A stretch of 39,200 nt of DNA from Rhodohalobacter sulfatireducens (GTDB lineage Bacteria > Bacteroidota > Rhodothermia > Balneolales > Balneolaceae): the NCBI RefSeq assembly GCF_022012475.1, contig NZ_JAKLWS010000038.1, positions 1-39,200 of the forward strand, written 5' to 3'. Both the position numbers and the translations under genes were made by a program. This document shows positions 1 to 39,200 of the stretch, one piece after another. Under the pieces are notes generated by a model. The model saw nothing but the letters and a program-made list of their open reading frames with translations. It did no database searches and had not been told where the DNA came from. Positions within the stretch are counted from its first letter, which is position 1; every line of letters starts with the position of its first letter.

Positions 1-81
1 GAAAGAATCTTTGTTTTTCGAATGTATGGTCAGATTTGGCGTAATTTTCAAAATTCAACCCCTGCTTGAACAAACCGGGAA

Positions 82-290
82 CTGTCTCAGGCTTTCAGCC
101 TGCGTGTAGGATTCCGCATGTAGACTTGGGGCGTTGCCCCAAGCTGAGTTGTAACAGGCTTTCAGCCTGAAACATCACAGCCCAGGGCCTCGCCCTGGGT
201 GGAAGATCCAATTCCTGCCGGCAGGCTGAAAGCCTGAGACAGACTCTATGTCTTCTGTTTTCAAAAAAAATGTTTTGGGCTGATATGATT
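82..290. repeat. Palindrome-rich REP/MITE-like element, left copy
   Basis: The core (82-242) is bounded by a perfect 21-bp inverted repeat (82-102 against 222-242). Inside are perfect hairpins: CAGGCT-TTC-AGCCTG at 88-102 and 155-169, an 8-bp stem CTTGGGGC/GCCCCAAG at 125-143, an 8-bp stem CCCAGGGC/GCCCTGGG at 181-199, and a 12-bp palindrome CCTGCCGGCAGG at 214-225. A second copy in the same orientation lies at the right end of the window. The sequence at 243-290 is matched, reverse-complemented, by the DNA just before the right copy, so the element probably has long terminal inverted repeats of about 65 bp. It has no coding capacity. It resembles REP/BIME or MITE families mobilised in trans; which one is not known. 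Confidence 0.8.
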
Positions 291-370
291 TAAATTTCAA
301 AATCATTTTGGACAGATATGATGTCAAAAAATATTCTACGATTGGCTATCAAGAAAAGAATCAACCAATA

Positions 371-868
371 CTATTCCTCTCCTTCTATCCACCTTTTCGT
401 CCCTGAAAGACTGTCAATCGCTTCTTCTAACCTGTAGAGATCTTCTTCAAACTGAAACCCTTTACACCCCTGGTAGTGGTTTACACTGTGCTTCTTATCA
501 TCCAGTTGAATCGTTAAATACACGCTCGAATGATCCGTATATCGTGATTCACATCTTGGATTCGCCGCTATTTCCATAAAATGTGATTGTTGAATTCTGT
601 TGCGCAGATCTTCCAGGTTTTCCTGCGACATCATTCCGGTAGCCTCGCCTTGATGTGCAACAAACTCTCTGCCGACGAAGGTGATTTTTCCGTCTTCTAA
701 AATCGAGAGGGTATACGATGGACAAGTCCCATAGCATACGGTTCTCTCCATCTTAACAAGTGTATCCGGATTTGAAAAATCAGTCGAATAGGCGGGAATA
801 TCCGGAATTGAGAAATCTGTAACGGAAATCAGAAGAAAAAGCGATAAGATTATCACAAGATTTTTCAT
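371..868 (-). CDS. Secreted DUF6438-type protein
   Basis: A 165-aa protein with an N-terminal signal sequence (Lys followed by a hydrophobic stretch to about residue 20). The middle carries the pattern I associate with DUF6438: a Cys-x3-Cys-Pro segment (VCYGTCPSYTLSI, about residues 44-56) followed by a short beta-hairpin with DGKITF. Two more cysteines near residues 106 and 135 could form disulfides outside the cytoplasm. The biochemical role of this family is unknown. It is transcribed divergently from the Lon-like gene, with 156 bp between the two starts. Family assignment is by recall of the motif and is moderately sure; export is better supported. Confidence 0.7.
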   Translation of the reverse strand: MKNLVIILSLFLLISVTDFSIPDIPAYSTDFSNPDTLVKMERTVCYGTCPSYTLSILEDGKITFVGREFVAHQGEATGMMSQENLEDLRNRIQQSHFMEIAANPRCESRYTDHSSVYLTIQLDDKKHSVNHYQGCKGFQFEEDLYRLEEAIDSLSGTKRWIEGEE

Positions 869-1024
869 TTTATGAGATTACAGACTAATATGCCTATATA
901 GAATTTCTGTTATAAAGCACGGTGATACAAATGATTATCTAAAAAACCTATCGATACTATGTAATGGAACTCAGTACCGCTGTATGACATTCAACGTAAT
1001 AAAGGTGAATTAAATATTTAAAAA

Positions 1025-3475
1025 GTGGAAAAGTTAAACAGTAATTCATTAAGAAAAGCCTGCGATACTAAACTTTTCGATTTTGAATCGACAAAAGAGA
1101 TTGAAGAGCTAATCACTATTTTGGGTCAGGAGCGATTGACCTCTGCCCTTGAATTCGGGACAAAAATGGATCAAAAAGGGTATAACATTTTTGCTCTTGG
1201 TCCGAATGAGACCGATAAACAGGGTTATATCCGGGAATTCCTGGAGAATGAATCAAAAAATCAGGACGCTCCGGATGACCTCTGCTATGTAAACAATTTT
1301 GATGACCGTTATAAACCATCCTCTATGTTTCTTCCCAATGGCAGAGGAAAGGACCTGAAAAAGAAGATGGACAAACTGATTGAGGACCTCCCTCCCACTC
1401 TTACAGCAGCGTTTGAGTCGGAAGAGTATGAAAATCGGCGTCAGGCATTACAGGACAAAGTTCAGGATGAACAGGATAAATCCCTTGAGGATATTAAAAA
1501 TAAAGCCAGAGAAAAAGGTTTGGCTCTTTTGAGAACTCCCGCCGGTTTTTCATTCGCTCCGTTGAAAGAGGGAGGTAACCAGGATTTAATGTCGGAAGAA
1601 GATGTTCGGAATCTTTCTGCAGAAAAAAGAGAGGAACTGGAAGAGAAGACAAAAGAACTTCAGTCTGAACTCCAGGAACTGATTCGAAAAATGCCGGCTA
1701 CCAAACGGCAGATGCGTAAACAAAAGAAGCAGCTGGACAAAGAAATTGCAACATATGCAATTAAAGATCTATTTGAAGAGATACGGGATGACTTTTCTGA
1801 TCTGGACAATGTATTGGATTTCCTGGATAATGTGGAAACCGATGTTGTAGAAAATGTTCAGGCCATTATGAGCAACCAGGGTGGTCAGCAGCAAAACCAG
1901 TTAGCCCAAATGATGGGCGGCGGGCAACAGATGCAAATGGGTGGCCTATCCGGGGGATCAAGTAATCCGGTGCTGGATCGATACCGTGTCAATATAATCG
2001 TCGATCACAGTGAAACAGATGGAGCACCAGTCATTTACGAGGATAACCCCAGTTATAAAAATTTGATTGGACGGGTTGAATATAAATCCAAAATGGGAGC
2101 ACTCACTACGAATTTCAACCTCATTAAGGCCGGTGCCCTTCACAAAGCCAATGGTGGTTATTTAATCCTGGATGCCCGCCAGGTACTGCTTGAACCGTTT
2201 GCATGGGAAGGACTAAAACGTGTTTTAAAATCAGGAAATCTAAAAATTGAGTCTTTAGGTGAATCCTATAGCATGATTAGTACGGTTTCGCTTGAACCGG
2301 ATCCTATTGATGTTGATGTAAAGATCGTATTAATGGGACAGCGAATTCTCTACTACCTGCTTTGTGAATATGATCCGGATTTTCAAAAACTGTTTAAAGT
2401 TGAAGCTGATTTCGAAGATGAGATTGATCGTTCGGATGAAAACCAGGTTAACTTTACTAAGATGATTGCCGGGTTGGCAAAAGAGAACGATCTGCGCTCA
2501 TTTAATCGTGACGCTGTGGCAAGAATCATTGAACAGAGTTCACGAATGGTAAGCGACAATGAAAAACTTTCAACAAAAACAGATGAAATCCAGGATCTGC
2601 TGATGGAAGCCGACCATTGGGCGAAAGAGAATAAACATGATATTGTACAATACGAGGATGTAGAAGAAGCCGTTGAACAGAAGATTTATCGCTCTTCCCG
2701 AATCCGTGATAAAGTGCATGAAGTTATCGACCGAAATACCATTTTCATTGATACAGAGGGAGAAGCGATCGGCCAGGTAAATGGATTATCTGTTGCAAAA
2801 ATCGGGAACTTGATGTTTGGAAGGCCGAATCGCATCACCGCAAAAGTTCAAATAGGCAAAGGTGAAATTATCAATATCGAACGAGAAGTGGATATGAGCG
2901 GCCCCATCCACTCAAAAGGGGTTCTAATCCTGAAAGGATTTCTCGGAGAACGGTATGCCAAAACGAGTCCTCTTTCAATGAATGCCAGTCTCGTTTTTGA
3001 ACAATCCTATTCAAATATCGACGGTGACAGCGCCTCTGCAGCCGAGCTTTTCGCCCTGCTGTCAGCCATTGGAGATATCCCGTTAAAACAATCATTTAGT
3101 GTTACCGGTTCAATAAACCAGCACGGACAAATCCAACCAATCGGTGGAGTAAATGAAAAAATTGAAGGGTTTTTTGATATCTGCAAGAAGAGAGGACTGA
3201 CCGGCGATCAGGGCGTTCTCATTCCAAAGGCTAACGAGAAAAACCTTATGCTTCGCACAGACATTTTAGAGGCTGTTGAAAATGATAAATTTCATATTTA
3301 TTCGATTGAGCATGTTGATGAAGGCCTAAAATTCCTGACCGGTTTGGATGTCGGACTGGAACAGGAAGATGGAACTTTCCCTGAAGACACACTTAATCAT
3401 AAAGTTACATTGAACCTCAAACAACTCGCCGATAAAAGGAAAGCATTTGCAACACCTGAAAACGGCAGAAAATAG
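1025..3475 (+). CDS. LonB/YcbZ-like ATP-dependent protease (AAA_32 + S16 peptidase)
   Basis: An 816-aa protein of the Lon-like family in which a degenerate AAA+ module precedes an S16 protease domain. The protease dyad is intact: Ser669 in GDSASAAE and Lys712 in GVNEKIEGF, 43 residues apart as in Lon. The nucleotide site is atypical: the P-loop position reads GPNETDKQ (59-66), keeping the Lys but with Asp and Gln where Gly and Ser/Thr are usual; GGYLILDA (about 376-383) fits Walker B. Residues about 140-235 are charged and probably coiled coil, followed by a Gln/Gly/Met-rich linker (about 286-312). The start is a GTG with no clear Shine-Dalgarno. The stop lies two bases before the next gene, so the two are almost certainly cotranscribed. 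Expected role: cytoplasmic protein quality control. Confidence 0.9.
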   Translation: MEKLNSNSLRKACDTKLFDFESTKEIEELITILGQERLTSALEFGTKMDQKGYNIFALGPNETDKQGYIREFLENESKNQDAPDDLCYVNNFDDRYKPSSMFLPNGRGKDLKKKMDKLIEDLPPTLTAAFESEEYENRRQALQDKVQDEQDKSLEDIKNKAREKGLALLRTPAGFSFAPLKEGGNQDLMSEEDVRNLSAEKREELEEKTKELQSELQELIRKMPATKRQMRKQKKQLDKEIATYAIKDLFEEIRDDFSDLDNVLDFLDNVETDVVENVQAIMSNQGGQQQNQLAQMMGGGQQMQMGGLSGGSSNPVLDRYRVNIIVDHSETDGAPVIYEDNPSYKNLIGRVEYKSKMGALTTNFNLIKAGALHKANGGYLILDARQVLLEPFAWEGLKRVLKSGNLKIESLGESYSMISTVSLEPDPIDVDVKIVLMGQRILYYLLCEYDPDFQKLFKVEADFEDEIDRSDENQVNFTKMIAGLAKENDLRSFNRDAVARIIEQSSRMVSDNEKLSTKTDEIQDLLMEADHWAKENKHDIVQYEDVEEAVEQKIYRSSRIRDKVHEVIDRNTIFIDTEGEAIGQVNGLSVAKIGNLMFGRPNRITAKVQIGKGEIINIEREVDMSGPIHSKGVLILKGFLGERYAKTSPLSMNASLVFEQSYSNIDGDSASAAELFALLSAIGDIPLKQSFSVTGSINQHGQIQPIGGVNEKIEGFFDICKKRGLTGDQGVLIPKANEKNLMLRTDILEAVENDKFHIYSIEHVDEGLKFLTGLDVGLEQEDGTFPEDTLNHKVTLNLKQLADKRKAFATPENGRK

Positions 3476-3477
3476 TT

Positions 3478-4323
3478 ATGGATGACGAAACCAGGAAAAA
3501 AGTTCTTGTTCGTAAAATTCTTGTAGCTATAGACACATCCAAACACAGCCAGGCTGCTCTTAAAGCCGCTGCCTCACTTGCACGAATTATGGAGGCGAAT
3601 ATTCATGGAGTATTTGTCCATGATGAAGTTTGGAATCGTGTCTCACGACTGCCATCTGTTACGTCCGTTAATTCACTGACCGGGCAGGTATCTGCTTTTC
3701 AAGATGAGACAATGCAAGATCGGGTTCAAATTCTTGAAAACCGGCTGCGACGAAAACTTAAGGAGATCAGTAAACTGCATGATATCACTCACTCCTGGCA
3801 ATTAGCAAGGGGTAAGGTTGAAGACGAAATCTTGAATGCAGCCCGGGAAACAGACTTGATAACGATTGGGCTGAAAGGAACAACTGCCCAACGAAAAATA
3901 TTGGGTTCATCTGCCAGGAGAATTATTGACCAGGCCGACAAACCGGTTTTACTTCTGAAGGAAGGATTAAATTTGGGTTCGACAATTACGGCTGTCTTTG
4001 ATGGTTCAATAGAGAGCAAAAAGGGACTGAAATTGGCTCTGAATATAGCGGAAAGAAATGAGAGCACACTTACGATTTTAATAATAGAAAATGAGGTTGA
4101 TTCGCAGGAAGAACAAAAAAATAAAATTAGTAATCTATTACGAGGTTCAACCATTTTCCCGGAAATCAAACAACTGGATCGATCTGATCCCAGCCGTTTT
4201 ATAAACACTGTAAACCTTCAAAAAACGGGTTTGTTGATTATACCTAAGAAACAGCCACTATTAACAAATTCACTTCAAGTTATTCTCAATCATATCAATT
4301 GCCCTCTTTTAATGATGAACTGA
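3478..4323 (+). CDS. Tandem-domain universal stress protein (UspA family)
   Basis: A 281-aa protein with two Usp domains (about 10-155 and 160-281). Domain 1 starts with KILVAIDTSKHSQAALKAA and ends with an ATP-binding-type loop, GLKG followed eight residues later by GSS, close to the usual G-2x-G-9x-G(S/T). Domain 2 keeps the fold pattern (ITAVFDGSIESKKGLKLAL) but has lost the glycine-rich loop, as is common in tandem Usps where one half is regulatory. The ATG sits two bases after the Lon-like stop codon, so translation is probably coupled. Usp proteins bind nucleotide and help survival under stress; pairing with a protease suggests a joint stress role, which is inference. Confidence 0.88.
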   Translation: MDDETRKKVLVRKILVAIDTSKHSQAALKAAASLARIMEANIHGVFVHDEVWNRVSRLPSVTSVNSLTGQVSAFQDETMQDRVQILENRLRRKLKEISKLHDITHSWQLARGKVEDEILNAARETDLITIGLKGTTAQRKILGSSARRIIDQADKPVLLLKEGLNLGSTITAVFDGSIESKKGLKLALNIAERNESTLTILIIENEVDSQEEQKNKISNLLRGSTIFPEIKQLDRSDPSRFINTVNLQKTGLLIIPKKQPLLTNSLQVILNHINCPLLMMN

Positions 4324-4391
4324 ATAGTCGCTCTTCATCCGGTAAAGTCAGCAACTTTGTAAATTTTGGAACTTTATCTGGAGCTTAGATT

Positions 4392-4859
4392 TTATTCAAC
4401 TGACAAATAGATATCCACTTCAGCGTCGCCCCAATCCCGACTCCGCTCGTCATAAACCTCAAAATCAGCTTGGTAGGATCTCGGAATTTCTGATTCCCAG
4501 ATCTCTCTCCATACATTAGTTACACAAGCCGGCATCTCCCCAGTAGCTGTAACTTTTTGATACTTTCCGGCCGGAATGATGAGTTTGTCTAAATCAACCG
4601 GCAACTCTGTCCCCTCCTGTACTTTGCACCCGATGAAATATGAAAACGGTTGGGTGTGATCACCCTCGTAATCATAATAGACCGCCAGTACCTCATCACT
4701 CAATCTGTTTGGTATCTTTATGAAGATCCCCTCCCTTTCAAATCTCGTCCACAACTCACCACAATCTTTCATGGACTGATTGTTTTCATTTGTAGTTTTA
4801 AATGGGAGTTTCAGGCCAATCAGTGTTATTTCTTCCACTTTTAATCCCTTTATCTTCAT
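4392..4859 (-). CDS. GyrI-like / AraC effector-binding domain protein
   Basis: A 155-aa stand-alone GyrI-like (effector-binding, SOUL/BacAD-type) domain without a DNA-binding part. Family hallmarks are visible: an N-terminal strand, the segment LAVYYDYEGDHTQPFSYFIG (about 69-88), the strand with LIIPAGKYQKVTATG, and the C-terminal YQADFEVYDERS...DAEVDIYLSVE that forms the second pseudo-repeat. Such proteins bind small hydrophobic or cationic molecules; some hydrolyse cyclopropanoid compounds and some protect gyrase, and the target cannot be told here. It converges with the usp gene and lies 13 bp downstream of the permease-RCK gene on the same strand, so it may be the last gene of that transcript. 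Confidence 0.82.
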   Translation of the reverse strand: MKIKGLKVEEITLIGLKLPFKTTNENNQSMKDCGELWTRFEREGIFIKIPNRLSDEVLAVYYDYEGDHTQPFSYFIGCKVQEGTELPVDLDKLIIPAGKYQKVTATGEMPACVTNVWREIWESEIPRSYQADFEVYDERSRDWGDAEVDIYLSVE

Positions 4860-4872
4860 GATTTATGGGTGA

Positions 4873-6906
4873 TTATTCCTTCGTCCCGGAAAAAATTTTG
4901 TGGGCCTTACTAATCGATCCCTCCGGACCTACAACCACTACATGATCTTCTTTTTGAATAATTGTTTTCCCGCGCGGTACTACGAATTCCTCGTCCCTGA
5001 TGATAGCTGCAACAACACATTCCTCTGGAATATCAATTTGTTGAATTTCCATTCCAACAACTGCCCCATCCCCGGGTACTTCCACATCAATAAGATTGGC
5101 CACCCCTCCTTCGATTTCAAAAAGATCTGCCATGACCGGCCGGTCGAGGTAATTTTCAACCATTGCAGCGGTGGCGTACGGGGCACTAATACATACGATA
5201 CCACTATCCTCAAGAAGTGAGACATAGTCTGGATCCCGTGCTATGGCAATTACTCGTTTAATCCCCAATCTTTTAGCCTGAAGCGCCATGATTGAGTTTC
5301 TCTGATCATCATTCGTAGCAGCAATAGCTACATCCATTTTCTGGGGTTCCACCTGTTCCAAAAGCTCCTGTTTGGTTCCATCACCCTGGAAAATAGGAAC
5401 GTTGTACCTCCTCTCCAGCTTTTCGCACCGGTCATCATCCTGTTCAATAAATGTAATTTGGTATTCGGCAGACCGAAATACCATTCGGAACTCATCCTGT
5501 TTGAGAAGACGATCTGCAATGTTAGTACCGAGGTTACCGCCGCCAATAATCAAAATGTTCATATGAGGCCTCCAATAAGCTTGAAATTTAACTTTTAAAG
5601 TTCGTAATAACGAGGGAATGTTTGAGAATTCAGCACGATTCTGAGGTTGAAACAGGTAAAGAATTCCACCGACCGCTGTTAATGCAACTCCCAGTAAAAT
5701 ACTTTGCGAATCCAGTGTTGGAACAAAAAACCAGCAGGAAATGATACCCAAAATAGGAACCACCGGGTAAAGAATTACTTTAAACGGTTTTCGAAGATTG
5801 GGCATACGTTCATGCAGAGCAATCACCGTATAATTGACAATACCGATGGCTATCAGGTATCCAAAACTACTTGCCGATGCCAGTAATCGAACTACACCGG
5901 ATGCACCGAGAACGACGACAAGACCAGCGCATACAAAAAGGGAAATATGCGGGGTTTTATATTTCTTATGTAATCTCGAAAACACAGAGGGGAAATGACC
6001 GTCCCGGCCCAAAGCAAAAAGCACCCTGGCACTCGCACCCAGCGTTACACTGAATGCCGACAAACTCGCCATAATTGTCGCCAGGATTCCCGCCCAACGC
6101 CCCCAGGCACCAAATAGATGATCGGCTACAAAAATAAATGGCGTGCTTGTCTCAGCCAGCTCTGAGTAGTTAACCACTCCCATCATCACCCATAGGAGCA
6201 GGACATAGATCGCTATTCCGGTTCCAAGTGTAATGAATATAGCACGTGGAATGGTCTTTGCCGGATCAATAATCTCTTCGGCCGCAACTGTAATCAGATC
6301 AAAACCCACATATGAAATATAGATCAAACCCATGGTTGGTATTAACGGTCCCAGTCCCATCGGGGCGAACGGTTCAAGATTTGCCGGTTCAACCTGGAAG
6401 GCTCCTAAAATCCCGACACCTAACAGCACAACCAGCTCAATAATATTCATGATTGTTATGAACTTGAGTGCCTCAGCCTGGCCGAAAAGGTTGGATACTG
6501 TAAAGATGGCTGTTGTTGCTAAAACAACCAGGAATACACTGATTTCGGGAAAGAAATAGGCTTTAATCGTCAAAGCAAAAATAACGGCATACAACGAACA
6601 GGCGAATGTATTCCCGATCCAAAAAAACCATCCGGTGAGAAAAGCTACGGGACGTGGTAAAGTTCGGCTCGTGAATGAGTATCCGCCGCCTGCAATCGGT
6701 ATCGCTGCCCCGAGCTCGCTATAGCTGAATGCTGTAAAAAGAGTTAAAACGCCCATGGCAAGATAAGCGATAATGCCAAGTGGACCCGCTGAGCCTGCAA
6801 CTTCACTCGGTAATGCAAAAATTCCCGGCCCCATCATTGCTCCAATACCGATCATGACCGCCATAAAAAGACCGACATTGCGTTTGAATCCGGATTGTTC
6901 TGCCAT
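4873..6906 (-). CDS. APC-family amino-acid permease fused to TrkA/RCK regulatory module
   Basis: A 677-aa membrane protein. Residues 1 to about 425 form an APC-superfamily transporter of about 12 helices, with the TM1 signature GIGAMMGPGIFALP and the motif GFDLITVAAEEI near residue 200. From Met449 a complete RCK/TrkA module follows: a Rossmann RCK_N with GGGNLGTNIADRLL and an acidic FIEQDDDR strand end (NAD(H)/nucleotide site), then TrkA_C (about 590-677) ending in DHVVVVGPEG. Free permeases and free TrkA proteins are common; in this fusion the cytosolic module probably gates transport in response to nucleotide. Met449 would be a natural start if the module were separate, but the frame runs through without interruption. 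Substrate unknown; amino acids or polyamines are likely. Confidence 0.88.
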   Translation of the reverse strand: MAEQSGFKRNVGLFMAVMIGIGAMMGPGIFALPSEVAGSAGPLGIIAYLAMGVLTLFTAFSYSELGAAIPIAGGGYSFTSRTLPRPVAFLTGWFFWIGNTFACSLYAVIFALTIKAYFFPEISVFLVVLATTAIFTVSNLFGQAEALKFITIMNIIELVVLLGVGILGAFQVEPANLEPFAPMGLGPLIPTMGLIYISYVGFDLITVAAEEIIDPAKTIPRAIFITLGTGIAIYVLLLWVMMGVVNYSELAETSTPFIFVADHLFGAWGRWAGILATIMASLSAFSVTLGASARVLFALGRDGHFPSVFSRLHKKYKTPHISLFVCAGLVVVLGASGVVRLLASASSFGYLIAIGIVNYTVIALHERMPNLRKPFKVILYPVVPILGIISCWFFVPTLDSQSILLGVALTAVGGILYLFQPQNRAEFSNIPSLLRTLKVKFQAYWRPHMNILIIGGGNLGTNIADRLLKQDEFRMVFRSAEYQITFIEQDDDRCEKLERRYNVPIFQGDGTKQELLEQVEPQKMDVAIAATNDDQRNSIMALQAKRLGIKRVIAIARDPDYVSLLEDSGIVCISAPYATAAMVENYLDRPVMADLFEIEGGVANLIDVEVPGDGAVVGMEIQQIDIPEECVVAAIIRDEEFVVPRGKTIIQKEDHVVVVGPEGSISKAHKIFSGTKE

Positions 6907-7124
6907 TGAAGCCTTTTATAATGATGATTTTCTCATTGAACGTATAATGAACAATCGAGAATTACACAGAAAATACATTCATGATAATCTTTAGATCTTC
7001 TCAGATTAAAGTAGAAGCATGAGCCGATGATAAAAATTTATTCTGGAATTATCTGATCTATCTTTTTTAGTGATTAAACACTTTTAGGATAGTTTCACCA
7101 ATCTCACCGATTTTTTTGGATTCT

Positions 7125-8726
7125 CTATTGATCCTCGATTGGTTTTACAACCTCATAAGTAAATCTATCATAGAACTCACGTTTGACTTTCCCAAACTGA
7201 TCGGTCACTCTTACCTCGATTGTTTGTTCACCAAGCGACAGATTATTTGGCACTCTGCCACTCCAAAGGTGCGTTGACTGAATAGGGTTCGAAGGCCTTT
7301 TGCCTCTTAATATTGTATCAGAATTGTCCCACTTTTGACGCAGTGAAGATACATAGGGATCTTGTTCATTCACTTTTTGCATTTCCCGCCATGGCCTGTT
7401 TCCTATCCTGTAATGAACTTCCGTTTTATCGGATCCCAAAAAGTAATTGACAAACATCTCCGCATTATGCCAACTGTTCTGAGGAACTACTTTGGGTCCC
7501 CAAATACTCATTCGATATGAATCGTCGTAACCGGCAGCTTTATAATCGAGAGTAAATTCATTGCCTTCAAAATTTATGATTGCATAGCCATTAGGAGTAC
7601 CATCACGCATTATAGTTGGGGGTATCCCGTGCTCATTTGGCACACCTGACCACCAGTCACCGGACGTAGTTCCGACGTTGTAATGAATATGCGGTTCCAG
7701 ACGATTCCAATTACTATCCTCATCAAAAAACTCAATATGCTGGATGTGAGTATGAGCTGAAAGTGAAAGTGTATGAGGAAATTCTTCCAGCATTTCTAAC
7801 AGCCTGTTGCGGTCACCAAGTCTGAATGTTCTTCTGTTCGGTGGTTGAAACATCGGAATATGAAAAGCTACAACAACCAGTTTGTTTTTTGATACATGCT
7901 CAAGGTTATTCTCAACAAATGTAAGTTGTTCCTCTGTAAAACCACCAATATAGCCGGATTCACCATCTGTTCTTGGATATACAACATCATCCAAGATGAT
8001 AAAGTGAACATCACCATGATTAAAGGAGTAGGTAGCCGGACCGAACACCCTTTCAAATGTTTCATCTGCCAGGCTGTCGGTTGGTGCATCAAAATTCATA
8101 TCGTGATTTCCATATACATTAAACCATGGAATACCAATTCTGGCAACTGATTGTGTATATGGGTCAAACAGATCTAAATCATCTCCTACAATATCACCAA
8201 GGGTAATACCTACTTCAAACTCATCAGCACCCACAAGTTCAGAGACAATATCCTGGTCAAAATATTCAACCTCCTGTTCTGTGTACGGCTGTGGATCACC
8301 AAAAACCAGTATTTTAAAATCCTTTTTTTCTTCTGCTTTTATCAAACCAAAATCAACTGATTCGGGCAGATCTCCTGTCGGTTTCACACCAGAAAAATCC
8401 AATTCAGGCGATCCCATTGGTTTGTGGATGTAGTAAAATTTTGGAAGATTTCGCTCATCAACCGGCAAATCGTAACCGGAAGGTTTGATAACAAACAGTA
8501 TATCATCATTATCCACAGGAAGCTCATACCTACCGTTTTGATCTGTCAATACAACATCCCTACCATTGGAAACAGAAACGGATTGGATCCCCAGTTCTCC
8601 CGGGTCTTTTAACATATTTCCATTTGTATCCTCAAAAACTATACCGGATGCGGTATTCGCGCTTTGGCCAACTGCTAAACCAACGATTAGAAAAAAAAGT
8701 GTAAAAAATGAGGTCAAATATTTCAT
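7125..8726 (-). CDS. Secreted calcineurin-like metallophosphoesterase
   Basis: A 533-aa exported protein (signal peptide to about residue 20, ending in VGQS). It has three parts: an N-terminal beta-sandwich of the MetallophosN type (SGIVFEDTNGNMLKDPGE, about 27-115), a catalytic calcineurin-like domain (about 138-380), and a C-terminal MetallophosC beta domain. Metal-ligand motifs are in order: GDPQ (Asp144), GDIVGDD, YGNHD, a HIP motif, and SAHTHIQH. Gln instead of His in the first motif is typical of this branch. Related proteins hydrolyse phosphomonoesters or diesters in the periplasm or outside; the substrate is not evident. It lies upstream of the permease-RCK gene on the same strand, with 218 bp between them, so cotranscription is uncertain. 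Confidence 0.87.
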   Translation of the reverse strand: MKYLTSFFTLFFLIVGLAVGQSANTASGIVFEDTNGNMLKDPGELGIQSVSVSNGRDVVLTDQNGRYELPVDNDDILFVIKPSGYDLPVDERNLPKFYYIHKPMGSPELDFSGVKPTGDLPESVDFGLIKAEEKKDFKILVFGDPQPYTEQEVEYFDQDIVSELVGADEFEVGITLGDIVGDDLDLFDPYTQSVARIGIPWFNVYGNHDMNFDAPTDSLADETFERVFGPATYSFNHGDVHFIILDDVVYPRTDGESGYIGGFTEEQLTFVENNLEHVSKNKLVVVAFHIPMFQPPNRRTFRLGDRNRLLEMLEEFPHTLSLSAHTHIQHIEFFDEDSNWNRLEPHIHYNVGTTSGDWWSGVPNEHGIPPTIMRDGTPNGYAIINFEGNEFTLDYKAAGYDDSYRMSIWGPKVVPQNSWHNAEMFVNYFLGSDKTEVHYRIGNRPWREMQKVNEQDPYVSSLRQKWDNSDTILRGKRPSNPIQSTHLWSGRVPNNLSLGEQTIEVRVTDQFGKVKREFYDRFTYEVVKPIEDQ

Positions 8727-8885
8727 TGATATTGAGTGGGTTTAGATTTTGTAAATAAAAGAAGTATAGAATTTAGCATAACAACTCCAAAAACTCAGAT
8801 GATCTTTTTGTTAAGAACAGAGGTTAACCGTTCCCGAAGAATAACCCTCAGTTATGTGTCGATTGAAGAATGAAGAGTGATTCTC

Positions 8886-11471
8886 TTATTTAACTACTAA
8901 ATTTACAATTCTGCCCGGCACAAAGATCTCTTTTACAATTGTGGTATCATCCAAATAACGCTCTACATTTTCCTGTTGTTTGGCAAGACCCAGCACAAAA
9001 TCTTTGTCTTTCGATTTCTCTGCAGGTACGGTAATGTTTGCACGTACTTTTCCGTTGACTTGTACAGGCATGTCAATCGTTTCAGCCTTCAGGTATTCCT
9101 CAACCAACTCAGGCCATGGTTCGTAGGCAAGGCTTTCATCATGGCCGAACTTACTCCAGATCTCTTCTGCAATATGGGGTGCAAATGGAGAAAGCAGTTT
9201 CACAAATGGTTCAGCTACAGACCGGGGAACACCCTCCCACTGGTTTGCTTCATTTACAAAGATCATCAGGGCAGATATTGCAGTGTTAAACCGAAGCCCC
9301 TCAATATCTTCCGAGACTTTTTGAATAGCCTCATGAAGTACTTTCAGTTGCTCTTTGGATGGTTCTTCATCCGTAATATTTAAAATTTCTTCCTCATGAT
9401 TATCACCAAAAAACAGTCTCCAGGCACGGTTCAGGAATCGATTCACACCTTCCACACCTTTCGTACTCCAGGGTTTCACCTGTTCCAGCGGCCCCATAAA
9501 CATTTCATATAAACGCAGTGAATCGGCGCCATAATTGTCAACCACATCATCAGGGTTGATTACATTTCCCCGTGATTTCGACATTTTATGAGCCTTGGAA
9601 TTTACGGTTATCTCGGTGCCTTTCATCACATGTCGGTCACCTTTCTTCTCAACATCGGATTCATCCAGTGGTTTTCGATTAACATCATCTCCTTCTTCAA
9701 CCTCATCCGCACTGATGATTTTCCCGTCTTTCTCATAAGCCGTGTATTCCAGTTCACCCAAAATCATTCCCTGGTGAACCAATCGCTGAAAGGGTTCTTC
9801 AGTAGAAACCACACCGCAATCGTACAATACTTTATGCCAAAAACGTGCATATAATAGATGCAGAACCGAATGCTCCGATCCACCGACATACATATCCACC
9901 GGCATCCAATATTTTTCTTCTTCAGGCTCTACAGGAGCACCATCAAATTCCGGGCTGATATATCTCAAATAATACCAACATGACCCTGCCCACTGTGGCA
10001 TCGTATTGGTTTCTCGAAGGGCTTTTTTACCCGTTTCGGGATCGGTAGTCTCTACCCAATGTTCCGCTTTCGCCAGTGGCGGCTCACCATCTTTCGTAGG
10101 CTGATAATTGTCAACTTCCGGCAGTTCAACAGGAAGGTCATCATCAGCCACAGCTTTAGGCTCTCCATCCACATGAATAATCGGAAATGGCTCCCCCCAG
10201 TAACGCTGACGAGAAAACAACCAATCACGCAATTTGTAATTCACGCTTTTCTTCCCAACACCATTCTCTTCCAGCCACTCTATAATCTTCGTTTTAGCGT
10301 CCGTAATTTTCAAACCATTCAAAAAATCACTGTTTATCGCCGGCCCATCTTCAGTATATGCTTTACCCTCAAAGTCTTCAGGCGGTTCAACGGTTCGAAT
10401 GATCGGCAGATCAAATTTCTCAGCAAATTCCCAGTCACGTTCGTCCTGTCCCGGTACGGCCATAATTGCACCGGTTCCGTAGTGGGCCAACACATAATCT
10501 GCAATCCAGATCGGAATCTCTTTATTATTAGCCGGGTTGATGGCATATGCACCTGTAAATACACCCGTTTTCTCCTTGGTGAGTTCCTGTCGCTCTAAAT
10601 CTGATTTTTGAGCCGCATACTCTTTGTATTCTTCAACTTTCTCTTTTTGTTCGTCTGATGTGATTTCATCAACCAGGTGATGTTCAGGTGCCAAAACCAT
10701 ATAAGTGGCTCCAAAAAGCGTGTCGGGCCGTGTTGTAAACACCCGAATCTCATCATTGTGCTCATAAACGGGAAAATCGATCTCAGCCCCTATAGATTTT
10801 CCAATCCAGTTGCGCTGCATCTCTTTAGTAGATTCCGGCCAGTCAAGGTCATCCAAATCATTCAACAATCGCTCGGCATATTCGGTAATCTTCAAGACCC
10901 ATTGACGCATTGGTTTACGTACAACCGGGTATCCACCTACTTCGCTTTTTCCGTCAATAACCTCTTCGTTAGCCAATACCGTACCCAATTCAGGACACCA
11001 GTTGACCGGTTGCTCATCCTCATATGCCAATCCTTTTTCAAATAACCTCAGGAAAATCCACTGAGTCCATTTGTAATAGTCCGGATCGGTGGTATTTACT
11101 TCACGATCCCAATCATATGAAAAGCCCAGCATCTGCAACTGTTCACGGAATCTCGTAATGTTATTTTCCGTTGTTTTGCGCGGATGTGTTCCCGTCTTCA
11201 CAGCATATTGTTCAGCAGGAAGGCCAAATGCATCCCAACCAATGGGGTGCAATACGTTAAATCCCTTCATCCTCTTGTAACGTGCCAGGATATCGGTTGC
11301 GGTATACCCCTCAGGATGACCCACATGAAGTCCGGATCCGCTTGGATATGGAAACATATCGAGGACATAGTACTTAGGCCTGTCCTTATCAGTAGTGGTT
11401 TTAAATGTTTTGTTTTCTTGCCAGTATTCTTGCCACTTTTTCTCAATGCTTGCTGGATCGTAAGAACTCAT
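8886..11471 (-). CDS. leuS: Leucyl-tRNA synthetase
   Basis: An 861-aa class I aminoacyl-tRNA synthetase that charges tRNA-Leu in the cytoplasm. The HIGH motif appears as HVGH (49-52) within [16 protein letters not shown], and the KMSKS loop is intact (629-633, [11 protein letters not shown]). The CP1 editing domain includes the conserved threonine-rich [11 protein letters not shown] and a [15 protein letters not shown] segment. A LeuRS-type insertion precedes KMSKS and an anticodon-binding domain follows, ending in the tRNA-binding C-terminus. Length is normal for bacterial LeuRS. The start [14 protein letters not shown] fits the family. It is transcribed away from the sigma factor gene, with a 338-bp divergent region between them. 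Confidence 0.98.
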
Positions 11472-11544
11472 TTAAATCGGTTACTAAAAGGGTTTATAAT
11501 TCTACATTCTCGTTATCGGATAGCTTTTGAATATAACGAAATTA

Positions 11545-11562
11545 GAAGTGAGTACCCACTTC
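11545..11562. promoter_or_regulatory. 18-bp near-palindrome upstream of leuS
   Basis: GAAGTGAGTACCCACTTC matches its own reverse complement at 16 of 18 positions (one mismatched pair). It lies 74 bp upstream of the leuS ATG in the 338-bp divergent region 11472-11809, where an operator or leader hairpin could act. No regulator can be named. No T-box or other recognisable riboswitch core was seen here. Confidence 0.35.
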
Positions 11563-11665
11563 ATGATTACTTCGCAGTTCTTTTTTAAAATTCAAGAAAA
11601 TCATACCCCATAAATTTCGGACAGAAAGAGTTGCTCAATTATCATACAGAAAAAATCGTTATTCC

Positions 11666-11698
11666 GGATCAGGTTGAATCGGCAACTATTCCTGATCC
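11666..11698. promoter_or_regulatory. Inverted repeat in the leuS/sigma factor divergent region
   Basis: Perfect 8-bp arms GGATCAGG (11666-11673) and CCTGATCC (11691-11698) with a 17-base spacer. It is about 110 bp upstream of the sigma factor start. There is no T-run after it on the plus strand, so it is more likely an operator or leader structure than a terminator. The rest of 11472-11809 shows nothing else I can identify. Confidence 0.35.
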
Positions 11699-11809
11699 AT
11701 TTTGTAAATCCCAATAAGTGTATCATTCCAGCTATTTTTTTTCTTACATTTTGAGAGATATATTCACTCACAGATATAGATCATCTAAAGCAGTTTCGAT
11801 TTTTTACTG

Positions 11810-12385
11810 ATGGGCAAAGAAGGAACGACTGAACTTTTACTTCGTTTAAAAAAGGGCGAAGAGGGTATTTACGACATACTTTACCCGGTTATCTACGAAG
11901 AGCTGCATCAGCTTGCTTATGCACACATGAGACGACAAGAGCCCGATCACACCCTTTCAAAGACGGAGCTGGTTCATGAAACCTACCTGAAGATGATCGA
12001 TCAGACGCGAATCGATTTCACCGACAAAAGCCATTTCATGGCAATTGCTTCTCGCTGTATGCGCCAAATCCTGATTGACTATGCCCGTAAAAAACACGCC
12101 GAAAAACGTGGTGGCAAAAAGAAAGACAAAACCTATATCGACGAGCTTTTTCAAAATCCGAAGCACAAGGCAGAGGAGTTGATCAATATTGACTCTGCTC
12201 TTGACAAACTCGAAAAGCTCAATGAGCGACTTGCGAAAGTTGTTGAGATGAGATTTTTTGGTGAAATGACCATTCATGAAGTGGCCGAAACCCTGGATAT
12301 CTCGGAGAGCACTGTCAAACGGGATTGGATGAAGGCCCGTGGATGGCTCTACAAAGAGTTAAAGGGCCGTTTTAAGGTAGACTAA
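11810..12385 (+). CDS. ECF-subfamily RNA polymerase sigma factor (TIGR02999-like)
   Basis: A 191-aa sigma-70 family protein with region 2 (about 20-100; LHQLAYAHMRRQ ... LVHETYLKM ... FMAIASRCMRQILIDYARK) and region 4 (about 125-185; helix-turn-helix TIHEVAETLDISESTVKRDW). A basic linker rich in Lys, Arg and Gly separates them. The spacing and region 2 wording fit the ECF group that typically sits beside Hanks-type kinases rather than anti-sigma factors. The ATG start gives the family's usual short N-terminus. A kinase gene starts 68 bp downstream, the arrangement expected if phosphorylation controls the sigma factor; that link is inference. Confidence 0.92.
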   Translation: MGKEGTTELLLRLKKGEEGIYDILYPVIYEELHQLAYAHMRRQEPDHTLSKTELVHETYLKMIDQTRIDFTDKSHFMAIASRCMRQILIDYARKKHAEKRGGKKKDKTYIDELFQNPKHKAEELINIDSALDKLEKLNERLAKVVEMRFFGEMTIHEVAETLDISESTVKRDWMKARGWLYKELKGRFKVD

Positions 12386-12453
12386 TCTGAACTGTTTTCA
12401 TACGGTTTTATCGTATATGTGATTGGATATTGCTGAATCAGAAAAGACAGAAG

Positions 12454-15186
12454 ATGGACGATAAAAACTGGGAAAAAGTAGAAAATATTATCGATGATCT
12501 GCTGCAACTCCCGGACGATCAGAGAAAATCTTATATCGAAAAAACCTGCGGAGATGACATACAATTAAAGCGAGACGTTAAAGAACTACTCCACTCGATT
12601 TTTGAATCTGAAGGATGGCTTGATGATCCGGAAGAATATAAACGTGATTTCTATCAAGAACTATCCGACGATGAGTTCAAAGCCTTCGATCAATCACTGA
12701 TCGATAAAAAGGTTGGCTCATATACAATTCGAAAAAAGATTGGCGAGGGTGGAATGGGTTCCGTCTTCCTCGGTGAACGAACGGACGGGGAATTTGAACA
12801 CCGTGTAGCTATAAAAATAATTCGTCACGGTCATGCCACTGAGCAGAATATTTTACGTTTTCGGCGCGAACAGCAAATTCTTGCAGGCCTGAATCATCCC
12901 GGAATTGCACGGCTTTTCGATGGTGGATTCACCGAGGATGGATACCCATATATCATCATGGAATATATTGACGGGTTGCCAATGACAGAGTTCTGCCGGG
13001 TGAACAGATGCTCACTTGATGAAAAAATCAAACTGTTTCGAAAGGTTCTCCGGGCGGTTCAATATGCTCATGAAAACCTGGTGATTCATCGTGACCTGAA
13101 ACCGGGTAATATCCTTGTTACCGAGTCCCGTGAAGTAAAGATCCTGGATTTCGGCATTTCCAAACTACTTGAAGAGGAAGAATCACTTAACATCACGAGA
13201 ACCGGATCCCGATTACTGACTCTAAAATATGCCGCGCCGGAGCAGATTCGGCAGACAAATATCACAACCTCAACAGATCTCTACTCTCTCGGGGTGATGT
13301 TTTATGAGTTAATAGCCTCTGAGGCACCTTTCAACCTTGAAGAGCAAACACGTTATGAGAGTGAACAAATAATTCTGAATGATGATCCGGTAAAACCAAG
13401 TGCCAAAGCTTCTTCAAATCGGCAAAAAAATATATTGTCAGGGGATCTGGATGCCATCACTCTTAAGGCCATTCGAAAAGAACCCGAACAGCGATACCGC
13501 ATGGCCAAAGAGTTTCTAAATGAACTGAACAATTATCAAAAAGGCCTGCCGATATCTGCAAGAAACGACACATTTAGGTACAGAGCCCAAAAGTTTTTCA
13601 AGCGAAATCAAAAAGCAATCGCTGTTGGAGTCGGTATCACACTGTTGATGATCGGGTTCGCCTCCTTTTATGCATACAGAATTACCCAGGAACGTAATAT
13701 TGCTCAAATAGAAGCTCAAAAAGCAGAAAATGTAAAAAATTTACTGGTAGAACTATTTCGTGGAAACGATCCAATAACCGGTGATGCGGAATCGATGAGC
13801 CTTGATCAGTTACTGGCAGAAGGCACAGATGAAATCATCAATCGGGATCTGGAACCATCCGTTAAGATAGAGTTACTTTTAACGCTTACCACCATCTATC
13901 AAAACATCACTCAATTTGAAAAAGCTCAGCAGTTAGCCGGAGAAAGCCTGGATTTGAGCCAAGCGCATTTTGGCGAGAACTCAATTCCCGTTGCTGAAAG
14001 TTACATCAAACTCGGAGGTTTGGAACACGATCTCGGGAATTACCGGGAAGGCAGGGAGTATTTTGTAAAGGCTGAGAACGTTTTGGATGAAACTGCATCT
14101 GAATCAAATCCGCTTTATGCCACTCTTTATAACCATTTGGGCCTTTCTGAAGAACAATTAGGTAATTATGAATCGTCTCACGCCTATTTCCAGAAATCAA
14201 TCAATGTTCTTAAAAATCAAGCTGCGGTCGACTCTACTCTCTTCATTAAAGATATAAAAAGTTTGGCACGGGGTTATTACCGAATCGACAATTACCAAAA
14301 AGGAGATTCACTGCTTTTAGCAGCATTAGAGGCCAGTAGGAGCTTTCACGGCGAAGATGATGTAATCACCTCCAGCATATTAGGGGATCTGGGCATGTAT
14401 AAAATGACACAGGCCGAATATGATGAAGCTCGAAATTACTACAATCAATCTTTACAGATTAAGGAACAAGTGTATGGTGATGATGGTCACCCCAACTACA
14501 CAGCCACCCTTACCAATCTTGCCGTTTTAGAAAAGCAGTTGGGAAATTACACGGTGGCGGAATCTCTATTCACAAGGACTATGAAAATTGATGAAAAACT
14601 TTTTGGTGAAGAGCATCCTTATGTGGCTATGTCAAAAAATCACCTGGCAGGAATCCATTTTGAAAGGGATGAATACAAACAAGCATTAGAACTTCAAGAA
14701 GAAGCGATGAATGTATACCTGGAGGCATACGGTGAAGACCACTACTACCTCGGTGCTGTTTTCAAAAATTATGGAAATCTATTATCGATCATGGGAAACT
14801 ATGAAAAAGTTGAATCGTACTTTGAACGATCAAAATCTATCTATGAAGATTTCGAGGAGACGGATAAAGATACATTTGCTAAACTTTATAAAGCAAGGGG
14901 GGAACATTACCTAAGGGTTGGAAAATACGAGGAAGCTGCCAGGCAGTTCGAAAAGGCTGCCGATTATTTTGATGAGTACCATTACGATGAATATAAACGG
15001 GCATCGGCAGAATCACTTATTAAGATGGCTAAAGCCTACGTTGAACTTGAGCGAACAGAATACGCCGATTTAATTTTGAAAGACGTCAAATCAAGGATAG
15101 ATACCTCAAGTGCCTTAGCGAATCACCCAAATATTGATAAACTTTTTTCAGAGACGGTTGATAATCTGTCGAACCGGTTGCATTAA
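12454..15186 (+). CDS. Membrane Ser/Thr protein kinase with C-terminal TPR repeats
   Basis: A 910-aa Hanks-type kinase. I choose the ATG at 12454 (MDDKNWEKVENIIDDLLQL, the usual family N-terminus) over an upstream in-frame TTG at 12430. Kinase parts: glycine loop GEGGMGSVFLG (about 98-108), Lys121 in VAIK, HRDLKPGN with Asp214, DFG Asp232, and APEQ. One membrane helix follows at about 389-410 (GVGITLLMIGFASFYAY), so the C-terminal half probably faces the periplasm. That half (about 460-900) holds repeated TPR/Kinesin-light-chain-like units such as HPNYTATLTNLAVLEKQLGN. All catalytic residues are present, so it should be active. It follows an ECF sigma factor; the ligand sensed by the TPRs is unknown. 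Confidence 0.93.
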   Translation: MDDKNWEKVENIIDDLLQLPDDQRKSYIEKTCGDDIQLKRDVKELLHSIFESEGWLDDPEEYKRDFYQELSDDEFKAFDQSLIDKKVGSYTIRKKIGEGGMGSVFLGERTDGEFEHRVAIKIIRHGHATEQNILRFRREQQILAGLNHPGIARLFDGGFTEDGYPYIIMEYIDGLPMTEFCRVNRCSLDEKIKLFRKVLRAVQYAHENLVIHRDLKPGNILVTESREVKILDFGISKLLEEEESLNITRTGSRLLTLKYAAPEQIRQTNITTSTDLYSLGVMFYELIASEAPFNLEEQTRYESEQIILNDDPVKPSAKASSNRQKNILSGDLDAITLKAIRKEPEQRYRMAKEFLNELNNYQKGLPISARNDTFRYRAQKFFKRNQKAIAVGVGITLLMIGFASFYAYRITQERNIAQIEAQKAENVKNLLVELFRGNDPITGDAESMSLDQLLAEGTDEIINRDLEPSVKIELLLTLTTIYQNITQFEKAQQLAGESLDLSQAHFGENSIPVAESYIKLGGLEHDLGNYREGREYFVKAENVLDETASESNPLYATLYNHLGLSEEQLGNYESSHAYFQKSINVLKNQAAVDSTLFIKDIKSLARGYYRIDNYQKGDSLLLAALEASRSFHGEDDVITSSILGDLGMYKMTQAEYDEARNYYNQSLQIKEQVYGDDGHPNYTATLTNLAVLEKQLGNYTVAESLFTRTMKIDEKLFGEEHPYVAMSKNHLAGIHFERDEYKQALELQEEAMNVYLEAYGEDHYYLGAVFKNYGNLLSIMGNYEKVESYFERSKSIYEDFEETDKDTFAKLYKARGEHYLRVGKYEEAARQFEKAADYFDEYHYDEYKRASAESLIKMAKAYVELERTEYADLILKDVKSRIDTSSALANHPNIDKLFSETVDNLSNRLH

Positions 15187-15202
15187 CATCCGGTGCTTTT
15201 AG

Positions 15203-15775
15203 TTATCTATAATTTTGAGTTTTCAGGTCCACCAGCTTGATCTCTCCATCCCCAAAATGTTCGAATATGCCCAACAACAAAGTAAATGCTTCTCCTTTCT
15301 TTCTTAATTCACTACATAGATCAGCACAGATGAATGATTTATTCCCGGCTATGCTAAAGCCATCTTGCTCCTCCTCCCAAAATATCTCCACATTTCCATC
15401 CTCATAAGTTCTTTGAAGAATGAGCTCAAATTGACTACCCACTTCAACTTTTTCTCTGGAGATCTCTTTTATAAACACGTAACGGAATGAGGACGCATCC
15501 AGCCTGGGTTCGTCATAATATTTCTTTTCAACTAATATGTTGTATACATAACCCCATTTGTAGTCAAAATCCTCGATTCCAAATGTTCGGTCCCACTCTG
15601 CCCCTCCAATTTCTTCTTCAACCTGAACGAGGTATAAACTCTCCGGTCCAATAATGTTATAACCAATTTCTTTGTGATCACTGACGCGCATCTCCAAAAT
15701 TTCATAGTCTGTATCCCGGCATGAGGTAAAGAGAGTTGATATAAATATGAGAACAAGAAAATAGGATAATCTCAT
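15203..15775 (-). CDS. Lipoprotein of unknown function
   Basis: A 190-aa protein with a lipoprotein signal: MRLSYFLVLIFISTLFTSC, lipidation Cys19. The mature part is mostly beta-strand-like and acidic, with aromatic pairs and two further cysteines near the end (ICADLCSEL). I recognise no domain. It converges with the kinase gene (16 bp between stops) and lies downstream of the RES toxin on the same strand with 136 bp between them, so it is probably independent. The start is well placed because it begins the signal peptide. Confidence 0.75.
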   Translation of the reverse strand: MRLSYFLVLIFISTLFTSCRDTDYEILEMRVSDHKEIGYNIIGPESLYLVQVEEEIGGAEWDRTFGIEDFDYKWGYVYNILVEKKYYDEPRLDASSFRYVFIKEISREKVEVGSQFELILQRTYEDGNVEIFWEEEQDGFSIAGNKSFICADLCSELRKKGEAFTLLLGIFEHFGDGEIKLVDLKTQNYR

Positions 15776-15911
15776 TGTGAAAGTGTGTTTGGATGTAATT
15801 CAGCTCTGCTTACGATACACCCGGAACTTGATGAATACCTATATAAATTTACCTGTGTAAACAATTTCCAATGCTCATTCAATTTTTCATGAACAATGAA
15901 TAACAGAGAAT

Positions 15912-16379
15912 TTATGTAAACAATCTTTGGTCAACTCCCGCTTGCCCCTTTTCTTCAATTTGAAGGTTGCTATAGTCAGGATGATTGGGATTTAAAACAT
16001 AATTGTACTCAATGGGAATTACTACACTCGGAATCTTCAAAGCGAGACTTTTATTTGAGGATAGCCAATCATCGCCAAAATCTTGAGAAGCATGCCCATA
16101 AGGTATTTGATTCCATTCCTCCGGCAAATCAGTCATAGCCGGGGAATCAACAAGAAACTCTGGAACATCTGCCTGGAATACAACACAATGGCGCAGATAA
16201 GATCGGTCGTTTGTCTGAACTAACATTTCCAGGAGAGACAAAGAAAGGCTCCCGGATGTATAAACGGCGGCGAGGCCTTCACTGTTAAACCGCCCTCCAT
16301 AAAGCTTAGCTCCTTCCCCGGAAAAAGCTGAATCTTTATACTCCCGGCGGCATATCCGCCACACACGAATGGTTCCCAT
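15912..16379 (-). CDS. RES-domain toxin (MbcT/ParT-like)
   Basis: A 155-aa RES protein, the usual toxin length. Family marks are VWRICRREY (N-terminal Arg), GAKLYGGRFN, the AVYTSGSLSLSLLEMLV helix with the conserved Glu, and NPNHPDYSNL near the C-terminus with the conserved Ser. RES toxins act on NAD+ (phosphorolysis or hydrolysis) or ADP-ribosylate phosphoribosyl pyrophosphate synthetase, stopping growth until neutralised. It begins two bases after the antitoxin stop, in the usual antitoxin-first order. All key residues appear present, so it looks intact. Which of the two reactions it performs cannot be told from sequence alone. Confidence 0.9.
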   Translation of the reverse strand: MGTIRVWRICRREYKDSAFSGEGAKLYGGRFNSEGLAAVYTSGSLSLSLLEMLVQTNDRSYLRHCVVFQADVPEFLVDSPAMTDLPEEWNQIPYGHASQDFGDDWLSSNKSLALKIPSVVIPIEYNYVLNPNHPDYSNLQIEEKGQAGVDQRLFT

Positions 16380-16381
16380 CC

Positions 16382-16843
16382 CTAAACAGTAATACCGTGT
16401 TGTATCTGCTGAAGTGTACGCTCTACAAGACGGGCACCCGGTTCGGTTTGAACAATATCGAGAGGTTTTTTATTACCAAGAGCATAATTCGGTTGTTTAA
16501 ACCAGGTTGACGCTTTTTCCATGCTTCCAAAAACTTCTGCTGCCAGATCAGTTAATCTGGCAATTCGGTAACTTCGTTCCGATTCATCAGGTGGCAGAAC
16601 ATCCTCTTTTCGGCGGCGATCGAGTGTTCGCGGTGAAATCATCAAGAGTGTTGAAAGCTCCATTCTGGAAATATCTAAACGAGTTTGGATTGTTTGCAAA
16701 ATATCGGAAGCCAACCCCTCTTGAATGTTTGCTACTGCCTTTGAGAGATCCCAGGCAATGAAGGGTTCTTCAACTTTATTACTGTTTTTCTTACTCTTGT
16801 TTGATAAATATTCTTTTTGATGTGAGTTCTTTTCTGCCATCAT
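16382..16843 (-). CDS. Xre/MbcA/ParS-type antitoxin (DUF2384)
   Basis: A 153-aa antitoxin. The N-terminal 40 residues are polar and Lys/Asn-rich. A Xre-like helix-turn-helix follows (about 45-100; LDISRMELSTLLMISPRTLDRRRKE) and then the C-terminal toxin-binding DUF2384 domain (about 105-153; VFGSMEKASTWFKQPNYALG, PLDIVQTEPGARLV). It should bind and block the RES protein and repress its own promoter. Two adjacent Met codons offer starts at 16843 and 16840. A good promoter lies 28 bp upstream. It is divergent from deoC. Confidence 0.9.
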   Translation of the reverse strand: MMAEKNSHQKEYLSNKSKKNSNKVEEPFIAWDLSKAVANIQEGLASDILQTIQTRLDISRMELSTLLMISPRTLDRRRKEDVLPPDESERSYRIARLTDLAAEVFGSMEKASTWFKQPNYALGNKKPLDIVQTEPGARLVERTLQQIQHGITV

Positions 16844-16845
16844 TT

Positions 16846-16857
16846 CGCCATATTGCG
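16846..16857. promoter_or_regulatory. Possible antitoxin operator
   Basis: CGCCATATTGCG is a 12-bp near-palindrome (one mismatched pair) between the predicted -10 box and the antitoxin start. Its position is right for autorepression by the Xre domain. Palindromes this short arise by chance, so confidence is low. Confidence 0.3.
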
Positions 16858-16871
16858 TTATCTTTTACGCC

Positions 16872-16900
16872 AATTTACTCTTCTTTCAATGTATTGTCAA
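16872..16900 (-). promoter_or_regulatory. Predicted sigma-70-like promoter of the RES/Xre operon
   Basis: On the minus strand TTGACA (16900-16895) is followed after exactly 17 bases by TAAATT (16877-16872). The predicted transcript start near 16865 gives a leader of about 22 bases before the antitoxin ATG. The -35 box is a perfect consensus match. Confidence 0.6.
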
Positions 16901-16965
16901 TCTTTATCTCCAATTTGATTATCCGTACATTGACAAATGTTAACCAAAGAGTCACAACTGATTTT

Positions 16966-17874
16966 ATGAATAAAGTTTCACTTCCTGATTTCAACCAGAC
17001 GATTCCAATTGACCAGATCGGCGTTGAAGAACGAGTCGCCCGCCTCAACTCGAGAAGTATCAAAAAAGAGTCGAAGGTGCAGGGGTTAAAACTGGCCCTG
17101 AGTATGATTGACCTTACAACACTGGAGGGAAAAGACTCCGAAGGAAAAGTGATTCAACTCTGCAGTAAGGCAAAGAAACCATATGCCCCCATGCCCGATC
17201 TGCCAACTGTAGCAGCGGTGTGTGTCTACCCGAATATGGTTTCTACAGCCAAAAAAGCTTTGAACGGTTCAAACATCAATGTAGCCAGTGTAGCTACGGC
17301 GTTTCCAAGTGGAATGGCAAAACTTCAGGTAAAGTTAGATGACACAAAATTTGCAGTCGAACAAGGCGCTGATGAAGTGGATATGGTAATCTCGAGAGGC
17401 GAGTTTTTGAAGGGTAATTTCAGTTTTGTTTTTGATGAGATTGCTGCCGTTAAAGAAGCATGCGGCGATGCTCACCTGAAAGTGATTTTGGAAACCGGTG
17501 AATTGGAAACCTATGAGAATGTCAGAAAAGCCAGTGATATAGCGATGCATGCAGGAGCCGATTTCATTAAAACATCAACCGGGAAAGTATCTCCTGCAGC
17601 TACTCAGCCGGTTACTTTAGTTATGCTGGAAGCGATCCGCGATTTCTACCGCGAAACCGGTAAGATGATTGGCATGAAACCCGCCGGTGGAATTCGGAAA
17701 GCAAAACAGGCATTACAATATCTTGTGCTTGTAAAAGAAACCCTTGGAGCCGATTGGCTGACTCCCGACTATTTTCGCTTCGGTGCCAGCTCCCTGGCAA
17801 ATGACCTCCTGATGCAAATTGTTAAACAGGAAACAGGTGTGTACCAAAGCAGTAACTATTTTTCGAATGATTAA
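16966..17874 (+). CDS. deoC: Deoxyribose-phosphate aldolase
   Basis: A 302-aa class I aldolase that splits 2-deoxyribose-5-phosphate into acetaldehyde and glyceraldehyde-3-phosphate. Catalytic residues are visible: Schiff-base Lys202 in FIKTSTGK, Lys238 in GMKPAGGIR, and Asp139 in DEVDMV. The reading frame is open further upstream to 16801, but that part overlaps the divergent antitoxin gene and has no aldolase similarity, so the ATG at 16966 is chosen. About 45 residues of N-terminal extension and a larger C-terminus place it in the longer DeoC branch rather than the 250-aa E. coli type. It is followed by two aldehyde dehydrogenase-like genes, which could take up the acetaldehyde. Confidence 0.95.
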   Translation: MNKVSLPDFNQTIPIDQIGVEERVARLNSRSIKKESKVQGLKLALSMIDLTTLEGKDSEGKVIQLCSKAKKPYAPMPDLPTVAAVCVYPNMVSTAKKALNGSNINVASVATAFPSGMAKLQVKLDDTKFAVEQGADEVDMVISRGEFLKGNFSFVFDEIAAVKEACGDAHLKVILETGELETYENVRKASDIAMHAGADFIKTSTGKVSPAATQPVTLVMLEAIRDFYRETGKMIGMKPAGGIRKAKQALQYLVLVKETLGADWLTPDYFRFGASSLANDLLMQIVKQETGVYQSSNYFSND

Positions 17875-17891
17875 TGATTGGTTTGTTGATT

Positions 17892-17971
17892 GTTGTTAGT
17901 GGGTAGTTGTAATTTCGAAATTTTGATATAAGGCTAAACTCATAAACAACAAACAACTGACTACCAACAAC
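17892..17971. repeat. Imperfect inverted repeat between deoC and the ALDH gene
   Basis: Arms at 17892-17910 (GTTGTTAGTGGGTAGTTGT) and 17953-17971 are reverse complements at 15 of 19 positions; as RNA two of the mismatches become G-U pairs. The 42-base loop is AT-rich. The arms are built from GTT/AAC triplets. It fills almost the whole 110-bp gap and could be an attenuating or stabilising hairpin in the deoC-ALDH transcript, or a dispersed intergenic repeat. There is no T-run of terminator type directly after the right arm except a short one just before the ATG. Confidence 0.5.
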
Positions 17972-17984
17972 TAACATCTTTTTT

Positions 17985-19514
17985 ATGTCTGAGACGAAAG
18001 AAAAAACATCCGCTGATGCGACAAACGGAAGTCCTAAACCGACCTCACCCAATGCAGATCTAAAGTTGGATTTTGCTTCTTTTTGGGAATACAGTTCAGC
18101 ACCTGAGAGTAGTGATTTTGTTGAGATCAATGAAAAATATAATCATTTCATTAACGGGGAATTTGTGGAGCCGGAGAAAGGCCGGTACATGAAATCGATC
18201 AATCCGGCAAGTGAAGAGATACTTACAGAGTTTGCCGAAGGCACCTCTGAGGATGTTGATAAAGCGGTTCAGGCTGCTCGCAAAGCATATAACAAAACAT
18301 GGTCGAAACTCAGCGGACGCGAGCGTGGAAAATATCTCTATCGCATAGCACGAATGATCCAGGAGCGATCTCGTGAATTAGCCATCACTGAAACGATGGA
18401 TGGTGGGAAACCAATTCGTGAATCCCGGGATGTGGACGTTCCTCTTGCCGCTGCACACTTTTTCTACTATGCCGGTTGGGCTGATAAGCTGGAATATGCT
18501 TTCCCCGGACGAAAGCCGGAGCCACTTGGCGTTTGTGGACAGATCATCCCATGGAACTTTCCCCTGTTGATGCTGGCATGGAAAATAGCCCCTGCCCTTG
18601 CAACCGGAAACACAGTTGTCTTGAAACCTGCTGAAACCACTCCAATTACCGCCTTGAAGTTTGCTGAAATATGCAGCGATGCCGGTCTACCCGATGGTGT
18701 TGTAAATATTGTAACCGGAGCAGGTCAAACCGGCTCAGCCATTGTCAATCATCAAGGCGTAGATAAAATTGCATTTACCGGCTCTACCGAAGTAGGAAAA
18801 ATCATCCAGAAATCTTTAGCCGGAACTTATAAGAAATACACGCTTGAACTCGGCGGCAAGGGGCCGAATATTGTTTTTGAAGATGCTCCTATCGATCAAA
18901 CTGTCGAGGGAATAATCAATGCCATTTTCTTTAACCAGGGACATGTTTGTTGCGCGGGTTCCCGCCTGCTGATCCAGGAAGGAATTTCTGAGAGATTGAT
19001 TCAAAAACTGAAAGACCGAATGGAAACATTGATTGTAGGCGATCCGCTTGATAAGAATACCGATATTGGAGCCATCAATTCTAAAGCTCAGTTCGAAAAG
19101 ATTAATGAGTACCTGGAGATCGGTGTGAATGAGGGTGCCGAAATCTACCAAAGTAAATGTGACCTTCCTGAAAATGGTTACTTCTGCCGCCCGACAATTT
19201 TCACCGGGGTGGGCCAAAGCAACCGAATTGTCCGAGAAGAAATTTTCGGCCCGGTTCTGACCATTCAAACCTTCCGTACTCCTGATGAAGCGATTGAAAA
19301 AGCAAACAATACACCTTATGGCCTGGCCAGCGGAATCTGGACAGATAAAGGTTCAAAAATCTTTAAAGTCGGCCAGAAAGTTCGTTCCGGTGTGATGTGG
19401 TCCAATACCTATAATAAGTTCGACCCAACCTCCCCGTTCGGCGGTTACAAAGAAAGCGGAATCGGAAGAGAAGGCGGATTGCATGGGTTGTATCCATACG
19501 TAAAGCTAAATTGA
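17985..19514 (+). CDS. Aldehyde dehydrogenase, ALDH16-like catalytic half
   Basis: A 509-aa NAD(P)-dependent aldehyde dehydrogenase. Catalytic Cys322 (FFNQGHVCCAGSR) and general base Glu288 (LELGGKGP) are 34 residues apart as in ALDH2, and the cofactor-binding IIPWNFP and FTGSTEVG segments are present. A 40-aa extension with FASFWEYSSAPES precedes the fold and recalls the N-terminus of ALDH16A1 (MEYGPVPES). The C-terminus, GGYKESGIGREGGLHGLYPY, also matches that family. It sits between deoC and a short ALDH-like gene; the two ALDH genes together have the layout of one two-domain ALDH16 protein. Likely substrate acetaldehyde from the DeoC reaction (inference). Confidence 0.92.
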   Translation: MSETKEKTSADATNGSPKPTSPNADLKLDFASFWEYSSAPESSDFVEINEKYNHFINGEFVEPEKGRYMKSINPASEEILTEFAEGTSEDVDKAVQAARKAYNKTWSKLSGRERGKYLYRIARMIQERSRELAITETMDGGKPIRESRDVDVPLAAAHFFYYAGWADKLEYAFPGRKPEPLGVCGQIIPWNFPLLMLAWKIAPALATGNTVVLKPAETTPITALKFAEICSDAGLPDGVVNIVTGAGQTGSAIVNHQGVDKIAFTGSTEVGKIIQKSLAGTYKKYTLELGGKGPNIVFEDAPIDQTVEGIINAIFFNQGHVCCAGSRLLIQEGISERLIQKLKDRMETLIVGDPLDKNTDIGAINSKAQFEKINEYLEIGVNEGAEIYQSKCDLPENGYFCRPTIFTGVGQSNRIVREEIFGPVLTIQTFRTPDEAIEKANNTPYGLASGIWTDKGSKIFKVGQKVRSGVMWSNTYNKFDPTSPFGGYKESGIGREGGLHGLYPYVKLN

Positions 19515-19525
19515 AATTACAAAAT

Positions 19526-19627
19526 GTCATTCTGAACCTGTCTGCCGAAGTGCAGCGTAGGCAGGCTTGATTCAGAATCTCCGAATATAATTTAATTTAG
19601 GAGATTCCGGCTCAAGGCCGGAATGAC
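19526..19627. repeat. Intergenic palindromic repeat (about 100 bp)
   Basis: GTCATTC at 19526-19532 and GAATGAC at 19621-19627 bound a unit with nested inverted segments. CTTGATTCAGAATCTCC pairs with GGAGATTCCGGCTCAAG at 14 of 17 positions; an inner GCCGAAGTGCAGCGTAGGC part is flanked by CCTGTCTGCC and GGCAGG. This style (a Trp/Gln-free 'rejected' palindrome bounded by GTCATTC) is common between genes in many bacteria. It separates the two ALDH genes and may affect the relative level of the second. Confidence 0.6.
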
Positions 19628-19663
19628 TTCAAGAATTGATAACAGTTAACTGATCCCTGAAAG

Positions 19664-20527
19664 ATGTCTGACAGACTCGAAGTTTTAAAAACTTATAAAA
19701 CATACGTTGGCGGAAAATTTCCGCGAAGTGAATCAAACCGGATATACAGGATAGAGAATCCTGGTGGAAAACATATTGCGAATGCGTGCCGCTGTACCCG
19801 AAAAGATGTCCGCGATGCCGTAGTAGTCGCTCGGTCAGCTTTTGACGGATGGAGCGGACGTTCAGCCTATAACCGCGGACAAATTCTCTACCGGATTGCC
19901 GAAATGTTGGAGGGGCGAAAAGATCAATTTGTAAATGAACTCGAACTACTCGGAGCGAAAAAGAAGAATGCACAAAAAGAAATCGAAATATCGATCGACC
20001 GGCTGATTTATTATGCGGGCTGGACCGACAAAATCAGCCAGGTGTTTGGAACTGTGAACCCGGTTGCAAGTTCACATTTTAACTTTAGCATGCCGGAACC
20101 GACGGGTGTCGTTGGAATTATTGGCCCGGATGAATCTCCACTTCTGTCGATCGTGTCATTAGTTGCACCTGTTATAGCCTGCGGAAACAGTTGCATCATT
20201 CTGGCCTCAACTGAGAATCCTCTTTCTGCGGTCAGCTTTGGTGAGGTTCTTCATGCCTCCGATGTGCCGGCCGGAGTTGTAAACATCCTGACCGGCAATC
20301 GCGATGAGATGGTTAACCACCTTACGACTCATATGGACGTAAATGCCATTTTCAATGCAATTAACGATTCAGAAACCAAGAAACAATTGGATGAAAATGC
20401 ATCTATCAGTGTGAAGCGGGTTAAGCATTATTCACAATCGGACTGGAGTGAAGAGAAGCATGAAAACCCTTACCTGATTCTTGATTTTATGGAGACCAAA
20501 ACCACCTGGCATCCCGTTGGAGCTTAA
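19664..20527 (+). CDS. Truncated, non-catalytic ALDH-like protein (ALDH16 second-domain-like)
   Basis: A 287-aa protein matching only the first 55-60% of an aldehyde dehydrogenase fold: YVGGKFPRSESNRIY, a conserved helix ending AYNRGQILYRIAEML, and the cofactor-domain segments GVVGIIGPDESPLL and PAGVVNILTG. The catalytic Glu and Cys regions are missing. Its end, ETKTTWHPVGA, resembles the very C-terminus of ALDH16A1 (TKALWLPMG, from memory), whose second domain is likewise short and inactive. So this is probably not a decayed gene but the natural partner of the preceding ALDH. The frame is clean and codon use is ordinary. Likely role: structural or regulatory subunit. Confidence 0.82.
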   Translation: MSDRLEVLKTYKTYVGGKFPRSESNRIYRIENPGGKHIANACRCTRKDVRDAVVVARSAFDGWSGRSAYNRGQILYRIAEMLEGRKDQFVNELELLGAKKKNAQKEIEISIDRLIYYAGWTDKISQVFGTVNPVASSHFNFSMPEPTGVVGIIGPDESPLLSIVSLVAPVIACGNSCIILASTENPLSAVSFGEVLHASDVPAGVVNILTGNRDEMVNHLTTHMDVNAIFNAINDSETKKQLDENASISVKRVKHYSQSDWSEEKHENPYLILDFMETKTTWHPVGA

Positions 20528-20546
20528 AAGATCAAAATTTTATACT

Positions 20547-21143
20547 ATGAATAGAGTAAGTGCCACATTGATAATACTGTTGTTAGTCCTGGCCGGATGT
20601 AAAACGACAGAAAAAACTACAACGGATGCAGATGAGTCTCCATCCACAGAAACCGAAAATGAACCCATTTTTGATGTAGACCCTGAAGTTGTTGAAGCTT
20701 ATCTGGCAGAAGAGATGGATGAGTTCGATCGATTGCTTTTTGAAAACCGTAGCCAGTTGTCTGACCGGTTTGCATCCGTTGAACACGATATGCCTGACCT
20801 GTTTCTGAAAGATGTTGTTCAAGAAGAAAAAGTGGTTGACCAATACGCCGGATTTCGTGTCCAGTTATTATCAACGCGCAGCGTAGCAGAAGCTGATTCC
20901 ACAAAGGATAATTTCCGCGTTTGGGCTGATCAGCACATCCAGGGATACTCGCCTGAAGCGTACGTTACATTTCGTCAGCCGTATTACAAAGTGCGCGTCG
21001 GAGATTTCAGAGATCAGCAGAAAGCCAACAATTTTTCAAGAATGGTGAAGGATGAATATCCTGCAGCCTGGGTCGTTCACGATCGTATCGAACCAAATTT
21101 TTTACCAGCCGATACGACCCAGATCGAATTTGTAAATCAATAA
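20547..21143 (+). CDS. SPOR-domain lipoprotein
   Basis: A 198-aa lipoprotein. The ATG at 20547 gives MNRVSATLIILLLVLAGC with lipidation Cys18; an earlier in-frame ATG at 20481 lies inside the ALDH gene and would spoil the signal. An acidic, Glu/Asp/Thr-rich linker follows, then a SPOR domain (about 105-185) with FRVQLLSTRSVAEAD, PYYKVRVGDFRDQQKAN and AWVVHDRIE. SPOR domains bind glycan strands lacking stem peptides, so it probably sits at the division site or cell wall. It begins 19 bp after the short ALDH gene and may be on the same transcript, although no functional link is obvious. Confidence 0.88.
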   Translation: MNRVSATLIILLLVLAGCKTTEKTTTDADESPSTETENEPIFDVDPEVVEAYLAEEMDEFDRLLFENRSQLSDRFASVEHDMPDLFLKDVVQEEKVVDQYAGFRVQLLSTRSVAEADSTKDNFRVWADQHIQGYSPEAYVTFRQPYYKVRVGDFRDQQKANNFSRMVKDEYPAAWVVHDRIEPNFLPADTTQIEFVNQ

Positions 21144-21276
21144 AAAAATCCGCGAAATATCTGATTACCCAGACATTGTATTTTTCTTGCAATTAATTAG
21201 TATGGGAACGGACTGAACATTTTGATAAGTCATTTTTCCTTATCGAAATTAAAAAATACGATATCTCAATTAGTGC

Positions 21277-22371
21277 TTACACATTAAACCGGAACAGCAT
21301 CACATCGCCATCTTTCACAACATAATCTTTCCCTTCCTGGCGCATTTTCCCGGCTTCTTTTGCCGCTTTCTCTGAACCGAGAGAAACATAATCTTCGTAA
21401 GCAATCGTCTCCGCCCGGATAAAACCTTTCTCAAAATCAGTATGAATCACACCGGCAGCCTTAGGTGCTTTGGTTCCTTTTTCAATCGTCCACGCTCGTA
21501 CTTCTTTCGGGCCAGCCGTGAAGTAGGTAATCAGACCGAGATTTTGGTAAGCTGATTGTATCAAGCGGTCCAAGCCGGATCGTTCTACTCCTAACTCCTC
21601 CAAAAACATCTCTTTTTCGTCCGGTTCAAGCTCAGCGATTTCCGCCTCAATTTTTGCACAAAACATTACAACAGTATCGTCAAACTCGCTGGCGATCTCC
21701 TTTACGGTTTCCACCCATTCGTTGCCGTCGTTTACGTCTTCTTCCGAAACATTGCATGCATAAAGAACCGGTTTTTCTGTCAACAAGAACAGGTCTCTAT
21801 AAGCCTCTCTCTCCTCTTCATCTACTTCAAATGTTCTGGCTGTATTTCCAACACTTAGATGATCTGCTAACCGTTTCACAGTTTCATAGTTGGCGATAAC
21901 TTTTTTATCACCACTTTTTGATTCTTTTTGAAGTTTATCCACTCGTTTTTCAACGGACTCGAGATCTTTTAAGATAAGCTCATCTTCAATAATTCGAATA
22001 TCCCGTTCCGGGTCTACCGACCCCTCTACGTGGATGATATCTTCATCATCAAAACATCGAACAACGTGAACAATAAGATCTACTTCCCGAATATGTGAAA
22101 GAAAAGCATTTCCTTTTCCCTTTCCTTCGGAAGCACCTTTTACCAATCCGGCAATGTCTACAAACTCGATAGTTGCCGGAATTGTCTCTTTGGGTTCAAC
22201 AATTTCAGAGAGTGTATCAAGACGTTTATCAGGTACCGGGACAAGGCCTATATTCGGATCAATTGTACAAAATGGAAAGTTTGCCGATTCAGCTCCGGCA
22301 TTACTTAATGCATTAAAAAGCGTTGATTTACCAACATTCGGCAAACCAACAATACCACATTTTAAACTCAT
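21277..22371 (-). CDS. ychF: Ribosome-associated Obg-like ATPase YchF
   Basis: A 364-aa P-loop NTPase of the OBG/YchF family. It has G1 GLPNVGKST (9-17), G3 [14 protein letters not shown], and the YchF-specific variant of the G4 motif (ACNVSEED, N-x-x-E in place of NKxD), which explains preference for ATP over GTP. A coiled-coil hairpin lies in the middle and a TGS domain at the C-terminus ends in [12 protein letters not shown]. Length matches the family (363 aa in E. coli). It binds ribosomes and affects stress and oxidative responses. It converges with the SPOR lipoprotein gene. Confidence 0.97.
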
Positions 22372-22484
22372 AGATTATCTAAAAACTTAATAGTTATTAT
22401 ACAGGCATCCTGATATTTATTTGGGACCTCAGAAAAAGTACAGGTAGAGATCTAGATTAAATTCAGAATGACCAATTAATTATC

Positions 22485-23147
22485 TCAGTCCAGTGATTTC
22501 TGTTGTATAAATTCTTTCGAAGGAAGCACAACAGCCGTTAATTTCCCATATCCCAATTCACTGTAAACACAACCGGTATCTATACCAATCATTCCTTTTT
22601 TTTGAATTGGATAAGGACGTGGAGTATGACCAAAAATTACAGTTTTTTCCCAGGGTACATCAAACGCATTCAGGTGTTCACGGCCCCACAAAAAATAATG
22701 ATTAGCTTTAGGGTCTTCCTTGCTGTCCTCCAGGGTTTGATGGGGCGGGACGCCCGCATGTACAAAAAAATAATCATCGGTTTCAAAGAAGTGACGAGTA
22801 TTCTCGTAAAACTCCAGGTGTTTATCCGGGATATCGGAAACACTTTTTGGATTGCTATATGATTTAAGAGTCGTCTCACCACCGTTATACATCCAAAGTT
22901 CAGAATCTCCCGAATGAAGAGCATCCAACAGCATCTGCTCATGATTTCCCCTTAAAAAAATACACCTTCGATCATACTGCACTTCCAGCAGAAAATCGAC
23001 TACCCCTTTAGAATCAGGGCCCCTGTCAATATAATCTCCTATAAAAACGTGTAAAGCGTCTTTATGGGGCTTTAAGTTGTTCCACAGTGTTTTCAGGGAT
23101 CTAACACAGCCGTGAATATCTCCAATAGCTACAATCTTTTCATTCAT
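22485..23147 (-). CDS. PPP-family Ser/Thr protein phosphatase / metallophosphoesterase
   Basis: A 220-aa member of the PPP superfamily with all metal motifs: GDIHGC (8-13), GDYIDRGPDSKG, LRGNHEQM, and the later HAGVPP and FGHTPRP. The length and the DRGPDS motif fit the bacterial PrpA/PrpE/ApaH-like group, which dephosphorylate Ser/Thr phosphoproteins or cleave dinucleoside polyphosphates. The start directly abuts the nusB stop, so translation is probably coupled. It could act on targets of the window's Ser/Thr kinase, but nothing in the sequence proves that. Confidence 0.88.
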   Translation of the reverse strand: MNEKIVAIGDIHGCVRSLKTLWNNLKPHKDALHVFIGDYIDRGPDSKGVVDFLLEVQYDRRCIFLRGNHEQMLLDALHSGDSELWMYNGGETTLKSYSNPKSVSDIPDKHLEFYENTRHFFETDDYFFVHAGVPPHQTLEDSKEDPKANHYFLWGREHLNAFDVPWEKTVIFGHTPRPYPIQKKGMIGIDTGCVYSELGYGKLTAVVLPSKEFIQQKSLD

Positions 23148-23609
23148 TTAATGATTCGACTCTTCGATTAGACCTCTGCCTTTCTTATTGATTTTATTCT
23201 CTTTCTTTAAATGCGTAAGAGCGGCATCCAATATGCCATTTACAAAATTACCGCTTTTGCGAGTGGAGTATTTTTTGGCAAGTTCAATCGCTTCATTTAT
23301 CGATACTTTAGTTGGTATCTCCTCGAACAAAAGAAGTTCCGAAATGGCCATTCGTAAAATCAATTTATCGATAACTGCCAGACGATTTACTTCCCAATTG
23401 TTAATATGTTCATCAATAATTTCGTCGTACTCCGTTGCATGATCGACGGTAACCATTAATAATTTCTCAGCAAATCTTACTGAGTCATAGTCATTTTTCA
23501 GAGAGGGTTTGATAATTACTTTTGTTGCATCTTGCGTGGAGTTTTTTCCAACTTCCACGGCGTATAACGACTTTAATGCTGCTTCTCTGGCTGCTCTTCT
23601 GTTCTGCAT
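23148..23609 (-). CDS. nusB: Transcription antitermination factor NusB
   Basis: A 153-aa all-helical RNA-binding protein. The N-terminal arginine-rich RRAAREAALKSLYAVEV and the C-terminal ISELLLFEEIPTKVSINEAIELAKKYSTRKSGNFVNGILDA (shown here only as its helices ELLLFEEIPTKVSINEA and AKKYSTRKSGNFVNG) are diagnostic. NusB with NusE/S10 binds boxA and supports antitermination of rRNA transcription. Length is normal. It is the first gene of a two-gene unit with the PPP phosphatase, starting 120 bp from the divergent tRNA-Val gene. Confidence 0.95.
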   Translation of the reverse strand: MQNRRAAREAALKSLYAVEVGKNSTQDATKVIIKPSLKNDYDSVRFAEKLLMVTVDHATEYDEIIDEHINNWEVNRLAVIDKLILRMAISELLLFEEIPTKVSINEAIELAKKYSTRKSGNFVNGILDAALTHLKKENKINKKGRGLIEESNH

Positions 23610-23729
23610 ATATTTTCAAAATTTTCAAAGAACAGATAAAATACAAACCTTTATCATCAGCCGAAAGAAATCAGTTCGATTTTCTATTGCAATTCAAACC
23701 GAACTCTGGGTATATTTAGTTCTTGTTTA

Positions 23730-23803
23730 GGGTTCATAGCTCAGTTGGTTAGAGTGCATCGTTGACATCGATGAGGTCGGCAGTTCGAATCTGCCTGAAC
23801 CCA
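23730..23803 (+). tRNA. tRNA-Val (anticodon GAC)
   Basis: A full 74-base cloverleaf can be drawn by eye. Acceptor stem GGGTTCA/TGAACCC, D stem GCTC/GAGT with AGTTGGTTA loop, anticodon stem CATCG/CGATG with loop TTGACAT (anticodon GAC), variable AGGTC, T arm GGCAG-TTCGAAT-CTGCC, discriminator A. The 3' CCA is not encoded (CAA follows). GAC reads GUC and GUU valine codons. Confidence 0.96.
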
Positions 23804-24313
23804 CAAGAAAAGTAGTAAATTATTGATAATTAGTATCTTAATTTTTTAATACCGCCCTTCTCAACAAAATATTAATAAGAAAGAAAGTTTTCATGTGCTG
23901 ATGTAAAGAGAATATATTTTATTGAAGTGCCACTTTTTAGCTGCAAATTAATTTAGCGGTTTATATCAAGTTTCAAGATTTTCCATTTATGTTATTACGT
24001 TGTTATTATTGGAAACCAACTGATCCTTTTAGGCAATTTCCTGACTAATTTTTTTAGAAGTGTCTATTTTTTTGACCTATATAAAATGAAGTTAAGTCTC
24101 AAAAAAAAGTCTGGATCTTTTAGAAATTCAGCCAATGTTTTCTACTTGTGACTTACTAAGCTCACCTCTCATGTATTGATCACCTAATGCCCTTCGAAAA
24201 GCCATATTTCTTGATTTTTTTAAGTATGAACCTTAAAACAGAATACGTACAAAGTTAACTTTCATTTATGTTCTCTAAGATGTTAAGTTGAAGCGATTAA
24301 GAATATAGCATTC
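23804..24313. other. AT-rich intergenic region after tRNA-Val, no gene recognised
   Basis: About 510 bp between the tRNA and the terminator of the vWA gene. It is AT-rich with many stops in all frames. The only coding-like piece is on the minus strand at 24128-24205 (25 codons, MAFRRALGDQYMRGELSKSQ...), which ends quickly and is too short to call. I see no promoter, repeat or RNA fold I could defend. Confidence 0.5.
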
Positions 24314-24340
24314 AAAAAAACCCCCGGTTATGACCGGGGG
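24314..24340 (-). terminator. Rho-independent terminator of the vWA lipoprotein gene
   Basis: On the minus strand a perfect 8-bp stem CCCCCGGT/ACCGGGGG with a 4-base loop (24321-24340) is followed directly by seven T residues (24320-24314). It lies 37 bp after the vWA stop codon. Confidence 0.93.
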
Positions 24341-24376
24341 ATTGGTTTACAAAATAAATTAAAGATTCTGAATTGG

Positions 24377-25561
24377 CTATGGCTTACCACCACCAACAAT
24401 TTTCACTGCATCGAAACCTGCAATCGATTCACCATCATTGGTTTTACCGATCAGCCATCCATTCAAATCACCACTGACAAGGCCGGTGTCTTGTGTTGGA
24501 AAATGACCCAAAAAGTCAGGTATTCCATCACCATTTACATCTTCTATGTGGCCATCGCCATGAGCAAGTCTCGCACCTGCGTCAGATGTCACTTCACTTA
24601 GAGCTCCAAATCGAACCGTTACAGGATCGATTGTGGTTGCATCAAAATCTTCACTTCCTAAAATAGCCACAGGTATTACACCTTTGTTGTTTGGGTTGAT
24701 TGAATTTGGTTCGCCTTCTGGTTTAATATCAACTCCTACTGCAGTTGGACAAATAGCCTCTGCAATATCTGAGAAAACTGTCACAAGAGTATTAATGTCT
24801 TGAACATCAAAAGCATCCCCCGGTGCAGAAGCATACCCTGTCATAGCTGGCACATTGGCTCCTTGCAGAGCAATCGTAAATATTCGAATACCTGCATTTT
24901 TTGCATCAGTTGCAGCATTATTTGTTTCTGTTTGCACAACACTTGATGACGCTGTTACTACATTGCCATTGCTGTCATAATAGCGATTTGCGAATCCGTC
25001 AGATAAAACAACCATGACTTTTGTTGCATTATCACGGTCAAATCCACTTGGATTAGTATCCACATTACCAAACAAGCTTTCATCCCCGGTTAGCTCTTCA
25101 GCTCCATAAATAATTCCACCTTGAATATTTGTCCATGCGATTGGTGTCAAATCATCAATCTCTTGGTTCAGTGTACTTTGTCCCGTTGGGTCCATAATCG
25201 TAAGATCCAGGTTACGTTGAGCTGTGGTTGAAAAGCTAATTAATGCTCCTTTATCACTACTGCTAAGTTCAGCGACAAGGGCCTTTGCTCCATCTTTAGT
25301 AGCCTGTAATCTAGTACCGGAATTCGATCCAGAAATATCAATTACCAGAGAGACGTCAATTACGGCCGCCTCGCAAACAGGTGCCAAGTCCCCTTCATGA
25401 TTAGATCGCTGCATTTCTTCAAAGTCAGCTGAAGATAGTGAGTTCCCATTGTCCACAACTGTAGAATCACAACTTGTGAAAATGATAACTAATGCTAATA
25501 CTGTATAGACCTTAAAATGGCGATACCATGACATATAGTTAAGTTCTCTACTATTATTCAT
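24377..25561 (-). CDS. von Willebrand factor A lipoprotein with calcium-binding-type C-terminal domain
   Basis: A 394-aa surface lipoprotein. Lipidation Cys31 ends IIFTSC. The start at 25561 is preferred over an in-frame ATG at 25534 because AGGAGA lies seven bases upstream. A vWA domain (about 66-265) has the MIDAS motif DISGS (75-79) and VVLSDGFANRYYD, so it can bind a divalent ion and a protein ligand. The C-terminal 110 residues carry VDIKPEGEPNSINPNNKGV, a run ending ILGSEDFDATTIDP, and an Asp-rich DVNGDGIPDF loop; this module recurs in secreted proteins of many bacteria, often near the C-terminus, and looks like a calcium-binding beta domain. It is monocistronic with its own terminator. 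Likely role: adhesion or surface assembly (inference). Confidence 0.85.
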   Translation of the reverse strand: MNNSRELNYMSWYRHFKVYTVLALVIIFTSCDSTVVDNGNSLSSADFEEMQRSNHEGDLAPVCEAAVIDVSLVIDISGSNSGTRLQATKDGAKALVAELSSSDKGALISFSTTAQRNLDLTIMDPTGQSTLNQEIDDLTPIAWTNIQGGIIYGAEELTGDESLFGNVDTNPSGFDRDNATKVMVVLSDGFANRYYDSNGNVVTASSSVVQTETNNAATDAKNAGIRIFTIALQGANVPAMTGYASAPGDAFDVQDINTLVTVFSDIAEAICPTAVGVDIKPEGEPNSINPNNKGVIPVAILGSEDFDATTIDPVTVRFGALSEVTSDAGARLAHGDGHIEDVNGDGIPDFLGHFPTQDTGLVSGDLNGWLIGKTNDGESIAGFDAVKIVGGGKP

Positions 25562-25568
25562 TTTATGT

Positions 25569-25574
25569 TCTCCT
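25569..25574 (-). promoter_or_regulatory. Ribosome binding site that fixes the vWA gene start
   Basis: AGGAGA on the minus strand, seven bases before the ATG at 25561. Strong Shine-Dalgarno sites are rare in this window, so it argues for this start over the ATG at 25534. Confidence 0.7.
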
Positions 25575-25796
25575 ATTTTATTATGATTTCGAGATAAAAT
25601 GAATTTGCTACCCCGAAGTTACTTCCATTTTCGGTATTAGCTTGACAATGAAAGAAGCCCTCTTGCAATTTCACTTAAATCTCATTTGTATTCATTTAGA
25701 TACACTGAAACTGGATTAAACTCTTGGACTTATGAAACAAATACTTGGACATTCTGATCAATTGAAATTTTTAGTTCATAAAACCTAAAATATCTC

Positions 25797-26215
25797 TCAA
25801 ATATATTCGGCCTTTTTATCTACTACTATTCGGTAGTATTCCGGATTATCAGCTTGATCTCTGTTGTTTATATTCGTTACTTCAATATCCAGTTTGATCA
25901 TCATTTACATTCAGCCTCTCTGCTATTCGATGGATAACGTCTCTCAATTGATTTCATCCATTATACACTGGCTTTTAGAACATTTGTACGTCATTCCTGA
26001 TTTGCTCTGCAAAAGGTGGAAACAGAATAATATTGACTCCATCAAAATATCCCTCCATTTTAGCATTGGATAAATCTTCAGGTGGGAAATAAATGTTGTG
26101 TGTAATTTCAAAACACTCATTACAATACCTTGAAAAAAGCTTATGGTGAGAACAAAAATCATCAAATAATGATATGGCCAAAGAAGAAGATCTTCTTAAA
26201 AATGGTTACATTTAA
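25797..26215. other. AT-rich region with possible decayed coding fragments
   Basis: The gap 25562-26344 (783 bp) has no clear gene. On the minus strand an open stretch 25975-26181 (68 codons, TTG start) reads protein-like, e.g. YFPPEDLSNAKMEGYFDG and NIILFPPFAEQIRNDVQMF. Further on, 25797-25904 holds a 35-codon ATG frame (MMIKLDIEVTNINNRDQAD...). On the plus strand 26174-26215 encodes MAKEEDLLKNGYI then stops. None matches a family I know. They may be pieces of one decayed minus-strand gene broken by frameshifts, or chance frames. No terminator or promoter was recognised. Confidence 0.3.
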
Positions 26216-26344
26216 GTAGGTTAAGCTTTTGAAACCTTCAGGGGTGAAGGGAGAAATTATTAGATAATTAGTATATGCTAAGTCAAGTGCATTGTACTAG
26301 GCTAGGCAGGTTAATTAAGTAATAATTCAAAAGGGAGAGATGAG

Positions 26345-26746
26345 ATGAATAGACTAATGGTGCTAATATCGCTTATCTTTGCATTATCATGTTTTTCCGG
26401 TTTAAAGGCTGATGCAAATCCTGGTAATCAATCAACCTTCGTTTTTATTCAAAAAATTGAGGATGGATGGTATACCTCAACTGTCAAATCACTGAATTTA
26501 AATACATACAGAAGGAGCATCTACTTACTTAACGTAAGAATCGAAAACAACAGGGTAACTGCTATTGATTTCGGAAATGGTGAGATTCTTCATGTAGGTC
26601 AAAATAATTCAGGTTATCAGTACAGCGACGGGTACCTTTCCGTTGACAAAGGTTATAAAAATAGCCATATCATAGGAGTTTCAGGTCAGGTTAGAATTAG
26701 CTGGAATACAGGTACGGTAATTATTTACGATATAAAAATAAGATAG
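26345..26746 (+). CDS. Small secreted protein of unknown function
   Basis: A 133-aa protein with a clear signal peptide (MNRLMVLISLIFALSCFSGLKADA, here noted as residues 1-24; cleavage likely after KADA). The mature part is beta-rich and full of Tyr, Asn and Gly, with RIENNRVTAIDFGNGEILHV suggesting a small beta-barrel or sandwich. A purine-rich AAGGGAGAG lies a few bases before the ATG. No domain is recognised. It is flanked by AT-rich DNA on one side and a likely terminator on the other, so it is probably transcribed alone. Confidence 0.75.
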   Translation: MNRLMVLISLIFALSCFSGLKADANPGNQSTFVFIQKIEDGWYTSTVKSLNLNTYRRSIYLLNVRIENNRVTAIDFGNGEILHVGQNNSGYQYSDGYLSVDKGYKNSHIIGVSGQVRISWNTGTVIIYDIKIR

Positions 26747-26786
26747 GCTTCAAAATTGATGAATGACTTTTAAGTAAGCCTTTTTT
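26745..26786 (+). terminator. Possible terminator of the small secreted protein gene
   Basis: AGGCTT (26745-26750, overlapping the stop codon) pairs with AAGCCT (26776-26781), followed by TTTTTT from 26781. The loop of 25 bases is long, which lowers confidence. Confidence 0.4.
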
Positions 26787-26948
26787 GATGATTGATTGCT
26801 AAAAGAATTATCGCACATTCTTCATTAAAGAAGCTTTTTGTAAACATGCGGATATGACTGTGCCTCACCAATTCAAGAAATCATCTTTATTGTATTCACA
26901 TATTTATATAATCGCTTGTATTCCCTTTCTATTATCTATTCGTAAAAA

Positions 26949-28076
26949 TTATCCTGCAGTTTTCTTATATCGATTAATCGCCACACCATAAAACAGTCCT
27001 CCCATTCCAATCAGGACAAAAACCATATGTTGAATCTCCTGCCAGCCGGCTCCTTTCAGCAGAACCATTCGCATCATTTTGATGAACCATGCTACGGGAT
27101 TTGCAAGTGTTAGGTCCTGCGCCCAAACCGGCATACTTTCAATAGGTGTGAAGAGTCCACCCATCAAAATAAATACCACCATAATAAACCATGCAATAAA
27201 CATCGCCTGTTGTTGGGTACTTGTTACGGTTGAGATAAAGAGCCCCAGTGCCTGTATCACAATCAGGTAAATACCTGACACAATTAAGATGAGAGTCAGG
27301 CTTCCCAGGAATGGGATATTAAATCCATAACGAGCCAGGGCTAAGCCGATCACTAAATCAACCATTCCGATAATCCAAAACGGTACAATTTTCCCGGTTA
27401 TAAAATGGCTTTTCTTGATTGGGGTTACATTCAGTTGCTCAATCGTGCCGATTTCTTGCTCACGTACGATATTCATGCCAGACAGGAACAGGCCAATCAT
27501 CGACACCAGCACAACCAAAATTCCGGGCACCATGTAGGTAATGTAATCCAGGTCCGGGTTATACCAGTTGACGGGAATCAACTCAATTCGACTCAATTGA
27601 GGTGCTTTTTTTGACGAGATGAGTTGAACTTCCCGTATATGATTCTGATTGAAATCCCGTATGATAGAGGAACCGTATGACTGAATCATTCCGGCTTTCG
27701 TGCCATCCACGGCATCAATCAGCATTTGAACGGAAACCGAATTTCCCTGGCTGTAATCCCGACTAAAGTTCTCCGGAATCGTCAATACCATATTTACATT
27801 CCCGGCCTTCAACTCCTCAAGGGCTTCATCTGTATCAAATGTTTTATGTTCAAGGCTGAAATATCCCGTGGCCTGGAACTGGGCTGATAGTTCCCGGGAA
27901 AGTGAGGACTGATCGTAATCTATAAGTGCAAATGACGCTTCTTTCAACTCATACGTAGCTGCAAATGACAATACCAATAGCTGTACAATGGGCATCACAA
28001 ACAATATCGGCAGCATCGCCCTGTTCCGAAAAATCTGAAGAAACTCTTTTTGCAGTATAAATTGAATGGTTTTCAT
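26949..28076 (-). CDS. ABC-2 type exporter permease (YbhR/YbhS-like), distal
   Basis: A 375-aa ABC-2 permease. One N-terminal helix (MLPILFVMPIVQLLVLSFAA) is followed by a periplasmic domain of about 130 residues, then five helices at about 175-375. The pattern NIVREQEIGTIEQLNVTPIK just after the second helix is the family's conserved cytoplasmic coupling segment. It pairs with the preceding permease to form the membrane channel of the exporter. Its ATG overlaps the stop of that gene by four bases (ATGA), showing translational coupling. It is the last gene of the operon; no terminator was seen after it. In E. coli the counterparts are the YbhS/YbhR proteins; the substrate here is unknown. Confidence 0.9.
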   Translation of the reverse strand: MKTIQFILQKEFLQIFRNRAMLPILFVMPIVQLLVLSFAATYELKEASFALIDYDQSSLSRELSAQFQATGYFSLEHKTFDTDEALEELKAGNVNMVLTIPENFSRDYSQGNSVSVQMLIDAVDGTKAGMIQSYGSSIIRDFNQNHIREVQLISSKKAPQLSRIELIPVNWYNPDLDYITYMVPGILVVLVSMIGLFLSGMNIVREQEIGTIEQLNVTPIKKSHFITGKIVPFWIIGMVDLVIGLALARYGFNIPFLGSLTLILIVSGIYLIVIQALGLFISTVTSTQQQAMFIAWFIMVVFILMGGLFTPIESMPVWAQDLTLANPVAWFIKMMRMVLLKGAGWQEIQHMVFVLIGMGGLFYGVAINRYKKTAG

Positions 28077-29182
28077 TGCAGCCTCACGTTAAATCGTTTC
28101 ATACTTAACCCCATAAAAAGAAGTGTAATAACCACCAGGATTGCCGTTTGAAACCAAAGAACCGAAATTCCTCCTCCCTTCAGCATGATGCTCCTAACTA
28201 TTTCTAAAAACCATTTTGCAGGTATAATGTGACTAATCCACTGCAAGACTTGGGGCATACTTGAGATCGGGAAGATAAACCCGGAAAGTAATACGGTTGG
28301 CAGTAAGAGACCGGCCAGCGAGACCATCATCGCCGTTTGCTGATTGTTGGCCACGGCTGAGATAAATACTCCGAGAGAAAGTGCAGTCAGAATGAACAGG
28401 ATTGACTCTGCGAAAAAGAGTATGAACGAACCCTCGAATGGCACTTCAAATACAAAGATTGCCAAAAGAAGAATCGTAAATACATTTACTAGTGATAAAA
28501 CCAGGTACGGCAATACCTTACCAATAATTATTTGATAAGGTTTTAATGGGGAAACCAACAGAATTTCCATGTTCCCCATCTCTTTTTCCCGAGTGATGGA
28601 AATGGAAGTCATTAAAGCGGATATCAACATAAGTATCACTGCAATTAACCCCGGCACAAACAAATTCACACTTCTCAATTCGGGATTGTACATCATTCGA
28701 ATTTCAGGTGAGAGGCCCGCTTGCTCGATTGAAATTTCAGGATTCAAATCATCACTAAAATCCTGGACAATGCTAGAAGTATATGCTTGAAGAAGCCTTG
28801 CGAGATTGGGATCGGTGGCATCTGTGACCATCTGAATTTTCGCTGATGAATGCCGAACCATTTTTTGTTCAAAATTATTTTCAAAAATGAGTACAGCTTT
28901 TACATTGCCTTTCTGAAACAGTGGTTCAACTTCATTATAAGCCTGAAGATAGTGAGTGATGTCGAATGAAGGATTCGACTCGATTTTTTGGATTAACTCC
29001 GCCGTCATACTGTCTTTTGAGAGATCCAGAACTGCTACCTCAGCACTTTGGATCTCATTTCGAATCGCAAATCCAAACAGAATCATCATAATCACCGGCA
29101 TCCCAAAAAGCACCAAAAGCGTACGCTTATCCCGATAGATCTGCTTGAACTCTTTTTTTACAAATCCTTTAAATGCGTTCAT
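28073..29182 (-). CDS. ABC-2 type exporter permease (YbhS/YbhR-like), proximal
   Basis: A 369-aa ABC-2 permease with the same plan as its neighbour: first helix at about 22-42, a periplasmic domain, and a helical bundle from about residue 170. The coupling segment TREKEMGNMEILLVSPLKPY is conserved. Together with the distal permease it should form a heterodimer served by two different ABC ATPases. It begins 55 bp after the ATPase gene, a gap that contains a hairpin repeat, and overlaps the next permease by four bases. Confidence 0.9.
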   Translation of the reverse strand: MNAFKGFVKKEFKQIYRDKRTLLVLFGMPVIMMILFGFAIRNEIQSAEVAVLDLSKDSMTAELIQKIESNPSFDITHYLQAYNEVEPLFQKGNVKAVLIFENNFEQKMVRHSSAKIQMVTDATDPNLARLLQAYTSSIVQDFSDDLNPEISIEQAGLSPEIRMMYNPELRSVNLFVPGLIAVILMLISALMTSISITREKEMGNMEILLVSPLKPYQIIIGKVLPYLVLSLVNVFTILLLAIFVFEVPFEGSFILFFAESILFILTALSLGVFISAVANNQQTAMMVSLAGLLLPTVLLSGFIFPISSMPQVLQWISHIIPAKWFLEIVRSIMLKGGGISVLWFQTAILVVITLLFMGLSMKRFNVRLQ

Positions 29183-29206
29183 TGCTCGAAACTATTTGTT
29201 AATTCT

Positions 29207-29239
29207 TTCAGGAGAATCCCCCTTCGAATGGGGGAAATC
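29207..29239. repeat. Hairpin repeat unit 1 inside the exporter operon
   Basis: CCCCC (29218-29222) and GGGGG (29230-29234) flank TTCGAAT, in the frame TTCAGG...TCCCCCTT.GAA..GGGGGAAATC. The same layout recurs at 30929-30959. It lies between ATPase 2 and the first permease and touches the ATPase stop codon. Confidence 0.55.
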
Positions 29240-29981
29240 ATCCATCACTATTCTCAGCACCTCGTGCTAACTCAATAAATACCTCTTCGATAGATTTTGC
29301 TGAGAAAGATCTCTTTAACTCAACCGGTGAATCCAGTGCTTCGATTTTGCCATCGACCATGATCGAAACCCGATCGCAATATTCAGCCTCATCCATATAA
29401 TGAGTGGTTACAAATACAGTAACTCCATCCTCAGATGCTTTGTAGATCATTTCCCAAAACTGTCTTCTTGTGATTGGATCGACTCCACCGGTCGGTTCAT
29501 CCAAAAAAACAATTTTTGGTTCGTGCAAAAGAGCGATTGAGAATGCTAATTTTTGTTTCCACCCCAGCGGAAGTGATCCCACACGACTGTCTATTTCATC
29601 TTTCAAATCCACTTTCTCAAGTATTTCATCGTATTTGCTTCGCAATATGTGTCGAGACAACCCATACACACCACCGTAGAAACGGATATTTTCTTTAACT
29701 GTCAGGTCATCATAGAGCGAAAATCGTTGACTCATATACCCGATCTTTTTCTTAATAGCTTCAGATTCTGAATGAATATCATGGCCTGCGACAGATCCCT
29801 CCCCGGATGTGGGTGAAAGAAGTCCCGTAAGCATCTTAATGGCCGTCGTCTTTCCTGCCCCATTGGCTCCGAGGAAACCAAAGATCTCCCCTCGCCGGAC
29901 ATCAAATGAAATCTGATTGACCGCTGTAAAATCACCGAATTTTTTTGTTAGATCCCTCGTTTGAATGGCAACCTCAGGCAT
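29238..29981 (-). CDS. ABC transporter ATPase 2 of the exporter (YbhF C-half-like)
   Basis: A 247-aa ABC ATPase. Walker A GANGAGKTT, Q-loop YMSQRFSLYDDLTV, Walker B VFLDEPTGGVDP, and H-loop TTHYMDEAEYCDR are intact. The signature motif is degenerate: LPLGWKQKL in place of LSGGQ. This is the pattern I recall for the second half of E. coli YbhF, where two ATPase halves are fused; here they are separate genes overlapping by eight bases. A heterodimer with one canonical and one degenerate signature site would be expected. It drives export through the two downstream permeases. Confidence 0.92.
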   Translation of the reverse strand: MPEVAIQTRDLTKKFGDFTAVNQISFDVRRGEIFGFLGANGAGKTTAIKMLTGLLSPTSGEGSVAGHDIHSESEAIKKKIGYMSQRFSLYDDLTVKENIRFYGGVYGLSRHILRSKYDEILEKVDLKDEIDSRVGSLPLGWKQKLAFSIALLHEPKIVFLDEPTGGVDPITRRQFWEMIYKASEDGVTVFVTTHYMDEAEYCDRVSIMVDGKIEALDSPVELKRSFSAKSIEEVFIELARGAENSDG

Positions 29982-30900
29982 GGCTCTCCTCCTGTTGCAT
30001 CAATTCCATAAATGTATCTTCGATGTTTGAATCAATTTTTTTAATTTCTGCATCCTCAACACCATGGGTGCTCAAATAACGTAAAATATCGTCAGTATCA
30101 GGATCATTTCTATGGTCCGCATAGTGAACAGATTCACCAAACGGTTGTACTGATTTCACATACTGATATTCACGCAACACTTGAATCAATTGGAACCGGT
30201 GCTTCGACCTAATTCCGTACAGAGTAGACGAAAATGATTGTGCAACTTCATCGGGTGTACTGATCTTAAGTATCTTTCCATTCTGCATCAGGGCAACACG
30301 GTCGCATTGATCGGCCTCATCCATATAGGGTGTGGATGCCAAAATTGTGATTCCCTGGTGTTTGAGAAGGTGAAGCATCTCCCAAAACTCTTTTCTTGAG
30401 ACAGCATCTACGCCGGTTGTAGGTTCATCCAGAATGAGTAATTCCGGTTTATGGATCAGTGCACAACTGAGGGCCAGTTTCTGTTTCATTCCGCCCGAAA
30501 GCGCTCCTGCCAATCGATTTTTAAAAGGCTCTAACTGCTGATAAATGGGTTTTACGAGATCGTAATTCTCTTCAAGAGTAGTTCCAAAAACCGATGCAAA
30601 AAATCGGATGTTTTCCTCCACGCTCAGATCCTGGTAAAGCGAAAATCGGCCCGGCATATAACCAAGAATTGGCCGAATTTCTCGGTAATTCTCTACTACG
30701 TCCATACCAAGGACCTTAGCTTCTCCTGAATCCGGTACAAGCAAAGTGGTGAGTATTCTGAATAAAGTGGTTTTCCCGGCTCCATCAGGGCCAATCAGTC
30801 CGAACAGTTCTCCTTTTTCAACCTCAAATGAGATCTCCTTCAGAGCTTTTACATCTTCATAAGATTTGCTGACTTCTGATATTTCTACAACGTTATTCAT
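29974..30900 (-). CDS. ABC transporter ATPase 1 of the exporter (YbhF N-half-like)
   Basis: A 308-aa ABC ATPase with a canonical set of motifs: Walker A GPDGAGKTT, Q-loop YMPGRFSLYQDLSV, signature LSGGMKQKL, Walker B LLILDEPTTGVD, and a Ser-containing switch (STPYMDEADQCDR) where the H-loop His is normally found. About 75 extra C-terminal residues form an accessory domain (FQLIQVLREYQYVKSVQPFG). The missing switch His is noteworthy because ATPase 2 keeps His while losing the signature, so the two proteins appear complementary. Confidence 0.92.
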   Translation of the reverse strand: MNNVVEISEVSKSYEDVKALKEISFEVEKGELFGLIGPDGAGKTTLFRILTTLLVPDSGEAKVLGMDVVENYREIRPILGYMPGRFSLYQDLSVEENIRFFASVFGTTLEENYDLVKPIYQQLEPFKNRLAGALSGGMKQKLALSCALIHKPELLILDEPTTGVDAVSRKEFWEMLHLLKHQGITILASTPYMDEADQCDRVALMQNGKILKISTPDEVAQSFSSTLYGIRSKHRFQLIQVLREYQYVKSVQPFGESVHYADHRNDPDTDDILRYLSTHGVEDAEIKKIDSNIEDTFMELMQQEESHA

Positions 30901-30928
30901 TTATTTCTAATTTTAAAATTATCACGTC

Positions 30929-30959
30929 TTCAGGGGTTCCCCCTTTGAAGAGGGAAATC
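30929..30959. repeat. Hairpin repeat unit 2 inside the exporter operon
   Basis: TTCAGGGGTTCCCCCTTTGA followed by AGAGGGAAATC, the same layout as 29207-29239. It lies between the 35-aa gene and ATPase 1. Confidence 0.5.
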
Positions 30960-30965
30960 TTCATT

Positions 30966-31073
30966 TCACTCACTTTGGTAAGTCTTTTCCAATTCATCAA
31001 CCGTTTCTCTCACAAAATCTTCAATCGCCTGATCAATTTGTTGCATTATCTTTTTGAAAGTTGTCCAGTTCAT
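30966..31073 (-). CDS. 35-aa microprotein in the exporter operon
   Basis: The 197-bp gap between the HlyD-like gene and ATPase 1 holds an ATG frame of 35 codons ending in TGA: MNWTTFKKIMQQIDQAIEDF and then a VRETVDELEKTYQSE tail. A perfect AGGAGA Shine-Dalgarno lies five bases before the ATG, one of the best in the window, and the start is 24 bp after the adaptor's stop. The peptide is a probable amphipathic helix with a charged C-terminal half and no membrane segment. No family is recognised. Position and ribosome binding site argue for a real gene, perhaps a small accessory or regulatory subunit of the exporter. Confidence 0.6.
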   Translation of the reverse strand: MNWTTFKKIMQQIDQAIEDFVRETVDELEKTYQSE

Positions 31074-31078
31074 TTGAG

Positions 31079-31084
31079 TCTCCT
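31079..31084 (-). promoter_or_regulatory. Ribosome binding site of the 35-aa gene
   Basis: AGGAGA on the minus strand, five bases upstream of the ATG at 31073. It is the main evidence that the short frame is translated. Confidence 0.7.
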
Positions 31085-31097
31085 ATGTATTTAATTC

Positions 31098-32012
31098 CTA
31101 TTCATTTTCAGATGCATCCGATTCAAATCTGACCTCACCGGGCATGCCGATTTTTAATTTACCGTCCGGGTTATCTACTCGAACTTTTACGGCATACACC
31201 TGGGTGACCCGCTCCTGTTTGGTTTGAATCATTCGGGGAGTGAATTCCGCTTCGGATGCAATCCAGCTTACGCGTCCTCGGGTATTTTGGTTATCCGCTT
31301 TATTCTCATCGAATATCACATCAACGGTTTCACCTAGTTGAATGGCCGGCAGTTGCGCACCGGATATGTAGACACGCAGAACCATCACATCGAGATTGGC
31401 GATGCTGTATAAAGGCTTTCCCTGTGAAATCAGTTCATGCTCCTCCGCAAATTTATTCAACACCGTTCCGCTGACAGGATTTGTGATACTCGCTCTTTCA
31501 ATTTGATCGTTGATTTGAGCAATCTTTGTTCCCATTCGTCTCACTTCTGCTGAAACCGAACCCTTCCCCACTTCCACTGATTCAATCTGCCTTTCTAATG
31601 TCTGAACGCGCCCCTCCGCAGAATCAAGTTGCTGTTGTGTGGCTGCATTATCCTCTTGTAGCGATTCAAAACGGCTCAACTCTTTCCTTGCTGTCTCTAA
31701 TTGCGATTCAAATACAGCCTTCTGCGCATTCAGTTTATCAATATTCGTCCGAATGGCTTCGATAGATGCATTGACCTCTTCTTTCTGAAGATGGAGCTGA
31801 GTCGTATCAATAAGCGCTACATGTTCCCCCTCCTCAAATCTCTGCCCTTCTTCAAGGTCAAAATTGAGAAGACGTCCGTTTGTTTCAGATGAGATCACTA
31901 CTTCATCCGCCTCAAACTGACCAAATGCATCTGAGCCATTTTCACTCGAGCAGGAAGCTGTTACCAATAACCCTAAAAGTATGATCGGCCATTTTATTCT
32001 TTCCATGTCCAT
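31098..32012 (-). CDS. HlyD/YbhG-like periplasmic adaptor lipoprotein
   Basis: A 304-aa membrane-fusion protein. It begins with a lipoprotein signal ending LLVTASC (Cys21), so it is anchored by lipid rather than by a helix. A split biotinyl-lipoyl domain (ISSETNGRLLNFDLEEGQRF ... ASITNPVSGTVLNKFAEEHE) flanks an alpha-helical hairpin (about 75-165) rich in Glu, Gln and Lys, followed by a beta-barrel (LRVYISGAQLPAIQLGETV) and a C-terminal domain ending in KIGMPGEVRFES. It bridges the inner-membrane ABC complex and the TolC-like channel. Its start overlaps the channel gene by 19 bp. Confidence 0.92.
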   Translation of the reverse strand: MDMERIKWPIILLGLLVTASCSSENGSDAFGQFEADEVVISSETNGRLLNFDLEEGQRFEEGEHVALIDTTQLHLQKEEVNASIEAIRTNIDKLNAQKAVFESQLETARKELSRFESLQEDNAATQQQLDSAEGRVQTLERQIESVEVGKGSVSAEVRRMGTKIAQINDQIERASITNPVSGTVLNKFAEEHELISQGKPLYSIANLDVMVLRVYISGAQLPAIQLGETVDVIFDENKADNQNTRGRVSWIASEAEFTPRMIQTKQERVTQVYAVKVRVDNPDGKLKIGMPGEVRFESDASENE

Positions 32013-33280
32013 CCTTGTTCTGTTTCGTAGTTAATAATTGCCTGTACTCTCTGAATTTTTCGCAACTCAAGTTGTAGCTGAGCCCGTACAAATTCATTCA
32101 ATTCTCTGATATACTCCGTTACTGTTGCACTCCCCTCTTCAACAAGATTTCTCTTTTCCTCAGCCACTTGATTCCGCAGTTCCACAATCTCTGCATCCCG
32201 CTCAATTTGTTCTTCGAGTCCCATAATTTCCTGGTTGAGTCGGCGCAACGCAGCATTCTGTTGCCGTTCAAAAAGTGTACGATCTTCCGTGATATTCTTT
32301 TGCTGCAAATGAAGTACGTCCGTTTTTATGGATGCATTCCGTGCCGTTTTCAGGCTCCACCTGGCCTGTATTCCTACAATCCAGTTGAACTGGAGGTCAT
32401 CCTCAAACAGGTTGAATCCGGGTCTCCCATAAAACGGTCGGGCAAACAGAGAGACTTGCGGAAGTTTGCCGGCATTTGCCAGGTCTTTCTGAGTTTCGAA
32501 CAACTCACCCCTGGCAGCTAATAGATCCAATTCCGGCCGGTTTGTCATCGGGCCCGGCTTTCGCCAATGTTCTTTCTCCGGCAAAATCAATGTGGGTACC
32601 ATAGGTGTTTCGCCACCCAATATTTCATTGAGCGCTTCATATCCCGCTATAATATCGTGACCTATTTTTGTGAGTTGCTGTTCTCTGTTCAATATTTCAG
32701 CACGAAGTGTGGCTTCATTCCCCGGTAATAACACTCCATTTTCAACCTGGCTTTGGACTATTTCAAGCTGTTCTTCCATATCCGAAATCGCTAAACTGAT
32801 AATCTCTCTCTGTTTCTGGAGAATCATGATTCCAAAATAGATGCGGTCTACTTGCTCTTTTAGTTTCAGCAGATCCGATTTCAGTGAGGCTTCTGTAATA
32901 TCCCCGGACTCATCCTCCAGTTGTTTTGAAGCCCGAGTCCTGCCGCCATCAAAAATTGGCTGGGTAACATTGACCGACAGATTATAGTGATCTTTACTGA
33001 AGTTGGGAATATCAAAGCCGGGGGATTCAAAGGGGAACTCTACAACTTCGGATTGGTAGCTCGCACTTGCGTTCAGTTCAAAATCCGGGTACCAGCCAGA
33101 TTTGGCGATTCGTTCATTCAAATCCGTTATCTGTCGGCTCGTCCTGATTTTATCCGTAACCGGATTCTCCGTGTATAAGATTTCGTAGACATCCGCCAGG
33201 CTTAACGTGTCTCGTGGTGATTGTGCATATAGCTGCGTACCGATCAACAGAGGAGCGATAAATATCATAAACCTTTTCAT
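31994..33280 (-). CDS. TolC-like outer membrane efflux channel
   Basis: A 428-aa outer-membrane efflux protein (OEP family). Signal peptide MKRFMIFIAPLLIGTQLYAQ. Two internal repeats of long heptad-rich helices follow, each started by a strand-like segment such as FELNASASYQSEV, with the family motif LNVTQPIFDGGRTRA near residue 98. The length is typical. As a trimer it would span the outer membrane and the periplasm. Its ATG overlaps the TetR stop by four bases, and its 3' end overlaps the adaptor gene. Confidence 0.92.
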   Translation of the reverse strand: MKRFMIFIAPLLIGTQLYAQSPRDTLSLADVYEILYTENPVTDKIRTSRQITDLNERIAKSGWYPDFELNASASYQSEVVEFPFESPGFDIPNFSKDHYNLSVNVTQPIFDGGRTRASKQLEDESGDITEASLKSDLLKLKEQVDRIYFGIMILQKQREIISLAISDMEEQLEIVQSQVENGVLLPGNEATLRAEILNREQQLTKIGHDIIAGYEALNEILGGETPMVPTLILPEKEHWRKPGPMTNRPELDLLAARGELFETQKDLANAGKLPQVSLFARPFYGRPGFNLFEDDLQFNWIVGIQARWSLKTARNASIKTDVLHLQQKNITEDRTLFERQQNAALRRLNQEIMGLEEQIERDAEIVELRNQVAEEKRNLVEEGSATVTEYIRELNEFVRAQLQLELRKIQRVQAIINYETEQGWTWKE

Positions 33281-33882
33281 GTCTGCACCCCGCTGAATAT
33301 AACTTTGGGAATCAACTCCTTTCGTTCAGCCAGGAATGCATCGAAATCGTCATCATCTAAAGAAAAAAGAGTTTGGACAAGTGTTCGCGCAATTACCGGC
33401 ATCAGACACAGAGAGACGATGTTGATTAAAAAGTGTGTGGGTTTCATCGGCATAATCCTCCCCTTCTCTATTTCAGTTTCTAATTGTTCAGCAAATTCTT
33501 TTGGGATCCGGATATTCTGGGAGTTGATAAACTCTTTGAACCGCTTCGGATGCTGGTTCATCTCGTGAAGTACGAACGACGGCAGGTATGGATTCTTCCT
33601 GAAGGTGTTGTAATAGAACTCCACCACTTTTTTGACTTTAGCTTCCAACTCATCACCTGATGAGAGAATGGCAATGAGTTGTGGAAAAACTTTCTTCACG
33701 CTGGATTGGAACACTTCAAGAAAAAGTTTCTCCTTACTTCTGTAATAATAATGAAGCATCGACTTGTTAATATCGGCTTCATCTGCAATCTCCTGCATTC
33801 GCGCACCGGCAAATCCCTTCTCCTGGAATACCCTCTGGGCCGCTAAAAATATCTGTTCTTCTGTCTGTTTCTCTAAAGGCAT
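33277..33882 (-). CDS. TetR-family repressor of the exporter operon
   Basis: A 201-aa TetR regulator. The N-terminal helix-turn-helix is clear: EEQIFLAAQRVFQEKGFAGA, MQEIADEADINKSMLHYYYR, SKEKLFLEVF. The rest is the helical ligand-binding and dimer domain (about 60-201). It is the first gene of the exporter operon, overlapping tolC by four bases. An 18-bp palindrome covers the -35 box just upstream, so it probably represses its own transcription and the whole operon until an exported compound binds. The compound is unknown. Confidence 0.92.
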   Translation of the reverse strand: MPLEKQTEEQIFLAAQRVFQEKGFAGARMQEIADEADINKSMLHYYYRSKEKLFLEVFQSSVKKVFPQLIAILSSGDELEAKVKKVVEFYYNTFRKNPYLPSFVLHEMNQHPKRFKEFINSQNIRIPKEFAEQLETEIEKGRIMPMKPTHFLINIVSLCLMPVIARTLVQTLFSLDDDDFDAFLAERKELIPKVIFSGVQT

Positions 33883-33909
33883 ATCTGTTTGTATGATTAA
33901 ATCAGAAGT

Positions 33910-33951
33910 AATTTATAGTGATTAACCATTTTATTCAACCAAATGGTTGAA
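33910..33951 (-). promoter_or_regulatory. Predicted promoter and TetR operator of the exporter operon
   Basis: The palindrome TTCAACCA-AA-TGGTTGAA (33934-33951) has perfect 8-bp arms. On the minus strand TTGAAT (33938-33933), inside the palindrome, is followed after 17 bases by TAAATT (33915-33910). A repressor on the palindrome would block the -35 box. The TetR start is 27 bp downstream. Confidence 0.7.
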
Positions 33952-34406
33952 CTATATAGTTACACTGGACGGATACTGCATTATCCTATTAATTTTATTC
34001 TATTTAAGCCTGTTAAAGGTATGCTGATCTCTTATGGAAATAGATGATAAATAAAATATTTTCTCTCTTCCTGGTATATCTTTTGAGAATGCAGAACTTA
34101 AACCTGACCGGATATTTCAATTACGGATGGTAATTTCCATGGTGTGCCATTTAAGATTCAAAATGGTGAATTTCATATTTCATGACATACTCTAACTCTC
34201 TAATTATAATTTCTTTGACTTCATAAAACAGGTTGGCTTTAGAAATATAAACTAAGTATCCCATTGCCTTGCAACTACTTGTTTGTGAGTAATATCTCCA
34301 TATATCGTTAATAAATTGTGGTTTAAAATGGAGAAGATTACACGAAGATTTATTATATAATAGCTCAATAACCAAGACATCAAATAATTCCAGGGTAGTT
34401 TTATAA
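33952..34406. other. Divergent region between tetR and the hybrid sensor, possible minus-strand remnant
   Basis: The gap 33883-34406 holds the tetR promoter at its left edge. The minus strand is open from 34498 down to 34151 (115 codons) and part of it reads protein-like, e.g. KPQFINDIWRYYSQTSSC and KANLFYEVKEIIIRELEY. It overlaps the start of the sensor gene by about 90 bp on the opposite strand, and I know no homologue, so it may be a remnant or chance. No promoter for the sensor gene could be placed with confidence. Confidence 0.3.
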
Positions 34407-37400
34407 ATGGGCAAGGGTGCAGCGATATCAATAGTTTTGTGTATGCTATTTACGGCCGGAGTGCATTCACAGTCACCTGAGTTCAGGCATTTAACCATTA
34501 ATGACGGCCTCTCTCAAAACGCCGTTTTCGCTATTACACAAGATCATAAAGGGTTCATGTGGTTTGGCACGAAAGACGGGCTGAATCGGTACGATGGGCA
34601 AACGTTTAAAGTGTTTCAGCATAACCCAACCGATTCTACCAGCATATCCGGAAATTATATCCAGGCACTTCATACAGATCTACGAGGATGGGTGTGGGCC
34701 GGCACATTGGAAAGTGGTCTCAATTATTATCAACCAGAAAAAGATCAGTTTTCAAGTTTGGACCATTTGGATGGTTTGTCAGATAATCTTGCCCAAGAGC
34801 AAATAACGAGCATCTCCAGTGGCATTCATGGTACTCTTTGGGTTGGCACGGCCACGAATGGTTTATACAAGATAGATCGTGATAAGGAAAAAGGCATTCC
34901 CATTTCAGTCACAAATTATTCAAAAGAAGACGGGCTGTCTAATAACTATATATATGAGATTTATGTTGATAAAAATGGTGAAACTTGGGTTGGAACAGAC
35001 AGAAACGTCAGTAAATATCAACCTGAAAGAGATTCATTTCTCAACTATGAGATTGAATTTGATGAGCCAAATCAAAAAGATTACCTCTTTTACTATGCCA
35101 TTGATGGAATCCATGAAGGTCCCGATAACAAACTATGGCTGGGAACAACAGAGGGACTCGTACTCTTCAATAAATCTACCGGTGCAACTGAAAGGTTTTC
35201 TTATCAAGAGTATGCAAATAGGGATGGGTATAACAGAATTCGGAGAATAGCCGAAGATTTAAATGGAAATTTATGGTTGGCCACTCCTTCTGAACTGACA
35301 ATATTTAATCCGGTAACATTTGAATATAAATCCTATACAAGCGACCCTTCTGATGCATCATCCATCAGTTTTGATAGCATTACGGCTCTGTTTAAAAGCA
35401 GAAACGGCCTTATGTGGATTGGAACTGCCGGAATGGGAATTGATATCTATGATCCAAAATCGAATCGGTTCCCGACACTCACCGGAATTGATCATCTTCC
35501 GGATCTATCCAATTTCAGCATACGTGAGATTATAGAAGATCGAAACGGAGATGTTTGGATCATTTCACATCGTCCTTATCGATGGAAACGGAATGAGCAG
35601 ACCCTTGAAAATGTGAATAATCTTTTCATTCCGGATGAATTTCCCAGGCCCTACGAAATTGAAATTTGGGATTTGATCGAAGGAAGCCAAGGAAATTTAT
35701 GGGCAGCAACTACACATGGATTGATTGAATATGATCCGACAGAGAACCAGGCCGATATCTTTGAATATTCCCAAGGGAATAAAGATGGCTTACCACAGCG
35801 TGAAGTATATGGAGTTTTTGAAGACTCCGGAGGCAAAATTTGGGCAATCACTGAGAATTATCTATCTAACCTTATCGACCGAGAAACGGGGAGTTTTAAA
35901 AACTACAGGTACAATCCGAATGAATCGATTCGTGAGCAGATCCGACCCGTATTAACTGAGGAAAAGTCCGGTAATTTTTGGATCGGAACCTCTTACGGTT
36001 TGTCATATTTTGATAAATTTGCCGAATCTTTTCTGAAATTCGAACACGACTCTGCCGACCCGAACAGCCTGAGCCATAACCTGGTAAAAAGTATTCTTCC
36101 CGACCCCAATTATCCTGATCGTTTCCTATGGATCGGTACCTCGGGAGGGTTGAATAAGATGGATATCCAATCAAAAGAATTTACCCATTATACAACTGCT
36201 GACGGATTACCGAATAATGTAATCTACGCCATTTTACCTGACGACAGTGGCCACCTTTGGGTGAGTACCAATCGTGGACTCTCCAAATTTCACCCTGAAG
36301 AGATGAATTTTCGCAATTATGATGTACACGACGGACTGCAAAGCAACGAGTTTAATACAGGTGCATATTTCAGATCGTCCTCCGGTGAACTGTACTTTGG
36401 TGGAATTAGCGGTTTGAACTATTTCTATCCCGATCGAGTCACAGACAACCCGAATCCACCCGAAATTGCACTTACCGGCTTTGAAATTGATGGGCGTGAG
36501 ATAACATTTCAAGAATCAAAAGGGATATTAGACTCACCACTGACCTCGGCTCAAAACATTCAGGTAAGTCACAACGATGATGTGCTGGCCTTCCAGTTTG
36601 CAGCACTGGACTTCTCTGCTCCGGAAAAAAATCAGTATGCATATAAACTCGAGGGTTTAAGCGAAAATTGGATAGAGTCTGGAAATTACGCCTCTGCCGT
36701 TTTTACAAATATCCCACACGGCGAGTATTCACTTCGAATCAAAGCATCAAATAATGATGGCATTTGGAACGAAGCGGGAATAGGCATCGGGCTGATAGTA
36801 ACTCCTCCCTGGTGGCAGACATGGTGGGCATATTTCATCTACCTGGTTATCTTTTTGGGTGCCGGTTATTCACTTCGAAGATACGAACTCAATCGATATA
36901 ACCTGAAAAATCAACTGGAACTGGAACGGGTTCAAACAGAATCCCTGCGAAAACTCGATCATTTGAAATCAGAGTTTTTTGCCAACATATCTCACGAGTT
37001 CAGAACACCGTTGTCTCTGATCCTTGGGCAAATCGAGAATGTGCTGACATCAGATATCGACCGGAAAGATAAACGAAAACTGGAGATGGCTACACAAAAT
37101 GCCAACCGGCTCTTAACACTCATCAACCAGTTGCTTGATCTCTCCAAACTGGAGTCCGGTAAAATGAAAATGAATAATGATCAACATAACATTGTCAGCT
37201 TTTTAAAGAGTCTTCTATACTCATTTGAGACCCTGGCTGAATCGAAAGAGATCCGCCTTTTGTTTAACTCCGATTCAGATTGGATCCCTGTGATATTTGA
37301 TTCGGAAAAGATGGAACGTGTGTTTTTAAACCTGATTACAAATGCGTTCAAGTTTACGCCAGCGGGAGGCGAAATTGGGGTTGAAGTCAAACAAATTAAC

Positions 37401-38531
37401 GATGACAATATTGAAATTCGGGTGAAAGATACAGGGATAGGCATTCCGGCGGACCACATTAAAAATATTTTTGACCGTTTTTACCAGGCAGACAGTTCAT
37501 CAACCCGCCCCTATGAGGGAACCGGTATCGGGCTTGCACTTGTCAATGAATTTGTAAAACTGCACAATGGTAAAATAGAAGTTCAAAGCCGTTTCGAAAA
37601 TGAGACCGGAAATAACCAAACTGGAACGGTATTTATCATTCATCTCCCCACAGACCGGGTTGAAAAAGATTTTGCCTATAAAGTTGATGCTATTCGGCTT
37701 TCTCACCATGAATTTGAGTCAGAGGTTTCAAAATCTGTGACAAAGCATGTGGACCTGAATCTCATCTCATCCAACCTGGATAAAGAGATTCTATTAATTG
37801 TTGAAGACAATGCTGAAGTGAGGGAATTTATCCGGGAGCAGCTGGAGGAGGATTACAGAATTTTAGAAGCCGAAAATGGAGTGCAGGGAATTGAACTTTC
37901 GCAAGAAGAGATTCCAGACCTGATTATTTCAGATTTAATGATGCCTGAAATGGACGGATACGATTTCTGCAAACAGATTCGAAAGGATGAGAAGACAAGC
38001 CACATCCCGGTTATCATGCTGACTGCTAAAGCGGGATTGGAAGATAAATTGAAAGGCTTTGAAACAGGGATTGATGCCTATCTCACAAAACCGTTTAAAG
38101 TAAAAGAGTTGCAGGTTCGGGTTCGAAAACTCATACAACAGAGGAGGCAATTACGGGATCAATTTTCCGAAGCCGGTTTAATTCAGACTAAAAACGTTAC
38201 CGATGATTCCATCGAAAAAGTATTCCTTGAAAAAGCGATCTCAGTTGTAGAAAGCAATTTCAGCAATGAACAGTTCAAAGTGAACCATCTTGCGGGGAGT
38301 TTGAATATGAGTCCGGGGCAGTTGAATCGAAAACTCCAGGCTCTTGTCGATCAATCTGCCGTCCAGTTTATAATATCAGTTCGCTTACAACATGCAGCCA
38401 AGCAGTTAAGAGAAAAAAATAAAACCATTGCTGAGATTTCGTATGAGGTTGGTTATAACGATCAGGCTTATTTTACACGCGTATTCAAAAAACAGTTTGG
38501 TGTAAGCCCGTCGGAATTCAGGAAGAATTAG
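34407..38531 (+). CDS. Hybrid two-component system protein (sensor kinase/response regulator/AraC HTH)
   Basis: A 1374-aa one-protein two-component system. After a signal peptide (about 1-22) come 14 Reg_prop beta-propeller repeats of the type WFGTKDGLNRYDG (about 25-680), enough for two seven-bladed propellers in the periplasm. A Y_Y_Y domain (about 725-800) and one membrane helix (about 804-826) follow. The cytoplasm holds HisKA with His863 (ISHEFRTP), HATPase_c (NLITNAFKFTPAGG, GIGLALV), a receiver with Asp1176 (SDLMMPEMDG), and a C-terminal AraC HTH (about 1270-1374). All signalling residues are present. Such proteins usually sense a sugar and control a glycan-use locus. None is visible here; the next gene is a broken lipoprotein gene. 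Confidence 0.95.
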   Translation: MGKGAAISIVLCMLFTAGVHSQSPEFRHLTINDGLSQNAVFAITQDHKGFMWFGTKDGLNRYDGQTFKVFQHNPTDSTSISGNYIQALHTDLRGWVWAGTLESGLNYYQPEKDQFSSLDHLDGLSDNLAQEQITSISSGIHGTLWVGTATNGLYKIDRDKEKGIPISVTNYSKEDGLSNNYIYEIYVDKNGETWVGTDRNVSKYQPERDSFLNYEIEFDEPNQKDYLFYYAIDGIHEGPDNKLWLGTTEGLVLFNKSTGATERFSYQEYANRDGYNRIRRIAEDLNGNLWLATPSELTIFNPVTFEYKSYTSDPSDASSISFDSITALFKSRNGLMWIGTAGMGIDIYDPKSNRFPTLTGIDHLPDLSNFSIREIIEDRNGDVWIISHRPYRWKRNEQTLENVNNLFIPDEFPRPYEIEIWDLIEGSQGNLWAATTHGLIEYDPTENQADIFEYSQGNKDGLPQREVYGVFEDSGGKIWAITENYLSNLIDRETGSFKNYRYNPNESIREQIRPVLTEEKSGNFWIGTSYGLSYFDKFAESFLKFEHDSADPNSLSHNLVKSILPDPNYPDRFLWIGTSGGLNKMDIQSKEFTHYTTADGLPNNVIYAILPDDSGHLWVSTNRGLSKFHPEEMNFRNYDVHDGLQSNEFNTGAYFRSSSGELYFGGISGLNYFYPDRVTDNPNPPEIALTGFEIDGREITFQESKGILDSPLTSAQNIQVSHNDDVLAFQFAALDFSAPEKNQYAYKLEGLSENWIESGNYASAVFTNIPHGEYSLRIKASNNDGIWNEAGIGIGLIVTPPWWQTWWAYFIYLVIFLGAGYSLRRYELNRYNLKNQLELERVQTESLRKLDHLKSEFFANISHEFRTPLSLILGQIENVLTSDIDRKDKRKLEMATQNANRLLTLINQLLDLSKLESGKMKMNNDQHNIVSFLKSLLYSFETLAESKEIRLLFNSDSDWIPVIFDSEKMERVFLNLITNAFKFTPAGGEIGVEVKQINDDNIEIRVKDTGIGIPADHIKNIFDRFYQADSSSTRPYEGTGIGLALVNEFVKLHNGKIEVQSRFENETGNNQTGTVFIIHLPTDRVEKDFAYKVDAIRLSHHEFESEVSKSVTKHVDLNLISSNLDKEILLIVEDNAEVREFIREQLEEDYRILEAENGVQGIELSQEEIPDLIISDLMMPEMDGYDFCKQIRKDEKTSHIPVIMLTAKAGLEDKLKGFETGIDAYLTKPFKVKELQVRVRKLIQQRRQLRDQFSEAGLIQTKNVTDDSIEKVFLEKAISVVESNFSNEQFKVNHLAGSLNMSPGQLNRKLQALVDQSAVQFIISVRLQHAAKQLREKNKTIAEISYEVGYNDQAYFTRVFKKQFGVSPSEFRKN

Positions 38532-38572
38532 TAATCTCAACCTGTAAAAATGTATGATAACACCCGATTAAA

Positions 38573-38998
38573 TGTTATCTCCTGTTATCATCTTTACTTG
38601 TTTTATTATGTTGCGACAACCGGCAAAATAACTCGTTCAGCTTTACCGGCGAATGGACAATCGAATCTTACCATATTAACACCGAAGTAGATAGTGACAT
38701 CTTAAATGACCAAACTTATAAAGATGCCGGGTTCTTTCGATTTAAAAATGATGGTACCGGAATAGCTACAATTCAAATTCCCGGTATTTCACTTTCTCTG
38801 AACAATCCGTTTTCCTGGAGTTAACCTCAAGAGAGTGATGAGCTACCGATTGACTACAACATTGGAGAAGAATCATCTAATTATAATGTTTCTCACCAAT
38901 CAAGAAAAGATGGAGAATTGCTATATGTTCGTATAAACCAATATGGCGATACCAATTCTTTGTTTCGGACAATCAATTATCTTTCAAAAAAGAACTAA
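38573..38998 (+). pseudogene. Disrupted lipoprotein gene (lipocalin-like)
   Basis: A 141-codon frame reads LLSSLLVLLCCDN, a lipoprotein-like signal, then TGEWTIESYHINTEV, FFRFKNDGTGIATIQIPG and, after an in-frame TAA at 38822-38824, continues sensibly (DGELLYVRINQYGDTNSLF) to TAA at 38996. It has no usable start codon in frame; an ATG at 38572 is in another frame. The wording TGEWTIESY with a later DGTG strand resembles small lipocalin-like lipoproteins. Frame continuity across the stop argues for a recently inactivated gene. It lies 41 bp after the hybrid sensor stop and could once have been a target of it. Confidence 0.65.
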
Positions 38999-39027
38999 TC
39001 TACTTGCTGCTTAGTCTATGAGAAAAC

Positions 39028-39200
39028 AAATCATATTTGTCCAAAACGTTTTTGAAATCAGAAGACGTAGAGTCTGTCTCAGTCTTTCAGCCTGCTTGCA
39101 GGATTCCGCATGTAGACTTGGGGCGTTGCCCCAAGCTACGTTGTAACAGGCTTTCAGCCTGAAACATCACAGCCCGGGGCCTCGCCCTGGGTGGAAGAAC
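39028..39200. repeat. Palindrome-rich REP/MITE-like element, right copy (cut by window end)
   Basis: From 39074 the sequence matches the left copy in the same orientation with only a handful of differences over about 125 bases, including the CTTGGGGC/GCCCCAAG hairpin and the CAGGCT-TTC-AGCCTG hairpin. The stretch 39028-39073 is the reverse complement, with few changes, of the sequence following the left copy (243-290). The copy therefore shows its outer arm; the opposite arm would lie beyond the window. The hairpin near 39173 has one change (CCCGGGGC against GCCCTGGG). Confidence 0.8.

Follow-up and report, generated by a model that had tools for sequence, protein, structure and literature searches.

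A two-gene ALDH16 encoded beside deoC in Rhodohalobacter sulfatireducens and other bacteria

We found that two neighbouring genes of Rhodohalobacter sulfatireducens, here called A and B, encode a split ALDH16, since their products best match two parts of one protein, the Loktanella aldehyde dehydrogenase (ALDH) of PDB entry 6mvr. Because two open reading frames are present, the first closed by a TGA stop codon and followed by a 149-base spacer, this is a two-gene variant and not a canonical ALDH16. Bacteria of several phyla share this two-gene form, which hints at a role for an orphan family. We consider it likely that deoC, A and B form an operon, that ALDH16 is made here as two proteins, and that these assemble into an (AB)2 particle which oxidises the acetaldehyde released by DeoC.

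The locus and the identity of its products

The window, by which we mean the whole 39,200-nucleotide stretch analysed, is contig 70 of a 5.1 Mb genome. It carries the three genes in the order deoC-A-B, all on the plus strand (Table 1). DeoC scored 197.8 bits against NCBIfam TIGR00126 (cut-off 117.3) and also matched Pfam DeoC, and the solved structures closest to it are deoxyribose-phosphate aldolases; an in-frame TTG at 16801 could extend its open reading frame upstream. The repeat in the A-B spacer probably lies outside the function of the pair. This spacer also holds an imperfect inverted repeat (arms 19566-19590 and 19592-19616), and an imperfect 25-base inverted repeat in the deoC-A spacer (arms 17884-17908 and 17952-17976) is perhaps another repeat element. 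Directly upstream of deoC, on the opposite strand, adjoining genes for a RES-domain protein and an Xre/MbcA/ParS-type antitoxin (15912-16843) form, by Pfam, a RES-Xre toxin-antitoxin pair. The window further encodes a 918-aa Ser/Thr protein kinase with many TPR repeats (12430-15186, plus strand) and a von Willebrand factor type A domain protein (24377-25561, minus strand).

Table 1. Features of the deoC-A-B locus (window coordinates).
Feature	Position	Strand	Remarks
deoC, deoxyribose-phosphate aldolase, 302 aa	16966..17874	+	NCBIfam, Pfam and PDB matches
Subunit A, catalytic ALDH; N-terminal extension of ALDH16 type, oligomerisation hairpin shortened; 509 aa	17985..19514	+	
A-B spacer with interspersed repeat copy	19515..19640	.	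8 more partial copies in the genome
Subunit B, free-standing second domain of ALDH16, no catalytic domain, 287 aa	19664..20527	+	

The best PDB match of A was 6mvr, with 568 bits for the chain against 446 for the next family. From residue 34, including the extension 'WEYSSAPES', A aligned with 6mvr residues 11-475, and within this alignment A residues 34-52 match the ALDH16-type N-terminal extension from 6mvr residue 11 on. A covers almost the entire Pfam Aldedh profile, all 50 aligned A sequences have the catalytic Asn, Lys, Glu and Cys, and structure comparison of the predicted model found the whole catalytic fold; the first-pass annotation of A as a full ALDH with an ALDH16-like N-terminal extension is thereby borne out. 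The three best Foldseek matches of the model (mean pLDDT 81) were ALDH16 entries. Residues 1-36 and 475-492 are modelled poorly, but as the alignment behind the model held only 28 sequences, we do not read the weak 475-492 segment as a need for B. Against NCBIfam, A matched diverse ALDHs, the best 25 matches all lying under their cut-offs, and no ALDH16 model appeared among the NCBIfam and Pfam matches listed. A and B share 32% identity over 225 columns.

B found its best PDB match in residues 501-767 of the same 6mvr, at 219 bits against 107 for the next family, and a profile built from 34 B sequences gave 292 bits to ALDH16 and 156 to the next family. By sequence, the second domain of ALDH16 is a closer match to B than any ordinary ALDH in the PDB. 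The Pfam Aldedh profile was matched only at positions 4-232 of 461. HMMER places the C-terminus of B, METKTTWHPVGA, on the end of 6mvr, in agreement with the earlier proposal that B ends like the ALDH16 second domain. The B model (mean pLDDT 92) likewise had ALDH16 entries as its top three Foldseek matches; VIA-align, with Z up to 37.9 for ordinary ALDHs and up to 36.7 for ALDH16, does not rank ALDH16 over ordinary ALDHs for B. In the VIA-align superpositions B spans an ordinary ALDH from its start to its last strand (e.g. residues 7-481 of 4nmj), and the predicted structure resembles an ALDH with its catalytic domain excised. B is, as a separate protein, a second ALDH-like domain (Rossmann plus flap) without the catalytic domain.

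The segment with the catalytic Cys was absent from B in 50 of 50 aligned sequences; the column of the catalytic Glu is not conserved among them and the other catalytic positions vary. The earlier observation on these residues of B is confirmed. For 'inactive' we would rather say that B lacks the catalytic domain, as it is not a point-mutated ALDH.

Complementary loss, selection and descent

We compared A and B in an alignment of 50 A sequences, 50 B sequences (36 split and 14 fused of each) and 12 ordinary ALDHs. The oligomerisation hairpin, measured between the ADK and PLGV motifs, has 9-12 residues in A against 19-22 in ordinary ALDHs, and 22 (split) or 19 (fused) in B, so that A overlaps neither B nor the ordinary enzymes. 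The tail after the GREGG arginine is 13-15 residues long in 45 of 50 A sequences and 20-37 in ordinary ALDHs, which indicates that A as a rule lacks the last strand. Three of the 48 scorable A tails, all from split pairs, have 20, 30 and 49 residues and lie within or above the ordinary range; two fused A rows, cut at the end of the BLAST hit, could not be scored. B ends in the last strand (KTTWHP). The structural elements are named here as is usual for ALDHs.

A thus keeps the catalytic residues and has a shortened hairpin, and B keeps the hairpin and the last strand and has no catalytic domain: the two are complementary. It is as if one ALDH dimer had been divided in two, one half being catalytic with its dimer elements shortened, the other a dimer half devoid of the catalytic domain, and we see in this division a clear example of complementary loss.

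B is under purifying selection. Raw pN/pS for six pairs was 0.09-0.22 in B and 0.04-0.13 in A, and 47 columns are invariant among 34 diverse B proteins. In a tree of A (36 split sequences, 14 fused, 12 ordinary ALDHs as outgroup; quick search with SH-aLRT only), the split forms made one clade, the fused forms another, and both joined as a third (SH-aLRT 99 each), with the caveat that the long branches of the ordinary ALDHs meet there. Since split and fused forms are sister clades, fusion and fission are both possible. A tree of the NAD-binding half returned B as one clade (100) and A as one clade (95), with the split/fused fork present in A (94, 99) and in B (89, 99); A and B accordingly parted before the split and fused forms diverged. 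An origin of B by tandem duplication is at most a possibility, as the midpoint-rooted tree does not show A as the nearest relative of B. Distance correlations over 72 loci were 0.897 for A-B, 0.890 for A-DeoC and 0.856 for B-DeoC (partial correlations 0.574, 0.535 and 0.285), which hardly favours A-B above A-DeoC.

Distribution and the deoC neighbourhood

Full-length B occurs in 52 of 58 surveyed genomes of the window's order, its own included, at 49-89% identity in the others, which makes B more than a chance product; orthologues of about the same length are also found in other phyla. Together with the closer sequence match of B to ALDH16, this goes against two of the refuting conditions set in the first-pass annotation. 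In the six genomes of the order without B (G006, G013, G022, G026, G036 and G054), A gave no match at E 1e-60 in five, and G013 has two ordinary ALDHs with 41-42% identity to A. The sole DeoC of all six is of a different, shorter type (34-38% identity), as if DeoC type and ALDH16 had been exchanged together.

Searches with B matched 58 of 296 genomes in the phylum of the window, Bacteroidota as GTDB defines it (54 split, 4 fused; E 1e-36), 39 of 349 in Pseudomonadota (38 fused, 1 split; E 1e-33) and 63 of 246 in Actinomycetota (E 1e-33), where 61 were kept and counted as split. The two dropped, G742 and G831, were judged ordinary ALDHs from their short match range. ALDH16 is thus present in 158 of 891 genomes, 116 split and 42 fused. 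These counts include the centre of each survey, G338 and G339 having been picked because they carry B and G338 being the sole split case in Pseudomonadota; without the three centres they become 155 of 888 (113 split, 42 fused).

Within the 296 genomes of the phylum, A, B and the long DeoC co-occur in an identical set of 58. B is found in 25 of 139 genera, and because 42 of the 58 carriers belong to the window's order, the independent cases are far fewer. A matched at E 1e-122 in 62 genomes, namely the B carriers plus G061, G175, G211 and G254, whose matches start at residue 50-54 with 46-48% identity and were taken as ordinary ALDHs. DeoC matched at E 1e-45 in 61, the B carriers plus G226, G275 and G282, which have a DeoC of the long kind without the A-B pair.

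We also read the best 80 named loci, which are top scorers for a mostly split query, many of them from metagenome-assembled genomes, and no measure of frequency. They include Bacteroidota, Streptomyces and other actinomycetes, Planctomycetota, Verrucomicrobiota, Neomarinimicrobiota, a spirochaete and Gammaproteobacteria; Balneola and Balneolaceae are the nearest named relatives by both the A tree and the B loci. A and B shared the stretch in 68 of the 80, and deoC-A-B, with all genes on one strand, was read in 60. The A-B gap was at most 30 bases in 39 of the 68 and above 300 in seven; at two loci, L135 and L092, A is separated from B on the same strand by 3.6 kb and 1.4 kb. In ten loci B stood alone and in two A was cut by the contig end; A was nevertheless found somewhere in the genome for all 11 B loci tested, among them four of the ten.

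For Actinomycetota we read 56 stretches from the 61 genomes: 51 were deoC-A-B, two were A-B without deoC and three were cut. deoC therefore lies upstream in 51 of 53 uncut split stretches, and the two exceptions had room for it (a 57th stretch, that of G742, showed an ordinary ALDH and is outside this count). Long open frames of up to 1154 codons had suggested fusions in this phylum; they were rejected on reading the stretches, where A and B lie in different frames, or in the same frame number with an open frame too short for both, and we put them down to high G+C. In G005, a close relative, the A gene appears as two overlapping open reading frames in different frames (L008, 1-1381), a frameshift or an assembly error.

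The fused forms have the same neighbour. Among 39 fused stretches from 38 Pseudomonadota genomes, deoC was upstream in 38 of 38 uncut cases (one was cut), and it was likewise upstream at the four fused loci of the window's phylum and at ten fetched fused plasmid loci. Seven annotated fused plasmid loci carry deoC (seven), ribokinase (five), a sugar ABC permease (five), aldose epimerase (four) and RbsD/FucU (two), neighbours consistent with a pathway that imports and consumes a pentose, for example deoxyribose. The genes may also stand apart with all three present, spread over 11 kb in G314 and on different contigs in G070, G090 and G178. The split-ALDH16 reading and the tie to deoC put forward in the first-pass annotation hold up in our surveys, by the shared 58 of 296 genomes and by synteny in Actinomycetota and Pseudomonadota. 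We know of no physiological substrate established for a bacterial ALDH16, and deoC beside both split and fused forms offers a pathway candidate for the family.

Proposed role and relation to known systems

DeoC converts deoxyribose 5-phosphate to glyceraldehyde 3-phosphate and acetaldehyde. Acetaldehyde is named as its product in PMC6365646 and PMC8346489. An active/inactive heteromer of A and B is strongly indicated by their complementary domain loss and co-occurrence. In the mechanism we propose, DeoC would split deoxyribose 5-phosphate and release acetaldehyde, and A would be the catalytic subunit. With its shortened hairpin and usually no last strand, A could probably not form the classic ALDH homodimer. 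B would instead dock on A at the position of the second subunit of that dimer, as the C-terminal domain does in fused ALDH16, and two A-B pairs would make an (AB)2 particle. This particle most likely oxidises acetaldehyde to acetate with NAD+, which would pull the reversible aldolase forward and clear a toxic product.

The same heteromer might act on another aldehyde, e.g. glyceraldehyde, glyceraldehyde 3-phosphate or open-chain deoxyribose, a minority possibility in our judgement: acetaldehyde is pointed to by the neighbourhood only, and the sub-threshold NCBIfam matches of A spread over diverse ALDHs. Against this, deoC is the constant neighbour of split and fused ALDH16, and acetaldehyde is the sole non-phosphorylated product of DeoC. 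That B works apart from A, for instance as a co-expressed regulator or binding protein, would suit two separate genes that are unlinked in some genomes. This we hold to be very improbable, given that B is fused to A in 42 genomes, retains just those elements that A has lost and is accompanied by A in each genome tested.

The missing catalytic half of B and the repeat in the A-B spacer could suggest that B is an ordinary ALDH in decay, or that a frameshift or the repeat has broken a single gene into A and B. We give such an origin practically no weight and have rejected it: two separate open reading frames are seen in 54 genomes of the phylum and in 61 Actinomycetota genomes, the frames of A and B differ or are too short to join the two, B shows purifying selection and invariant columns, and the split forms are one clade. 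Returning to the heteromer that oxidises acetaldehyde, we add a bolder extension that seems to us unlikely, namely that ALDH16 is a dissociable heteromer of DNA-sugar catabolism in which B, as a dedicated docking subunit, also holds DeoC, so that the aldolase hands acetaldehyde over to the dehydrogenase. Were it true, the ancestor of human ALDH16A1 would have been a partner of DERA that cleared acetaldehyde, in keeping with the connection of the human protein to HPRT1 and urate reported in PMC10650815.

Among the matches listed in searches of open PMC papers, none appeared to treat a split ALDH16 or a link of ALDH16 to deoC, and those for ALDH16 with deoxyribose seemed unrelated; novelty in print is provisional. 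The split form lets the catalytic part and the extra domain be made separately, so that the role of the extra domain can be asked directly.

The closest known system is the fused bacterial ALDH16 of Loktanella (6mvr, 6mvs, 6mvt and 6mvu), which has its parts in the order of A followed by B and shares with the pair the catalytic domain, the N-terminal extension and a C-terminal domain without the catalytic part. Identity to it in structure alignments is 51-52% for A and 37% for B. The Loktanella enzyme is one chain, whereas here two genes of a separate clade are found; the fused ALDH16 loci read in this study, the Loktanella locus not being among them, also carry deoC upstream. In the fused enzyme, according to PMC8160307, the C-terminal domain mimics quaternary contacts and the dimer mimics an ALDH tetramer. 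Human ALDH16A1, compared by its description in PMC8160307 and PMC10650815, likewise has the two-part ALDH16 architecture but is fused and described as lacking catalytic residues, which A possesses; its substrate and role are given as unknown in PMC10650815. Ordinary homo-oligomeric ALDHs such as ALDH1 and ALDH2 share the whole catalytic fold with A, and their NAD-binding part and last strand are matched by B. In those enzymes each subunit holds the catalytic domain and the oligomerisation elements together, whereas here they are divided between A and B.
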